Source: Candidatus Saccharimonadota bacterium
GTDB taxonomy: Bacteria > Patescibacteriota > Saccharimonadia > Saccharimonadales > Saccharimonadaceae
Direction of reading: 5' to 3'
Assembly (NCBI GenBank): GCA_017510925.1
Contig: JAFWLT010000003.1
Location: 1-57,666, forward strand
Length of the DNA: 57,666 nucleotides
The position numbers were made by a program, and so were the translations under genes. Positions 1 to 57,666 of the stretch are shown here, in pieces (positions within the stretch are counted from its first letter, which is position 1; the number at the start of each line of letters is the position of its first letter). A model generated the notes under the pieces. It made no database searches. It saw only the letters and a program-made list of their open reading frames with translations, and was not told the DNA's origin.

Positions 1-1
1 G

Positions 2-1435
2 GAAAAAGAGGAAGAAGAAAAGGAGTCTGAAGACGAGAAAGAAGAAGAAAAGGAAGAGGACTCTGACGATAAGAGTGACGACAAAGAAGACGACGATTCT
101 GATGATGATAAAAACGACGACAAAGAAGATAAAAAAGAAGACAAAAAAGAGGAAAAGAAAGAAGAGAAAAAAGGCGACAAGAAGTCTAAACTTGCAAACA
201 GCAACAATCCAGTATTAAAGTGGATTGGTACTCACCAAAAACTTTCAATTGGGATTGGTGTTGGTTTTGTGATTTTTATAATCTTTATGATTTGGGCTTT
301 CGCAATTGCTCCAGCCGTGACAATCACTTTGAAACTAGAAACCCTCACCGGTAATTTCTCTGAAAATGTTTCATTTACTGATAAATTAGCTGATGAAAAC
401 GTCAAAGAAGGTAAATTCTATATCGAAGAAAAGAAAATAGAAGACAAAGCAGAAGTAGAATTTGATGCAACCGGCAAGAAAAATGTTGGCGAGAAAGCCA
501 GTGGTAATGTGGTTGTCTACGCTTATTTCAAGAAGGCTGGTTCTGTAGCTTTGAAGGCTGGTTCTGCCTTTACTTACGACAACAAACTTAAATTTACCTC
601 CACAGAAGACGCTACACTTTCTTGGGATGGTAAAGATATGAATAAATGCGACAACAAAAATAACGCTACTAGCTTGATTAACTCCGGTTGTCAAATTTCT
701 GGTAGAGTAAAAGTTGCAGCAACCGAACCTGGCACAAAATTCAATATCGCTGCTGCCAGCTCTGGATGGAAGAGCCCTGAAGGCGTTTCTGGGGCCTATT
801 CTGACGCTGCAATGGCAGGTGGCACAGATAAAGAAGTTACCGTAGTCCAACAATCCGATATTGAAGAAGCTGTAAAGAAACTCACCACTGGCGAAGAAGC
901 CAAGCAAAAGAAGGAAGACGATCTTAAGAAAATCAAAGAAAGTTTGAACGAAGGTCAATTCTTGATCGAATCTAGCTTTAAACAAACTACCGGCGATCCA
1001 GTTTCTGATCCAGAAGTTGGTAAAGAAGTAGCAGAAGGCAAAAAAGCTAAAATCACCGTTACTGCCACTACTACAGTATTTGTGATTGATGAAACCAAGC
1101 TCAAAGAATTTATTACTGAGAAAGCCAAACTTGAGAAGGGCTACAAGATTTATGAGATGAAAGATCCATTCGTAGAAAACTTCTCTAATACCGAGGCTGG
1201 TTACGTAGGCAAACTCAAGACTTCTTATGTAGCTGGTTCTACCGTTACAGAAAACGACGTAGTAGAAACTGCAAAAGATAAAGGCATTGGCACTGCCAAG
1301 AGAGATATTTCGGATCACTTTGATGGTATTAAATCTATTGATATCTCTACTTCTGTGCCTTGGGTAACTTCCGTACCTGGCAACCCAGAAAAGATCACTG
1401 TGATTATCAATACTGACGGCGATAAAAAGGAGTAA
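2..1435 (+). CDS. Membrane-anchored protein, baseplate-J-like type (5' truncated)
   Basis: The reading frame is open from base 2 and its start lies outside the window. The visible N-terminal part is about 65 residues almost entirely Glu, Asp, Lys and Ser. A short basic stretch and one membrane helix (about bases 240-310, rich in Ile, Phe and Val) follow, then about 370 residues with no further helix. The outer part has beta-rich segments of the type 'GKKNVGEKASGNVVVYAYF' and 'VAATEPGTKFNIAA'. From memory, these resemble CPR proteins annotated as baseplate J/gp47-like. That suggests a type II membrane protein with a charged cytoplasmic tail and a beta-rich outer domain. It ends 3 bases before the RuvX-MltG gene, so the two are probably co-transcribed. 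Function unknown; the family assignment is tentative. Confidence 0.6.
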   Translation, partial: EKEEEEKESEDEKEEEKEEDSDDKSDDKEDDDSDDDKNDDKEDKKEDKKEEKKEEKKGDKKSKLANSNNPVLKWIGTHQKLSIGIGVGFVIFIIFMIWAFAIAPAVTITLKLETLTGNFSENVSFTDKLADENVKEGKFYIEEKKIEDKAEVEFDATGKKNVGEKASGNVVVYAYFKKAGSVALKAGSAFTYDNKLKFTSTEDATLSWDGKDMNKCDNKNNATSLINSGCQISGRVKVAATEPGTKFNIAAASSGWKSPEGVSGAYSDAAMAGGTDKEVTVVQQSDIEEAVKKLTTGEEAKQKKEDDLKKIKESLNEGQFLIESSFKQTTGDPVSDPEVGKEVAEGKKAKITVTATTTVFVIDETKLKEFITEKAKLEKGYKIYEMKDPFVENFSNTEAGYVGKLKTSYVAGSTVTENDVVETAKDKGIGTAKRDISDHFDGIKSIDISTSVPWVTSVPGNPEKITVIINTDGDKKE

Positions 1436-1438
1436 AAA

Positions 1439-2827
1439 TTGAAGATTATTGGCCTAGATGTGGGCACCAAACGCATTGGCGTGGCGCGTGCTGATTCTAC
1501 TACCCGAATTGCTGTACCATCGGGGTTTATTACCGTGGATGGCACCGAGTGGGATGAGATTTCTAGGTTAGCAAAACTCTATAGTACTAATTGGTTCGTA
1601 TTAGGACTTCCTCGTAGTAACGAAGGTAACGAGACTCAGCAATCACAATACGTGCGCAGTTTTGCAAAAGAACTTTTAAAGCGAATTCCAGATGCCAAAA
1701 TCAGATTTCAAGACGAATCGCTTACGTCTGTGGTAGCCGAGGATAGATTGAAAGCTCGTAAGAAAACTTACGAAAAAGGTGAAATTGATTCTGAAGCAGC
1801 CGCAATTATTTTGCAAGACTTTCTAGAGACATTTAATAAAAATGATGTTAAAGTAGAAGAGGTAAAAGAAGAAACTAATATAATAAAAAATAACATTGAT
1901 ACAGTAAAAGAGGTGGCCAGAAAGGAGAGCGACAAGGTTAAGATGAGCGCAAAGAAGACTAAACACAAAATAAAGAAATGGCCGATTTTTCTGGTCCTTT
2001 TGGTAATTGTAGCGGGCTGCGTGGGGGGATTTTTCGTTGTCCAAAAAATTAGAGAAAGAAACGCTGAAGAACGTCGCAAAGAATATGCGCGTATTGAAGC
2101 AGAAATGAAGGCCGAGGTTTTTGATTTTACAGTTAAACCAGGTGAAACAATTTTTGACATCAAAAAGCATTTAGTAGAAGCCGGATATAGTATAGAAGAA
2201 GTAAATAAGGCTTTTGACGCCGAATATGATTTTGCTTTCTTAAAAGGACGCCCAGCAGGAGCTACACTTGAAGGCTATTTATATGGTGAAACTTATGAAT
2301 TTTATAAGGGCGTTCCCGTAGAAGATATTGTCACCAAATATCTAGAAAAGATGGGTGAAGTAATTGCCGAAAATAATTTGGAAGCTAGATATGCAGCTCA
2401 CGGTCTTTCGCTTTTCGAAGGGATCACACTAGCTTCGGTGGTTCAAAAAGAATCGCCAGCAGGGGAACACGCTACAGTAGCACAAGTATTTATGACAAGA
2501 TTAGCCTATGGAATCCCAATGGGTAGCGATGTCACGGTAACTTACGCTCTGAACGTCGTAGACCCAGACCGTACTACTTACAAAGACAACCAAGCAGCTC
2601 TTAAGATTGATTCTTGCTATAATACACGTCTTCACGGTGGACTACCTTGTGGGCCGATTTCTAATCCTTCACTCGCATCGCTTTTGGCCGTAGCCGATCC
2701 AGCCGATAGTTCTTATCTGTATTTCTTGACAGGGGACGATGGTTTGATGTATTATAGTTATACAGAGGCTGAACATAACCAGAATGCTTACCTACATTGT
2801 CAGAACCTCTGTAACATCTCATTATGA
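1439..2827 (+). CDS. ruvX-mltG: RuvX (YqgF) nuclease fused to MltG lytic transglycosylase
   Basis: One continuous 462-codon frame joins two normally separate proteins. Residues 1-135 are a complete YqgF/RuvX domain (Holliday-junction resolvase or rRNA-processing nuclease): D7 in GLDVGTKRIG, GLP at 56-58, E93 in DESLTS and D117 in IDSEAA, the expected acidic set. Residues 136-180 are a charged linker and 181-202 a single membrane helix. Residues 225-462 are a YceG/MltG domain that cleaves nascent peptidoglycan; E338 in LASVVQKES matches the catalytic Glu, with LEGYLYGETYEF before it and GLPCGPISNP and EHNQNAY after. The predicted topology (nuclease inside, transglycosylase outside) suits both halves. 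The start is TTG at 1439. ruvX and mltG are neighbours in many bacteria, so fusion of neighbours is plausible. An in-frame Met169 with AAGG before it could give separate MltG. Confidence 0.9.
   Translation: MKIIGLDVGTKRIGVARADSTTRIAVPSGFITVDGTEWDEISRLAKLYSTNWFVLGLPRSNEGNETQQSQYVRSFAKELLKRIPDAKIRFQDESLTSVVAEDRLKARKKTYEKGEIDSEAAAIILQDFLETFNKNDVKVEEVKEETNIIKNNIDTVKEVARKESDKVKMSAKKTKHKIKKWPIFLVLLVIVAGCVGGFFVVQKIRERNAEERRKEYARIEAEMKAEVFDFTVKPGETIFDIKKHLVEAGYSIEEVNKAFDAEYDFAFLKGRPAGATLEGYLYGETYEFYKGVPVEDIVTKYLEKMGEVIAENNLEARYAAHGLSLFEGITLASVVQKESPAGEHATVAQVFMTRLAYGIPMGSDVTVTYALNVVDPDRTTYKDNQAALKIDSCYNTRLHGGLPCGPISNPSLASLLAVADPADSSYLYFLTGDDGLMYYSYTEAEHNQNAYLHCQNLCNISL
1922..1945 (+). promoter_or_regulatory. 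Possible internal ribosome binding site and ATG for separate MltG
   Basis: Within the fusion gene, AAGGAG (1922-1927) and AAGG (1934-1937) precede an in-frame ATG at 1943 (codon 169). The peptide starting there, MSAKKTKHKIKKWPIFL, has the basic-then-helix form of a normal MltG N-terminus. This is a suggestion from spacing and sequence only. Confidence 0.35.
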
Positions 2828-3912
2828 TAGATAAAAAACCAACAAAATGGGAACGTTTCAAGCAAATTTTGCCATATATTTTGACGGCTGGTTTTACGAT
2901 TGGCCTAGTAGCCGTTGGCTCTATAAACAAGGGCACATCTGGCGCTAGTTTGTCTCTAGATTCATTCGCAAAAAGCGATTACGATATTTCTGTTGATCAG
3001 TTGACCGAGATGTATGTGGTGGCAGATCTTTCTGATGCTCTTAACCTTGCTTCAGCATCCGACGTAGCATCCAACTACGTGGTGACTACTTCTATGTATG
3101 ATGCTGGTCAAACAGCTACCGGGAAACTCGAAAAACCTTCGATCACCAATATCGATGTATCCCGTGGTGTGATTGAACACGTGGTTCAAGGTGGCGAGAG
3201 CGCAGAAGTACTCGCTGCCAAATATGGCCTTACGGCAGATCAGGTACGTTGGTCTAACGGTCTAAAGACTAATGAGATTCCGGTTGGCACTGTGCTTCAT
3301 CTTCCTAGTGTACCGGGTATTGTTTATACAGTAAAAAGTGGTGATACCGTGGAATCTATTGCAGCTAGATATGGTTCTTCTGCAGTGGAGATTACAGCTC
3401 TAAATGACCTTGAGGAATCTGGTGTAAGAGAAGGCGCGATGATTGTTATCAAGAACGGTTCGCTTCCTGAAACTGAGCGTCCAGAATATGTTGCTCCAAG
3501 AAGAGCGTCTACTACTTATAGCACTACTACTTATCGCTATTCTTATCTTGGTAGCGCATCCGATCGCCAAAACATCCAAGTGATCTACCCACGCTTTACT
3601 GGTGCTGGTGGTGGCCAGTGTGTAAACTGGGCTTCTTATATGCGCCCAGATCTTGGCGCGCTTAGACTTGGTAACGCTAGAGACTGGGCTAGAGGTGCAG
3701 CAGCCCACGGCTATTCGGTAAACCGTACACCAACAGCTGGTTCAATCTTCCAGACTTCTTCTGGTTGGTATGGCCACGTAGGCTATGTGGAGGCCGTAAA
3801 TGCTGATGGTTCTATCACGGTTACAGAAATGAACTATGGTTATGTGCCTTATAGAGTGATTCGTGCTATTATCCCAGCTGGGTCTGTGGGAAACTTTAAT
3901 TATATCCACTAG
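2824..3912 (+). CDS. Secreted/anchored LysM-LysM-CHAP peptidoglycan hydrolase
   Basis: A 362-residue cell-wall protein. A membrane helix or uncleaved signal lies at residues 15-33 after a basic start. Two LysM glycan-binding repeats lie at about 119-161 and 167-210 (the second has YTVKSGDTVESIAARYG). A Ser/Thr/Tyr-rich linker covers 222-245, and a C-terminal CHAP amidase/endopeptidase domain covers about 250-362. C266 in GGGQCVNWA and H318 in YGHVGYVE are the expected catalytic Cys and His. The ATG overlaps the TGA of ruvX-mltG by 4 bases (ATGA), so it is translationally coupled to MltG. Both products act on peptidoglycan, consistent with a wall-turnover operon. The bond cut (peptide or amide) cannot be read from the sequence. 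Confidence 0.88.
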   Translation: MIDKKPTKWERFKQILPYILTAGFTIGLVAVGSINKGTSGASLSLDSFAKSDYDISVDQLTEMYVVADLSDALNLASASDVASNYVVTTSMYDAGQTATGKLEKPSITNIDVSRGVIEHVVQGGESAEVLAAKYGLTADQVRWSNGLKTNEIPVGTVLHLPSVPGIVYTVKSGDTVESIAARYGSSAVEITALNDLEESGVREGAMIVIKNGSLPETERPEYVAPRRASTTYSTTTYRYSYLGSASDRQNIQVIYPRFTGAGGGQCVNWASYMRPDLGALRLGNARDWARGAAAHGYSVNRTPTAGSIFQTSSGWYGHVGYVEAVNADGSITVTEMNYGYVPYRVIRAIIPAGSVGNFNYIH

Positions 3913-3940
3913 TTTTTGTGAAAAAAATGTGTGAAAACTA

Positions 3941-3969
3941 TTGACAGTATTATGCTTATGCTTTATTAT
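3941..3969 (+). promoter_or_regulatory. Consensus promoter for a small RNA
   Basis: TTGACA (3941-3946), a 17-base spacer and TATTAT (3964-3969). The predicted start is near 3976, and no credible ORF follows before the terminator at 4102-4123. Confidence 0.7.
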
Positions 3970-3975
3970 TAAATT

Positions 3976-4123
3976 AAGCTGGTACGCTTCACAGGGGTTC
4001 CACTGACAATTAGTGGAGTGTGGAGACTTACATTAATAAAACAAACAGCGGATTAAAACAAACCAATGTGCCCCACGGGTGGGCGCGCATCAGCGCGGGA
4101 GAGCGACCTTCGGGTCGCTTTTT
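3976..4123 (+). ncRNA. Candidate structured small RNA, about 150 nt, class unknown
   Basis: This stretch has its own consensus promoter and intrinsic terminator and no convincing ORF. A compound hairpin is visible: outer stem CTTCACA (3987-3993) with TGTGGAG (4019-4025), and inner stem CCACT (4000-4004) with AGTGG (4012-4016). An A-rich single-stranded stretch follows, then a short GC hairpin (CGCGC-ATCA-GCGCG, around 4084-4097) and the terminator. It does not show the SRP RNA apical loop, tmRNA or RNase P signatures, and is too short for the last two. It could be a 6S-like or lineage-specific RNA. The next gene, obg, has its own promoter, so this is not simply the obg leader. Confidence 0.5.
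4102..4123 (+). terminator. Intrinsic terminator of the small RNA
   Basis: AGCGACC (4102-4108), TTCG tetraloop, GGTCGCT (4113-4119), then a run of T. Confidence 0.85.
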
Positions 4124-4139
4124 CATTTCATAAGTTTTA

Positions 4140-4148
4140 TGGTATAAT
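4140..4148 (+). promoter_or_regulatory. Extended -10 promoter of obg, leaderless
   Basis: TGG-TATAAT with the hexamer at 4143-4148. The obg ATG at 4155 begins 6 bases later, about where transcription should start, and there is no room for a Shine-Dalgarno site. Confidence 0.7.
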
Positions 4149-4154
4149 ATAATT

Positions 4155-5432
4155 ATGTTTGTAGATAAGGCAAAAGTGAGTTTGAAGGCCGGTGACGGTG
4201 GCAATGGCGCCGTTTCTTTTCGCCACGAAATTTATATCCCTAAAGGTGGCCCAGATGGTGGCGACGGTGGTAAAGGTGGGGATATTGTTTTTAAAGCCGA
4301 CAAAGATACAGACACTTTAGTTGATTTTAGATTTACCCCAATTTTGACTGCCGAAAACGGCAAAGCTGGTTCGGGCCAACGCTCGGCTGGGCGCTCTGGC
4401 AAAGATTTAATTGTAGAAGTGCCAATTGGTACCGTAGTATATAAAGATGGGGAATTAATCGCTGACTTAACCCACGATGGGCAAACTGCAATTATCGCCA
4501 AGGGTGGCGACGGTGGGTTCGGTAATGCTCATTTTAAGAGTTCTACCAGACAGACCCCAATGGTAGCCGAAGTTGGTGAACCGGGTGAAGAATTTGAAGC
4601 TGAGCTCGAGCTAAAATCTCTTGCTGATGTAGGTTTGGTAGGGCTTCCAAATGCCGGTAAATCTACTTTTCTCTCTGTAGTTTCTAATGCAAAACCAGAA
4701 ATCGCTGATTATCCATTTACTACTATTACGCCACAACTTGGCGTAGCTACAGTAGATGGTCACGATCTTTTGATCGCTGATATCCCAGGTTTAATTGAAG
4801 GTGCTGCCGAGGGTAAAGGCTTGGGGCACGATTTCCTTCGCCACGTAGAAAGAACTGCTGTGCTTCTTCATCTTGTAGATATTTATAATGATGACGCTGG
4901 CGAGGCTTATGAGACCATCAGAAATGAACTTGCTCAATATGAAGATTTAGCTTCTCGCCCAGAGATTGTGGCCCTCACCAAATGCGAAGGTGTAGATGAA
5001 GAAATTATCAAGATGCAAATGAGCTCAATTCTTTCTAAAAACCCAGAGGCTAAGATCTTTGCAATTTCTGCCTCTGCCCATCAAGGGCTCACGGAGCTAC
5101 TCCGAGAATTAAACAATGAAGTTATTAAAGAAAAACCAGAAATTGTAGAAGAATTAGAAGTTTCTGAAGATATTCCTACTATTGAACTCGATAAAAAGCT
5201 TTTGAAAGATGCTTGGAATATTGAAAGGCTCGAAGATAAATTTGTAGTAACAGGGGAGAAAATTGAGAAATTTGCCCGTAGAACAGATCTTAGTAACTAT
5301 GCTAGCGTAAATAGACTTAGAGATATTATGAAGAAAATGGGGATTCGTGCGGAGCTCACCACAATGGGAGCAGAGCCAGACTCTATTATTTCGATCGCCG
5401 GTAAAGAATTTACCTTAGTTGAGGATTATTAA
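4155..5432 (+). CDS. obg: GTPase Obg/CgtA
   Basis: 425 residues, normal length for Obg, a ribosome-assembly and stress GTPase. The glycine-rich Obg fold covers about 1-157 (GGPDGGDGGKGGD and similar), the G domain about 158-325, and the C-terminal OCT domain about 345-425. G1 is GLPNAGKST, the switch region TTITPQLG and G3 DIPGLIEGA. G4, normally NKxD, reads TKCE, so both the Asn and the Asp that contact guanine are changed (Asp to Glu). It opens an operon with trmD, whose ATG follows the stop directly, and recG. The mRNA appears to start at the ATG itself. Confidence 0.95.
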   Translation: MFVDKAKVSLKAGDGGNGAVSFRHEIYIPKGGPDGGDGGKGGDIVFKADKDTDTLVDFRFTPILTAENGKAGSGQRSAGRSGKDLIVEVPIGTVVYKDGELIADLTHDGQTAIIAKGGDGGFGNAHFKSSTRQTPMVAEVGEPGEEFEAELELKSLADVGLVGLPNAGKSTFLSVVSNAKPEIADYPFTTITPQLGVATVDGHDLLIADIPGLIEGAAEGKGLGHDFLRHVERTAVLLHLVDIYNDDAGEAYETIRNELAQYEDLASRPEIVALTKCEGVDEEIIKMQMSSILSKNPEAKIFAISASAHQGLTELLRELNNEVIKEKPEIVEELEVSEDIPTIELDKKLLKDAWNIERLEDKFVVTGEKIEKFARRTDLSNYASVNRLRDIMKKMGIRAELTTMGAEPDSIISIAGKEFTLVEDY

Positions 5433-6074
5433 ATGATTAAATTTACGATCATTACTTTATTTCGGGAAGCTTTAGAGCCATATCTTAGCACTTCGATGAT
5501 GTGGAAGGCCCAAGAAAAAGGTTTGGCGAAATTTGAATTCGTGAACTTACGCGATTTTGGCCTTGGGCCACATAAAAGTGTAGATGATACGCCATATGGT
5601 GGTGGAGACGGAATGCTGCTCAGGTGCGAACCAGTATTCAACGCGATTGAATCTGTAAAAGCCAAAGACCCAGAAGCCAAAGTGATCCTTCCTACTCCTG
5701 TAGGAGAAATTTGGAATCAAGCCAAAGCTCGTGAGTTTGCAAAGGATGCGCATTTTATTATCTTGTGTCCTCATTATGAAGGTTACGATGAGAGGATTTT
5801 ATCGATTGTAGACTATAAGATTTCGCTCGGGAAATTCGTTTTGACTGGTGGGGAACTCCCTGCACTCACTATTATTGATTCTGTCGTACGCTTAATTCCA
5901 GGAGTTTTAGGTGGCGAGACTTCGGCCGAAATCGAATCTTTTTCTAACGGCGATAATTTAGAATACCCACAATATACTAAGCCTTATGATTTTAGAGGAA
6001 TGAAAGTACCAGATGTGCTTTTGTCTGGCAACCACGGCGAAGTAGATAAATGGCGCGAGGAACACAGTAAATGA
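5433..6074 (+). CDS. trmD: tRNA (guanine-37-N1)-methyltransferase TrmD
   Basis: 213 residues. It methylates N1 of G37 beside the tRNA anticodon using S-adenosylmethionine and so prevents +1 frameshifting. Family signatures present are TPYGGGDGMLLR near the N-terminus, the knot region CPHYEGYDERI (usually CGHYEGVDER) and SLGKFVLTGGELPAL...VRLIPGVLG. The C-terminal part ends PDVLLSGNHGEVDKWR. It starts immediately after the obg stop, and its TGA overlaps the recG ATG (ATGA), so the three genes form a tight operon. The Gly to Pro change in the knot loop is unusual but the rest is standard. Confidence 0.95.
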   Translation: MIKFTIITLFREALEPYLSTSMMWKAQEKGLAKFEFVNLRDFGLGPHKSVDDTPYGGGDGMLLRCEPVFNAIESVKAKDPEAKVILPTPVGEIWNQAKAREFAKDAHFIILCPHYEGYDERILSIVDYKISLGKFVLTGGELPALTIIDSVVRLIPGVLGGETSAEIESFSNGDNLEYPQYTKPYDFRGMKVPDVLLSGNHGEVDKWREEHSK

Positions 6075-8101
6075 ATTTATCCGATCCTGTAGAAACATTA
6101 AAAGGGATTGGGCCAAAAACTGCAGAGACTCTAAAAAAGGCTGGGATCAAAACCAATCGAGACTTTTTTTATAATTTACCAAGAGACTACGAAAACTATC
6201 AAAAAGCCACTTCTATCTCTGAGATGCGTCCAGGCAAAGTAGTAGTAAAGGGTAAAATCAAAAATCTCACATCTAGAAGAGCCAGGAAGCGCAATCTATC
6301 AATTGTGGAGGGAGAGATCGTAGATAATGCCGGTTCCTCTGTTAAGGTAGTTTGGTTTAATCAAAGTTACCGGATGCGCCAGTTTGCAGAGGATAAAGAA
6401 TACTGTTTTTCTGGCACTTACGAGCTTAAAAACGGGCGTCTTCAGATCACTTCGCCGTCAGCGGCCCTAATATCCGATATCGACTCAAAAAGTGGCCTTA
6501 CCCCTGTTTACGTGGCCCACGGAGCCGTAAAATCAGGTGATTTTAAGCGACTTATCAATGGTTCGCGTGATAAATTCAGCGAAATTCCAGATCTTTTGCC
6601 ATCTGTTGCTAAAGGGGTAAGAAAAGAATCACTTTTTGATATACATTTTCCCACCTCTGAGGCTTCGATCAAAAAAGCCCGGGATTATCTGGCGTACGAG
6701 GAATTATTTGAATTGATTCTAGCTTCAAAATTAAACCGACTAGAGAATGAAAAACTCAAGGCCACCCCTATAAAATTTGAAGCCTCTAAAATAAGAGAAT
6801 TTGTAGGGAAATTACCATTTAAGCTCACTAATGCCCAGAGAAGGGCTACCTGGGAGATTTTCCAGGATATGGAAAAAGATCAACCGATGAACCGGCTTTT
6901 ACAGGGAGATGTGGGGTCTGGCAAAACGATGGTAGCAGCTCTTTCGGCTCTAGAAGCTGTAAATCAGGGTTTTCAGGTGGCAATTCTTGCACCTACGGCT
7001 ATCTTAGCCTCTCAGCATTACGAGGGCATAGGGCCACTTCTGGGTGCTTTTGGGGTAAAAACTGCACTTCTTACAGGCGCTACCAAGAAAAAACCAGAAT
7101 TAAAAAAGCAAATCCTCTCTGGGGAAGTCAATGTGGTAATTGGTACGCACGCGCTTCTCACTGATGATACGGAGTTTAATAATCTGGCGCTCGTGATCAT
7201 TGATGAACAACACCGTTTTGGGGTAGAACAGAGGCAAAAATTAGCTCTCAAATCACCATCTGGATTAGCACCACATCTTCTTGCTATGACGGCCACCCCT
7301 ATTCCACGTTCGTTGCAACTAACGATTTTTGGAGATCTTGATGTTTCTATTCTAGATGAAATGCCAAAAGGGCGCCAACCGATCGAAACTAAAATTATAA
7401 AAGAAGTTGATATTTCTGACAAGTTATACCCAGAAATTTTAAGGACTATAGAGAATGGTCAGCAGGTTTATTGGATCTGTAAAGCTATCGACGACGGTAC
7501 TTTTGGGGGAGAAAAAGCCGATATCACCTCTGTAAAATCTAGATGTAAGAAGTTACAGGAACTATTTCCAAAACTTAAAATTGAGTTTTTACACGGCAAA
7601 ATGAAACCTTTAGAAAAAGACCAGGTGATGAGTGATTTTTCTGAAGGCAAAATTGATATCCTCGTCTCTACTACAGTGGTAGAAGTGGGCGTAGATGTGC
7701 CAAATGCGTCTCTTATGATTATCGAAAATGCCGAGGGCTACGGCTTGGCACAATTGCATCAGTTAAGGGGTAGAGTAGGCCGTGGCACAGCAAAATCTTA
7801 CTGTTTTCTGCTTACTTCCGGGGAAAGCGCGCCATCTAGACGACTTCGTGAGCTAGAAAAGTCCACCGATGGCTTCCACTTGGCCGAAGTAGATCTAGAA
7901 ATTAGAGGGCCGGGCGAGATTTATGGAGCACTTCAACACGGGGCACTCGATCTTAGAATTGCTACTTTATCTGATACAAAACTGATCGCGCGCGCCAGAA
8001 AAGATACCGACGAGTTTTTGAAACTGGGGCCTGATATGCTAAAATATAAGGAGTTAATGGAAGGTATTTCTAAATATCAACAGATTACCACATTGAATTA
8101 A
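6071..8101 (+). CDS. recG: ATP-dependent DNA helicase RecG
   Basis: 676 residues, close to the usual 680-700. RecG reverses stalled replication forks and remodels branched DNA. An N-terminal wedge/OB region covers about 1-240. Helicase motifs follow: GDVGSGKT (Walker A), a DEQH box in IIDEQHRFGVEQR, TATPIPRS (motif III), and STTVVEVGVDVP and QLRGRVGRG (motifs V and VI). The C-terminal part reads FHLAEVDLEIRGPGEIYG, typical of RecG. The ATG overlaps the trmD stop and rsmD follows after 1 base. Nothing essential looks missing. Confidence 0.96.
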   Translation: MNLSDPVETLKGIGPKTAETLKKAGIKTNRDFFYNLPRDYENYQKATSISEMRPGKVVVKGKIKNLTSRRARKRNLSIVEGEIVDNAGSSVKVVWFNQSYRMRQFAEDKEYCFSGTYELKNGRLQITSPSAALISDIDSKSGLTPVYVAHGAVKSGDFKRLINGSRDKFSEIPDLLPSVAKGVRKESLFDIHFPTSEASIKKARDYLAYEELFELILASKLNRLENEKLKATPIKFEASKIREFVGKLPFKLTNAQRRATWEIFQDMEKDQPMNRLLQGDVGSGKTMVAALSALEAVNQGFQVAILAPTAILASQHYEGIGPLLGAFGVKTALLTGATKKKPELKKQILSGEVNVVIGTHALLTDDTEFNNLALVIIDEQHRFGVEQRQKLALKSPSGLAPHLLAMTATPIPRSLQLTIFGDLDVSILDEMPKGRQPIETKIIKEVDISDKLYPEILRTIENGQQVYWICKAIDDGTFGGEKADITSVKSRCKKLQELFPKLKIEFLHGKMKPLEKDQVMSDFSEGKIDILVSTTVVEVGVDVPNASLMIIENAEGYGLAQLHQLRGRVGRGTAKSYCFLLTSGESAPSRRLRELEKSTDGFHLAEVDLEIRGPGEIYGALQHGALDLRIATLSDTKLIARARKDTDEFLKLGPDMLKYKELMEGISKYQQITTLN

Positions 8102-8102
8102 T

Positions 8103-8615
8103 ATGGAAAAAATTGCAGTTATATCAGGGAAGTTTAAGGGGCGCAAAATCTCTACACCAGGTGGGGCAACCCATCCGATGGGGTCCAGGGAAAAATTGGC
8201 GCTTTTTAATATGGTATCCGTAGAGGGGTTTAGTGTTCTCGATGCCTTTGCAGGCTCTGGAGCGCTTGGAATTGAGGCTTTATCTAGAGGCGCTACCTCT
8301 GTAACTTTCGTAGAAAAAAATAGCAAAGCCGTAGAGATAATTCGGGAAAATTTACAATCTTTAGGGGTGTCCGAAGAGGCAAAAATTATTAAAAGTAGTG
8401 TTCTTGATGCTGAGCTTTCGGAATTTGATGTAATCTTAGCTGACCCACCATACAATAACTTTGATTTGACAGAGGTGGAAAGCTTGATAAAATCATTAAA
8501 AGATGGTGGTATAATGGTACTTTCTCACCCTGGTGAAGCCCCAGTTTTGCAGGGGTTGGAACTCCTCAAAACTCATCAATATGCAGCTGCGCATTTGTCC
8601 GTTTATGCTAAATAG
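8103..8615 (+). CDS. rsmD: 16S rRNA (guanine-966-N2)-methyltransferase RsmD
   Basis: 170 residues with a Rossmann methyltransferase fold. Visible motifs are ISGKFKGRKISTP near the start, the SAM-binding FAGSGALGIEALSRGA and the catalytic ADPPYNNF (DPPY motif of N6/N2 methyltransferases). This pattern and length fit RsmD, which modifies G966 of 16S rRNA in the small subunit. It is the last gene of the obg-trmD-recG-rsmD operon, 1 base after recG and without an obvious ribosome-binding site, so translation probably depends on coupling. Confidence 0.9.
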   Translation: MEKIAVISGKFKGRKISTPGGATHPMGSREKLALFNMVSVEGFSVLDAFAGSGALGIEALSRGATSVTFVEKNSKAVEIIRENLQSLGVSEEAKIIKSSVLDAELSEFDVILADPPYNNFDLTEVESLIKSLKDGGIMVLSHPGEAPVLQGLELLKTHQYAAAHLSVYAK

Positions 8616-8625
8616 GTGATAGTAC

Positions 8626-8654
8626 TTGCGTTTTCTCAAAAAGTGTGCTATAAT
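8626..8654 (+). promoter_or_regulatory. Promoter of the small surface protein gene
   Basis: TTGCGT (8626-8631), a 17-base spacer and TATAAT (8649-8654) with an upstream TG. The segment AAAAAGTGTG before the -10 recurs in front of uvrC and, on the minus strand, the second tRNA-Leu. Confidence 0.75.
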
Positions 8655-8676
8655 TAAGGTATAAGGAGTTTTTATA

Positions 8677-9036
8677 ATGTATTATCAAGGAGAAGTTGAG
8701 AAAAACGATCGCCGTAAGATCATCACAGTTGCTACTGCAATTGTAGTTGTAGTGTTGATTCTTATCGTATCTATCATCGTGGTAGCTACTAGAAAATCTG
8801 GCGATAATGTATCTACTACTGATACTGCTTCTTCTTCTATCGTTGAAGAACCAAAAGAGGAAGCAAAACCAGATACTACCAAACCAGTAGAGACTGTAAC
8901 CGTATCTACTGCACCAACAACCAACACCAAAGCTGTGGTTGATACTGGCCCAGAAGATACTATCCCAATGATTTTGTCATTTGGTAGCCTTACTACTGCA
9001 GGTACAGCTTATCTTATGTCTAGGCGTAGAGCTTAA
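8677..9036 (+). CDS. Small membrane/surface protein with possible sortase-type tail
   Basis: 119 residues, no recognised family. A basic start is followed by one strongly hydrophobic helix (about 15-37). A Thr/Ser/Pro/Glu-rich stretch (about 45-85) looks like an extended extracellular linker. The end reads VVDTGPEDT, a moderately hydrophobic segment and MSRRRA. That order (x-x-D-T-G, hydrophobic segment, Arg-rich tail) resembles an LPxTG sorting signal, although the Leu-Pro pair is replaced by Val-Val. AAGGAG lies 10-12 bases before the ATG, and a strong terminator follows, so the gene is its own transcription unit. A function in surface display is inference only. Confidence 0.7.
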   Translation: MYYQGEVEKNDRRKIITVATAIVVVVLILIVSIIVVATRKSGDNVSTTDTASSSIVEEPKEEAKPDTTKPVETVTVSTAPTTNTKAVVDTGPEDTIPMILSFGSLTTAGTAYLMSRRRA

Positions 9037-9050
9037 TAAAGACACTAAAA

Positions 9051-9078
9051 ACGAACCGTGAATTCCGGTTCGTTTTTT
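9051..9078 (+). terminator. Intrinsic terminator
   Basis: ACGAACCG (9051-9058) pairs with CGGTTCGT (9066-9073), followed by a T run. Confidence 0.85.
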
Positions 9079-9096
9079 GTTTATTCAATAAAAATA

Positions 9097-9105
9097 TGCT
9101 ATAAT
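9097..9105 (+). promoter_or_regulatory. Extended -10 promoter of tRNA-Leu(TAG)
   Basis: TGC-TATAAT with the hexamer at 9100-9105, 8 bases before the mature tRNA 5' end. Confidence 0.65.
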
Positions 9106-9113
9106 AGATTTAG

Positions 9114-9197
9114 GCCCGAGTGGTGAAATTGGTATACACGTATGCCTTAGGAGCATATGCCTCGTGCGTGCTGGTTCGAGTCCAGTCTCGGGCACCA
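9114..9197 (+). tRNA. tRNA-Leu (anticodon TAG)
   Basis: 84 bases with CCA encoded. The acceptor stem GCCCGAG/CTCGGGC is perfect with discriminator A. The anticodon loop CTTAGGA gives TAG (reads CUA and other CUN codons). There is a long variable arm (type II) and a T-arm with GGTTCGAGTCC. It stands at the left edge of the accessory region that ends near 12.4 kb. Confidence 0.95.
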
Positions 9198-9239
9198 AGT
9201 TGAAATTATTGGCCTTTCGGGGTCATTTTTTCTCTGTGA

Positions 9240-9465
9240 AGGTGTGGTTCGAACCAGTACAAATTGTTTACTAAGCTCTGGATATTGTTTTTCAATAGGA
9301 ATGAGGTATTTTACAGTGGTGAATTGAATGGTTCGACCCGAAAGCTTGAGATCATACCTAGTTTCTTTATCACAGTTCTTTTACGTTCCCAATCATCACT
9401 ATCAAAGTCCTCTTTGGCATTTCAAACACAGCGTCTTCTTCCGGATCAAAAACTCTTAAAGTCAT
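9240..9465 (-). pseudogene. Probable decayed minus-strand gene, family unknown
   Basis: The intact part from 9465 encodes 31 residues. Reading on in the other minus frames gives further charged, protein-like peptides to about 9240, so at least two frameshifts would be needed to restore one product. It has its own promoter (see 9488-9515). No family recognised; a random ORF mosaic remains possible. Confidence 0.35.
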
Positions 9466-9487
9466 TTTAGCTATCCCGTTTTGCTAC

Positions 9488-9515
9488 ATTATACCATCTT
9501 TTTGAGATAATGCAA
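9488..9515 (-). promoter_or_regulatory. Minus-strand promoter of the decayed gene
   Basis: On the minus strand TTGCAT (9515-9510), a 16-base spacer and TGG-TATAAT (hexamer 9493-9488). Confidence 0.5.
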
Positions 9516-9532
9516 TTTTATCCTATTCTAGC
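9516..9532. repeat. Left copy of 17-bp direct repeat flanking the zinc-ribbon gene
   Basis: TTTTATCCTATTCTAGC. The right copy at 12265-12281 differs at one base (TTTTAACCTATTCTAGC). The pair encloses the 814-codon gene and may mark the ends of an inserted segment. Confidence 0.45.
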
Positions 9533-9564
9533 ATCTGCTGAGCTGGTAGGTAGGCTTATTATTA

Positions 9565-9593
9565 TTGACAAGTTTAAATTTTTAATGTATAAT
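9565..9593 (+). promoter_or_regulatory. Consensus promoter of the zinc-ribbon gene, leaderless
   Basis: TTGACA (9565-9570), 17 bases, TATAAT (9588-9593). The ATG at 9601 falls at the expected transcription start. Confidence 0.8.
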
Positions 9594-9600
9594 ATAGCAT

Positions 9601-12045
9601 ATGGATAGTAGTAAAAATATTCCAATTTCCGAGTCAGAACTTATTCCCGAATGGGATTATGAGGCAAATAATAAACTTGGCTTAAATCCAAACAAACTAC
9701 TCACGAATAGCTCGAAAAAAGCCTGCTGGGTCTGTAGAGTATGTGGGCATAAATGGCAAACCCAAATTAATGTTAGAAAAAAAGGCCACGGCTGCCCTCG
9801 ATGTGGACACTTAAAAGTTGGTATCAGTAATGCCGCGCTTAAAGATTCAAATAAAAGCCTTTTGGCTGCTTTCCCGGAGGTTACTAAAGTTTGGAATTAT
9901 AATAAAAACAAAGGTTTAAAACCTGAGGATTTTGCCGTAAATTCCAATAAAAAGGTGTGGTGGAAATGCTCTGAATGTGGTAAAGAATGGCAAACTTTTA
10001 TCTATGCTAAAGCAAAGTCTAAAACTACAACTTGTAGAGAGTGTACTTTTAGGAAACTGGATCGAGTTAGCTGCTACCTAAAACCAGGTATAAATGATTT
10101 AGCATCTTGTAACAAGAAAGTCTCAGCAGAATGGAATTATGAAAGAAATGGTAATTTGGAACCAAAAGACGTCCCGGTTCGTAGCATAAAAAAAGTATGG
10201 TGGAGATGTGGTAAGGGGCACGAATGGGAAGCATCAGTTTTAAGTAGAACTAAAGAAGGTTATCGTGGCTGCCCAATTTGCGCAAATAAATTAATCGTAG
10301 CTGGGATAAACGATTTAGCCACCACCAGACCAGACTTAGCAAAAAATTGGAACTACGAGAAAAATGGTGATTTGAAACCAACTGATATTTCTGCTGGCTC
10401 TAATAGAAAGGTATGGTGGAGGTGTGACAGAGGACACGAATGGAAAACAATGCCAAACTGTTGTGGATTTTGCCCATATTGTATCAATCAGAAAGTCTGG
10501 CCCGGTTATAATGATTTGGCTACCGTTGATCCAATGCTGACAAAGGAATGGAACTATGTAAAGAATGGGAAGTTAAGACCAGAGAGCACCTTATCAGGTT
10601 CAGGTAAGAAAGTATGGTGGATATGCTCTAACTGTGGACACGAATGGCGAGCAACTGTAGTTCAAAGAGTAAAAGGTAGTGGATGCCCGGTATGCGCCAA
10701 TCGGGTAGTTGTTAGTGGCCACAATGATCTAGCTACCGTCGATCCCAAATTAGCCGAAGAATGGAACTACGAGAAGAATGGCAACCTAAAACCGGAAAAT
10801 ATAATACCGGGATCTCCTAAAAAAGTCTGGTGGAAATGTAAAAAGGGCCACGAGTGGCAAGCTACAATAGAGAGTAGATATCATCAGAATGTCCACTGCC
10901 CTATTTGTTCATCAAATAAGCGGACATCAATACCAGAAAAAGCCATCGGTTATTATCTTGAAAAATATGGTATTACTGTAGAGGAAAACAAAAGGGTGAA
11001 AGGCTACGAATTGGATATTTTTATCCCAAATATGTCTCTTGCAATTGAGTATGATGGGCGATATTATCACAGTAACAAAGATAAAGACCTAAGAAAAAAC
11101 AGACTTTGCAAAAAGCTGGGAATCCAGCTAATAAGAATTAGGGAGCCGGAACTACCACCATTAAAAAGCACGTCCACTGACATAAAAATTAAAAGCCTAA
11201 GTCATAATTACAGCTATTTAAATAGCCCTATAAGCCAAGTATTGTCAATTATTATTGGTAATAAAAGATTTGATATAGACGTAGATCGTGACTATGGCGA
11301 AATTTACACAAGATATCAAAAAGGCGAAGATGACAAATCCCTAGCCAGAGTACATAGTGAGCTATTGAAAGAATGGGATTACGAAAAAAATAAAATTGAC
11401 CCAGCTATTGTCAGTTCGGGCTCACGTTATAAAGCTTGGTGGAAATGTTCTAAATGTGGGCACGAATGGCAGACTCCTGTATATGTAAGAACACACCTAG
11501 GATGTGGATGCCGTAAATGCAATATTGAGCAAAGCGCCAAACTAAGATCAATCGTTACAAATCGAAATGATAGTCTTTTAGTAAAAAATCCAAAATTAGC
11601 TAAAGAATGGAATTATGAGAAAAATGGCAGTTTAAGGCCAGACCAAATGTACGCAAAATCGCCAAAGAAAGTTTGGTGGGTGTGTGACAAAGGTCACGAG
11701 TGGGAAGCTCCTATAGCCAATCGTGCAGCTGGACGGGGATGTCCGGTATGTTCGAATAGAATAGTATTACCAGGCTACAATGACCTCGCAACGGTAAATC
11801 CTGGATTAACTAAAGAGTGGAATTATGAGAAAAATGGCGATTTGAAGCCAAACCAAGTTTTAGCAGTATCTAGTAAATATGCCTGGTGGAAATGCCCATA
11901 TTGTGGTAAAGAATGGCAAGCTAGAATACGTGAACGCAATGGAAGAAAAGTAGCCAGAGGTTGTCGCAATTGCTCAGCCAAAAGGAAAAATGTCCAAGCA
12001 ATGCAATTTATGGAAACAATGAAAAAGAATATTACAAGCGTATAG
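9601..12045 (+). CDS. Nine-repeat zinc-ribbon protein with embedded restriction-nuclease-like domain
   Basis: 814 residues. About 65-75-residue units are repeated nine times, each with a 'EWNYEKNGxLKPxxxxxxSxKKVWWxC' core and two Cys pairs (CxxCGHEW... and CPxC). This is the DUF4379-type treble-clef/zinc-ribbon repeat. Units 1-6 fill residues about 10-437 and units 7-9 about 590-800. Between them, about 443-520, is a domain with E446, D472 in GYELDIFIP, E483-x-D485 in AIEYDGRYYH and a final LIRIRE strand. That is the layout of a Vsr/PD-(D/E)xK-like endonuclease. Residues 520-590 lack zinc motifs. A DNA- or RNA-binding nuclease, perhaps in defence or of mobile origin, is inferred. The gene is isolated between decayed sequence and direct repeats, with a strong leaderless promoter. 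Confidence 0.82.
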   Translation: MDSSKNIPISESELIPEWDYEANNKLGLNPNKLLTNSSKKACWVCRVCGHKWQTQINVRKKGHGCPRCGHLKVGISNAALKDSNKSLLAAFPEVTKVWNYNKNKGLKPEDFAVNSNKKVWWKCSECGKEWQTFIYAKAKSKTTTCRECTFRKLDRVSCYLKPGINDLASCNKKVSAEWNYERNGNLEPKDVPVRSIKKVWWRCGKGHEWEASVLSRTKEGYRGCPICANKLIVAGINDLATTRPDLAKNWNYEKNGDLKPTDISAGSNRKVWWRCDRGHEWKTMPNCCGFCPYCINQKVWPGYNDLATVDPMLTKEWNYVKNGKLRPESTLSGSGKKVWWICSNCGHEWRATVVQRVKGSGCPVCANRVVVSGHNDLATVDPKLAEEWNYEKNGNLKPENIIPGSPKKVWWKCKKGHEWQATIESRYHQNVHCPICSSNKRTSIPEKAIGYYLEKYGITVEENKRVKGYELDIFIPNMSLAIEYDGRYYHSNKDKDLRKNRLCKKLGIQLIRIREPELPPLKSTSTDIKIKSLSHNYSYLNSPISQVLSIIIGNKRFDIDVDRDYGEIYTRYQKGEDDKSLARVHSELLKEWDYEKNKIDPAIVSSGSRYKAWWKCSKCGHEWQTPVYVRTHLGCGCRKCNIEQSAKLRSIVTNRNDSLLVKNPKLAKEWNYEKNGSLRPDQMYAKSPKKVWWVCDKGHEWEAPIANRAAGRGCPVCSNRIVLPGYNDLATVNPGLTKEWNYEKNGDLKPNQVLAVSSKYAWWKCPYCGKEWQARIRERNGRKVARGCRNCSAKRKNVQAMQFMETMKKNITSV

Positions 12046-12264
12046 GGAAAACAATGCCGAAAAATGATGATTCGATAATCAAAGAGCAAGATGAAGAAGA
12101 AGATATTGACGATGGTCTATGAAACAAAATAATACCCACAAAACTACCACTAGCTACGCAGGGGTTAAGATATCGATTTTTGGGGGTCTGACCCCCCGTC
12201 AAAACATAATGGGAATGGCCCTATCATACTCCGGAAAAAGTTTTTAGTGTTTCTGGCAGTGTCT

Positions 12265-12281
12265 TTTTAACCTATTCTAGC
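12265..12281. repeat. Right copy of 17-bp direct repeat
   Basis: TTTTAACCTATTCTAGC; 16 of 17 bases match the left copy at 9516-9532. Confidence 0.45.
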
Positions 12282-12388
12282 GAGAGAAAAAGAGACCAGG
12301 CGAGTAATTATTACTCATCAAATCCTCTTTCAACATAATTGCAACTTCTTTCGCTAAGGTGCACCATAATTCTATAGATTCCCCCCTG

Positions 12389-12417
12389 TTGCTACGAAAA
12401 GTAGCAATATTTTTTTA
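12389..12417 (+). terminator. Intrinsic terminator
   Basis: TTGCTAC (12389-12395) pairs with GTAGCAA (12401-12407), then a T-rich tract. It would end the zinc-ribbon transcript or an RNA from the preceding stretch. Confidence 0.75.
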
Positions 12418-12447
12418 AAATGTAAAGTAAAATTGCTGGTAAAAGTG

Positions 12448-12453
12448 TATAAT
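12448..12453 (+). promoter_or_regulatory. -10 box of the XRE regulator gene
   Basis: TATAAT preceded by AAAGTG; no good -35 at the right distance. A leader of about 40 bases with an AAAGG ribosome-binding site follows. Confidence 0.5.
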
Positions 12454-12499
12454 TTTAATAAAATAAGCCTTACAAAATAATTAACAAGAAAGGCAAGTT

Positions 12500-13333
12500 A
12501 TGTTATTTAATGACAAGCTAAAACAATTAAGAGGGGAATATAATTTAACCCAGGAAGAGCTCGCAGAAAAACTAGATGTATCTAGACAGGCGATCACAAA
12601 ATGGGAAAGTGGAGAAGGGGTACCAGATGTAGAAAATCTCAAGCAACTTGCAATCCTCTTTAATACCACCCTGGACGACCTAATCATGGAAGACAAAAAA
12701 GTAAAGGTCCCAGAAAAACAATATAGATACACAGAAAAAATAGAGATCGATCATACCAAGCATTTTGATTTCAAATTTATCAAAATCGGTGAAATTAATA
12801 TTTTGCCGAACGAAGAAGAAAACGTAAAAATTGAGATTTTGTCTGATACAGCCAAACCAGAAGAATCACTTAAAATTAAAACCGATAATCGTTACGACCG
12901 GATGGATTTAGAGATTAAAAATAAACAGGCTGCCATGAATGTGGCCTTAAATCTTTATCTTCCAGAAAAATATATTGACGAAATTGAGATAAATTCTGGT
13001 TCACGCGCACTAAATATCGCTGGGCTTGATATTAAGAAATTAGAATATGATGGCGACCTCAAATATTTGAATGTTAAAGATCATACCGTGGGAAGGATTA
13101 TACTTAACACTACCAAGTGCGATATTGAAGCTAATTATGATGAGCTAAACGGCATTCTAGAGGTAAACACAGTCAATTCTACTGCTAGAGTGATGGTTCC
13201 GAAAGGTACTATTTATCAAACCATTTTAAAAGGCATCAAAAATCAATTCGTAGATGCTGTAAATACTGAAAATGCACCGAATACGATTGAACTCAATGGT
13301 ATAGGGAGCAAACTAGTCGTAATTGAGAAATAG
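12500..13333 (+). CDS. XRE-family regulator with DUF4097-like beta domain
   Basis: 277 residues. Residues about 5-65 are a helix-turn-helix of the Xre/Cro type (LTQEELAEKLDVSRQAITKWESG). The remaining 200 residues are predicted all-beta, with short repeated strands (for example IEINSGSRALNIAGLDIKKL), as in DUF4097 domains of putative adhesin-like or sensor proteins. This architecture is common in Gram-positive-type genomes next to membrane proteins. The following TM2 gene has a promoter that starts right at this gene's stop codon. The regulator may act on that gene or itself; no operator is visible. Ligand unknown. Confidence 0.8.
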   Translation: MLFNDKLKQLRGEYNLTQEELAEKLDVSRQAITKWESGEGVPDVENLKQLAILFNTTLDDLIMEDKKVKVPEKQYRYTEKIEIDHTKHFDFKFIKIGEINILPNEEENVKIEILSDTAKPEESLKIKTDNRYDRMDLEIKNKQAAMNVALNLYLPEKYIDEIEINSGSRALNIAGLDIKKLEYDGDLKYLNVKDHTVGRIILNTTKCDIEANYDELNGILEVNTVNSTARVMVPKGTIYQTILKGIKNQFVDAVNTENAPNTIELNGIGSKLVVIEK

Positions 13334-13342
13334 TGGTATAAT
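13334..13342 (+). promoter_or_regulatory. Extended -10 promoter of the TM2 gene
   Basis: TGG-TATAAT (hexamer 13337-13342). It begins at the base after the TAG stop of the XRE gene. Confidence 0.7.
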
Positions 13343-13366
13343 ATAGGCATTATTTAAGGAGCTCTT

Positions 13367-13822
13367 ATGGCAGAAATACTAAAAGTCACAGCAAAAGAAA
13401 TTAAAATTGGCGATGATAATGGTGAAGTTATCACTGTGCCAAGAAAATCAGTCAACTACAGCGACCCAAAGGAAGGTGATAAAGTAAAGATCTTTAAAGA
13501 CGGCAAAAATTATATCATCTCTAAAGATACCACTAGCTCTGCTTCCATGAACGGAATTTACGAAGTAGATGACAAAGGTTACAAGAGGATTAATAAGCAC
13601 CTATTCGTATGGCTTGCTACATTCTTCTTGGGTGGTTTTGGCGTAGATAGATTCCTTAGAGGTCAAATTGGCCTTGGCGTATGCAAACTTCTATTTAGCT
13701 GGGTAACACTTGGTATTTGGCCACTTGTAGACTGGATTGTTGCATTATCGAAGGCTTATGGTGGAGCTTTTAGCAACACCGAAGAATTTACTTTTGACGA
13801 TATGGGTAACTGGGTAGAATGA
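13367..13822 (+). CDS. TM2-domain membrane protein
   Basis: 151 residues. Residues about 1-60 form a small beta-rich cytoplasmic domain (ITVPRKSVNYSDPKEGDKVKI). Residues about 75-140 are a TM2 domain: two membrane helices joined by a tight turn, with the pattern GGFGVDRFLRGQIGLGVCKLL...WPLVDWIVAL. TM2 proteins are common in bacteria and their role is unknown. An AAGGAG site precedes the ATG. The stop overlaps the next gene's ATG by 4 bases (ATGA), so the two are translated together and probably function together. Confidence 0.8.
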   Translation: MAEILKVTAKEIKIGDDNGEVITVPRKSVNYSDPKEGDKVKIFKDGKNYIISKDTTSSASMNGIYEVDDKGYKRINKHLFVWLATFFLGGFGVDRFLRGQIGLGVCKLLFSWVTLGIWPLVDWIVALSKAYGGAFSNTEEFTFDDMGNWVE

Positions 13823-14241
13823 ACGATCAAGTAAAAATCAGTATTGATGCCAGAAAAAATGCTTTTAATTCTTTTGAATTAACTGACAAACGCAAAGCAG
13901 AAATTGACAAGTTATTTGCCGAGATAGAAAAGCTCGGCAATTCTTGTCAGGATGCAGGCGATTTTGAAAATAAATTTGCTGCGAGTCCATTAAATCAAGA
14001 ATATATGGATATGTTCACCAAAATTTCTATGGATGGTATGGCTGAGCAAGCAACGAAGAACGCTGCTGAAGGAGCTATTAGAAGTGCTATTGGCGCCAAA
14101 GTGCCAACCACCAAGGCTGCCGTTCACCAAAAAGCCTATGATGCAGCACGCGATATTCCAGTAGTGGGTGATGCGATTGACCTCGGCCAAAAGGCCAGCT
14201 ATATTAAACACCTTGGTGGATTGTTCAAAAAGAAAAAGTAA
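13819..14241 (+). CDS. Hypothetical protein coupled to the TM2 gene
   Basis: 140 residues, family not recognised. The N-terminal half is helical and charged (DKRKAEIDKLFAEIEKLG). The middle has an Ala/Gly-rich amphipathic stretch (AAEGAIRSAIGAKVP). The C-terminus has VVGDAIDLGQKASYIKHLGG and a lysine tail. There is no signal peptide and no clear membrane helix, though the Gly/Ala segments could associate with membrane. Start overlaps the TM2 stop. Likely a cytoplasmic or peripheral partner of the TM2 protein; this rests on coupling only. Confidence 0.65.
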   Translation: MNDQVKISIDARKNAFNSFELTDKRKAEIDKLFAEIEKLGNSCQDAGDFENKFAASPLNQEYMDMFTKISMDGMAEQATKNAAEGAIRSAIGAKVPTTKAAVHQKAYDAARDIPVVGDAIDLGQKASYIKHLGGLFKKKK

Positions 14242-14269
14242 AATTCTTGTAGCATTTTGAATTTGCGTG

Positions 14270-14278
14270 TGTTATAAT
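14270..14278 (+). promoter_or_regulatory. Extended -10 promoter, near-leaderless
   Basis: TGT-TATAAT (hexamer 14273-14278), 10 bases before the oxidoreductase ATG. Confidence 0.65.
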
Positions 14279-14288
14279 CGTAAGCAGG

Positions 14289-15875
14289 ATGGGCAAGGTC
14301 GCAAAGTATTTAAATCAGCTTACTATTGGTAATGTTTTCGATTCTCCAGATGTTCTCGAAGCATATGCCAATGACTGTTCAGCAATTAAAGTAAAACCAA
14401 AACTTGTGGCACTTCCGGAATCTACGGAAGATATTCGCAAGATTATGCGTTTTTGTTATCAACTCGCCGGAAAAGGCGTTTATATTCCAGTGACAGTAAG
14501 AGGTTCTGGGCTCGACGAAATGGGCGCAGACCTTTCTAATGGATTAGTAATTTCTACTGAAAAACTAGACAGACTCTTAGAGTCCGACAAGCGCGAAAGA
14601 TTAGTACGTGTGCAAGCTGGGATCACATTAAAAGAACTCAACACTGCACTTTCGATTCACGCGCTCACTATTCCAATTGGTGGTCACGAAAATGAAACTA
14701 TTGGTGGGTTAATTTCTAACTGTCCAAGCGATAATTATTCTGCCAAATACGGTGGCATTATGAATTATGTAGAACGTATCGAGGTAGTATTGCCAAATGG
14801 TGATGTACTTCAGACTAATCGTTTTAATAGTCGTGTAATTTCTAGAAAGGCTAAAGAACGCACTCTAGAAGGGAATGTTTATAAGAAACTTAATGACATT
14901 ATTGCTGCCAATGGGCCTTTAATTAAAGAAATTTATAAGAATAATAATGGCTCGGCCGGTTATCCAACTATTACGCAATCCAAAAAAGGTGGGTCGCTCG
15001 ATCTTACTCCACTTTTCTTTGGCGCACAGGGGACACTTGGCGTAATTACAGAAGTTATTTTGCGTGCTGTACCAATTAAATCTCAAATTAAGCGCGTGGT
15101 GGCAACTTTTGAAGAATTTGATGTAGCACAAAAATTCCTAGATCTTCTTAACGATATGAAGCCAAGGGAATTGAATATTTACGACATCAAGATCACTAAG
15201 GTGGCCGAGGAATCTGGTAAGAGACTGAGTGAAATTACTAAGAAAATGGACAACGGCTATGTGGTATTTGCTAAATTCGATAGTCGCAATAGTTCTAGAC
15301 TCAGAAAAATCCAGAGCATCAAAAAAGTACTACCAAAGAATACACAACTTATTATTGAATCACCAAAAACTGAGGCTAAAATTAACGAATTTGAAAACTC
15401 TCTAGTTATTTTCTTAAATAGCACTAGAAGAGGCGAGAGAGTACCACTAGTTACAGATTTTTATCTACCATCTAGTAGTTTAGGTAGATTCATGAGAGAC
15501 CTCAAGATGCTAGAACAGAGTTTGAAACTAGATCTTTCACTTTATGGTTCTTATTCGGCATCCAACTATCATTTGAGACCAAAATTCAAAGTAGACGAAC
15601 CAGATTTTGCCCAAAAAGCTGTGGCATTTCTCCGGGCTGGTGCCTATATCATCGATCACGAGGGCGGTTCTATTACTGGTGGTGCACCAGAGGGTAGAGT
15701 CAAAGCTATCGTCACCAACGAGGCAATGAGTGAAAGCGAAAAAGGCCTCTATACAGCCGTAAAGCAAATTTTCGATCGCTACAATATTATGAACCCGGCC
15801 GTAAAGCTAGGTGCTGATTCTAGATTTACTATCACACACTTTAGAACTTCTAGTTCCTCTAAAGTTGTGGTATAA
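14289..15875 (+). CDS. FAD-binding oxidoreductase (GlcD/FAD_binding_4 type)
   Basis: 528 residues. Residues about 40-250 form a PCMH-type FAD domain: LPESTEDIRKIMRFC, VTVRGSGLDEMGADLSNG, VRVQAGITLKELNTAL and IPIGGHENETIGGLISN, then FFGAQGTLGVITEVILRAVP. This resembles glycolate/lactate dehydrogenase subunit GlcD and related flavoproteins. The C-terminal part (about 300-528) is the cap and substrate domain and carries no 4Fe-4S motif. The substrate cannot be told from sequence; a 2-hydroxyacid or a sugar lactone is possible. It is single-gene, with a near-leaderless promoter, and its TAA lies within the -10 box of the tig promoter. Confidence 0.85.
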   Translation: MGKVAKYLNQLTIGNVFDSPDVLEAYANDCSAIKVKPKLVALPESTEDIRKIMRFCYQLAGKGVYIPVTVRGSGLDEMGADLSNGLVISTEKLDRLLESDKRERLVRVQAGITLKELNTALSIHALTIPIGGHENETIGGLISNCPSDNYSAKYGGIMNYVERIEVVLPNGDVLQTNRFNSRVISRKAKERTLEGNVYKKLNDIIAANGPLIKEIYKNNNGSAGYPTITQSKKGGSLDLTPLFFGAQGTLGVITEVILRAVPIKSQIKRVVATFEEFDVAQKFLDLLNDMKPRELNIYDIKITKVAEESGKRLSEITKKMDNGYVVFAKFDSRNSSRLRKIQSIKKVLPKNTQLIIESPKTEAKINEFENSLVIFLNSTRRGERVPLVTDFYLPSSSLGRFMRDLKMLEQSLKLDLSLYGSYSASNYHLRPKFKVDEPDFAQKAVAFLRAGAYIIDHEGGSITGGAPEGRVKAIVTNEAMSESEKGLYTAVKQIFDRYNIMNPAVKLGADSRFTITHFRTSSSSKVVV

Positions 15876-15876
15876 T
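15868..15876 (+). promoter_or_regulatory. Extended -10 promoter of tig overlapping the upstream stop codon
   Basis: TGG-TATAAT (hexamer 15871-15876). The TAA stop of the oxidoreductase is 15873-15875. Confidence 0.7.
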
Positions 15877-15902
15877 ATAGATAATTATTATAGGGAGTTC
15901 AA

Positions 15903-17186
15903 ATGAAAACTAAATTCAAGAAGATTTCTGATACTCGCGTAGAAATCACTGTAACATTAGATGCAAAAGATTTAAAAGAAGCCGAAAAGAAAGCACTTGA
16001 GAAGCTTTCTAAAGAAGTAAGAATTGAAGGTTTTAGAAAAGGTAAAGCTCCAGCTGATGTAGCTAAGAAGTTCATTCCAGAAAATGATCTTAACGCTGAG
16101 ACGATCGACCTCGCTATCAGAACCAGCGTAATTCCAGCTTTCCGTGAACACGAAAAGATGCCACTTGTAGCGCCAAATGTAAATGTAACCAAATTCGTGC
16201 CAGGCGAGATGGCCGAATACACTGCTACGGCAGACATTATCCCAGAAGTAAAACTTGGTGATTACAAAAAACTCAAAGTTACTAAGGGCAAAGCTAATGT
16301 CACCGAAACTCAGATCAAAGAAATTCTTGATAATCTCTCTAATTCTTTTGCCGAGAAAAAAGCTGTAAAGCGTGCTGCTAAACTTACCGATGAGGTGGTA
16401 ATTGACTTCGTAGGTAAAAAAGATGGCGAAGCCTTTAGGGGTGGCACAGCCAAAGATTATAAATTAGTACTTGGCTCTAAGACTTTCATCCCAGGTTTTG
16501 AAGAGGGAATTGTAGGCCACGAACCAGGTGACAGCTTCGATCTTAATTTGACATTTCCTAAAGATTATGGCGTAAAAGATTTGGCTGGTGCTAAGGTAGT
16601 ATTTGAAACCCTCTTGAAGCAGGTAAACGAAGTTACTAAGCCAAAAGCAGACGATGAACTCGCTAAAAAAATTGCGCCAGAATTCAAAACCCTCAAAGAT
16701 CTTAAGGCTGACATCAAGAAAAATCTTGAGATGCAAGAAGAGCACAAAATAAACGAAAAGTTTAAAGATGATCTTATCGCTGAACTCGTAAAAGTTTCTA
16801 ATATTCCGGCTCCAGACATCTTGATCGAAGATCAACTAAAGATCATCAAGGAAGATATGACCAGAAATGCAATGTCCCGTGGTATTGCTTCTCTCGAAGA
16901 ATTCGTGAAAATGTCCGGTGAAACTATGGAAAAATGGGAAAAAGAAGCTAAAAAAGTAGCCGAAACTAGGGTAAAAGCTTCTATGGCACTTCAAAATCTT
17001 GCACTTAAAGAAAAAATCACTGTATCAGATGAGGAAGTAGCTGCTAAAATCGCTGAACTTAAAGATGTTTACAAAAACTCCCCAGAGGCCGTAAAAAGCC
17101 TTAAAGATCCAAATGTAAAGATGGACATCAAAAATCGTATGACCATTGAAAAAACATTGGATTATCTTGTAAAAGTAAACAGTTAG
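15903..17186 (+). CDS. tig: Trigger factor (ribosome-associated chaperone/PPIase)
   Basis: 427 residues, normal length. The N-terminal ribosome-binding domain (about 1-115) contains the loop GFRKGKAP. The FKBP-like prolyl isomerase domain (about 150-235) has DEVVIDFVGKKDGEAF and FIPGFEEGIVGHEPGD. The helical C-terminal chaperone domain (about 250-427) is lysine- and glutamate-rich. Trigger factor binds L23 near the exit tunnel and helps new chains fold. A GGGAG site precedes the ATG. Single gene: rpsL downstream has its own promoter starting just after this stop. Confidence 0.95.
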   Translation: MKTKFKKISDTRVEITVTLDAKDLKEAEKKALEKLSKEVRIEGFRKGKAPADVAKKFIPENDLNAETIDLAIRTSVIPAFREHEKMPLVAPNVNVTKFVPGEMAEYTATADIIPEVKLGDYKKLKVTKGKANVTETQIKEILDNLSNSFAEKKAVKRAAKLTDEVVIDFVGKKDGEAFRGGTAKDYKLVLGSKTFIPGFEEGIVGHEPGDSFDLNLTFPKDYGVKDLAGAKVVFETLLKQVNEVTKPKADDELAKKIAPEFKTLKDLKADIKKNLEMQEEHKINEKFKDDLIAELVKVSNIPAPDILIEDQLKIIKEDMTRNAMSRGIASLEEFVKMSGETMEKWEKEAKKVAETRVKASMALQNLALKEKITVSDEEVAAKIAELKDVYKNSPEAVKSLKDPNVKMDIKNRMTIEKTLDYLVKVNS

Positions 17187-17195
17187 TGGTATAAT
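17187..17195 (+). promoter_or_regulatory. Extended -10 promoter of rpsL-rpsG
   Basis: TGG-TATAAT (hexamer 17190-17195), beginning at the base after the tig stop (17184-17186). Confidence 0.75.
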
Positions 17196-17201
17196 AGTGT
17201 A

Positions 17202-17283
17202 AAGAGTTTCATCTTGTTTACTATTGCTGTACCGTAAACAAGGCAATAATATAATATTAAATTTTTAATATAAGGAAATTTTA
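17202..17283 (+). promoter_or_regulatory. rpsL-rpsG leader with stem-loop
   Basis: About 80 untranslated bases. CTTGTTTAC (17213-17221) pairs perfectly with GTAAACAAG (17234-17242). An A/T-rich stretch and AAGGA lie before the ATG. Ribosomal operons often have autoregulatory leaders, so a binding site for S7 or S12 is possible but not shown. Confidence 0.5.
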
Positions 17284-17697
17284 ATGCCAACAATTAATCA
17301 GTTGATTAGAAAGCCTCGTAAAAAGGCGGCAAAGAAATCCAAATCTCCAGCACTTGGTTCTATCGTGAATACTCTTAAGACCAAGCGTTATGAGAAAGCA
17401 GCTCCACTCAAGCGTGGTGTTTGTATTAAAGTTACTACCAAAACTCCAAAGAAACCAAACTCAGCTATGCGTAAGGTAGCACGTGTGCGTCTTACTAATG
17501 GTCAGGAAGTTTGGGCTTATATTGGTGGTGAAGGCCACAACCTTCAGGAACACGCCGTAGTGCTAGTTCGTGGTGGTCGTGTACCAGATCTTCCAGGTGT
17601 GCGTTATCACGTAGTACGTGGTACTTTGGATCTCCAAGGTGTACAAGGTCGCAAACAAGGCCGTTCTAAATACGGTGCAAAGAAGGAGGATAAGTAA
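17284..17697 (+). CDS. rpsL: Ribosomal protein S12
   Basis: 137 residues, normal for S12 of the 30S decoding centre. Signatures: [13 protein letters not shown] at the start, [21 protein letters not shown], and the streptomycin-site loops PKKPNSA and [17 protein letters not shown] (Lys-type sensitive residues in both). It is followed 2 bases later by rpsG. fusA and tuf, which usually complete the str operon, are not here but near 54-57 kb. Confidence 0.98.
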
Positions 17698-17699
17698 TT

Positions 17700-18176
17700 A
17701 TGCCACGCAAAACTACTAAATCCCTAGAAAGAAAAGTAAATCCAGATCGCAAGTACCAATCCATTATGGTACAAAGACTTATCAATAAGTCTATGCTTGA
17801 TGGTAAAAAGCAAGCTGCTGAACGTGCAGTTTATGCTGCTATCGAAGGCGCTGCAAAGAAGCTTAACTCCGAAAACCCAGTAGAGGTTCTCGAAAAAGCT
17901 ATCGCAAACGTTTCTCCAGATTTTGAAGTTAAATCTCGCCGTGTTGGTGGTGCTAACTATCAAATTCCATTCCCAATTTCTGGTCACCGTCAACTTCACT
18001 TTGCCTTTTCTTGGCTAGTGCAGTCTGCTCGCGCACGTGGTGGTATGCCATATGCTAAGAGACTCGAAGCAGAAATTGTAGATGCCGTAAACGAACAAGG
18101 TGCAGCCTTCAAAAAGAAAGAAGATTGCCACCGTATGGCAGAAGCAAACCGTGCATTCGCACATTTTGCACGCTAA
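17700..18176 (+). CDS. rpsG: Ribosomal protein S7
   Basis: 158 residues, the normal bacterial length. S7 nucleates assembly of the 30S head and contacts the E site. Signatures: MPRKTTKSLERKVNPDRKYQ, GGANYQIPFPISGHRQLH (usually VGGATYQVPVEV) and a C-terminal HRMAEANRAFAHFAR. It is co-transcribed with rpsL, and the operon ends in a long hairpin. Confidence 0.98.
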   Translation: MPRKTTKSLERKVNPDRKYQSIMVQRLINKSMLDGKKQAAERAVYAAIEGAAKKLNSENPVEVLEKAIANVSPDFEVKSRRVGGANYQIPFPISGHRQLHFAFSWLVQSARARGGMPYAKRLEAEIVDAVNEQGAAFKKKEDCHRMAEANRAFAHFAR

Positions 18177-18178
18177 TT

Positions 18179-18259
18179 AACAACAAAATACCCTTTAAGG
18201 ACACGCTCCGGGCCGCTCAGGCCAAGTCTTTATGGTCCTTAAAGGGTATTTTTGTTGTT
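18179..18259 (+). terminator. Long-arm hairpin after rpsG
   Basis: Arms of 24 and 25 bases (18179-18202 and 18235-18259) pair fully except for one extra A. They enclose a 32-base GC-rich loop that contains CGGGCCGC. A T run follows. The one-base bulge and the CGGGCCGC word recall the elements at 33.1 and 45.6 kb. Confidence 0.8.
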
Positions 18260-18283
18260 TTTTTCCTACAAACATGGTACACT
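18255..18283 (+). promoter_or_regulatory. Promoter of the gap-rpiB-rpe-pfkB operon
   Basis: TTGTTT (18255-18260), 17 bases, TGG-TACACT (hexamer 18278-18283). AGGAGGT precedes the gap ATG. Confidence 0.55.
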
Positions 18284-18295
18284 TAACATAAGTAG

Positions 18296-19312
<1,017 letters not shown>

Positions 19313-19762
19313 ATGCAAATTTTCGTAGGCGCAGATTACCGAGGGCTTGAGAGAAAAAATCAATTGATTCCGTTTTTGATTGAACGGGGCCATCAAGTTG
19401 AGGATCTTGGCGAATACGAATATATCGAGGGCAGTGATTTTAATGACCCGGCTATCAAAGTTGCCAAGGCCGTTCGTGAAAACCCTGGCAGTTTTGGCAT
19501 TTTGATTTGTGATTCAGCACACGGAGTAACGATGCAGGCTAATAGATTCAAAGGGATTCGGGCAGCTAACTGCGCATTTTCTGAGTCTGCTAAGCTCGCA
19601 AGAGAACACGATGATGCCAATGTACTTACAATGTCAGCACATTTTGTAGATGAAAATTTGATGAAAGAAATTGTTTCGACATTTCTTGATACAAAGTTTG
19701 AAAGTTTGGAACGCCGAGTAAGGCGCATAAATCGTCTAGACGAAAGGGAGGACTATGATTAG
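19313..19762 (+). CDS. rpiB: Ribose-5-phosphate isomerase B family (RpiB/LacAB)
   Basis: 149 residues, the usual size. It interconverts ribose 5-phosphate and ribulose 5-phosphate. Visible motifs: GADYRGLERKNQL near the start (usually GSDHAGxxLK), the active Cys in ICDSAHGVTMQANRFKGIRAA, and AREHDDANVLTMSAHFV (usual form RxHNxANVL). The His of the family's GSDHAG is Tyr here and HN is HD, so substrate range may differ (allose- or galactose-phosphate isomerases share the fold). The position between gap and rpe supports a pentose-phosphate role. Starts directly after gap and overlaps rpe by 8 bases. Confidence 0.82.
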   Translation: MQIFVGADYRGLERKNQLIPFLIERGHQVEDLGEYEYIEGSDFNDPAIKVAKAVRENPGSFGILICDSAHGVTMQANRFKGIRAANCAFSESAKLAREHDDANVLTMSAHFVDENLMKEIVSTFLDTKFESLERRVRRINRLDEREDYD

Positions 19763-20411
19763 AACCGTTACGGTGGTGCCAGCGGTACTAGCAGAAAACA
19801 AACTCGAATACAGAAAGCAAATTGAGCGCATCAATAATTTTGCCAGACGTGTTCATATCGATATTTCTGATGGGGCATTTGCTCCAGCCACTACAGTTGA
19901 TATTTCTAACGTATGGTGGCCAAAAGAATGGAAAGCCGATATGCATTTGATGGCAAAAAGACCATCCGAAAATCTAGATATTATTCTAAAACTCAAACCT
20001 TCACTTTGTATTTTGCACGCTGAAGCCGAAGAAGATCTTTTGCCAGTTTTTGCCACTTTAAAGCAAGCCGAGATTAGAACTGGCGTGGCAATTTTGCCAT
20101 CTACTTATCCAGGATTGGTTAAACAATATATTGATGCAGTAGATCACGTGCTTATCTTTGCTGGTCAACTTGGTGTACAAGGAAGTCCAGCCGATATGAT
20201 GCAAATGGAAAAAATCCCTATCGTGAGAAGTATGAGGCCAGAACTAGAAATTGGTTGGGATGGTGGTGCAAACATCGCTACTATGCGTGCGCTCGCCCAC
20301 GCCGATCTTGATGTGATTAACGTTGGCTCAGCACTTTCTAAAGTAGAAAATCCAGCTGAAGTTTATCACGAGTTAGTATCAGAAATTGATAAAAACGGGG
20401 TCTTGATTTAA
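19755..20411 (+). CDS. rpe: Ribulose-phosphate 3-epimerase-like protein
   Basis: 218 residues, TIM barrel, normal length. All expected metal ligands are present: His and Asp in VHIDISDGAF, His in DMHLMAKRP and Asp in GWDGGAN. The usual phosphate-loop motif 'VxPGFGGQ' is replaced by LIFAGQLGVQG, so the protein is a divergent member. It would interconvert ribulose and xylulose 5-phosphate, supplying the phosphoketolase substrate. GGGAGG precedes the ATG, which lies inside rpiB; its TAA overlaps the next ATG (TAATG). Confidence 0.8.
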   Translation: MIRTVTVVPAVLAENKLEYRKQIERINNFARRVHIDISDGAFAPATTVDISNVWWPKEWKADMHLMAKRPSENLDIILKLKPSLCILHAEAEEDLLPVFATLKQAEIRTGVAILPSTYPGLVKQYIDAVDHVLIFAGQLGVQGSPADMMQMEKIPIVRSMRPELEIGWDGGANIATMRALAHADLDVINVGSALSKVENPAEVYHELVSEIDKNGVLI

Positions 20412-21373
20412 TGGCTCGGATTTTATCGTTAGGCTCAGCGCTTCAGGATATTTATTTGATCGACCACGATGATCTCGAGCCAACAGCAATCGGTGAGGAA
20501 TCAATTTTTGGCAAGATTTTGGTTGGATCAAAAGTAGATATTGATAAGCTAAGCTACGAAGTTGGTGGTGGTGGCGTTAATTCGGCTATCTCCTTTGCTA
20601 GGCACGGACACGAAGCTACTTTGATGGCTAATATTGCTGAGGATGCAGCCGGTGAGGCAATTTTGAGAGTGCTTGATAAAGAAGGTGTAGATACGAGTTT
20701 TATTAATTACACCACATCAAAAGCTACCGGAAGTTCAGTAATTTTGTTGGATTCCAAAAAAGGTGAAAGAACTATTTTGACTTATCGTGGCGCTAGCACT
20801 AAATTTGATGATTTTAAAGCTTCTGATCTAGACTCAATTCAACCAGATTATATCTATATCACTACGATGCGTGGCGATATTAAAACTTTGTCTAAGTTTC
20901 TAGAAAAAGCACACGAAATTAACGCTAAAGTAATGTTTAACCCGGGCGTTAAAGAGTTAGAAAATTCAAATGAAATTTTGAAACTTTTGAAATATGTAAA
21001 TATTCTGCTTGTTAACAAACAAGAAGCTATGGAGTTAGTGCCAGGCAAAACTTTAGAAGAATTGTTATATCATTTAAGAAATTATTCAGAAACTGTTATC
21101 ATCACAGACGGGCCAATGGGTGGTATCGCTACAAATGGAGAAGAAATTTATAGATTTGGTATTTATGAGGATGTAAAAATGAAAGACGCAACTGGTGCTG
21201 GCGATGCATTTGGTTCTGGATTTTTGGCTGCTATCGCTTCAAACAAATCTTTCCGTCGCTCCTTGGTGTTTGCTTCGGCTAACTCCACTTCTGTGGTTAC
21301 TAAAATCGGTGCAAATAAAGGCATCTTAAATGGCGCAGAAGATTTACATCCAATGCCAATCCAAAAATTATAG
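20411..21373 (+). CDS. PfkB-family carbohydrate/nucleoside kinase
   Basis: 320 residues. The N-terminal PfkB signature is GGGGVNSAISFARHG (with MANIAEDAAG following). The C-terminal signature is DATGAGDAFGSGFLAAI, with the catalytic Asp in GAGDAF. These fit ribokinase, adenosine kinase or a sugar-phosphate kinase; the substrate is not determined by sequence. In this operon (gap-rpiB-rpe) ribokinase or nucleoside kinase activity would feed pentose phosphates. Its ATG overlaps the rpe stop and its own TAG is directly followed by the promoter of the LOG gene. Confidence 0.85.
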   Translation: MARILSLGSALQDIYLIDHDDLEPTAIGEESIFGKILVGSKVDIDKLSYEVGGGGVNSAISFARHGHEATLMANIAEDAAGEAILRVLDKEGVDTSFINYTTSKATGSSVILLDSKKGERTILTYRGASTKFDDFKASDLDSIQPDYIYITTMRGDIKTLSKFLEKAHEINAKVMFNPGVKELENSNEILKLLKYVNILLVNKQEAMELVPGKTLEELLYHLRNYSETVIITDGPMGGIATNGEEIYRFGIYEDVKMKDATGAGDAFGSGFLAAIASNKSFRRSLVFASANSTSVVTKIGANKGILNGAEDLHPMPIQKL

Positions 21374-21393
21374 TATAATATACTATATATAAT
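21374..21393 (+). promoter_or_regulatory. Tandem -10 boxes of the LOG gene
   Basis: TATAAT at 21374-21379, directly after the pfkB stop, and again at 21388-21393. A short leader with GGAG precedes the ATG at 21411. Confidence 0.55.
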
Positions 21394-21410
21394 ATATATA
21401 TGGAGATAAT

Positions 21411-22139
21411 ATGCTGCCAACCGAAGAAGATCTAATCAAAAAAATGTCAATCGAAGATTTGGAGAGAATTAACGCTTACTCCAAAGATTTAGCTGCTGGC
21501 TTAAAGCTAGTAAGAACCTTTCCACAGGGTGTAACGATTTTTGGTTCTGCTAGATTGCCACAAGATAATAAGTATTGCGAAATGGCTAGAAACCTTGGCG
21601 CAGAACTTGCCAAAAATGGACACGCTGTAATTACTGGTGGTGGTCCTGGTATTATGGAAGCTGCTTCACAAGGTTGCTATGAAATTGGTGGTCGTTCAGT
21701 TGGTTTTAATATCACACTCTCCCACGAACAATTTCCAAATCCATACCTTTCTGAAACTTATACATTTGAATATTTCTTTGCTCGTAAAGTATCTCTCGCT
21801 ATGGCAGCCAAAGTTTTTGTGTTCTTCCCAGGTGGTTTTGGCACTATGGATGAGCTTTCCGAAATTTTGTGTCTTATGCAAGAAAATAAGATGCCAAAAA
21901 TGCCAGTATTCTTAATTGGCGCTGATTATTGGGCTGCTTTTGATTCGGTAATTTCTAAAATGATTGAACTAGGTTTGGTAAAGGAAGAAGACGCTAGAAT
22001 CTTTAAGATTACCGACAATATCCAAGACGTAGTAGACGCTGCTAACAAAATTGGCCATCCAAAAATTTCCGAGAACTTCTACGATGGTTTTAAAGAAGCT
22101 CGCGCTATCGCTGAAATGGGTGAGCGAGAACAAGCTTAG
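21411..22139 (+). CDS. LOG-family phosphoribohydrolase (TIGR00730 type)
   Basis: 242 residues. The diagnostic motif [14 protein letters not shown] (PGGxGTxxE) and the earlier [10 protein letters not shown] and [15 protein letters not shown] are present. LOG proteins cut nucleoside 5'-monophosphates into free base and ribose 5-phosphate; many were once misnamed lysine decarboxylases. Here it follows gap-rpiB-rpe-pfkB, which would metabolise the released ribose 5-phosphate. Its last 35 bases overlap the 3' end of the opposing eno gene. Confidence 0.88.
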
Positions 22140-23415
22140 GATTCTGTTCCGAAATACGAATAAGTTCGTTGTATTTAGCAATGCGATCGGTGCGCGAAAG
22201 GGAACCGGTTTTGATTTGGTCAGTGCCAAGGCCCACGGCGAGATGCGCGATAGTGACATCTTCGGTCTCGCCAGAACGGTGCGACATGATAGTTTTGTAA
22301 CCAGCGTCTTTGGCCATTTTGACGGCCTTGATGGTTTCCGTGAGGGTGCCGATTTGGTTTGGCTTAATTAAAATAGCGTTTGCAACTTTTTCTTCGATAC
22401 CACGTTTTAACAACTTAGTATTAGTAACGAAAAGATCATCGCCCACAAGCTGAGTTTTCTTAAGACGTTTAGTCAAAATGGCCCAGTTTGCCCAATCGTT
22501 TTCTGCTAAACCATCTTCGATTGAGACTACAGAATAATTATCAACAAGGTATTCATACCAGTTTGTCATATCGTCGGCAGTTTTCCAGTCGCCGTTGGTC
22601 TTTAGCTCATAATGACCGTTTTCGTATGGGAAATTGCCTGGCTCGTCGGTATAAAATTCGCTAGCAGCAATATCCATAGCAATTAAAATGTCTTTACCAA
22701 ATTTGTAGCCTGCTTTTTCTACGGCTTCTCTAATACAATCTAGAGGCTCGTTATCGCCTTCGCGTACTCTAGGGGCAAAACCACCTTCATCACCGACGGT
22801 AGTAGGATAGCCACGTTCTTTTAAAACATCTTTCAAAGTATGAAAAACCTCTGCGCCCATACGCACGGCTTCGTTAATAGTGCCAGCCGTATTTGGAATA
22901 ATCATATATTCCTGAAAATCAGTAGACCAAGAAGCGTGCTCACCACCATTCATTACATTCATCATTGGCATCGGGATAGACATTTGTCTTGTAGTGCTGG
23001 CAAGTTTTGCTACGTGTTGATAGAATGGAATCTTTAAAGCATCGGCATTGGCTTTGGCTGTTGCAAGGGAAACAGCAAGAATAGCGTTGGCGCCAAGGCT
23101 GGATTTATTCTCGGTGCCGTCTAGTTCTAACATCATAGTATCTACTTGTTTTTGATCAGAAGAATTATCGAGCAATACATCTTTAATTTTATTATTTACA
23201 TTCCAAACGGCTTTTTCTACACCTTTACCTTTGAATCTTTTTTCATCACCATCTCTAAGTTCTAGGGCTTCACCAGAACCAGTAGAGGCACCAGAAGGCA
23301 CAGCTGCACGGCCAAAACCACCGTTTTTTAAATAAACCTCGGCTTCTACCGTAGGGTTGCCACGCGAATCCAAAATTTGTCTAGCTTTAATGTCAGAAAT
23401 TACAAATTTATCCAT
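22105..23415 (-). CDS. eno: Enolase
   Basis: 436 residues from the chosen start. It converts 2-phosphoglycerate to phosphoenolpyruvate. Motifs: [53 protein letters not shown], and the C-terminal [20 protein letters not shown]. An ATG two codons upstream (23421) touches the -10 hexamer (23422-23427) and cannot be transcribed from it, so 23415 is preferred; the mRNA is then leaderless. Its 3' end overlaps the LOG gene by 35 bases. Confidence 0.97.
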
Positions 23416-23421
23416 AAGCAT

Positions 23422-23430
23422 ATTATACCA
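23422..23430 (-). promoter_or_regulatory. Extended -10 promoter of eno, leaderless
   Basis: TGG-TATAAT on the minus strand (hexamer 23427-23422), 6 bases before the ATG at 23415. Confidence 0.75.
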
Positions 23431-23445
23431 AAATTATAATTCTTA

Positions 23446-23454
23446 TGCTATAAT
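23446..23454 (+). promoter_or_regulatory. Extended -10 promoter, divergent from eno
   Basis: TGC-TATAAT (hexamer 23449-23454), 21 bases from the eno -10 box and facing the other way. Confidence 0.65.
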
Positions 23455-23486
23455 GATACTAATAATAATTAATGGAGGTTTTTTAA

Positions 23487-24965
23487 ATGAACGATAACCC
23501 TGAAGGGACGCCGAATCCATTGAATCCGGCGATGGGCACAGGGCTAGACTTTGTGGAGACGGAGCAGACATCAGAAATAATGGCTGAGCCGGAAGCACCA
23601 GTAGTGCCAGAGGTACCTGAAGTACCTGAGACACCAGTAGTGCCAGAAACTCCCGAGGTACCTGAGGTGCCTGAAGCACCAGAAGTGCCAGAATCAACTG
23701 CATTCAAGGTAGGGCCAGCTTCATTCACAGAAGCAGCTCAAACACCAATTGATCCAGTAATGAAGCCAGTCTCACATAGCAATTTTGACACTTTTGGTAT
23801 GGACGATGCTGCGAACGAAATACCAGTAGAAGAAATAAAAGAAGAAGTGAAAGAAGAAACTTTCACGAGGGTAGAAACTCCAGCACAAAATATCCCAGTG
23901 ACAACTGCACCAGTTTCTGAAGCCCCAGATTTTGTGGCTAAAGATTCTATTGTAGAGCCAGCTAAAGGCGCCAACAAGAAGAAAATCTTAATCATCGGTA
24001 CAATTGTGCTTTTGATGATTGCTATCATTTGTGGCGCAGCTGCAGTCGCCATTATGATGATGAATAATAACACCGGCGATCGCGTAAACAAAGCTATCGA
24101 AAAATTAATTAATGGCCAAATGCCAAGCATCGTTTCTGTACAAGGAAATCTCAACTCATTTTCTAACGCAGACGATTCTGACATCAGCTCATTTAATATT
24201 GATTTTAACGGCTCGTTCGATACTGCTTACAGTACCAACAGTGTTTCGGCAAAAATCAACGCAGAGCTCGCCAGTGGCGATAAAGTATCTATTGGCGTAG
24301 ATGAATTAGAGAACAAAGACGGCGAAGTCTTCTTTAAGATTCGTGGTCTCGATACTATATTTGCTGGACAAAATGGCCTGGCTGAAGTAGTTGATGATGA
24401 ATGGATTTTGGTAACCGGCGACTTCACCACTAATATGGAAGGTGTGGGGATATTCGACAATTCTTCCACCTGCCTTATCAATGCGCTTGGTACTTTACCA
24501 AAATACAGTAAAGATATCATCAAAAAATATGAATCAAATCAGTTCATTAACTACTCCACAGATAAATTAGAAATCTCCAAAAAGAAAAATCCACTTTATA
24601 AACTTGCTATCGATTCAGATAAACTCACAGCATTTATTAATAGCCTATCCAACAATGGATTCGTCAACGAATTAAATGCTTGCGCTGGCAACACGGCTTC
24701 AAACACCAATGTTGCAGCTAGTGCAGTTGAAGAAATCTTTGCAGATTTCCCAACCATCTATGTTGAAATCGACGACAACTACAATTTCACTCGTGTATAC
24801 TTCAAAGTAACTACTGGCGACAAAGCCAATTCTGCAACCACCACAGCAGATCTCGCGCTTAGTTACCCAGCAAAACTTGAAGTAGCTGCGCCAGATGAAT
24901 ACATCGATATGTCCACTTTGGTAAATAGATTATTAACTGGTACGCTCTCTGGCGAAGCCCAGTAA
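23487..24965 (+). CDS. Membrane-anchored protein with Pro-Glu-Val repeats
   Basis: 492 residues, family not recognised. Residues about 30-75 are a run of imperfect 'VPEVPE/TPVVPE/APEVPE' repeats; up to about 160 the chain stays acidic and probably disordered. A basic KKK precedes one membrane helix (about 166-190, IIGTIVLLMIAIICGAAAVAIMMM). About 300 residues follow, without further helices and with only two Cys, likely folded outside the membrane. The layout, a long charged cytoplasmic tail plus an outer domain, parallels the first gene of this window. Strong GGAGG site before the ATG. Confidence 0.75.
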   Translation: MNDNPEGTPNPLNPAMGTGLDFVETEQTSEIMAEPEAPVVPEVPEVPETPVVPETPEVPEVPEAPEVPESTAFKVGPASFTEAAQTPIDPVMKPVSHSNFDTFGMDDAANEIPVEEIKEEVKEETFTRVETPAQNIPVTTAPVSEAPDFVAKDSIVEPAKGANKKKILIIGTIVLLMIAIICGAAAVAIMMMNNNTGDRVNKAIEKLINGQMPSIVSVQGNLNSFSNADDSDISSFNIDFNGSFDTAYSTNSVSAKINAELASGDKVSIGVDELENKDGEVFFKIRGLDTIFAGQNGLAEVVDDEWILVTGDFTTNMEGVGIFDNSSTCLINALGTLPKYSKDIIKKYESNQFINYSTDKLEISKKKNPLYKLAIDSDKLTAFINSLSNNGFVNELNACAGNTASNTNVAASAVEEIFADFPTIYVEIDDNYNFTRVYFKVTTGDKANSATTTADLALSYPAKLEVAAPDEYIDMSTLVNRLLTGTLSGEAQ

Positions 24966-24969
24966 CTCA

Positions 24970-24998
24970 TTGACATTTACTAAAAAGTGTGATATAAT
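24970..24998 (+). promoter_or_regulatory. Consensus promoter of uvrC, leaderless
   Basis: TTGACA (24970-24975), 17 bases, TGA-TATAAT (hexamer 24993-24998). ATG at 25005 lies 6 bases on. Confidence 0.85.
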
Positions 24999-25004
24999 AG
25001 TAGT

Positions 25005-26258
25005 ATGAATGTTGAATTAAAACAAAAACTAAGTAAACTCCCGGACTCGCCGGGGGTTTATTTTCATAAAAACAAAGATGGGGAAGTAATCTATGTAGGT
25101 AAAGCTGCTGTTTTAAAAAATCGCGTAAGGCAGTATTTTCAAAATTCCAAAAAAGACCCAAAAACCGAAGCATTAGTTTCTGAAATTTTTGATACCGACT
25201 GGATAAAAGTAGATACCGAAATGGATGCGCTATTTTTGGAGTCCGAAATGATCAAAAGATATAAGCCAAAATGGAATATCTTGCTTCGTGATGATAAGAC
25301 AGTGACTTATATTAAGATCACTATGAACGAGGAAGTGCCCTATCTTTCTTTTACTAGGACACCGGTGGATGATAAAGCTACTTACGTGGGGCCGTTTTAT
25401 GGCAAGTTGGCTGTAGAAAAGGCTGTGCGAGTGCTGAGACGAATTTTCCCGTATTATACCAAGCCATACACCGGCAAAAAGACTTTAAATACGGATCTTG
25501 GACTTACTCCGGGTATTGAGACCGAAAAATCCACGCCAGCCGAATACAAAAAGACTTTAAAGAAATTAATCCGTTATCTTGAGGGAGATAGGGAAAAGCT
25601 CTTAAAAGATCTAGAAAAAGAAATGAAGAAAGCCTCTTCCTGTGGCAATTTTGAAGAAGCAGCTAAAGCTCGCGATCAACTAATGGGCCTTTCTGAGCTC
25701 AAAAAGAAGATCGTCTTTTCTTCGGAAGAATTTTTGGATATTTCTTCGGACCAGGCACTTTCCGATCTGCAAAAAATGTTAGATCTAAAAGAGCCACCTA
25801 GGAGAATTGAGGGCTATGATATTTCGCACCAATCTGGTACTAACGCTGTTGGTAGTATGGTGGTATTTATTAATGGCGCATCGGCGCGCGATAAATACAG
25901 AAAATTCAAAATTAGAAGCAGTGGTTCGGACGATCTAAAAAGTATGGTAGAAGTAATTTCTAGACGCTTAAAACACAAAGAATGGGACTTACCAGATTTG
26001 ATTGTTCTAGACGGTGGTATTACTCAGGTAAATGCAATTTTGCCTTTGGTGGAACCACTTGGGATTCCGGTGATCGGACGTGACAAGTCCGGCGATCACT
26101 CTAAATCTGCAGAAGTAAAAATTATCTTTAATAATAAATTAATTAAATTAGATAAATCTTCTCATGTAGCAAGACTGATCGCAAGAATCGACGAAGAGTC
26201 ACATCGGTTTGCAATTACTTATCATACTTTGCTAAAACGGAAATCTATGCTAAAATAA
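25005..26258 (+). CDS. uvrC: Minimal UvrC (excinuclease subunit C) lacking HhH and Fe-S motif
   Basis: 417 residues against about 600 in usual UvrC. Present: the GIY-YIG nuclease (residues 14-90; SPGVYF, EVIYVGKA), the UVR coiled segment that binds UvrB (about 200-235; NFEEAAKARDQL) and the RNase H-like nuclease (about 265-410; D272 in GYDISHQSG, D336 in VLDGG, and EESHRFAITYH). The chain stops there, so the C-terminal double helix-hairpin-helix is absent. The segment that in E. coli UvrC carries four Fe-S Cys (here about 158-182) has none; the only Cys is C213. Both nuclease centres look intact, so dual incision is possible, with altered DNA binding. uvrB is at 41.5 kb. Confidence 0.88.
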   Translation: MNVELKQKLSKLPDSPGVYFHKNKDGEVIYVGKAAVLKNRVRQYFQNSKKDPKTEALVSEIFDTDWIKVDTEMDALFLESEMIKRYKPKWNILLRDDKTVTYIKITMNEEVPYLSFTRTPVDDKATYVGPFYGKLAVEKAVRVLRRIFPYYTKPYTGKKTLNTDLGLTPGIETEKSTPAEYKKTLKKLIRYLEGDREKLLKDLEKEMKKASSCGNFEEAAKARDQLMGLSELKKKIVFSSEEFLDISSDQALSDLQKMLDLKEPPRRIEGYDISHQSGTNAVGSMVVFINGASARDKYRKFKIRSSGSDDLKSMVEVISRRLKHKEWDLPDLIVLDGGITQVNAILPLVEPLGIPVIGRDKSGDHSKSAEVKIIFNNKLIKLDKSSHVARLIARIDEESHRFAITYHTLLKRKSMLK

Positions 26259-26276
26259 CTTGTATAGGAGTTATTT

Positions 26277-26507
26277 ATGCAATTAGGAAGTTTTCTACAA
26301 GGTACAACTTTGGTTTCTGCAATTCTAACAGTTCTTTTGATTCTTTTGCAGCAACGTGGCGCTTCGCTCGGTGCTGGTTTTGGTAGCTCTGGGGAATTAT
26401 ACACTACTAGACGTGGTCTAGAAAAATCCCTTTTTGTAGCAACTTTGGTTTTTGCAATTATCTTTGTATTATCAATTTTGGGACTTCTACTAATTCCAAC
26501 GGAGTAA
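26277..26507 (+). CDS. secG: Protein translocase subunit SecG
   Basis: 76 residues, two membrane helices (about 9-25 and 52-72) with a Gly/Ser-rich loop containing QQRGASLGAGFG, the SecG signature. SecG assists SecYE-SecA in protein export. TAGGAG precedes the ATG. One base separates it from the binding-protein gene that follows, so the two are co-transcribed. Size and topology are normal. Confidence 0.9.
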   Translation: MQLGSFLQGTTLVSAILTVLLILLQQRGASLGAGFGSSGELYTTRRGLEKSLFVATLVFAIIFVLSILGLLLIPTE

Positions 26508-26508
26508 A

Positions 26509-28248
26509 ATGGCAGATTTTCTAAAAAAGCGTGGGCAAAAAATTGTAAGAAAGTTTTCCAAGGCTTCTATTAAGGCTAGTGAAGAAAGCAAGGAACACAT
26601 TAAAGAGAATTTTTTGAAACGTCTTTCACACGTTAAAAAAATTCGTTTGCTAGTATTGGAATGGGTGCTTCTTGTTATCGCATTAATCCTTTTGGCTGTT
26701 TCGCAATCCTTTTGGTTTGGTGAATCTTACGCCACAGATGCTTACGTAGACGGTGGTAGCTATGTTGAGGCCACAGTAGGTAGAGTGAACTCTATGAACC
26801 CACTTTTTGCAACTACTACTTCCGAAAAAGTTTTAAGCAAACTGATGTTCGCTACGCTTACTTATAACGATTTTTCTGGGCATCCTGGGCCAGGGCTAGC
26901 TTCTAGTGTTATTCATTCTGACGATGGCAAAGTTTGGAAGATTAAGCTTCGCGAGGGGTTAGTATGGTCTGATGGTGAACCAATTACTAATGAAGACGTA
27001 ATGTTTACAATTGCCCTAATCCAAAACCCAGCAGTTAGCACTATTTATACAGCAAATCTAGAAAACGTAAAAGTTTCTGAAGATGAGGGAGGCTATATTG
27101 TATTTAATTTGCCATCTTCATATGCAGATTTTGTTTCGGCTCTAAATATCCCAGTCGTGCCAAAACATATCCTAGAAAATGTTCCACTCAAAACTTTGGT
27201 GGAAGCAGATTTTTCTAAATCACCAGTTACAAGTGGACCATTTACATTTAACGCTGCACAAGACACCAACACTAGCGATGATGAAAAAACTATTTATCTA
27301 AATGCTAATCCGGATTATTATCTTGGCAAACCAATGATTAATAGCTTTTCTGTACACGTTTATAATGATAAAGACGCAATCGTGAGTGCTCTTAATGCTG
27401 GTTCCGTCACTGCTACTGCAGAACTCAGTGGTGAGGATGCAGAAAGAGTAACAGCAGGGAAATACTTTAAGAGATTCTCTGGGATCGATGCTGGTGCTTT
27501 CGCCTTTTTGAACAATTCTAGAGAACCATTTAACAATGCTGATTTTAGAAGAGCAATTAGACAAGGTTTGAATCTTGCCGAAATTCGCTCGGCAGCTCCA
27601 AACACTACAGCACTTAATTTTCCAATTTTGAAATCGCAAATTGAGCTAGAAGATTATCCATCTATCCCAACAGGGAACTTAGAAGAAGCAAAAGCTAGAA
27701 TCGCTGAAATTCTAGGTGGTAATACTGGTACGATTGAGATCGCTACGGTAGATAATGGTTATCTTCCTATGGTGGCAGAAAAATTAGCTAACAACCTTCG
27801 TGAACTTGGTCTTGAAGCAAGAGTAATTCCATACGCCGAGAGCCAAGAGTTTGTGGCTAACGTAATTTCAAAAAGAAATTATGACATTTTGGTTTACGAA
27901 ATTGAATTAGGCGCCGATCCAGATCCTTTGCCATATTACCATTCTTCGCAGGCCAAAGCTTCTGGGCTTAACCTTTCTAATTATAGAAATGCACTCGTTG
28001 ACGATCTTTTGGTGGGAGCTAGAAGCGCTATGTCTGATACTTTGAGAGCTAAAAAATACGAGAAGTTCCTAGAGTATTGGGCTACCGATGTACCAGCAAT
28101 TGGGCTTTATCAAGCCAATATGACCTATATATATAATAAGAACGTACAAACTTATAGCGAAGACAATGTTTTGGTTACTGCGTTAGATAGATTCTTAGAC
28201 GTAGAAAACTGGGCCGTAGTTAAAGGCACAAAAAATCAGACCCCGTAG
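26509..28248 (+). CDS. ABC transporter substrate-binding protein, family 5 (peptide type)
   Basis: 579 residues. A basic cytoplasmic start (1-44) precedes one membrane helix (about 46-66), after which the solute-binding fold begins. Typical SBP_bac_5 features are VGRVNSMNPLF, LREGLVWSDGEPITNEDVMFTI and YFKRFSGIDAGAFAFLNNS. No lipobox Cys is seen; the anchor appears to be the uncleaved helix. Family members bind oligopeptides, dipeptides or nickel. No permease or ATPase gene is nearby, so its transporter is elsewhere or shared. Coupled to secG. Confidence 0.85.
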   Translation: MADFLKKRGQKIVRKFSKASIKASEESKEHIKENFLKRLSHVKKIRLLVLEWVLLVIALILLAVSQSFWFGESYATDAYVDGGSYVEATVGRVNSMNPLFATTTSEKVLSKLMFATLTYNDFSGHPGPGLASSVIHSDDGKVWKIKLREGLVWSDGEPITNEDVMFTIALIQNPAVSTIYTANLENVKVSEDEGGYIVFNLPSSYADFVSALNIPVVPKHILENVPLKTLVEADFSKSPVTSGPFTFNAAQDTNTSDDEKTIYLNANPDYYLGKPMINSFSVHVYNDKDAIVSALNAGSVTATAELSGEDAERVTAGKYFKRFSGIDAGAFAFLNNSREPFNNADFRRAIRQGLNLAEIRSAAPNTTALNFPILKSQIELEDYPSIPTGNLEEAKARIAEILGGNTGTIEIATVDNGYLPMVAEKLANNLRELGLEARVIPYAESQEFVANVISKRNYDILVYEIELGADPDPLPYYHSSQAKASGLNLSNYRNALVDDLLVGARSAMSDTLRAKKYEKFLEYWATDVPAIGLYQANMTYIYNKNVQTYSEDNVLVTALDRFLDVENWAVVKGTKNQTP

Positions 28249-28263
28249 GTCTGCTGGATGACG

Positions 28264-28354
28264 TGGTGCGCGCGACTGGACTTGAACCAGCACAGCCGTG
28301 AATGTGGCCACTACCACCTCAAGGTAGCGTGTCTACCAATTCCACCACGCGCGC
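28264..28354 (-). tRNA. tRNA-Leu (anticodon GAG)
   Basis: On the minus strand, 91 bases with encoded CCA. The acceptor stem GCGCGCG/CGCGCGC is perfect. Anticodon stem CTACC/GGTAG encloses TTGAGGT, giving GAG (reads CUC/CUU). It has a long variable arm and the T-arm GGTTCAAGTCC. It has a divergent promoter shared with the surface-protein gene on the plus strand. Confidence 0.95.
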
Positions 28355-28362
28355 ATATAATA

Positions 28363-28371
28363 ATTATATCA
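28363..28371 (-). promoter_or_regulatory. Extended -10 promoter of tRNA-Leu(GAG)
   Basis: TGA-TATAAT on the minus strand (hexamer 28368-28363), 8 bases before the tRNA 5' end; preceded by CAAAAAGTG. Confidence 0.7.
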
Positions 28372-28388
28372 CACTTTTTGAAAATGTG

Positions 28389-28397
28389 TGTTATAAT
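28389..28397 (+). promoter_or_regulatory. Extended -10 promoter of the DUF916-like gene
   Basis: TGT-TATAAT (hexamer 28392-28397). It faces away from the tRNA promoter; the two upstream regions form the imperfect inverted sequence ATCACAC...GTGTGTTAT. Confidence 0.65.
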
Positions 28398-28417
28398 AGA
28401 ATAAAACAAGGAGGTAG

Positions 28418-29428
28418 ATGAGGAGTATAATTCAAAAAATTTCAGTTGCCATTTTGGCTGTACTTATGTGTGCGACTTTTGTCACCACAAACAACGTATT
28501 TTCTGAAGAGGGTGAGAATTCAGGACAACAAACAATTGGGACTAGCATCAGCATTAGCCCTGTAAGCAAGATTTTGCAGCTTTCTGCAAATTCTGTATAT
28601 GAAGACACCTTTACGGTAAGCAACAATGGTAGCTCTGATATGAAGTTTGAAACTTACGCAGCACCATATGCTTATACCTATTCAGAAGCAGATGATACTT
28701 ACCAACTTGGTTTTAGCAAAGAAAACGCTTACACCCAAATTACTCGTTGGGTTACCTTTAAACAGTCTGATGGTAATTATGTACCAAAGGCCACTTTCGT
28801 AGCAGCCCCAGGTACTAGCGTAGAAGTAGCTTACAGAATTTCTACACCAGACAGCGTTCCAGCCGGTGGTCAATACGCCGTACTCTTTGCTCATACTTTG
28901 ACTGCAGATACCAATGCTAGTGGCATTAAGACAGAAGCAAGCCCAGGCTTAGTGGTCTATGGTCGCGCTGAAGGCGATACCAAAGCTTCTTCCGAAATTA
29001 GAGATGCAAAAATTAACACCAATATGATAGTAGAGAATCAAGACAAATCTATCATCAACGCATCTGCAAAGGTTAAAAACACTGGTAACGTAGACTTTAT
29101 GGCCTCTGGTAGACTAAAAGTAACCGGTATCTTTGGCCAGGTATACTACGAAACCCAAGGTATTTCAGCAAAATCCCGTGTATCAATCATTCCAGAATCA
29201 GAGCTTGCTGTGACTGATAGCTGGGACGAAACACCATTCTTTGGCCTATTTAACGTAGAATGGACAGTCACTGGCAGTGGTGGCGCAACAGAGACAGTTA
29301 CTAGATTTGTAGCAATTATTCCACCAGTAATTCTAATCACAACCATTTTGCTATTGACAATCGCAATTGTATGGATTATAATTGTGCTTAGGAAGCGCAA
29401 AGAGCGTCGGTCCAAATTTATGGTTTAG
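28418..29428 (+). CDS. Secreted, C-terminally anchored DUF916/WxL-interacting-like protein
   Basis: 336 residues. A signal peptide (about 1-29, basic then hydrophobic) is followed by beta-rich domains. The first, about 40-165, has the pattern SISPVSKILQLSANSVYEDTFTVSNNGSSD and then WVTFKQ and GTSVEVAYRISTPDSVPAGGQYAVLFA, typical of DUF916/Fn3-like peptidoglycan-binding proteins. A C-terminal helix (about 300-322) and the tail RKRKERR anchor it with the body outside. Such proteins act at the Gram-positive-type surface. SD GGAGGT is 3 bases from the ATG. The next gene also encodes a surface protein. Confidence 0.75.
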   Translation: MRSIIQKISVAILAVLMCATFVTTNNVFSEEGENSGQQTIGTSISISPVSKILQLSANSVYEDTFTVSNNGSSDMKFETYAAPYAYTYSEADDTYQLGFSKENAYTQITRWVTFKQSDGNYVPKATFVAAPGTSVEVAYRISTPDSVPAGGQYAVLFAHTLTADTNASGIKTEASPGLVVYGRAEGDTKASSEIRDAKINTNMIVENQDKSIINASAKVKNTGNVDFMASGRLKVTGIFGQVYYETQGISAKSRVSIIPESELAVTDSWDETPFFGLFNVEWTVTGSGGATETVTRFVAIIPPVILITTILLLTIAIVWIIIVLRKRKERRSKFMV

Positions 29429-29434
29429 GCCGTC

Positions 29435-29452
29435 ACCCTAGTGGAGTAGGGT
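29435..29452 (+). terminator. Weak stem-loop after the DUF916-like gene
   Basis: ACCCTA (29435-29440) pairs with TAGGGT (29447-29452), followed by only CTTT, so termination is uncertain. Confidence 0.3.
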
Positions 29453-29502
29453 CTTTGCAAAACCAAAACAAAAATATCAAATAAACAAGGAAAGTAGAGT
29501 GT

Positions 29503-30450
29503 ATGAATAAAACACACAAAAGAATACTCGGCTTTGCTGGGCTGGGTTTGGTAGCAGCTATCACTACTGTAGCTGCAGGTATACCGACCCCTGCTGCAAA
29601 CGCTGTATCTTCATTCACTGATATTATTCAGGTGAAGATAGAAAACGAAGAATCAACATTTGAGCTTACATCCGAAGCTCCAAGCGTAATTACTGCGCCA
29701 AGCTATGAATTTAGAGCAGGATGGGAGAATGTTGGTCAAATCGAAATTACATTAGTAAACAAGGACGACGAAGGGAACATAATTTTTGGGCCGGTGACGA
29801 TTTGGAATGGTGATGGACAATGGTTGCCTGGAGATAGAACATTTGATTTGAATTTGGAAGATTATGGTGGATACGGCAACTTTACAATTACGGGCGTTGG
29901 TGAAGGATTCGGGAGTGTGCCAATCGAACGTATTTTGACAGTAAGATATGAAGCACCGGTGGAAGACGTCGATGTAGATGAAAATGGTGATGGGTATGCA
30001 ACGGTAGACGACGTCACAGCAGAAGTAAAAGAAATTAAGACTGAAATTTATGATGAGGATGGGAATTTAGTAAGGACAATAATCACTGGTACAGATCCAG
30101 ATGGCAAGACAGATGTATATGACAAGGATGGACATTTAATAATTTCTATACCTGGTGGTTATGATCCAACGGATGGTAAAGTATTAATCTATATGGGTGG
30201 TTTGCCTGCCGGAACATATACCGGTGAAATTACCTACTGGGATGATCAAGGTGATCAGGTTGGACGCCCTAAGTATATCAAAATTAAATGGGGTGGCGAT
30301 AAGGAACCTATCGTACCAGACACTGGTGGATTGTTTAAGGGACTAAATATATCGAGAGAAGATTATTTGATTACGGGTGCAGTGGTATTTATGATTATTG
30401 GCGTGGTAGCATTTGGTGTAGTAAAGAGAAATAGATCTAACAAGAAATAA
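29503..30450 (+). CDS. Secreted protein with VPDTG sortase-type sorting signal
   Basis: 315 residues. A signal peptide (about 1-32) ends in the cleavage-site-like TPAANA. The mature part is beta-rich and acidic, with calcium-loop-like runs (DVDENGDGYATVDD; GTDPDGKTDVYDKDG). Near the C-terminus are VPDTGG, a hydrophobic helix (about 288-306) and KRNRSNKK, the three parts of an LPxTG-like sorting signal. No sortase gene is in this window. An EF-hand-like loop suggests Ca2+ binding, not shown. Probable cell-surface adhesin-like or structural protein. Strong terminators follow. Confidence 0.8.
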   Translation: MNKTHKRILGFAGLGLVAAITTVAAGIPTPAANAVSSFTDIIQVKIENEESTFELTSEAPSVITAPSYEFRAGWENVGQIEITLVNKDDEGNIIFGPVTIWNGDGQWLPGDRTFDLNLEDYGGYGNFTITGVGEGFGSVPIERILTVRYEAPVEDVDVDENGDGYATVDDVTAEVKEIKTEIYDEDGNLVRTIITGTDPDGKTDVYDKDGHLIISIPGGYDPTDGKVLIYMGGLPAGTYTGEITYWDDQGDQVGRPKYIKIKWGGDKEPIVPDTGGLFKGLNISREDYLITGAVVFMIIGVVAFGVVKRNRSNKK

Positions 30451-30458
30451 CGAAAAAT

Positions 30459-30489
30459 CCCAGGTAGGTTAGTGTGTTGCCTACCTGGG
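30459..30489 (+). terminator. Stem-loop after the VPDTG protein gene
   Basis: CCCAGGTAGG (30459-30468) pairs with CCTACCTGGG (30480-30489). A second, bidirectional hairpin follows at 30501-30552. Confidence 0.6.
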
Positions 30490-30500
30490 TTACACAGGAG

Positions 30501-30552
30501 AAAAAAACGAATCGGTATTATTTTAACTGCGAGAATGCCGATTCGCTTTTTT
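30501..30552. terminator. Bidirectional terminator between VPDTG gene and rpmE
   Basis: CGAATCGG (30508-30515) pairs with CCGATTCG (30538-30545), with an A run before and a T run after, so it can serve both strands. Confidence 0.8.
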
Positions 30553-30554
30553 GA

Positions 30555-30896
30555 TTATTTTTCGATTGCTTCTTCTTTTTTGGCTTTTTTGTCTGCTTCT
30601 TTAGCGGCTTTCTTAGCTTTATTGCCAAGAGATTCGCGAAGTTTAGCAGCACGCTCTGCACGAGCCTTGAATCTATCTACGCGACCCTCGGTATCGATAA
30701 TCTTCTCTTCACCAGTAAAGAATGGGTGAGATGCTGAAGAAATCTGAATTTTTACCAAAGGATATTCGTTACCATCTTCCCATTTGATGGTCTCTTCGCT
30801 TTTTGCAGTAGATTTAGTCAAAAATGAAAAACCTGCAGCTTCGTCTGAAAAGACGACAGCACGATAATCTTTAGGATGTAATTCTTTTTTACTCAT
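30555..30896 (-). CDS. rpmE: Ribosomal protein L31 type B, with lysine-rich tail
   Basis: 113 residues from the chosen start. Residues 1-85 are L31 of the zinc-free B type ([49 protein letters not shown]). The last 30 residues are an added Lys/Ala/Glu tail not found in standard L31. The -10 box (30913-30908) lies 2 bases before a first ATG at 30905, so the second ATG at 30896 is preferred, giving a nearly leaderless mRNA. L31 bridges the large and small ribosomal subunits. Confidence 0.92.
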
Positions 30897-30907
30897 AACT
30901 GCCATTA

Positions 30908-30916
30908 ATTATATCA
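30908..30916 (-). promoter_or_regulatory. Extended -10 promoter of rpmE
   Basis: TGA-TATAAT on the minus strand (hexamer 30913-30908). Confidence 0.65.
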
Positions 30917-30924
30917 GAGATTCT

Positions 30925-30960
30925 AAAAAAAGTAAAGAGGCAAACCCGAAGGTTTGCCTC
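30925..30960 (-). terminator. Terminator of clpP
   Basis: GAGGCAAACC and GGTTTGCCTC (30937-30960) form a 10-bp stem with a TTCG loop as read on the minus strand, followed there by a T-rich tail. Confidence 0.85.
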
Positions 30961-30966
30961 GTAAAC

Positions 30967-31617
30967 TTACAGGATGGTGTTGATGTCTTCAACAATCTCG
31001 TCGATAAAGCCTTGTTTTAAGGCGTCTTTCGGAAGCATATAGTACTCAACACGCGCCAAGCCATCATATTCTACGTCTGTCATACTGCTATGCTTTAAAA
31101 CGTGAGCTTTGATGACCTCACTCGAAAAGCGATCGTCGAATTTCATCTTGTCTTGCGCTTTATTGCCACTGTCCCAGGCAAAGTTGGTACCATCGTGCAT
31201 CAAGAATGTCATATTGGGCAGGGAAAAACGCCTGTGCCCACTGATTCCAATCAGGAATGCCATAGACGCCCACATACCGATATTGATTGTCCAGATCGGT
31301 GTTTTGGAAATTTCAATCGTACTGACCAGAGCGAACCCCTCGTTAATCTCACCACCAGGTGAATTAATATAAAGCCTAATAGGTTTACGATCCTCTAAAG
31401 GAATTCCGTGTTCTTCGTCGTAACGATTGATCTCCATAATATCTCCCACCATCTGCATAATTGGAGATCTACAAAATTCATCACATTCACAATCAGCACT
31501 TTTAATTTCTGAAGTAAGATAAATCCTCCTGTCCATTAAGATTTTGTACTGTTCCCAGTCGCCCATACCCAGTTGGATTTGGGGTTTTGCCTTTTCGTCA
31601 ATACTGCCAAAAAACAT
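30967..31617 (-). CDS. clpP: ClpP-type serine protease subunit
   Basis: 216 residues. ClpP forms barrel complexes that degrade unfolded proteins with Clp ATPases. Visible: RRIYLTSEI, the oxyanion loop INSPGGE, nucleophile S118 in GMWASMAFLI, H141 in FLMHDG and the end DALKQGFIDEIVED. Between the first strand and the active site lies an unusual Cys-rich insert (C43, C45 and C49 in DCECDEFCRS), which could bind a metal or form a disulphide. AAGGAGGTGA before the ATG is near-perfect. Its promoter is divergent from and interleaved with that of rpsB. Confidence 0.85.
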   Translation of the reverse strand: MFFGSIDEKAKPQIQLGMGDWEQYKILMDRRIYLTSEIKSADCECDEFCRSPIMQMVGDIMEINRYDEEHGIPLEDRKPIRLYINSPGGEINEGFALVSTIEISKTPIWTINIGMWASMAFLIGISGHRRFSLPNMTFLMHDGTNFAWDSGNKAQDKMKFDDRFSSEVIKAHVLKHSSMTDVEYDGLARVEYYMLPKDALKQGFIDEIVEDINTIL

Positions 31618-31659
31618 CTCGTCACCTCCTTTTTAAAAAGCACTCACCCTGGTTTTTTG

Positions 31660-31688
31660 ATTTTATCATAAAAAGTTGATTTTTTCAA
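31660..31688 (-). promoter_or_regulatory. Promoter of clpP
   Basis: On the minus strand TTGAAA (31688-31683), 17 bases, TAAAAT (31665-31660). Confidence 0.7.
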
Positions 31689-31704
31689 GATTCTGTGCTA
31701 TAAT
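31676..31704 (+). promoter_or_regulatory. Promoter of rpsB-tsf
   Basis: TTGATT (31676-31681), 17 bases, TGC-TATAAT (hexamer 31699-31704). It overlaps the clpP promoter: the two -35 boxes lie 1 base apart on opposite strands. Confidence 0.8.
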
Positions 31705-31710
31705 AGAAGT

Positions 31711-31790
31711 ATATATTAATTTAATGAAACAGTATCTGGGAGATTTCCTGAAAGCGAGGTTCCAGATACGAAGAGAAAGGAAATCATATT
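31711..31790 (+). promoter_or_regulatory. rpsB leader with compound hairpin
   Basis: About 80 untranslated bases. GTATCTGG (31732-31739) pairs perfectly with CCAGATAC (31762-31769); a shorter inner CCT/AGG helix is possible. GAAAGGAAA lies before the ATG. A site for S2 autoregulation is plausible by analogy with other rpsB leaders. Confidence 0.5.
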
Positions 31791-32477
31791 ATGGCAGTAG
31801 CTGTTGATATGAAAGCACTTCTAGAAAGTGGTGCTCATTTTGGGCACAAAACTAGTAGGTGGCATCCGAAGATGGCACCATACATCCACTCTAAAAAACA
31901 GGGTGCACACATTATTAATCTCGAAAAAACTGTAGAAGCTCTTGAAAAAGCTCTTCCAGCTATCACCGAGATTGCCAAGAATGACAAGAAAATCTTGTTT
32001 GTTGGCACCAAAAAGCAAATGAAAGAAATCGTAAAGGCTACAGCTGAATCTGTAGAAATGCCTTACGTAACTGTACGTTGGGTTGGTGGTACTCTTACTA
32101 ACGTAGAGACCGTAAATCGCCAAATTAGAAAGCTCAAAGATCTTGAGAAGAAAATGGCTTCTGGTGAACTCGAAAATCGCTATTCTAAACTCGAAGTTCA
32201 AAGATTCCAAGAAGAAATTGATCTTCTTAACGAACGCTATGGTGGCATCAAGAATATGAGCGAACAACCAGCTGCAATCGTCGTAGTAGACGCTAACGAA
32301 GATGGCAATGCTATCAAAGAAGCTAAGAATCTTGGTATCCCAGTATTTGCAATCGTAGACACTAACGTTGATCCAACTGGAATTGACTATGTAATCCCAG
32401 CTAACGACGACGCTATCAAGAGCACTCAGCTCATTTTGGATTATATAACTGCAGCGATCAAAGAAGGTCGTAAATAA
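31791..32477 (+). CDS. rpsB: Ribosomal protein S2
   Basis: 228 residues, normal length. Signatures are LLESGAHFGHKTSRWHPKMAPYI at the start, ILFVGTKKQMKEIVK, and FAIVDTNVDPTGIDYVIPANDDA. S2 binds late in 30S assembly and sits near the mRNA exit. It is followed by tsf after 24 bases, the common bacterial arrangement. The structured leader suggests feedback control. Confidence 0.98.
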   Translation: MAVAVDMKALLESGAHFGHKTSRWHPKMAPYIHSKKQGAHIINLEKTVEALEKALPAITEIAKNDKKILFVGTKKQMKEIVKATAESVEMPYVTVRWVGGTLTNVETVNRQIRKLKDLEKKMASGELENRYSKLEVQRFQEEIDLLNERYGGIKNMSEQPAAIVVVDANEDGNAIKEAKNLGIPVFAIVDTNVDPTGIDYVIPANDDAIKSTQLILDYITAAIKEGRK

Positions 32478-32501
32478 TTTAAAGCTATTAAGGAGGCGCA
32501 A

Positions 32502-33092
32502 ATGGCTGAAATATCAATCGAACAAATCAAAAAACTCAAAGAACTTTCTGGCGCTGGTCTTACCGACGCTAAAAAAGCTCTAGTTGAAGCTAATGGTGAT
32601 TTTGACAAAGCTCTTGAAGCTATGAGAAAGAAAGGTCTTACCAAAGCAGAGAAGAGAGGCGATCGCGAAACTCGTGAGGGTCTCGTTGAAGCTTACATCC
32701 ACGATGGTCGTCTTGGCGCAATCGTAGAAGTAAACTGTGAGACTTCTTTCGTAGCAAAGACTGAGGAATTTAAGACTTTGGCTCACCAAATTGCAATGCA
32801 AATTGCATCTATGGCTCCACTTTATGTATCTGAGGAAGATATCCCAGAAGCAGATAAGAAAGCTAAGATTAAAGAACTCGAAGAAAACTTCAAAGGCCCA
32901 GAAAATATGAAGGAAAAAATCCTCGAAGGCCAGGTAAAGAAAGCTTTCTCCGACAAAGTTCTTATGAACCAACCTTACATCTTAGATGATTCTAAGACTG
33001 TAGAGCAATTCATCAAAGAAGCTATTGCAAAGACTGGTGAAAATATCACCGTACGTCAATTCAAGAGAATTGAACTTGGCGTTACCGAGTAG
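32502..33092 (+). CDS. tsf: Elongation factor Ts
   Basis: 196 residues, the short form (E. coli has 283). The N-terminal EF-Tu-binding module has IKKLKELSGAGLTDAKKALVEANGD and, later, VNCETSFVAKTEEF. A second subdomain appears shortened, as in Thermus-type EF-Ts. It exchanges GDP for GTP on EF-Tu, whose gene begins at 57395. Shine-Dalgarno GGAGG precedes the ATG. Its TAG stop is immediately followed by the conserved hairpin element. Confidence 0.95.
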   Translation: MAEISIEQIKKLKELSGAGLTDAKKALVEANGDFDKALEAMRKKGLTKAEKRGDRETREGLVEAYIHDGRLGAIVEVNCETSFVAKTEEFKTLAHQIAMQIASMAPLYVSEEDIPEADKKAKIKELEENFKGPENMKEKILEGQVKKAFSDKVLMNQPYILDDSKTVEQFIKEAIAKTGENITVRQFKRIELGVTE

Positions 33093-33210
33093 GAAAATAA
33101 AATAGGCCTTTCTCGGGCCGCGTCAAAAACCCCTGTCGCCACAGGGGTTTTTGCGCTCGTTCTCGCGCTGCCGCGCTCCGAAGGCCCTTCGAAAGGCTAT
33201 TTTATTTTCC
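33092..33210. repeat. Structured convergent-gene element, copy A
   Basis: Lies between tsf and the opposing uppS, touching both stop codons. Outer arms 33092-33112 and 33191-33210 pair over about 20 bases with one bulge. Inside are a constant TCGGGCCGCGTC (33113-33124), a variable 28-base hairpin (33125-33152, 12 perfect bp with loop CGCC) and a 30-base constant block (33153-33182) identical to 45668-45697. The hairpin with its T run would terminate transcription on both strands. The constant blocks are not explained by termination alone. Confidence 0.75.
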
Positions 33211-33873
33211 AAAGCGTCTATTACGAGAGTCGAATTCGGCTAGGATGTTTGTGATGTCGTCCCCGTCCATCTCAGGGAAGTATTTCTTCATAAATAAGAA
33301 CTCGGCATAAGAGGAACGCCAGAGCATAAAGCCACTAATTCTTTCTTCACCGGAAGTTCTGACTACCATATCAATATTTGGTACTTCTGGATGATAAAGA
33401 TGCCCTCTAATAGATTCTGGGGTAATTTTTTCGCCATTTTTGACTGCCATATTAGCAGCGTCGGCAATTTCTTGCTCGCCACCATAGTTGAAGCAGAAGC
33501 ATACAGTAATACCCGTACAGCCTTTAGTAATATCTTCGGCTTTTTCTAGAGCAGAAGCTAGTTTTGGCCCAACGTGCTCTTTGGAACCCAAAATTAACAT
33601 TCTAGCATTCTGGGTAGCTAATTTTTCGGCGTATTTAAGAATGCGCGTTTCGGCTAGCTTCATAATGTAACTAACTTCGTCTGCACTTCGGCCCCAGTTT
33701 TCAGTACTAAATACATAGAAAGTGATGTATTTGATCTCGGTTTTTGAGGCAGCTGCTACTAGCTCTTCGATTGTGTCTAGGCCTTTTTTGTGACCCTCGA
33801 TGGTAGGGAGGCCCTTAGACTTAGCCCAACGACGATTACCATCTGCAATAATTCCTAGGTGTTTTAATGTCAT
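33202..33873 (-). CDS. uppS: Isoprenyl (undecaprenyl) diphosphate synthase
   Basis: 223 residues. Cis-prenyltransferase that builds the lipid carrier for peptidoglycan precursors. The active-site motif is GIIADGNRRWAKSKGLPTIEGHKKG; YVFSTENWGRS and later VVRTSGEERISGFMLWRSSYAEF are also present. Start overlaps the frr stop by 4 bases (ATGA), so it is coupled to frr as in many bacteria. The last codons lie in an arm of the structured element. Confidence 0.95.
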   Translation of the reverse strand: MTLKHLGIIADGNRRWAKSKGLPTIEGHKKGLDTIEELVAAASKTEIKYITFYVFSTENWGRSADEVSYIMKLAETRILKYAEKLATQNARMLILGSKEHVGPKLASALEKAEDITKGCTGITVCFCFNYGGEQEIADAANMAVKNGEKITPESIRGHLYHPEVPNIDMVVRTSGEERISGFMLWRSSYAEFLFMKKYFPEMDGDDITNILAEFDSRNRRFGK

Positions 33874-34415
33874 ATTTTCATAATCTCATCTGATTTGTTT
33901 TTGAATTCGGCGTCAATTTTGTCGGAAAATTCTTTGGTGAGATCTTCGATATCTTTTTCGGCACGCTTTTTGACATCTTCACTCATTTCTGATGCGATTT
34001 TAACAGCTTTTCTAGCATCTTCACGAATGTTTCTAAGAGCCACCTTGGCATTTTCTACCTTTGCAGAGGCATTTTTAACGATCTCTTTGCGACGTTCTTC
34101 GGTGAGTGGTGGAATCGGCACCCTAATTACACGGCCATCATCGGCAGGGTTAAGGCCGAGGGATTGATCTGCGCGAATAGCAGATTCAATTGCTGCAATG
34201 TTGGCTGGATCAAATGGGGTGACTACAAGGAGTGTAGCGTCGGCAGCAGTAATGTTGGCGGCTTGGTTTAGTGGCATAAATTGGCCATAAACTTCTACCT
34301 TAACGCCAGAAAGCATATCTGGGTGAGCCCGACCAGTGCGAACTTTTTTCATTTCATCTTTAAATCGCTCAATAATGTCTTCCATTTTTTTGCGATCTTC
34401 TTTAGTGTCAAACAT
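33870..34415 (-). CDS. frr: Ribosome recycling factor
   Basis: 181 residues, normal length. It separates ribosomal subunits after termination together with EF-G. Signatures: KVRTGRAHPDMLSGVKVEVYG, VVTPFDPANIAAIESAI and RVPIPPLTEERRKEIVKN. AAGGAG precedes the ATG. The promoter is divergent from that of rseP. Confidence 0.97.
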   Translation of the reverse strand: MFDTKEDRKKMEDIIERFKDEMKKVRTGRAHPDMLSGVKVEVYGQFMPLNQAANITAADATLLVVTPFDPANIAAIESAIRADQSLGLNPADDGRVIRVPIPPLTEERRKEIVKNASAKVENAKVALRNIREDARKAVKIASEMSEDVKKRAEKDIEDLTKEFSDKIDAEFKNKSDEIMKI

Positions 34416-34440
34416 ACAAACTCCTTGTTTTATTAATCCT

Positions 34441-34449
34441 ATTATACCA
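34441..34449 (-). promoter_or_regulatory. Extended -10 promoter of frr-uppS
   Basis: TGG-TATAAT on the minus strand (hexamer 34446-34441), about 25 bases before the ATG. Confidence 0.7.
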
Positions 34450-34458
34450 TAGAATGTG

Positions 34459-34467
34459 TGATATAAT
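34459..34467 (+). promoter_or_regulatory. Extended -10 promoter of rseP, leaderless
   Basis: TGA-TATAAT (hexamer 34462-34467), 6 bases before the ATG at 34474. Confidence 0.75.
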
Positions 34468-34473
34468 AGGGTT

Positions 34474-35739
34474 ATGGATATATTTGTTGGAGTTATTGTC
34501 GGCTTACTTGTTTTGATGGCGTTAGTCGTAGCACACGAGTTTGGTCATTTTATTGCAGCCAGAAGAAATGGCGTTAATGTTCTAGAATTTGGGATTGGTT
34601 TTCCACCTAGAGCAATTGCCTGGGTCAAAGATCCTAAAACCGGCAAATGGCGCAAATTAAAGCGCTCTGAGTGGGATAAAACTGGCATCACTAAGGCTGT
34701 TGGCTCAGATAAGTCGGAAAAATCGCAGGCGCCTGGATTGATCTTTAGTCTTAACTGGTTGCCAATTGGTGGGTTCTGCCAGATGGATGGAGAATCAGCT
34801 GAAGATAGTCGCAAAGGTACTTTTGGTAATGCTAGTTTTTGGAAAAAAACCAAAATTTTGTTTGCCGGCGTAGCAATGAACTGGCTGGTAGCCTTTATAA
34901 TTTTTACTGTTTTGGCCTGGGCAGGGATGCCGAATTTTCTCGATGGCCAATTTACGATCGAGGCCGATACTAGAGTAGATAGAACTCCTGTAGAAATTAA
35001 AGAAGTTTTCGAAAATTCTCCGGCTAGCGAAGCTGGGCTTAAGGCTGGCGACCTCATCTTAAAGGTTGATGATAAAGAAGTAGGTTCAGGAAGCGAGATT
35101 ATTGATATTAACAAAGAAAAGGCCGGTGAATTAGTGCAATACAAGATACATCGCAAAGGAGAAGAAGGCTGCAATTGTGACCGAGATATAGAGCTTGGTG
35201 TGCATTTGAATCCTGAAAATTCCGAATATATTTTAGGCGTCAAGATGGAATCTTCGCAATCTCTTTCTTATTCGACTTGGAGTGCACCAATTGTGGGAGC
35301 AGGACTCACTTTGCAGTTGACTGGCGAAACCTTTAAGGGGCTTGGGCAGCTAGTTTGGAATTTAATTTCTGGGATAGGTCAGCAACTTAGTTTTGATGGC
35401 GCTGTGAGAGAAAGTGGTAGGGAAGCTATCCAAACAGTAGGCGATTCTGTAACTGGCCCGGTAGGAATTATCGGGGTTCTCTTCCCATCATTTACGGCCT
35501 CCGGAGCTTCTAATTTAGCATTCCTGGCTGCCGTGATCTCGGTATCACTAGCCTGTATGAACGTACTCCCAGTCCCAGCACTTGATGGTGGTAGATGGCT
35601 TCTAATTTTAATTTACAAACTACGCCATAAACGCCTCACTAAAGATATAGAAGAAAAAATTGTAGCTAGAGCCTTTATTATTCTCTTAGCTCTAATCGTA
35701 ATTGTAACAATCTTGGATATTACGAGGTTCTTTAGATGA
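34474..35739 (+). CDS. rseP: RseP-type site-2 metalloprotease (M50)
   Basis: 421 residues, membrane protein. Zinc motif HExxH is H21-E22-F23-G24-H25 in the first helix; the third ligand region is PVPALDGGRWLL (about 362-373). A PDZ domain lies between about 165 and 250 (VFENSPASEAGLKAGDLILKVDDKEV). A cytoplasmic insert after the first helix contains DPKTGKWRKLKRS. RseP enzymes cut membrane-bound substrates, such as anti-sigma factors or leftover signal peptides. It overlaps the next gene, a second membrane protease, by 4 bases. Confidence 0.92.
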   Translation: MDIFVGVIVGLLVLMALVVAHEFGHFIAARRNGVNVLEFGIGFPPRAIAWVKDPKTGKWRKLKRSEWDKTGITKAVGSDKSEKSQAPGLIFSLNWLPIGGFCQMDGESAEDSRKGTFGNASFWKKTKILFAGVAMNWLVAFIIFTVLAWAGMPNFLDGQFTIEADTRVDRTPVEIKEVFENSPASEAGLKAGDLILKVDDKEVGSGSEIIDINKEKAGELVQYKIHRKGEEGCNCDRDIELGVHLNPENSEYILGVKMESSQSLSYSTWSAPIVGAGLTLQLTGETFKGLGQLVWNLISGIGQQLSFDGAVRESGREAIQTVGDSVTGPVGIIGVLFPSFTASGASNLAFLAAVISVSLACMNVLPVPALDGGRWLLILIYKLRHKRLTKDIEEKIVARAFIILLALIVIVTILDITRFFR

Positions 35740-36437
35740 AATTCTTAAAAGTAGTGGGCGTTTCGGCATTTGTATTCGCAGTAGTAGTAGGCGTAGAATT
35801 TTTGATTAGCTTACCTATGGCTCTATGGATGCCAAAAGACATTTTGGAATCGCCAATCACTAATACGATTTATACAATAATTTCATATATTTTAGCGATA
35901 ATTTTTATTATTTATTTGCCACCAAAAATTTTTAAGAAAAAAATTAGCCCTTCGTCTCGCGAGAGCTTGGGGCTTTCTGGTCTTCCAACCTGGACTGATA
36001 TCGGCTTGGCGCCAGTAGGTTATGTAGTTAGTATATTGATTGCGATGGGGCTTACAGCGCTATTTAATTTGATACCGTGGTTTGACGCCAACCAAGCACA
36101 AGAACTAGGATACAGCATTTATATGACAGGGGTGGAACGGGGAATAGCATTTGTAATGTTAGCAGTAGTAGCACCAATCGCCGAAGAAATTGTTTTTAGA
36201 GGATTTTTGTATGGAAAACTTCGCGTAATGATCCCCAAATGGTTGGCAATCCTGATCACTTCGTTTTTGTTTGGACTCGTGCATTTGCAATGGAATGTAG
36301 GAATTACTGTTTTCGCAATGTCTATTGTTACCTGTAGCCTGCGTGAAATTACCGGCACAATTTACGCCGGGACGCTAGTGCATATAATCAACAATGGTGT
36401 GGCTTTTTATCTGGTTTATGTAGCCGGAATAATGTAA
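35736..36437 (+). CDS. CPBP-family intramembrane metalloprotease
   Basis: 233 residues with about six membrane helices. The CPBP/Abi (type II CAAX-like) motifs are APIAEEIVFRGFLYGKL (adjacent Glu plus Arg), FGLVHLQWN and VHIINNGVAFYLV. In bacteria these act in protein maturation, competence-factor processing or bacteriocin self-immunity. Coupled to rseP (ATGA overlap), so both may act on the same membrane substrates. A terminator hairpin follows. Confidence 0.85.
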   Translation: MKFLKVVGVSAFVFAVVVGVEFLISLPMALWMPKDILESPITNTIYTIISYILAIIFIIYLPPKIFKKKISPSSRESLGLSGLPTWTDIGLAPVGYVVSILIAMGLTALFNLIPWFDANQAQELGYSIYMTGVERGIAFVMLAVVAPIAEEIVFRGFLYGKLRVMIPKWLAILITSFLFGLVHLQWNVGITVFAMSIVTCSLREITGTIYAGTLVHIINNGVAFYLVYVAGIM

Positions 36438-36466
36438 AAGAAAAACCCACGGCGTGAAGCCGTGGG
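36436..36466. terminator. Terminator between CPBP and GH13 genes
   Basis: CCCACGGC (36446-36453) pairs with GCCGTGGG (36459-36466). A-rich sequence on the left gives a T tail for the minus-strand gene. Confidence 0.7.
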
Positions 36467-36491
36467 CCTTAGGGGGTTTATCAACTTTGGC

Positions 36492-37688
36492 TTAGAAGTG
36501 TTTCCATTTCTGGACCAATGCGATCGTGTTGGCGAGCACGCTGTTTGGATTAGCTTCCTGAATAGCATATTCGTCTAAGGGGATGGGCGCCCTTGCATAG
36601 GCGCAAGAATTCTCCATCAGACTCTCAATGGAAGCTCCGTTTTTAACACACTGATACTCTGCTTTGGGATCCAATTTCAAAATGTCGAGCATACTGAGTT
36701 TGGGGTTCCTAAGCCCGAGCTCCTGGCCCTGATACAAACAGATGGCCTGCGCATCGGATCTAAACATAAATTCCAAAATCTCGATAGGATCCAAGCCGGA
36801 ACGAGAGGTGAATCTCGGTGAATCGTATGATTCTAACTCCAGCATAAACTTGTGGTTTTTGATCTGAGCATTGAGCCTACGCCTTAATCCTTCGAGAGGC
36901 GTTTTCGCCTTCGAAGAAACAGCTGTGCGTTTAAGCATTCTGTTAGTGATGAACTCTACGTCGGTTTCTCTGGCATAAAAGTCGCAAACTTTGCCGTATT
37001 CAGGGTCAATCAGGTCCATAATCAAGAACGGAGCTTTACCTCCGTAGAGATTAGAGAGCTCATTGATAGCAGTGACGGCTTTTTTGCCGATCAGGATGTT
37101 GGGCAGTACGACTTCATCTGTTGGGTCATCGTTTAAAAGCTGGATCTGATCCAGACGAAAACCGTCGATGTTGTGCTTGTAAAGCCAGAAAGCCATAATT
37201 TTCTTGAAGCACTCTACGAGGCCTCTATCTATGACTCCCTTTGCATACCACTCCAACGTAGCCTGTTCCGGGTGATTGAGCGCCAGATAATATCCGTTTT
37301 CTCCTTGCTGCCACGCAGGAACCTGACCAGATATATTCTGTTTGATAGGATTGCACTTATCAGACCAGATATACCGATGGCTTTCCGTACAAAACCAATT
37401 GTGTTCCACCGAAGTGGAATCAATCGGAAGGTCAAGGATCACCTTGAGGCCCATAGCGTGAGCAGATTTAACGAACTCATCAAAGTCGTTCATTGTGCCA
37501 AGTTTTGGTTCTACTGTATAATAATCTGATACGTCGTATCCGTGGTTTTTCCACGGACTCTCGAATATCGGACTAAGACACACATAGTCAGCACCGAGCG
37601 CCACTATGCGTGGCAGAAACAGAGTCATCATCCGAATGCTCCCCCAGCTAATCGGAAAGAGTTGATAAACCAATGTCTTGTTTGCCAT
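36492..37688 (-). CDS. Degenerate GH13 (alpha-amylase-like) protein
   Basis: 398 residues from the chosen start at 37688, which has AGGAGG upstream. It is a GH13 barrel of the oligo-1,6-glucosidase/trehalose-synthase type (LSPIFESPWKNHGYDVSDYYTV). Catalytic regions are altered. Region I, usually DxxxNHT, is DLPIDSTSVEH (N to D90, H to S91). Region II keeps the nucleophile, D180 in GFRLDQ. In region III the place of the acid/base Glu is FLIMDLIDP, without Glu. Region IV is YDSPR instead of HDxPR. The chain is about 150 residues shorter than usual and lacks the C-terminal beta domain. Probably inactive or altered in activity; there is no signal peptide. Confidence 0.8.
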   Translation of the reverse strand: MANKTLVYQLFPISWGSIRMMTLFLPRIVALGADYVCLSPIFESPWKNHGYDVSDYYTVEPKLGTMNDFDEFVKSAHAMGLKVILDLPIDSTSVEHNWFCTESHRYIWSDKCNPIKQNISGQVPAWQQGENGYYLALNHPEQATLEWYAKGVIDRGLVECFKKIMAFWLYKHNIDGFRLDQIQLLNDDPTDEVVLPNILIGKKAVTAINELSNLYGGKAPFLIMDLIDPEYGKVCDFYARETDVEFITNRMLKRTAVSSKAKTPLEGLRRRLNAQIKNHKFMLELESYDSPRFTSRSGLDPIEILEFMFRSDAQAICLYQGQELGLRNPKLSMLDILKLDPKAEYQCVKNGASIESLMENSCAYARAPIPLDEYAIQEANPNSVLANTIALVQKWKHF

Positions 37689-37754
37689 AATACTATACCT
37701 CCTCATCAATATTGTTTCGTTGGCAAAAAAAATTAAACTACTAGGTATATTTCT

Positions 37755-37763
37755 ATTATACCA
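37755..37763 (-). promoter_or_regulatory. Extended -10 promoter of the GH13 gene
   Basis: TGG-TATAAT on the minus strand (hexamer 37760-37755), about 60 bases before the ATG. Confidence 0.65.
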
Positions 37764-37787
37764 CAAATGGCCAAAAAAATCAAGATA

Positions 37788-37796
37788 TGGTACAAT
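37788..37796 (+). promoter_or_regulatory. Extended -10 promoter of proS-greA-lysS, leaderless
   Basis: TGG-TACAAT (hexamer 37791-37796), 7 bases before the ATG at 37804. Confidence 0.6.
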
Positions 37797-37803
37797 TTAA
37801 GGT

Positions 37804-39027
37804 ATGAGACTATCTAAATCATTCGTTAAAACTTTAAGGTCTGCACCAAAAGACGAAATTGCCAAAAATGGCGTACTTCTTTCTCGCGCAGGCTATATTC
37901 ACAAAGAAATCGCTGGGGTGTATGATTATTTACCTCTAGGTTTAAGAGTAATCGAGAATATTAAGGGAATTATTCGTGAAGAATTGAATGCTTTAGGTTG
38001 TGAAGAAGTTTCGATGACGGCTCTCCAAAACCCAGAACCATGGGAAAAAACTGGTAGATTTTCTGATGCCGAGGTAGATATCTGGTTTAAAACAGAGGTA
38101 GCTTCTGGCGGCACTCTTGGCCTTGCCCCTACCCACGAGGAACCAATGATTGAAATGCTAAAATCCTATGTATCTTCTTACAAGGATCTACCTCTATACG
38201 TATACCAATTCCAGACCAAATTTAGAAATGAGCTTAGAGCTAAATCCGGGATTATGCGTGGCCGTGAATTTCTAATGAAAGATCTCTATTCTTTCCATAC
38301 CACAGAGGAAGATTTGGATGCATTTTATGCCGAAGCAGAGAAAGCTTACGCTCGGATCTTTGATCGGCTAGGACTAGGTGATTCTACTTACGAGACTTTT
38401 GCTTCTGGTGGTATTTTTGCTAAATTTTCACACGAATATCAGACACTACTTGATGTAGGCGAGGATACAATTTACTACAATGCCGATAAATCTTTGGTAT
38501 TTAACAAAGAGGTATTTAATGATGAGGTTTTGGCTGAATTTGGGGCCAAAAAAGAAGATTTTACAGAGGCTAAGGCTGCCGAAGTTGGCAATATCTTTAA
38601 ACTTAAATTTAAATACACCGAGCCTCTTGGCCTTAAATACACCGATGATTCCAATGAAACTAAAACCGTATATATGGGATGCTACGGGATTGGCGTGTCT
38701 AGAGTAATGGGGGTAATTGCTGAGAAATTTGCCGATGATAAAGGTTTGGTATGGCCGGAAGCCGTAGCCCCATTTAAGTATTATTTGGTGGGGATTGGCT
38801 CCGAAGGTGTTCTTAAAGCAGAGGAATTATATAAGGGGCGCGAAAACGAAATTCTATTTGATGATAGAGATGCTAGACCAGGCGAAAAATTTGCTGATGC
38901 CGAGCTTCTAGGTATCCCTTACAGAGTAGTAGTATCCGACAAGACTCTAGCAGAGGGCAAAGCAGAGGTGGTAAGTCGCGCTACCGGCGAGACAAAAATG
39001 GTTGACCTAAACACACTTTTCGTGTAA
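37804..39027 (+). CDS. proS: Prolyl-tRNA synthetase (short, without editing insertion)
   Basis: 407 residues against about 570 in E. coli ProS. Class II motifs are present: motif 1 GLRVIENIKGIIREEL with SMTALQNPEPWEKTGR, motif 2 KFRNELRAKSGIMRGREFLMKDLYSF and motif 3 GIGVSRVMG. Between motifs 2 and 3 the roughly 180-residue INS editing domain is replaced by about 50 residues. Mis-charged Ala-tRNA(Pro) would therefore need another editor. A C-terminal anticodon-binding domain follows. First of three genes with greA and lysS. Confidence 0.95.
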   Translation: MRLSKSFVKTLRSAPKDEIAKNGVLLSRAGYIHKEIAGVYDYLPLGLRVIENIKGIIREELNALGCEEVSMTALQNPEPWEKTGRFSDAEVDIWFKTEVASGGTLGLAPTHEEPMIEMLKSYVSSYKDLPLYVYQFQTKFRNELRAKSGIMRGREFLMKDLYSFHTTEEDLDAFYAEAEKAYARIFDRLGLGDSTYETFASGGIFAKFSHEYQTLLDVGEDTIYYNADKSLVFNKEVFNDEVLAEFGAKKEDFTEAKAAEVGNIFKLKFKYTEPLGLKYTDDSNETKTVYMGCYGIGVSRVMGVIAEKFADDKGLVWPEAVAPFKYYLVGIGSEGVLKAEELYKGRENEILFDDRDARPGEKFADAELLGIPYRVVVSDKTLAEGKAEVVSRATGETKMVDLNTLFV

Positions 39028-39059
39028 AATATACCTTGTAATTTACGTGGAGCAAAAAA

Positions 39060-39506
39060 ATGAATAAAAAAGAAGTCCATTTGACTGCCGAGGGCAAAAA
39101 AGATTTAGAGAAAGAGCTTGAAGAGCTAATTGCTAAGCGTCCAGAGATTGCTGAAAAAATCGCGACAGCAAGAGCTTTTGGTGATTTATCTGAAAATGAA
39201 GAATATAGCTCTGCTCGCGCCGAGCAAAAAATGACCGAAAACAGAATCCTTGAAATTCAAGACATTCTTAAGAATGCTAAGGTAATTAGGGGTGGCAAAA
39301 AGACCACTGTTTCTCTTGGCGCCAACGTAAAATTAGATCTTGGTGGTAGAAAAGTAGAATATACCGTAGTAGGAGCAACAGAGGCAGATCCTACCAAGGG
39401 TAAAATTTCCAACGAATCGCCAATTGGTAAAGTAATTATGGGCAAAAAAGAGGGCGAAAGCTTGGAATTTAATGGTAAAAAGGTTAAAATTATAAGTATA
39501 AACTAA
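39060..39506 (+). CDS. greA: Transcription elongation factor GreA
   Basis: 148 residues. It rescues backtracked RNA polymerase by stimulating transcript cleavage. The coiled-coil domain covers about 5-75 (KKDLEKELEELIAKRPEIAEKIATARAFGDLSENEEYSSARAEQ with the acidic tip). The globular domain holds SNESPIGKVIMGKKEGES. GGAG precedes the ATG. Its stop overlaps the lysS ATG (TAATG). Confidence 0.95.
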   Translation: MNKKEVHLTAEGKKDLEKELEELIAKRPEIAEKIATARAFGDLSENEEYSSARAEQKMTENRILEIQDILKNAKVIRGGKKTTVSLGANVKLDLGGRKVEYTVVGATEADPTKGKISNESPIGKVIMGKKEGESLEFNGKKVKIISIN

Positions 39507-40987
39507 TGTTATTAGAAGATTATAGAAACGAACGGTTAAAAAAGCTATCTGCTCTTAGGGAGCAGGGTATTGAGCCGTATCCATCAAAGTCAAATCGCAA
39601 TACCTTTATTTCCGATGTAATTAATCATTTTGATGAAAAACAGGGGCAGGAAGTAGTAGTAGCCGGCAGGATCGTAGCAATTCGCTCGTTTGGTAAATTG
39701 GTATTTTTGAAACTTCGCGACGTTACTGGCGAAGTACAGATTTTTATGAAAGCTTCGAGTGAGCCTACCCCAGAGGGGCTACTCGGTGCCAAAGAAGTAA
39801 AACTTCTTGATACAGGCGATTTTATTGAGGCTCGTGGCCTAGTTGATAAGTCCCAAACAGGGGAGATCTCAGTATTTTCCGATTTTGTGAGACTACTTAC
39901 TAAGACACTTCGTCCTCTTCCAGAACAATTTACTAATAAGGAAGAAAGATATCGCCGTCGTTATGTGGACATGAATGTCAACCCAGAGGTACGCGAAAGA
40001 TTAGTACGCCGTTCTAAATTCTGGCAAGCTACCCGTGATTTTATGAACAAACACGGTTTTATAGAGGTGAATATCCCAGTACTCGAGCATACTACCGGTG
40101 GCGCAGATGCTACTCCATTTGTTACCCATATGGACGCTCTAGATGAAGATTTTTATCTAAGAATTTCTCACGAATTACCTCTTAAAAGGCTCCTTGGTGG
40201 TGGCTTTGAGAAGGTTTATGATATTGGGCCTAGATTTAGAAACGAAGGTATTGACGATGAGCATCTCCCAGAGCATATCGCCTTTGAGGCCTATGCTGCG
40301 TACGAGAACTACGAAGATGGTATGAAATTCTACGAAGAGATGATCAAATACGTCTGTAAAGAGACCTGGGGAACTTTGGAATTCCACGTTGGTGGGTTTG
40401 ATATCAACCTAGACTGTGAATGGCCAAGAGTAAAATATGCCGATCTCCTCTCTGAAAAGTTTGGGGTAGATGTATTTAACCCAGATAGAGAGCATTTGAT
40501 TAAAGTTTTGCTTGAAAACTGGGATGCTAAAGATCTATCAAAAGAAGACTTTATTAAGAAACTCGAAAATACTACTACACCACATCTAATTGATGACGTA
40601 TGGAAGCTGATTAGAAAGACCTCACCTGGGCCTTACTGGGTGATCGAAGAGCCACTTTCTTTGTCGCCTCTAGCTAAGAAATCCTCAGAAAATCCTCTTG
40701 TAACAGAGAGATTCCACCCCGTAATCGCTGGCACAGAAATGGGCAACGGCTTCTCAGAACTGAACGACCCTCTAGATCAGTTAGCTAGATTTGAAGAGCA
40801 ACAAGCAGCCAGAGACGCTGGTGACGAAGAAGCTCAGATGCTAGATAGAGATTTTGTGGAAATGCTAGAATATGGTATGCCACCAGCCTGTGGTTGGGGT
40901 AACTCAGAGCGTAACTTCTGGCTTCTCGAGGGCGTACCAGGGAGGGAAGCAGTACCATTCCCGACTATGCGTTCCTCAGAAATATGA
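39506..40987 (+). CDS. lysS: Lysyl-tRNA synthetase, class II
   Basis: 493 residues, near the usual 500. The N-terminal OB-fold anticodon domain (about 55-145; VVVAGRIVAIRSFGKLVFLKL) precedes the catalytic domain. Motif 2 is IGPRFRNEGIDDEHLPE, then AYENYEDG. The region AGTEMGNGFSELNDPLDQ is typical of LysRS. Motif 3 reads GWGNSERNFW rather than the common GxGIDRL, but keeps the essential Arg. Coupled to greA. Confidence 0.93.
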   Translation: MLLEDYRNERLKKLSALREQGIEPYPSKSNRNTFISDVINHFDEKQGQEVVVAGRIVAIRSFGKLVFLKLRDVTGEVQIFMKASSEPTPEGLLGAKEVKLLDTGDFIEARGLVDKSQTGEISVFSDFVRLLTKTLRPLPEQFTNKEERYRRRYVDMNVNPEVRERLVRRSKFWQATRDFMNKHGFIEVNIPVLEHTTGGADATPFVTHMDALDEDFYLRISHELPLKRLLGGGFEKVYDIGPRFRNEGIDDEHLPEHIAFEAYAAYENYEDGMKFYEEMIKYVCKETWGTLEFHVGGFDINLDCEWPRVKYADLLSEKFGVDVFNPDREHLIKVLLENWDAKDLSKEDFIKKLENTTTPHLIDDVWKLIRKTSPGPYWVIEEPLSLSPLAKKSSENPLVTERFHPVIAGTEMGNGFSELNDPLDQLARFEEQQAARDAGDEEAQMLDRDFVEMLEYGMPPACGWGNSERNFWLLEGVPGREAVPFPTMRSSEI

Positions 40988-40995
40988 TATAACTA

Positions 40996-41024
40996 TTGAC
41001 TTTTTATTGCGTTTGTGCTATAAT
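40996..41024 (+). promoter_or_regulatory. Promoter of the 93-residue hypothetical gene
   Basis: TTGACT (40996-41001), 17 bases, TGC-TATAAT (hexamer 41019-41024). The leader carries the hairpin AACCC-CTCG-GGGTT. Confidence 0.8.
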
Positions 41025-41090
41025 TAAAGCATAAGTACAACCCCTCGGGGTTTACCCGTAGTTTTAGAACGTATGAAGGAGGTCCGAATT

Positions 41091-41372
41091 ATGGCACGAA
41101 TACTGAATGATTTAGTCCCTGAAAATATTGATGACAAGAAGTACGCAAGATATCTGAAGGAAGCAAGAGAGAAGGTTGATCCTTCCAAAATTTCGGATGA
41201 CAAAGATGGAACACTGTGGTGGTTCTTCCGTTGCCTCTATGCCGATTGTCGGCATCACGAAATTGGTAATGGATTTATGAACTACGACGAAGAACTGCGA
41301 CTCGCTGCAGAAGCACAGGCAATCTGTGAAATCCTAACAGCTCGCGAAAAACACTTGGCTCTAGCCATTTAG
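41091..41372 (+). CDS. Small hypothetical protein
   Basis: 93 residues from the ATG at 41091, chosen because AAGGAGGT lies 7 bases before it; an upstream ATG at 41073 has no such site. Family not recognised. It is acidic, mostly helical (DKKYARYLKEAREKVDPSK) and soluble, with no signal peptide. C67 and C72 of RCLYADCRHHE and two His could form a metal site but are not a known motif. Its own promoter with a 60-base leader and its own terminator mean it is expressed alone. Confidence 0.7.
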   Translation: MARILNDLVPENIDDKKYARYLKEAREKVDPSKISDDKDGTLWWFFRCLYADCRHHEIGNGFMNYDEELRLAAEAQAICEILTAREKHLALAI

Positions 41373-41394
41373 TCCATTTTATACTCCCCCAACG

Positions 41395-41426
41395 AAAGGC
41401 TCAGGTTAAAACACCTGGGCCTTTTT
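41395..41426 (+). terminator. Intrinsic terminator
   Basis: AAAGGCTCAGGT (41395-41406) pairs with ACCTGGGCCTTT (41413-41424, one G-U), then a T run. Confidence 0.85.
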
Positions 41427-41452
41427 ACTTATTCTAAATTTTGTTGTATAAT
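41424..41452 (+). promoter_or_regulatory. Promoter of uvrB, near-leaderless
   Basis: TTTACT (41424-41429), 17 bases, TATAAT (41447-41452), 9 bases before the ATG at 41462. The -35 box overlaps the preceding terminator's T run. Confidence 0.75.
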
Positions 41453-41461
41453 ATTAAGGAT

Positions 41462-43432
41462 ATGCCAGAATTTAAATTAGTGTCAAAATTTAAGCCAACA
41501 GGGGATCAACCTCAGGCAATTCGTGAGCTCGTAAATGGGCTTAATAGAGGTGAAAAGGCACAAACTTTGCTTGGTGTAACTGGTTCTGGTAAGACTTTTA
41601 CGATGGCTAATATTATTAACGAGGTGCAAAAACCAACTTTGATTTTGGCCCACAATAAAACTTTGGCTGCGCAACTTTATTCTGAATTTCGGGAATTTTT
41701 CCCAGAGAACGAAGTACATTATTTTGTATCTTACTTTGATTATTATCAGCCAGAGGCTTATATTGCTTCTACGGATACTTATATTGAAAAAGACTCGGCA
41801 ATTAACGATGAAATTGATAGACTTCGCCACGGAGCTACAGAGGCGTTACTGTCTCGCCGAGATGTAATTGTAATTTCTTCCGTATCTTGTATCTATGGTA
41901 TTGGTTCACCAGAAAATTACTCAGCAATGTCTTTTGAAATTGGCATCGATTCGAATATCTCTCAGGATGAGTTGATCCGTAAGCTAGTTTCTATCCAATA
42001 CCACAGAAATGACCTCGCGTTTGAAAGAGGCAACTTCAGGGTGATGGGGGACACGATCGACCTTTACCCAGCTAACGGGGAAAAGGCTTACAGATTTGAG
42101 TTTGGATTTGACCATCTAGAAAGTATCAAGGTTGTAGATCCTCTTACTTTTGAGGTGAAACAACAGCCAACAAGTGTGCATATTTTCCCAAATACCCATT
42201 ATGCTACACCTAGAGAAGATTTGGAGCGAGCTCTTAAATCTATTCGTGCTGAGTTTGACGAGAGGTTAGCCTATTTTAATGAACACGAAAAGTTCTTGGA
42301 AGCGCAGAGACTTTCGCAGCGCACTAAATATGATCTAGAAATGTTGGAAAGTACCGGTTTTGTAAAAGGGATTGAGAATTATTCTCGGCATCTAGAAAAT
42401 AGAAAAGCTGGCGAGCCACCACATACCTTGATTGACTTCTTCCCGAAGGATTTCCTCTTAATCGTAGACGAATCTCATATGACTTTGCCACAAGTTAGAG
42501 GGATGTATAATGGCGACCACGCTAGAAAATTGAATTTGGTGGATTACGGATTTAGATTGCCTTCTGCGCTAGACAACCGGCCACTAACCTTTGGCGAATT
42601 TGATTCTAAGGTTAATCAGGCAATTTATGTTTCGGCTACTCCAGGCGATTATGAGCTAGAAAATTCGCCAAAACCAGTAGAACAGGTAATTCGTCCAACT
42701 GGACTTCTCGACCCAGAAGTGGAAGTTAGAAAAACTGATGGACAAATTGATGATCTAATGGAAGAAATTGACAAACGTATCGCGAAGGGGCAAAGAACTT
42801 TGATCACGACCCTCACCAAACGAATGGCCGAAGATCTTACGGACCACCTCAAAGAACGTGGCGTAAAAACAGCTTATATACACTCAGATATTGATACTTT
42901 GGAACGTGGTGATATTTTGAAGGATCTTAGAGAGGGCGTAGTAGATGTGCTAGTTGGGATTAATCTTCTTCGCGAAGGTTTGGATCTACCGGAAGTGTCT
43001 TTAGTTGCAATTCTAGATGCAGATAAAGAAGGGTTTTTGCGCTCTGAATCAGCATTAATTCAGACGATTGGTAGAGCAGCTCGTCACGTGGAAGGTAAAG
43101 TAATTATGTATGCCGACTATATCACAGAAAGTATGGAGAAGGCAATTTCTGAAACTAATCGTAGACGTGAAATCCAGCAGAAATATAATGCCAAACACCA
43201 TATTGTGCCAACGAGCATCAAAAAAGAAATTAGTCTTGGCCTTCGCGCGATTATTCCAGAAAAAGAGAAAGAAGATAAATTAGACATTAAACGGATTCCA
43301 AAAGACGAATTACCAGGTCTTATTAAGCAACTTTCATCCGAAATGCAACTTGCTGCAGCTAATTTGGAATTTGAAAAAGCCGCTGCAATTCGCGATGAAA
43401 TTGAAAAAATTAAAGAAATATGTTATAATTAA
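41462..43432 (+). CDS. uvrB: UvrABC system protein B
   Basis: 656 residues. The ATG at 41462 is preferred over an upstream TTG (41441) that lies in the promoter. UvrB is the damage-verifying helicase of excision repair. Motifs: [15 protein letters not shown] (Walker A), the beta-hairpin [24 protein letters not shown], and [19 protein letters not shown]. The UVR domain at the end ([17 protein letters not shown]) binds UvrC. Its last codons (TGT TAT AAT) spell an extended -10-like motif. The partner uvrC at 25 kb is reduced. Confidence 0.97.
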
Positions 43433-43440
43433 ATTATGAG

Positions 43441-43461
43441 GTGCTGATTTTAGCACTTTTT
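43441..43461 (+). terminator. Terminator after uvrB
   Basis: GTGCT (43441-43445) pairs with AGCAC (43452-43456), then a T run. Confidence 0.65.
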
Positions 43462-43473
43462 ATAATTTTAGTA

Positions 43474-43502
43474 TTTACAAGAAAAAGCATATGCGATATA
43501 AT
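43474..43502 (+). promoter_or_regulatory. Promoter of the split phosphoketolase operon, leaderless
   Basis: TTTACA (43474-43479), 17 bases, TATAAT (43497-43502), 6 bases before the ATG at 43509. Confidence 0.8.
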
Positions 43503-43508
43503 AAGGCT

Positions 43509-44444
43509 ATGAGTGGAGTGGGCAATAACGATAAACTAGAATATATTAAAAAGCGCATTCGTGCGTGTGATTATATGTGCGTTGCACAGTTATTCCTTTG
43601 CGATGACTTTCTTTTGGATAGACCGCTTGGGTTTGACGATGTAAAACCGAGACTTCTCGGACATTGGGGCACCTGTCACGGTATCAACGTGGCGTATGCA
43701 AACCTCAAAGCTTTCTTTGATGGTGATGAGAATTTTTCTTTTGTACTTGGTCCTGGGCACGGTTTTCCTGCTCTTCAGGCTAATTTATTCCTAGACGGCG
43801 ATCTTGAAAAAGTAGATCCAAATGCGTCTAGAGATTCTAGAGGCCTAGCTTATGTTTGTCGTAATTTCTCTTGGCCAGATGGTTTTCCATCCCACGCTAG
43901 CCCTTACACTCCGGGCGTAATCGTGGAAGGTGGCGAACTTGGCTACGCACTTGCTAATGCTTATGGTGTAGCACTTGGTCATCCAGAAAAAACTTTAGCT
44001 GTTCTTATTGGCGACGGCGAACTCGAAACTGCCACTGCTCTTGACTCACTCAATCTTCGCGCTCTTACAAATAGTGCCAAGAATGGTAAAGTTATCCCAA
44101 TCCTTCATCTCAATGGTTATAAAATTTCTGCTCCATCTATCTATGCAAGAAGATCCGAAAGAGAATTAAACGAAATGCTACGTGGTTTTGGTTTCACACC
44201 AATTACCATCGATGGCGATGACCCAGAAGCTTTCCAAGCTGCATTGAAGCAAAAGAAAGATTCACCGTTCTATATCCTTAAGACTGAAAAAGGCGCTGGT
44301 GGTCCTAATAAACATCACGAAGCACATCAAATCCCACTTAAGAATCCAACTACCGATTCTAACGAGCTACGCGCTCTTGAAGATTGGCTAACAAGCTATC
44401 AATTTAACGAACTATTTGACGCAGAGAAAGGATTTACGCTATGA
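43509..44444 (+). CDS. xfp: Phosphoketolase, N-terminal (TPP-binding) part
   Basis: 311 residues. An upstream in-frame ATG at 43491 contains the -10 box, so 43509 is used. Matches the first half of xylulose-5-phosphate/fructose-6-phosphate phosphoketolase: GHWGTCHGINVAYAN, LGPGHGFPALQANLFLDG, FSWPDGFPSHASPYTPG, EGGELGYALANAYG, GDGELETATALDSL (TPP/Mg site), LHLNGYKISAPSI and AHQIPL. The enzyme splits xylulose 5-phosphate with phosphate into acetyl-phosphate and glyceraldehyde 3-phosphate. Normal Xfp is a single chain of about 800. Here the chain ends after EELFD-like LFDAEKG and the second half starts in another frame with a 4-base overlap. Confidence 0.92.
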   Translation: MSGVGNNDKLEYIKKRIRACDYMCVAQLFLCDDFLLDRPLGFDDVKPRLLGHWGTCHGINVAYANLKAFFDGDENFSFVLGPGHGFPALQANLFLDGDLEKVDPNASRDSRGLAYVCRNFSWPDGFPSHASPYTPGVIVEGGELGYALANAYGVALGHPEKTLAVLIGDGELETATALDSLNLRALTNSAKNGKVIPILHLNGYKISAPSIYARRSERELNEMLRGFGFTPITIDGDDPEAFQAALKQKKDSPFYILKTEKGAGGPNKHHEAHQIPLKNPTTDSNELRALEDWLTSYQFNELFDAEKGFTL

Positions 44445-45613
44445 TAGAACACGTAGAAAACCCAGGTGTAGAAAATTTCTCGCCAGCTGAAAAGGTGGGG
44501 GAACTTCTAGCCGATCAATTCAAGAAAAACCCATATTTCTATTTCTTCTCACCAGACGAAACCACTTCAAACCGTTTTGAAGCTGTGTTTGATGCCGAAA
44601 AAAGAGCTTGGGGTGACCTAGCTAAAGAAGCTTGGGATCTTCCTGCTGGTCCAGACGGTAGAATCGTAGAAATGCTTTCTGAAAATGTATTGTTTTCCAC
44701 AATGACTGGCCACCTTATGAACGGTGAGCAAGCAATGATGGGAAGCTATGAAGCATTTTATCCAATTATTACTTCACAAATTTTGCAACATCTTAAATTC
44801 ATCAAGCAGGCTAGAGAAGTAGAATGGCGTGATCCAATGCCAGCAGTAAACCTACTTTCTACTTCTACTTGTTGGCGCCAAGACCATAATGGGTACACGC
44901 ATCAATCACCTGCACTTATTTCTACGCTTTTGACTTTACCTACTAACCTTTGTAACTGTTTATTCCCAGTAGATGATGTAGCAACGGAAGTAGCATTTGA
45001 AAATATGCTTGCATCACGTGATTGCCTTAATCTTATGACTTTCAATAAGACTGATGTGCCACGCTATATCGATACCAGCCACGCTAAATTCCAATACGAA
45101 AATGGTGGGGCTTCTATCTTCCAATTTGCATCTGATGATAAGCCAGATTTCGTGCTTACTGCTGCTGGTGATGTACAGACCACCGAAGCTCTTGAAGCGA
45201 TGAAAATCCTTCGCCGTGATCTTCCTGGCATCAGACTACGCTTTGTAGGTATCACAGCACTTTCTTATCGTGCAATTGGTACGACTAAGAATAAACTTAC
45301 TAAGTCACAATTCGAAGAACTCTTTACAGCCGATAAGCCAATCATTGCTAACTTCCACGGTTATCCAGAAACCTTGGCTGCAATCTTTGAAAACTATACA
45401 GCTCGTGGTCGCGTAAAAGTACACGGCTTCATTGAAGAAGGTTCAACTACTACACCATTTGAAATGCTTAGAAAGAATGGTTGCTCTCGCTATGATATCG
45501 CTGCAGATGTGGCTAAAGTACTAGGTAGAACCAAGCTTGTAGCTAAGTACTACGATCTATTGAACGAAAACCACAACACTGCCGTGAAGTTCGGTGAAGA
45601 TTTGATTAAATAA
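44441..45613 (+). CDS. xfp: Phosphoketolase, C-terminal part
   Basis: 390 residues carrying the rest of Xfp: FFSPDETTSNRFEAVF, GRIVEMLSENV, MGSYEAFYPIITSQILQHLKF, WRQDHNGYTHQSP with the active-site His and Asn, then NLMTFNKTDVPRYID and the C-terminal domain with ALSYRAIGTT and FEMLRKNGCSRYDIAADV. The ATG overlaps the first ORF's TGA (ATGA) and lies in a different frame, so the two are coupled subunits unless a programmed shift joins them. Together they total about 700 residues, with every conserved block kept. The last codons lie in an arm of structured element copy B. Confidence 0.92.
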   Translation: MIEHVENPGVENFSPAEKVGELLADQFKKNPYFYFFSPDETTSNRFEAVFDAEKRAWGDLAKEAWDLPAGPDGRIVEMLSENVLFSTMTGHLMNGEQAMMGSYEAFYPIITSQILQHLKFIKQAREVEWRDPMPAVNLLSTSTCWRQDHNGYTHQSPALISTLLTLPTNLCNCLFPVDDVATEVAFENMLASRDCLNLMTFNKTDVPRYIDTSHAKFQYENGGASIFQFASDDKPDFVLTAAGDVQTTEALEAMKILRRDLPGIRLRFVGITALSYRAIGTTKNKLTKSQFEELFTADKPIIANFHGYPETLAAIFENYTARGRVKVHGFIEEGSTTTPFEMLRKNGCSRYDIAADVAKVLGRTKLVAKYYDLLNENHNTAVKFGEDLIK

Positions 45614-45724
45614 AATAAAGATTCTTTTTCGGGCCGCGTCCGGTCGGCCCGTCACCACGGGCGACCGGCGCTCGTTCTCGCGCTGCCGCGCTCCGAATTC
45701 CCTCAAAAGAACTTTATTTTATTT
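45608..45724. repeat. Structured convergent-gene element, copy B
   Basis: Between the phosphoketolase C-terminal ORF and the opposing PIN-TRAM gene, overlapping both stop codons. Arms 45608-45628 and 45705-45724 pair over about 20 bases with one bulge; their sequence is unrelated to copy A's beyond A/T richness. The constant TCGGGCCGCGTC is at 45629-45640. A variable hairpin fills 45641-45667 (CGGTC..GACCG, loop CACC), and the 30-base block 45668-45697 is identical to copy A. Likely bidirectional terminator plus an unknown role. Confidence 0.75.
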
Positions 45725-46402
45725 TTTTATTAGTTTCGCGAAGATCATACGGCCGGCTGAGTTTTCAAAGAATTTTGAGAACGAGACGGTGACTTCTTGG
45801 CCAATTTTGGTAGAGGCGTTTTCTACTACTACCATAGTACCATTTGGTAAATGGCCTACGCCTTGACCTTTGTTGGAGCCTTTTTCGGTGATTTTAATTT
45901 TAAAGCGTTCGCCCGGTTTAAAATCATCACGCACGGCCAGGGAAAGATCGTTGATGTTGAGAGTATCGATTTTTTCGGCTTTGGCAACTTTGATTAGATT
46001 ATAGTCAATCGTCATAATGGCGCCCTTATTTTCTTTGGCAACTTTGAGCAGCTCTTCGTCTACTTTTTTGAGACCACCAGTGTCGTCTACGATCTCAGTA
46101 TTCACATTAATAACGCGCTCTAGCTCCGATACGGCGTCTAGACCGGCACGACCGAGGGTGCGTTTATCGGAATCTTTACCATCAGCAAGAAGTTGAAGCT
46201 CTAAAAGAACACTCTTCAAGATGATAAGATCACCGTCTAGAAACCCAGTCTTAGCAATTTCGATGATTCTGCCATCGATTAATACAGAAGTATCAATATA
46301 GATTTTGCGACGGGAAGATAAAGTAGGTTTAAACTTTCTAAACATTAAAATAGAAGTTTCTACTAAGATGATTAGTGTAATTAAAAGTATTGCGATTTCC
46401 AT
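45719..46402 (-). CDS. Membrane-anchored PIN-TRAM domain protein (YacL-like)
   Basis: 227 residues. One N-terminal helix (1-20) is followed by a PIN nuclease domain (about 34-150; YIDTSVLIDGRIIEIA, then MTIDYNLIKVA with acidic residues). A TRAM RNA-binding domain follows (about 165-227; ITEKGSNKGQGVGHLPNGTMVVVENA). Usual YacL has four helices, so this is a shortened form. PIN-TRAM proteins are predicted RNA nucleases; the role is unknown. It starts 2 bases after the PBP gene stop on the same strand. Confidence 0.85.
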   Translation of the reverse strand: MEIAILLITLIILVETSILMFRKFKPTLSSRRKIYIDTSVLIDGRIIEIAKTGFLDGDLIILKSVLLELQLLADGKDSDKRTLGRAGLDAVSELERVINVNTEIVDDTGGLKKVDEELLKVAKENKGAIMTIDYNLIKVAKAEKIDTLNINDLSLAVRDDFKPGERFKIKITEKGSNKGQGVGHLPNGTMVVVENASTKIGQEVTVSFSKFFENSAGRMIFAKLIKK

Positions 46403-46403
46403 A

Positions 46404-49142
46404 TTAATCTTTTTTGGCTTCGGCAGTGACTTGGTAGCCAGCAGTATCTGAAACTACTAATTTAAGAGTTTCTTCATCGCCACCCACTGTGTAGCCGGTA
46501 ACTACACCAGAAAATCCGGTATTGGTCTTAGGGATTGAGACCCCTGGGATTTCTTTGTTGTCTACGTATAATGTATAACCAGCGATGTCATAAGTACCCT
46601 TCTTGATACTAGCGACAACGCTAGGACCATTAGAGTATATTGTAGCCGTTGGTGGGCGATAGTCGCAAGTATCGCTGACTTCACGGTTGTATGGTTCTGG
46701 GACGCTGTACACAGCTTCGCCAGTCATTGGGTCGGTTGTCTTAGTGACTTCGATTTGAATCTTGAAATCTTCGGCTGTACATTCAGAAGCTAACAAATGG
46801 TTGTATTTGTTGAAGGTGAGAGTTTCTTTGGCGATACCAGAGTTCTTGGAAGCGTTAAACCAGCTTGGCCAAATATCGGTTTGACCGTTGACGGTAAGGC
46901 GTTGCATACCTGCAGGCTGTGCTGGTTGATCGCCAGCGTGCCATTTACCATCCGGTTCGTAGACTTCTTTGTGGACACGTTCCATATAAGTACCTACTAC
47001 GGTACGTGGGATCAAGTTAGAGTTAGACTTTAGACCTGAACCATCGTGATTACCGTTCCATACCAAGGTAGAAAGAGCAGTAGAATAACTCTCGATCAAG
47101 GAATCCTTAGTAACGGCAGAGTTGGATGTGGTAGTAGTACCAGTCTTGGTAGCAGTCCAAACACCAGGAACTACATAACCAAAGCTTTGTGAACCACCTG
47201 GAGCGTAGATACCAAAGCGAGCTTTACCATCGGAAAGGATACTAGAAAGCATATAAGCAACTTGTTCGTCTACTACGCGAGTAGCTGGAGTATCAGTCCA
47301 GGTTTCTACGATATCACCAGAGGAGTTTTTGAGCTCCAATACGTAGCTAAGATCTTTATAAGAACCACCACGAGCGATAGAAGCATAGGCATTAGCGTGC
47401 TCTACCATCTTGACACCACAACCAGAGCCGATAGCAATAGAAAGACCATAACCTTCACGATCTTTACAATAGGTGACATCACCCAAACCGTGAGCAATTT
47501 CTAGTGAGTTATCAATACCATTAATATATAGTGCTTTTACGGCAGCAATGTTAAGCGAGTGGCCAAGTGAGAACCTAATCGTGACATTGCCATAGAAAGT
47601 ACCGGTGGCGTTGGTAAGCGAACATTTACCGGTATAGCCAGCACAGTAAATCTTATCGATATTCTCGTCTTTCAAGATGGAACCTGGGCCATAGTTGATG
47701 CCTTCACGCTGCATAAAGAGGGAAGAATAGTCTAGAATAGGCTTGATGGTAGAACCTGGCTCGATCAAGGAATCCGTGGTAGCATTGAGCTCACCATAGA
47801 CAGGGTTATTGAAATCGATAGAACCGACCATTGCTACAACTTGTGAAGTTTCTACATCCACAGAAACAAGAGCAATATCATCACTATTATTCATATAAGT
47901 GTAGGCAGCACCGGCAGCCACAGCGTCTTCGGCAATCTTTTGTGCACGAAGATCCAGAGTGGTCTTAATAGTCCAACCACCAGCACGCATAGTAGAAATA
48001 CCATATTTTTCTTCTAGCTGTTTTCTAACTTCTAGAACGAAGTGTGGTGCCAAGATGTCTGCATACTGAGTAGATTCTGGCAAAATCCGATCTAGCACAT
48101 TTACTTCTTTAGCTGCTTCAGCTTCTTCTTTTGAAATCATACCCATCTCGGCCATAATGTCGAGTGTATATTTTTGGCGTTGTAATAGGCTTTCGTGACC
48201 ATATTCATTATATGGGTTGTATACGGCAGGGTTGTTTGGAATAGCAGCAAGAAGTGCACATTCGGCCAAATCTAGATCTTTAGCAGATTTACCAAAGTAG
48301 GTTCTAGCTGCAGATTCTACACCATTACGACGACCACCATATGGTGATTGGTTGAGATACATAGTGAGAATCTCTTCCTTACTATACATACGTTCAAGCT
48401 CAATCGCGAGGATCAACTCTTTGATTTTACGCCCGAGACCACCACGGTTTTCACTTTGAGCTTCGTCGGCAAAGTAAACTTGTTTGATCAACTGTTGGGT
48501 AAGGGTAGAACCACCTTGGACACCGTGACCACCGAGAGTAGAGAAGGTAGCACGAATAAGTGCCATAAAGTCTACACCGATATGGTTGTAGAAGTTACGG
48601 TCCTCAATAGCAATGGTAGCATTGCGCATATTTTCTGGAATTTCATCGTCCGAAACCACTAAACGATAGTTGTCAGAACCGGTATCCTTCCATAGAACTT
48701 CACCATTTCTATCTAGGTATGTATTAACTGTGTCGGAAATATCAATTTCATCAAGACGAAGGCCATCGATGTCCTTTTTGTAATAAAGGAAAAGACCGCC
48801 AATAAAGATGATTAAAATCAAGAACGTAGCAGCGAGAACTTTTAGAATGGTTTTTTGGCCACGCCAAGAGAACCACCATTTGAAGACACGCTTTGGATGA
48901 AGTCTAGCCCAAAATCTTTTCCACGGGTCTTTTGGAAGTTTTGCCAATTCTTCGGCGCGACGCTTAGAATTAGCGTCTTTTTTAGCCTGATGCTTGGCAC
49001 TTAAATTAGAATACAAATTCATTCTACGCCGACGAGAAAGGGGATTAACCTTCTTTGGCATAGATTTGGTTGGTTTTTTCAAATTAGGTTTTTTCAAACT
49101 GATTTTTTTCGCAGTTTTCCCCACTACTTTCTTTTTAGCCAT
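46404..49142 (-). CDS. Class A penicillin-binding protein (PBP1A-like)
   Basis: 912 residues. The cytoplasmic tail (1-97) is strongly basic; one membrane helix covers about 98-118. The GT51 transglycosylase domain has AIEDRNFYNHIGVD and GGSTLTQQLIKQ (catalytic Glu in the first). The transpeptidase domain has SxxK in EPGSTIKPILDY, SxN in GHSLNIAA and KTGT in ATKTGTTTTS. About 100 C-terminal residues after the catalytic domain are beta-rich (PTATIYSNGPSVVAS). It polymerises and crosslinks peptidoglycan from lipid II, which the divergent gene murJ would flip. Leaderless promoter. Confidence 0.95.
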   Translation of the reverse strand: MAKKKVVGKTAKKISLKKPNLKKPTKSMPKKVNPLSRRRRMNLYSNLSAKHQAKKDANSKRRAEELAKLPKDPWKRFWARLHPKRVFKWWFSWRGQKTILKVLAATFLILIIFIGGLFLYYKKDIDGLRLDEIDISDTVNTYLDRNGEVLWKDTGSDNYRLVVSDDEIPENMRNATIAIEDRNFYNHIGVDFMALIRATFSTLGGHGVQGGSTLTQQLIKQVYFADEAQSENRGGLGRKIKELILAIELERMYSKEEILTMYLNQSPYGGRRNGVESAARTYFGKSAKDLDLAECALLAAIPNNPAVYNPYNEYGHESLLQRQKYTLDIMAEMGMISKEEAEAAKEVNVLDRILPESTQYADILAPHFVLEVRKQLEEKYGISTMRAGGWTIKTTLDLRAQKIAEDAVAAGAAYTYMNNSDDIALVSVDVETSQVVAMVGSIDFNNPVYGELNATTDSLIEPGSTIKPILDYSSLFMQREGINYGPGSILKDENIDKIYCAGYTGKCSLTNATGTFYGNVTIRFSLGHSLNIAAVKALYINGIDNSLEIAHGLGDVTYCKDREGYGLSIAIGSGCGVKMVEHANAYASIARGGSYKDLSYVLELKNSSGDIVETWTDTPATRVVDEQVAYMLSSILSDGKARFGIYAPGGSQSFGYVVPGVWTATKTGTTTTSNSAVTKDSLIESYSTALSTLVWNGNHDGSGLKSNSNLIPRTVVGTYMERVHKEVYEPDGKWHAGDQPAQPAGMQRLTVNGQTDIWPSWFNASKNSGIAKETLTFNKYNHLLASECTAEDFKIQIEVTKTTDPMTGEAVYSVPEPYNREVSDTCDYRPPTATIYSNGPSVVASIKKGTYDIAGYTLYVDNKEIPGVSIPKTNTGFSGVVTGYTVGGDEETLKLVVSDTAGYQVTAEAKKD

Positions 49143-49148
49143 ATAAAT

Positions 49149-49168
49149 ATTATATCACGTGTTATAAT
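49149..49168. promoter_or_regulatory. Back-to-back divergent promoters of PBP and murJ
   Basis: TGA-TATAAT on the minus strand (hexamer 49154-49149) and TGT-TATAAT on the plus strand (49163-49168), separated by 8 bases that include CACGTG. Both ATGs lie 6-7 bases beyond their boxes, so only 33 bases separate the two genes and both mRNAs are leaderless. Confidence 0.8.
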
Positions 49169-49175
49169 TAAATAT

Positions 49176-50816
49176 ATGAAAAAGTTTCATTTTAAGTCCG
49201 TGACGCAGCTAGTCAATCTGAAACTTTCCGTAAAATCTGCAGCCATTGTGCTGGCTTCTTCGTCACTTATTTCGGCACTGCTTGGGCTTTTTCGTGACCG
49301 TCTTTTAAACTCGTATTATCTTGGTACTTATCCTACCGGCATTGATGCCTACACGGCAGCATTCACTATTCCGGATTTTATGTTTTTTATTTTAACTTCT
49401 GGGGCGCTGGCTGTATCTTTTATCCCGGTCTTTAACCAACGTTTGGCGTCAGGTAATAAGAAATCGGCGTGGGAATGTTCTTATTCGCTTCTTAATTTGC
49501 TAGCTATCTTAACTTTGATTACTTCAATTTTAATTATTATCTTTGCCGACCCTTTGATTCGCTACGTAGTAAGTCCAGGGCTTGATGAATCTGGTACAAT
49601 TCTTGCTATTAATATGACGCGTGTAATCGCAGTAAACCCATTCCTATTTTCTATTGCTACGGTGCTTACATCTATGCAGCAGGCCGTAAGAAGATTCGTA
49701 TTTTATGCATTTGCACCTACTATATATAATATAGGCATCATTATTGGTATTACCTGCTTTACTGGTGGTATTAATCTATTCGGCGTACAGATTTTTGAAG
49801 GTGGTATTATGGGTGTAGCACTTGGTGTAGTACTGGGCGCAATTTTGCAACTTATCGTAGCTCTGATTGGTATGTTTGGGCTTGGCTTTGATTATAAATT
49901 TAGAATTAACTGGAAAAACCAAGGCTTTAGAAAGATTCTACATCTTCTACCATCCCGTTCTTTGGATCAGGGAATCGACTATGTAAATTCAATTGCATCC
50001 ACAAACTTGTCTTCGCGTATGGGCCCTGGAGCTGTACGTTCATTCGATCAGGCCACTACGCTACATACGGTACCGGTAAGTTTGATCGGTGTAGCAATTT
50101 CTACTGCTTTCTTCCCGAAGCTTACCGAAGAAATTGGTTCAGGAAATAAACGTGATTTTTATAATACCTTTAGACAAGCCTTGAGAACGATTACCTGGAT
50201 TGCACTTCCAGTTTCTGTTATTGCATTCTTTGGACGTGGCTATGTAGTGTCGTTTATTTCTAATATCGGTAATAACGATAGTAACGGTACAATGGCGTCC
50301 ATTCTTGGAACTTTGTGTATTGCGATTTTTGCACGTTCAATATTCCATATTGCATCGCGTGGTTTTTATGCATATCAGGATACTAAGACGCCATTTATCG
50401 TTTCGATTGTGGCAATTGGGCTCACGGTGGGGCTTTCCGTATTGTCATACTTCTTGGGTTGGGGTGTAGACGGCCTCGGCGCTGCACAATCTATAGGCGC
50501 ATTGGTGGAGATTGTAATTTTGCTCTTTATTCTGCAAAGACGTTCCGGTGGTTCCATACTAGACAGTACATTTTGGAAGGCTATGGGAAGAATGTTATTC
50601 GCTACCTTAATTTGTGGTTGTGTGGCATTTTCTATGACTAAGTTTTTCCCATTGATGGCTACAGATACATCTTTGGTAGCTACAATTCCAAAGTTTGCTT
50701 TAATTGCAATTGTGTCATTTGCGGCATACGTAATTGCCAGCTTTTTCCTGAATCTTAAAGAAGCTGCGCCAATTATAAATTACTTTAAGAAAATATTATT
50801 TAAAAACGTCAAATAA
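49176..50816 (+). CDS. murJ: Lipid II flippase MurJ
   Basis: 546 residues with about 14 membrane helices, the MATE-like fold of MviN/MurJ. Features: LISALLGLFRDRLLNSYYLG (conserved Arg-Asp turn), FTIPDFMFFILTSGALAVSFIPVFNQRL, and the helix-7 segment with DQATTLHTVPVSLIGVAISTAFFPKL. It transfers lipid II to the outer face for PBPs. The divergent PBP gene shares its promoter region, and MltG and UppS are elsewhere in this window, giving most of a wall-synthesis set. Confidence 0.94.
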   Translation: MKKFHFKSVTQLVNLKLSVKSAAIVLASSSLISALLGLFRDRLLNSYYLGTYPTGIDAYTAAFTIPDFMFFILTSGALAVSFIPVFNQRLASGNKKSAWECSYSLLNLLAILTLITSILIIIFADPLIRYVVSPGLDESGTILAINMTRVIAVNPFLFSIATVLTSMQQAVRRFVFYAFAPTIYNIGIIIGITCFTGGINLFGVQIFEGGIMGVALGVVLGAILQLIVALIGMFGLGFDYKFRINWKNQGFRKILHLLPSRSLDQGIDYVNSIASTNLSSRMGPGAVRSFDQATTLHTVPVSLIGVAISTAFFPKLTEEIGSGNKRDFYNTFRQALRTITWIALPVSVIAFFGRGYVVSFISNIGNNDSNGTMASILGTLCIAIFARSIFHIASRGFYAYQDTKTPFIVSIVAIGLTVGLSVLSYFLGWGVDGLGAAQSIGALVEIVILLFILQRRSGGSILDSTFWKAMGRMLFATLICGCVAFSMTKFFPLMATDTSLVATIPKFALIAIVSFAAYVIASFFLNLKEAAPIINYFKKILFKNVK

Positions 50817-50826
50817 TAATGGGGTG

Positions 50827-50835
50827 TGGTATAAT
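50827..50835 (+). promoter_or_regulatory. Extended -10 promoter of the gat operon
   Basis: TGG-TATAAT (hexamer 50830-50835), 8 bases before the gatC ATG; a second TATAAT overlaps at 50835-50840. Confidence 0.7.
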
Positions 50836-50843
50836 ATAATAGT

Positions 50844-51131
50844 ATGGAAATTAACTGCGAGACTATAAAACATTTGGCTGATTTGTCAAATTTTTCTGTA
50901 TCTGATACTCAGAGCAAATCTCTAGAAAAAGATCTTGGTGAAATTTTGAAATATATTTCACAGCTTGATGAAATTGACGTAGATGACGTTGAGCCAACTT
51001 ACCAGGTGTTCGAAATGGAGAACGTATGGCGTGCTGATGAAATTCTAGAACAAGATGCAACTCGCGAGGAACTTTTGGCTTTGTCCAAAGAGCAAAAAGA
51101 TAATCAAGTAAAGGTGCCAAAAGTATTATGA
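50844..51131 (+). CDS. gatC: Asp/Glu-tRNA(Asn/Gln) amidotransferase subunit C
   Basis: 95 residues, typical. Helical N-terminus IKHLADLSNFSVSD, the KDLGEILKYISQLDEIDVDDVEPTYQ motif and a C-terminal VPKVL. GatC holds GatA and GatB together in the enzyme that makes Gln-tRNA(Gln) and/or Asn-tRNA(Asn) by transamidation. Overlaps gatA by 4 bases. Confidence 0.93.
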   Translation: MEINCETIKHLADLSNFSVSDTQSKSLEKDLGEILKYISQLDEIDVDDVEPTYQVFEMENVWRADEILEQDATREELLALSKEQKDNQVKVPKVL

Positions 51132-52498
51132 AAACTGCAAATAAAACCGTAACTGCTGTAAGACTCGTAGAAGATGCACTTAAAAAAGCGCACGAATTTG
51201 AAGATTATAATATTTTTACTTTTATTGATGATGAGGGGGCGCTTGCTCGCGCACGTGAAATTGATGCTAGAATCGCTGCCGGGGAAGATGTAGGAAGACT
51301 TGCCGGCGTGCCATATGCACTTAAAGATAATTTCTTGACCCCACGTGGCGAGACTACAGCTTCGGCACATATATTACAGGGTTTTAGTTCTCCAGTAACT
51401 GCTACAGCAGTAGAAAAATTAGAAAAAGAGGGCGCTATTATGATTGGTCGCACCAACCTAGACGCTTTTGCGCACGGTTCCTCTACTGAAAACTCCTACT
51501 TTGGGCCAACTTTAAACTCACACGATAAAGAACGTGTAGCTGGTGGTTCTTCCGGTGGTTCAGCAGTAGCAGTAGCTCTTGATATCGTAGAATTCGCTAC
51601 TGGTACTGATACTGGTGGGTCAATTCGTCAGCCAGCATCATTTAATGGTATTTATGGTCTTAAGCCAACTTATGGTTGTATTTCTAGGTATGGCGTAGTA
51701 GCGATGGCTTCTTCTACAGACTGTATTGGCTTCTTTACCAAAACTCCAGACGATATGAATCTATTAATGGAGATTGCCTCTGGCAAAGACAGCAAAGATT
51801 TAACCACCCTAGACGATTACTATAACGATAGCGAAATTAAGAAAGCTAAGAAGATTGGCGTAATTAAAGATTTTGACAATGATTCGGTAGCACCAGAAAT
51901 CAGAAAAGCTTTGAAAGACAAGTGCGACTTACTAAAATCTAAAGGTTATGAAATTGTTGAAGTAGAAATGCCAGCTTTGAAATACGCTCTAGCTGCTTAT
52001 TATATTATTGTCCCAGCAGAAATCACTTCCAACCTTTCACGCTATGATGGTGTAAGGTATGGATTTAGATCTGAAGATTCCAAAGATCTGGAAAAGCTTT
52101 ATGCCAACACTCGTGATGAGGGATTTATGCCAGAAAACAAACGTCGGATTATGATTGGCAACTTCGTTTTGTCATCCGGTTTTTATGATGCATATTTCCT
52201 TAAAGCTGCAAAAGTTAGAACTTTGATTGTACAAGAATACGAAAAAGCATTTAAGGCTTGTGATTTCTTACTTACTCCAGTAGCGCCAAACCCAGCCTTT
52301 AAGCTTGGCGAAAAAGTGAACGATCCAGTAGCAATGTATCTAGAAGATATGATGAGCGTGTCGCTTAACTTAGCAGGTGTACCTGGTCTTGCTATCCCGG
52401 CTGGTGAAACTGCTGAGGGGCTAACTCTTGGTCTTCAACTTGTCGGCCCAAGAAGAAGTGATAAAAGTTTGATTGAATTTTCTAAGGAGCTAATATAA
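51128..52498 (+). CDS. gatA: Asp/Glu-tRNA amidotransferase subunit A
   Basis: 456 residues, an amidase-signature protein. The catalytic triad is visible: Lys in VPYALKDNFLT, a Ser in VAGGSSGGSAVA and the nucleophile Ser in ATGTDTGGSIRQPASF. It releases ammonia from glutamine and channels it to GatB. Its stop overlaps the ATG of a HEPN-like gene that is inserted before gatB. Confidence 0.96.
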   Translation: MKTANKTVTAVRLVEDALKKAHEFEDYNIFTFIDDEGALARAREIDARIAAGEDVGRLAGVPYALKDNFLTPRGETTASAHILQGFSSPVTATAVEKLEKEGAIMIGRTNLDAFAHGSSTENSYFGPTLNSHDKERVAGGSSGGSAVAVALDIVEFATGTDTGGSIRQPASFNGIYGLKPTYGCISRYGVVAMASSTDCIGFFTKTPDDMNLLMEIASGKDSKDLTTLDDYYNDSEIKKAKKIGVIKDFDNDSVAPEIRKALKDKCDLLKSKGYEIVEVEMPALKYALAAYYIIVPAEITSNLSRYDGVRYGFRSEDSKDLEKLYANTRDEGFMPENKRRIMIGNFVLSSGFYDAYFLKAAKVRTLIVQEYEKAFKACDFLLTPVAPNPAFKLGEKVNDPVAMYLEDMMSVSLNLAGVPGLAIPAGETAEGLTLGLQLVGPRRSDKSLIEFSKELI

Positions 52499-52914
52499 TG
52501 GGGAACGCCACACCATTTATTATTGCAGTCTTGATCGTTGGCGTAATGATTCTTATTGCAATGTTTCTTACCAAAAAACGCGCGTATCGTTTTAATAAAG
52601 AAAAGTATCAAGCCAGATTCCTTTCTATTGAAAACCATTTAGTAAAAACTAACTCAGCAACTTTTATGAAAACTGTGATTGATGGTGATAAATTGCTTGA
52701 CAAGGCAATGAATGAGATGGGAATCCCAGGCAAAAATATGGGCGATAGACTAAAACACAGCAAAGACAAATTTTCTGATATTAATGCTGTATGGAAAGCA
52801 CACAAACTTAGGAATGCTCTAGCACACGAAGATGACCTTGAAATTACTTATCGGCAAGCCCAGGTGGCGTTAATGATTTATAAGCAGGCGCTTAAGGATA
52901 TAGGAGCAATCTAA
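52498..52914 (+). CDS. Membrane-anchored HEPN-like protein inside the gat operon
   Basis: 138 residues, no family recognised with certainty. One helix (7-24) anchors it; residues 25-138 are helical and cytoplasmic. Near the end is WKAHKLRNALAHEDD, with R105 and H110 spaced as R-x4-H, the catalytic motif of many HEPN RNases. Polar residue N106 next to the Arg also fits. Start overlaps gatA stop and stop overlaps gatB start (TAATG on both sides), so translation is locked to the tRNA amidotransferase genes. It could be a tRNA-acting nuclease or a structural helper; function unproven. Confidence 0.65.
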   Translation: MGNATPFIIAVLIVGVMILIAMFLTKKRAYRFNKEKYQARFLSIENHLVKTNSATFMKTVIDGDKLLDKAMNEMGIPGKNMGDRLKHSKDKFSDINAVWKAHKLRNALAHEDDLEITYRQAQVALMIYKQALKDIGAI

Positions 52915-54326
52915 TGAAATATACACCGACTATTGGAATTGAATGTCACGTACAGCTCTGCACTAAAACCAAGCTGTTTTCTGAAGTAGATAATGACGCG
53001 CGTGGCAAAGAGCCAAACTCTTGCGTATCACCAGTAGATTACGCACTTCCTGGAATGTTGCCTCGTTTGAACGGGGAAGCAGTGAGACTCTGTATTTTAG
53101 CTGGGCGTGCTATGAATTGCGAAATCAACGCCATTTCTCGCTTTGATCGCAAACATTATTTTTATCCAGATTCACCAAAAGGTTACCAAATCACCCAGTT
53201 TTATCAACCAATTATCGGAGCTGGTTTTGTTGAGCTTCCGTCTGGCACACGTGTCCGAATTAACCACGCGCACCTTGAGGGCGATGCTGGCAAACTTACA
53301 CATTTTGACACTTATTCACTCGTTGATTTTAACCGGGTTGATACACCATTAATTGAAATTGTGTCCGAGCCAGACATCCACTCAGCACACGATGCACACG
53401 ATTATGCCAAAGAGCTTTGGAGATTAATGTGTCACGCTGGCATAACTTATGGCGATCTTTACAACGGTAATATGAGATTTGATGTAAACGTTTCTATTGC
53501 ACCTGAGGGTTCTGACGAACTTGGCACTCGCGCAGAAGTAAAAAACTTAAATTCATTTAGAAGTGTAGAAAGAGCTGTAGAATACGAAATTAAGCGTCAG
53601 AGCAAACTTCTAGATGCTGGCGAAAAGGTAGTTCAGGAAACTCGTGGCTGGAATGATGCCACTGGCGAAACCACCGGACAAAGAAGTAAGGAAGAGGCCA
53701 AAGATTATCGCTATATGCCAGAACCAGATCTTCCACCCCTACATTTGTCTAATGAATTTATCGAAACTGAATCTAAAAAACTTCCAATGATGCCTCGTGA
53801 TTACCGTGAAAAATTTGGTGGCATTATTAAGGAAGATATTTTGGAAATTCTCCTAGATTATCCATCACTAATGATTAAACTAAATGAAATCGACGAAAAA
53901 TATATCACTTTAGTTTCTAATTTGTTTGCGTCAGTGCTTCTTGCTGAAGAAAAGTCAGCAGAATATTTAAATGATCTCCCAACTTCTAAGCAATTATCTG
54001 ATCTTGCCGAAATGAACGACAAAAAGGAGCTTTCATCCACAGCTACTAAGGAAGTATTCCTTAAGATGTTTGACCCACAGATGAAAGGCAAAGATGCCAA
54101 GGCTATCGCCAAGGAACTTGGCGTGATTCAGGAAAATGATCTTGGCGCGCTAGAAGCAATTGTAGATACCGTACTTAAAAAACCAGAGACTCAGAAGGCC
54201 CAAGAAGATTTTAGGAATGGCGAGGAAAAAGTAATCGGCTTCTTAGTAGGCCAAGTGATGAAAGAATCCCACGGCAAAGCTAACCCATCAGCCGTACAAG
54301 AAATTCTCCGGAAAAAATTGTCTTAA
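52914..54326 (+). CDS. gatB: Asp/Glu-tRNA amidotransferase subunit B
   Basis: 470 residues. N-terminal catalytic domain: GIECHVQLCTKTKLFS, RFDRKHYFYPDSPKGYQITQ, HLEGDAGKLTHF, VDFNRVDTPLIEIVSEPD and GNMRFDVNVSIAP, then TRAEVKNLNSFRSVERAV. The tail (about 325-470) is the YqeY-like tRNA-binding helical domain. It phosphorylates the charged Glu or Asp and transfers ammonia from GatA. Last gene of the operon. Confidence 0.96.
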   Translation: MKYTPTIGIECHVQLCTKTKLFSEVDNDARGKEPNSCVSPVDYALPGMLPRLNGEAVRLCILAGRAMNCEINAISRFDRKHYFYPDSPKGYQITQFYQPIIGAGFVELPSGTRVRINHAHLEGDAGKLTHFDTYSLVDFNRVDTPLIEIVSEPDIHSAHDAHDYAKELWRLMCHAGITYGDLYNGNMRFDVNVSIAPEGSDELGTRAEVKNLNSFRSVERAVEYEIKRQSKLLDAGEKVVQETRGWNDATGETTGQRSKEEAKDYRYMPEPDLPPLHLSNEFIETESKKLPMMPRDYREKFGGIIKEDILEILLDYPSLMIKLNEIDEKYITLVSNLFASVLLAEEKSAEYLNDLPTSKQLSDLAEMNDKKELSSTATKEVFLKMFDPQMKGKDAKAIAKELGVIQENDLGALEAIVDTVLKKPETQKAQEDFRNGEEKVIGFLVGQVMKESHGKANPSAVQEILRKKLS

Positions 54327-54338
54327 ACGTATATTTTG

Positions 54339-54347
54339 TGATATAAT
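54339..54347 (+). promoter_or_regulatory. Extended -10 promoter of fusA
   Basis: TGA-TATAAT (hexamer 54342-54347). A leader of about 65 bases follows, with AAAGGAG before the ATG. Confidence 0.7.
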
Positions 54348-54419
54348 ATATGGCAGTATGTCTTTTTGAGTGTGGAAACTAAAAGGGCAAAAAAATAATA
54401 TTATTTAATAAAGGAGCAT

Positions 54420-56513
54420 ATGGCTACTCACGATTTATCAAAATTGCGTAATATCGGTATTATTGCCCATATTGACGCAGGTAAGACCACGACTTCTGAG
54501 GCAATCCTCTATCGTACTGGTCTTAAGCATAAAATTGACCTTGTAAAAGGTGGCACCGGTGGTGCTGATACAGACTGGATGGAACAGGAGAAGGAGCGTG
54601 GTATCACGATTACCTCTGCTGCTGTAACCGTTTACTGGAAAGATCATCAAATTAACATTATCGATACCCCGGGGCACATCGACTTTACCGCTGAGGTGGA
54701 ACGTTCACTTCGCGTGCTTGATGGCGCAGTAGTAGTATTTGATGGTAAGATGGGTGTAGAAGCTCAGTCCGAAACCGTATGGCGCCAAGCTACTAAATAC
54801 GGCGTGCCACGTATTTGTTTTGTTAATAAGATCAACCAAATTGGTGGTGATTTTTACAAATCTTTGGATTCTATCCACAAACGTTTGTCTAAAAACGCAG
54901 TAGCAATTCACCTTCCAATCGGTTTTGAAAAAGACATTTGTGGTGTAGTAGATCTCGTAGATATGAAGGCTTATACCTACAAAGATTACGCAGATCACGA
55001 ACTTACTGTAGGTGAAATCCCTGCTGATATGCTAGAAAAAGCTAAGAACGCTCGTTCAATGCTCGTAGAAGAAGCAGTACAAGCTGATGAGAAATTGATG
55101 GATAAATATTTCTCTGAAGGCGAAGATTCTATTACTGTTGACGAGCTCAAATCCGCACTCAGAAAGAGAGTTCTTGATGGTGACTTCTTCCTAGTCACTG
55201 GTGGCGATGGTCGTGGTGTGATCGTAGAAAAAGTTCTCGACCTTATGACCGATTACCTTCCATCCCCACTTGATCGTGACCAAGGTCAAACTATTGGTAC
55301 CGATCCTAAAACCGGTGATCAGATTGTTAGAAAAGCTGCAGACAACGAACCACTTACTGCGCTCGCATTTAAGATCGCAACTGACCCATTCGTAGGTAAG
55401 TTGATTTTCATTCGCGTTTATGCAGGTAAGCTCAAGTCTGGTGATACCGTAATGAATGCAACTACTGGCGACAAAGAAAGAATCGGACGCCTTGTACGTA
55501 TGCACGCAAATGACCGTAAAGATATTTCCGAAATTGGTGCTGGCGATATTGCCGCTGTGGTAGGCCTTAAGAACTGTACTACTGGTACTACTCTTTGTGA
55601 TCCATCACATCCAATTCTTCTTGAATCTATCGAATTCCCGGATCCACCAGTATCTATTGCAGTAGAACCAAAGACCAAAGCAGACCAAGAGAAAATGGGT
55701 ATTGGCCTCTCTAAGATGGCTGAAGAAGACCCAACCTTTAGAGTACACACTGATGAAGAAACTGGCCAAACCATTATTTCTGGTATGGGCGAGCTTCACC
55801 TCGAAATTATTATTGACCGTCTCAAACGTGAGCACGGTGTAGAAGCCAACACTGGCGCCCCTCAGGTTGCATATCGCGAAACTATTCGTGGTACTGCTGA
55901 GGCCCAAGGTAAGCACATCAAACAGTCTGGTGGTCGTGGTCAGTATGGTGACGTATGGATTAAGTTTGAACCAAACGAAACTGGTAAGGGCTTCGAATTT
56001 ATCGACCAAATTAAAGGTGGTGTAGTGCCTCAGGAATATCGCAAACCAGTACAAAAAGGCGTGGAAGACACTCTTGCTGGTGGTGTGATTGCTGGCTATC
56101 CAGTGGTAGATGTAAAAGCTACTCTCTACGATGGTTCTTACCACGACGTAGACTCTTCTGAGCTCGCCTTCACCTTGGCTGGTGCACTTGCTACTAGAGA
56201 AGGTATCGCAAAAGCAAATCCAGTACTTCTTGAGCCTATCATGAAGATGGAAATTACTACCCCAGAAGAATTCATGGGCGACGTAATTGGCGATATTAAC
56301 TCTCGCCGTGGCCGTATCGACGAAATGGAAGATCTCAATGGTGGCGCTAAGCTCATTAAAGCTTTCTGTCCACTCGCTAACCTCTTTGGTTATACTGGCG
56401 ATCTCCGTGGTATGACCCAAGGTCGTGCTGCTTCTTCTATGGAGCTCAACGGTTACGAGGAAGTACCACCTAACGTAGCTCAAGAAATTATCGAAGCTAG
56501 AAACTCCAAATAA
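54420..56513 (+). CDS. fusA: Elongation factor G
   Basis: 697 residues, full length. It translocates tRNA and mRNA on the ribosome and helps RRF recycle it. G1 AHIDAGKTT, switch RGITITSAA, G3 DTPGHIDFT, G4 NKIN (NKxD variant: N-K-I-N) and EF-G domains II-V, with GMGELHLEIIIDRLKREH and SGGRGQYGDVW. The G4 Asp is replaced by Asn (VNKINQIGGD), a notable change. It is apart from rpsL-rpsG, so the str operon is broken here. Its leader is short and lacks a strong hairpin. Confidence 0.97.
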   Translation: MATHDLSKLRNIGIIAHIDAGKTTTSEAILYRTGLKHKIDLVKGGTGGADTDWMEQEKERGITITSAAVTVYWKDHQINIIDTPGHIDFTAEVERSLRVLDGAVVVFDGKMGVEAQSETVWRQATKYGVPRICFVNKINQIGGDFYKSLDSIHKRLSKNAVAIHLPIGFEKDICGVVDLVDMKAYTYKDYADHELTVGEIPADMLEKAKNARSMLVEEAVQADEKLMDKYFSEGEDSITVDELKSALRKRVLDGDFFLVTGGDGRGVIVEKVLDLMTDYLPSPLDRDQGQTIGTDPKTGDQIVRKAADNEPLTALAFKIATDPFVGKLIFIRVYAGKLKSGDTVMNATTGDKERIGRLVRMHANDRKDISEIGAGDIAAVVGLKNCTTGTTLCDPSHPILLESIEFPDPPVSIAVEPKTKADQEKMGIGLSKMAEEDPTFRVHTDEETGQTIISGMGELHLEIIIDRLKREHGVEANTGAPQVAYRETIRGTAEAQGKHIKQSGGRGQYGDVWIKFEPNETGKGFEFIDQIKGGVVPQEYRKPVQKGVEDTLAGGVIAGYPVVDVKATLYDGSYHDVDSSELAFTLAGALATREGIAKANPVLLEPIMKMEITTPEEFMGDVIGDINSRRGRIDEMEDLNGGAKLIKAFCPLANLFGYTGDLRGMTQGRAASSMELNGYEEVPPNVAQEIIEARNSK

Positions 56514-56527
56514 TTTCTGAAAACACG

Positions 56528-56557
56528 AAAAAGCCAGACTAGACGTCTGGCTTTTTT
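56528..56557. terminator. Bidirectional terminator after fusA
   Basis: GCCAGAC (56533-56539) pairs with GTCTGGC (56545-56551), with an A run before and a T run after. Confidence 0.88.
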
Positions 56558-56572
56558 GGTAAAAACAGGAAA

Positions 56573-57196
56573 TTATTCTTTTTCGAGGATTTGCTGCCAA
56601 GCGTTGTAGACGTATTCATGCCCACCAATAATAAGAGAGATCGGGATCAGGAGCATTGGTTGGGCCGAATTGTCTGAGACCATAATCTTATTGCCGTATT
56701 CGTCTGATATAATAGCATTGTTTCTCATGAGACCCCCACCAAGGAGATTGGTAACACCTTGCAAAAAGGCCTGATAATCTGCGCTGTCATAGATAAAGAG
56801 CAGGTAGTTTGCTATCCCATAAATAGGCTCGTCCGTAAAAACGAAAGTGGCATGATTTTTGTCGTCGGGCTCACAATAGACACCAGGCAAAGCGCCCTTA
56901 TATCTAGCTTTACAATCCAATGGATCTACCATTATGCAGTTTTCATCGGAAGCCAGGGCCACCTGAAACCAATTCTGGAGTGGCTGGCGATACGGTACTG
57001 AACTAGGAAAGTCCAGATCTACCTTTGTAGTTTCACCCTTACGAATAGCACAGCCATCGCTTGAATTCATTACGTCGAGATACTCCTGGAATTTCCTAGC
57101 AGTTTTTAAAATGATCCTTCCTTCTAAGCCAGCCACTACCTCTTCTTTGTAGATTTCCTCGTTTTCCTCCAAAGTTAAATTTACTTTAGTATACAT
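56573..57196 (-). CDS. Hypothetical soluble protein between fusA and tuf
   Basis: 207 residues, family not recognised. No signal peptide or clear membrane helix. It is acidic, with four Cys (SDGCAIR, DENCIMVDPLDCKARY, GVYCEPDD), the last three spaced irregularly. A hydrophobic segment PMLLIPISLIIGG near the end may be a buried strand or helix. The ATG follows GGGGGTG. It is transcribed against its neighbours from its own extended -10 promoter and ends at the fusA bidirectional terminator, so it is a single-gene unit placed between two translation-factor genes. Confidence 0.7.
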   Translation of the reverse strand: MYTKVNLTLEENEEIYKEEVVAGLEGRIILKTARKFQEYLDVMNSSDGCAIRKGETTKVDLDFPSSVPYRQPLQNWFQVALASDENCIMVDPLDCKARYKGALPGVYCEPDDKNHATFVFTDEPIYGIANYLLFIYDSADYQAFLQGVTNLLGGGLMRNNAIISDEYGNKIMVSDNSAQPMLLIPISLIIGGHEYVYNAWQQILEKE

Positions 57197-57245
57197 TTTT
57201 ACACCCCCTTAATAAATTTGAGTAAAAAATTATGCTAACTTATTT

Positions 57246-57254
57246 ATTATACCA
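57246..57254 (-). promoter_or_regulatory. Extended -10 promoter of the hypothetical gene
   Basis: TGG-TATAAT on the minus strand (hexamer 57251-57246), about 50 bases before the ATG. Confidence 0.65.
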
Positions 57255-57296
57255 TAGAATTTGTGTTTTTTCAAGCGTTTCTTACGAATTTTACTC

Positions 57297-57325
57297 TTGA
57301 CCAACTCTCGAAAATACGTTAAAAT
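57297..57325 (+). promoter_or_regulatory. Promoter of tuf
   Basis: TTGACC (57297-57302), 17 bases, TAAAAT (57320-57325). Confidence 0.75.
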
Positions 57326-57331
57326 AGTAGG

Positions 57332-57394
57332 GTAGAGTCTTGGAGCTGGTTTTTATTAGCGCTCCAACCGTAATATAAAATAAAAGGAGAAAGA
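57332..57394 (+). promoter_or_regulatory. tuf leader with hairpin
   Basis: TTGGAGC (57340-57346) pairs with GCTCCAA (57361-57367). AAAAGGAGA lies before the ATG. Confidence 0.5.
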
Positions 57395-57666
57395 ATGGCA
57401 AATTTTGACCGTTCAAAGCCACATATTAATGTAGGCACCATGGGTCACGTCGACCATGGTAAAACCACTTTAACTGCAGCTATCACTAATGTGCTCGCAA
57501 AGAGACTTCCAAGTGATGTAAACAAAGCAGTTGCATATGATCAAATCGATAACGCTCCAGAGGAAAAAGCTCGTGGTATCACCATCGCTACTTCTCACCA
57601 GGAGTATGAGTCTGAAAAGCGCCACTACGCACACGTAGATATGCCAGGCCACGCAGACTACATCAA
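57395..57666 (+). CDS. tuf: Elongation factor Tu (3' truncated by the window)
   Basis: The first 90 residues of EF-Tu, which carries aminoacyl-tRNA to the ribosome. Visible: [24 protein letters not shown] (P-loop GHVDHGKT), [18 protein letters not shown] (switch I) and [11 protein letters not shown] (G3, usually DCPGHADYV with Cys; here Met). The start is set by AAAAGGAGA upstream and the [10 protein letters not shown] beginning. The frame runs off the right edge. tsf, its exchange factor, is at 32.5 kb. Confidence 0.95.

Follow-up and report, generated by a model that had tools for sequence, protein, structure and literature searches.

A DUF4379 zinc-ribbon array with an internal predicted Vsr/EDxHD-type nuclease domain, carried by elements inserted at bacterial tRNA 3' ends

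The Vsr very-short-patch-repair endonuclease is a small mismatch-repair nickase that carries no array of zinc units. Phage group I and group II intron HEGs combine an EDxHD/Vsr domain at the C-terminus with three to five CapR/DUF4379-like units (NAR 2025, PMC12350094). I-Bth0305I (PDB 3r3p), an EDxHD homing endonuclease, is the nearest solved nuclease domain to the one described here, in sequence as well as in structure; the solved domain has no DUF4379 match. Odn of phage ICP1, an HEG-like nuclease that cuts the origin of a rival satellite, is a precedent for an HEG-type weapon between mobile elements; the likeness is one of function, and in sequence Odn is unrelated, its GIY-YIG nuclease being joined to a RepA-like DNA-binding domain (PMC8263062). 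The zinc unit is also shared by the trypanosomatid mitoribosome proteins mt-SAF33 and mS66, which differ in their ribosomal setting and have no matched nuclease domain. The protein described here resembles the phage intron HEGs (PMC12350094) in possessing both kinds of domain, an array of ~60-aa units and an EDxHD/Vsr-type nuclease. It differs from them in that 4-13 units flank an internal nuclease and that the genes lie on bacterial chromosomes, in elements at tRNA ends. Together with its relatives it forms an uncharacterised family of predicted modular DNA endonucleases, spread over several phyla of animal gut bacteria, with the catalytic domain between two zinc-module arms of variable length. 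New here are the internal nuclease of the bacterial loci, as opposed to the mostly C-terminal one of viral relatives, and its carriage as cargo of tRNA-associated elements. If the arms read DNA, the family would offer a natural, modular nuclease for long sites, available in many alleles for comparison, and its context makes it testable whether HEG-type nucleases on integrative elements are weapons between mobile DNAs or selfish spreaders.

The window, that is the whole stretch of DNA analysed, comprises positions 1 to 57,666 of contig JAFWLT010000003.1 (GCA_017510925.1) from Candidatus Saccharimonadota bacterium. ORF 9601-12045 (+) encodes 814 aa and is the sole DUF4379 locus of the source genome. 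Pfam detected nine DUF4379 stretches (whole-protein E 7e-159), arranged as six units, the nuclease domain and three further units, which bears out the layout proposed in the earlier note. Each of the nine scored 54-84 bits against the Pfam gathering cut-off of 24.5 for DUF4379 (PF14311). The unit consensus is W-x(4)-N-x(4)-P-...-WWKC-x2-GHEW-...-R-...-CPxC, with Cys, Trp, Asn and Arg positions nearly invariant (n = 692 units). The features of the gene are as follows.

9565-9593 (+): consensus sigma-70-type promoter, candidate leaderless start (12/12 hexamer matches, 17-nt spacer; pattern only)
9601-12045 (+): 814-aa DUF4379 array with internal EDxHD/Vsr-type nuclease (ORF, Pfam; dN/dS against relative L052)
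9640-9807 (+): DUF4379 unit 1 (Pfam)
9886-10047 (+): DUF4379 unit 2 (Pfam)
10123-10290 (+): DUF4379 unit 3 (Pfam)
10336-10485 (+): DUF4379 unit 4 (Pfam)
10537-10704 (+): DUF4379 unit 5 (Pfam)
10750-10914 (+): DUF4379 unit 6 (Pfam)
10918-11160 (+): nuclease domain, about aa 440-520, with E446, D472, E483-x-D485, H490 and K499 (profile, alignment, structure prediction)
11362-11523 (+): DUF4379 unit 7 (Pfam)
11596-11760 (+): DUF4379 unit 8 (Pfam)
11806-11979 (+): DUF4379 unit 9 (Pfam)

The promoter (TTGACA-17-TATAAT) ends 8 nt upstream of the ATG, so that a leaderless start is plausible from the sequence pattern; of the strong leaderless promoter claimed earlier, the consensus match is complete and the leaderless part is a plausible reading. 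In the full-length predicted structure the domains reached pLDDT 85 and the pTM was 0.43, which leaves the relative domain placement undefined, and we therefore make no claim on array geometry.

The stretch between units six and seven (aa 446-515) is restriction-endonuclease-like (Pfam REase_MTES_1575, E 6e-8, under Pfam's cut-off). In an alignment of unit-nuclease-unit segments from 69 sequences, S443, E446, D472, E483, G486, H490 and K499 were invariant, and D485, R512 and E515 were conserved in at least 90%. The residues singled out in the earlier note (E446, D472 and E483-x-D485) all belong to these two sets. AlphaFold2 predicted the domain with high confidence (pLDDT 93). Comparison with Foldseek and VIA-align gave I-Bth0305I (PDB 3r3p) as the closest solved structure (Z 9.9, rmsd 2.4 over 91), with further matches to NGO0050 (Z 9.0) and to Vsr, both in the Vsr-DNA complex 1cw0 (Z 8.5, rmsd 2.7 over 98) and in 1vsr (Z 8.3). 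I-Bth0305I was also found from sequence by a profile search of the PDB (E 6e-4). When the E, D, H and D positions that give the EDxHD type its name were compared, E483 paired with a Glu of I-Bth0305I and D485 with an Asn, and H490 lay opposite no His. We concluded from these structure and sequence matches that the domain is predicted with high confidence to have a Vsr/EDxHD-type fold; structure prediction, the check suggested earlier, thus returned a nuclease fold.

The gene lies in an island at the 3' end of a tRNA-Leu gene, with the following features.

9114-9197 (+): tRNA-Leu (UAG) gene, integration hotspot; the island starts at the tRNA 3' end (tRNA gene call, comparison with genome G127)
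9192-9418 (-): large serine recombinase reduced to a decayed, frameshifted C-terminal stump, residues 480-555 (tblastn)
9198-13366 (no strand): island missing from the matching tRNA-Leu locus of G127 (same-genus comparison; right end approximate)
9210-9225 (+): terminator-like hairpin right after the tRNA (pattern match only)
12282-12381 (no strand): short remnant with 84% identity to L052 11664-11763, which lies beyond the L052 nuclease (sequence comparison)

In G127, a genome of the same genus, the tRNA-Leu is followed directly by the counterpart of the window gene at 13367. The recombinase stump was detected by tblastn with the L052 recombinase (E 8e-22; pieces of 91% and 56% identity). In the relative L052 the nuclease is 78% identical, the recombinase is intact and the locus adjoins another tRNA-Leu (GAG isoacceptor). 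The right-hand limit of the island was searched for a tRNA-end repeat, and none was found. We concluded that the element once inserted here has lost its recombinase to decay and survives in the window through the nuclease gene. The decayed upstream sequence noted earlier is real, and the mobile-gene setting suspected earlier is supported, recurring as tRNA-end elements across the family; the gene does not simply stand alone, since its island begins at the tRNA 3' end and more than 400 relatives were detected. Comparison with L052 gave a dN/dS of 0.133/1.78, or ~0.08, with dS saturated, and relative pairs gave ~0.08-0.17; ORF 9601-12045 is under purifying selection. Saccharibacteria genomes are small, so it needs explaining why a 2.4 kb gene has stayed intact when the recombinase was lost. 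The island also holds an orphan gene (12500-13333) with an RstR/HTH_3-type N-terminus and a weak C-terminal match to toastrack (DUF4097), of which no full-length relative was found in 40 same-genus genomes. The gene that marks the far side of the island, and that abuts the tRNA-Leu in G127, encodes a TM2-domain protein (13367-13822).

A scan of genome contigs yielded 426 relatives, from which 79 loci were retained. Their hosts are mostly gut or rumen Clostridia, Bacilli and Saccharibacteria, with a few Gastranaerophilales and others; the sample includes many metagenome assemblies and some short contigs, with genes called by a simple longest-ORF rule. The nuclease is internal to the array in 79/79 retained loci. 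It is likewise internal in 95/95 non-redundant loci (4-13 units each) after an extension with a unit-nuclease-unit profile, which itself selects for this layout. Among viral contigs searched with the same query, 23 had a C-terminal nuclease, four an internal one and 30 no detected nuclease domain. The distribution is sporadic: DUF4379 occurs in 3/121 genomes of the source family, and the internal-nuclease layout in 13/294 genomes of the source class and 17/245 of one Clostridia order. Giant viruses (Klosneuvirus, Marseillevirus and others) have predicted proteins in BFVD that match the unit-plus-nuclease model, several of these being named restriction endonuclease or zinc-ribbon protein.

Across the 95 loci, a tRNA lies within 8 kb in ~43, and in all but one of these the nearest tRNA has its 3' end toward the nuclease gene; where the tRNA is less than 1 kb away, it faces the gene in 22 loci and faces away in one. 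Copies of the tRNA 3' end were found in 9/26 loci and with none of the shuffled probes, and direct repeats on the left and right in 14/67 loci versus 2/335 shuffles. The commonest neighbour by similarity clustering is a serine recombinase (21/95 loci), followed by TnpV (seven) and relaxase (five). In eight Saccharibacteria loci a serine-recombinase-type gene of 516-556 aa abuts the tRNA 3' end (four calls confirmed by Pfam, the remainder made with a model built from those four). L049, L089 and L092 lie on elements with relaxase and TnpV, one of them also with a serine recombinase. Tyrosine integrases were present somewhere in every genome tested and are therefore uninformative as a marker. The insertion is best seen at L119, for which two relatives present the empty site TCACTCGGACCA-ATTACC. 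The left junction of L119 reads TCACTCGGACCA-AAAATCC and the right junction CACCCCGACCA-ATTACC, so that the right end bears its own tRNA-like end (CACCCCGACCA) and not a copy of the target; the inserted unit of ~2.9 kb holds the nuclease and a 236-aa ORF, with no recombinase. L061 was considered as a second empty site and set aside, its left side being ambiguous. Given tRNA-end insertion, repeats and recombinases at many loci, we concluded that the nuclease genes of the family are cargo of tRNA-targeted integrative elements, which occupy tRNA 3' ends.

The recombinases and nucleases of these elements do not co-vary. L054 and L088 (both at tRNA-Gln) have recombinases 88% and nucleases 42% identical, and L047 and L053 (both at tRNA-Phe) 72.5% and 38%; L053 and L054 share nucleases of 74% identity but recombinases of 21%. 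The common left flank of L049 and L089 (98% identical) ends ~145 bp inside the gene frame, and the proteins are 44% identical thereafter. Nucleases are exchanged between elements. The arrays vary as well, L057 having extra internal copies of array segments compared with L056. Within units, substitutions fall at about a dozen positions, in which neither a clear specificity code nor positive selection was seen; a TALE-like code of one or two specificity residues per unit was rejected on this scatter. The adjoining tRNA was also considered as the target and found unsupported: differing nucleases occur at one tRNA and similar ones at different tRNAs, and nearest-neighbour nucleases agreed in tRNA isotype in 8/28 cases versus 4.4 expected (P 0.1). 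Two loci carry tandem nuclease pairs (L054 7887-9134 and 9131-11209; L047 3397-5769 and 5633-8005), and in each pair one gene has a smaller or weaker set of units, as would be expected if the older copy were decaying next to the newer.

We give about an even chance to the reading that the protein is a stand-alone DNA endonuclease with a long site, borne by an element and serving in conflicts among mobile DNAs. Integrative elements targeting tRNA 3' ends carry the nuclease, which would act on its own; the zinc treble-clef units would grip DNA on both sides and set the Vsr/EDxHD-type domain on the intervening stretch, and the enzyme would probably cleave phages or rival mobile elements whose DNA bears a long target. 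The target would be absent or disrupted in host and element, which would make a methyltransferase unnecessary, and specificity would change by whole-gene swaps between elements and by gain or loss of array units. The reading builds on the layout, the fold with its invariant residues, the purifying selection, the tRNA-element context and the exchange of nucleases, all results of computation, and further on the lack of a recurrent partner or methyltransferase, the PADLOC matches of some neighbours and the Odn precedent; from these we infer DNA binding, cleavage, a long target and a part in conflict, so that the long target and the defence role raised earlier are proposals. The scatter of substitutions within units, with no visible code, and the failure of PADLOC to recognise the protein weigh against it. 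More broadly, the relatives travel on such elements among gut bacteria, where they probably cut rival mobile DNA or further their own spread.

It is mainly the swap pattern that leads us to prefer interference over a free-standing selfish homing endonuclease, which would cut chromosomes that lack its gene and be copied into them as the double-strand break is repaired, the host gaining nothing. We regard homing as possible, though rather unlikely, and retain it because the nuclease fold is the EDxHD homing endonuclease fold, the phage relatives are annotated as homing endonucleases, and proteins combining CapR/DUF4379-like units with EDxHD/Vsr domains have been placed among HEGs (NAR 2025, PMC12350094). 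The sporadic distribution, the absence of a partner gene and units free of a recombinase (the 2.9 kb unit of L119 is one) are also in its favour, and a functional homing endonuclease could yield much of the same pattern. However, the junctions resemble recombinase attachment sites, as at the tRNA-like right end of L119, the same tRNA site holds differing nucleases and similar nucleases sit at different tRNAs, and many copies are accompanied by intact large serine recombinases. Another candidate role is an accessory one, in which the nuclease would aid the serine recombinase in integration or excision or mobilise the element in its place. Pointing that way, the recombinase gene of L124 stops 4 nt ahead of the nuclease frame, and in L095 a single 1393-aa frame (1119-5297) encodes both an intact large serine recombinase and the DUF4379-nuclease array; recombinase-free units also occur at tRNA ends. 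We consider this role improbable, as the recombinase is absent near most loci, the two proteins fail to co-vary, and the L095 joint rests on a single metagenome assembly and is either a real fusion or an assembly artefact. It would be equally surprising if the recombinase-free units were a minimal mobile element of a new kind, in which the zinc-array nuclease itself would drive insertion at tRNA 3' ends, hop between isotypes and regenerate the tRNA with its own terminator.

A further alternative is an RNA-directed protein, whose array would hold structured RNA for the nuclease domain to cut or organise. The sole solved DUF4379 proteins are those of trypanosomatid mitoribosomes or their assembly intermediates, and the structure match of the units is to mitoribosomal chains (Z 11.4). 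We consider it very improbable, since the catalytic domain has a DNase fold of the Vsr/restriction type, in which acidic and histidine residues are conserved, and since both annotation and literature make the phage relatives DNA homing enzymes; the earlier suggestion that the array might hold several RNA strands thus finds little support. Least probable of all is the restriction enzyme of a classical restriction-modification pair, to which the restriction-endonuclease-like fold and a weak match to a type II enzyme among the PADLOC models would point, as neither 181 neighbour proteins nor neighbour clustering contained a recurrent methyltransferase.

The same 181 proteins and the clustering yielded no recurrent partner, no Pfam family being present in more than three of the proteins, and none of the conserved housekeeping neighbours that the earlier note had named as evidence against its reading. 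Downstream of many nucleases lies an ORF of ~140-290 aa; these ORFs are mostly unrelated to one another and were rejected as a conserved partner gene. The 814-aa protein itself was unrecognised by PADLOC models (best E 0.004). Among the neighbours there are scattered PADLOC matches (mad genes, PtuA, GajB, Type IIG and Type I), a tally made without a control, and enrichment is therefore not claimed.

Extra copies of the tRNA-Pro 3' end, spaced ~180-300 bp apart, were observed downstream of the tRNA at four loci:

L233, 2359-2388
L236, 1082-1106 and 784-806
L239, 445-481
L078, 7370-7389 and 7563-7582

At L233, L236 and L239 the nuclease is absent from the short stretch examined, and these copies at the same hotspot are possibly scars or very small non-coding elements.
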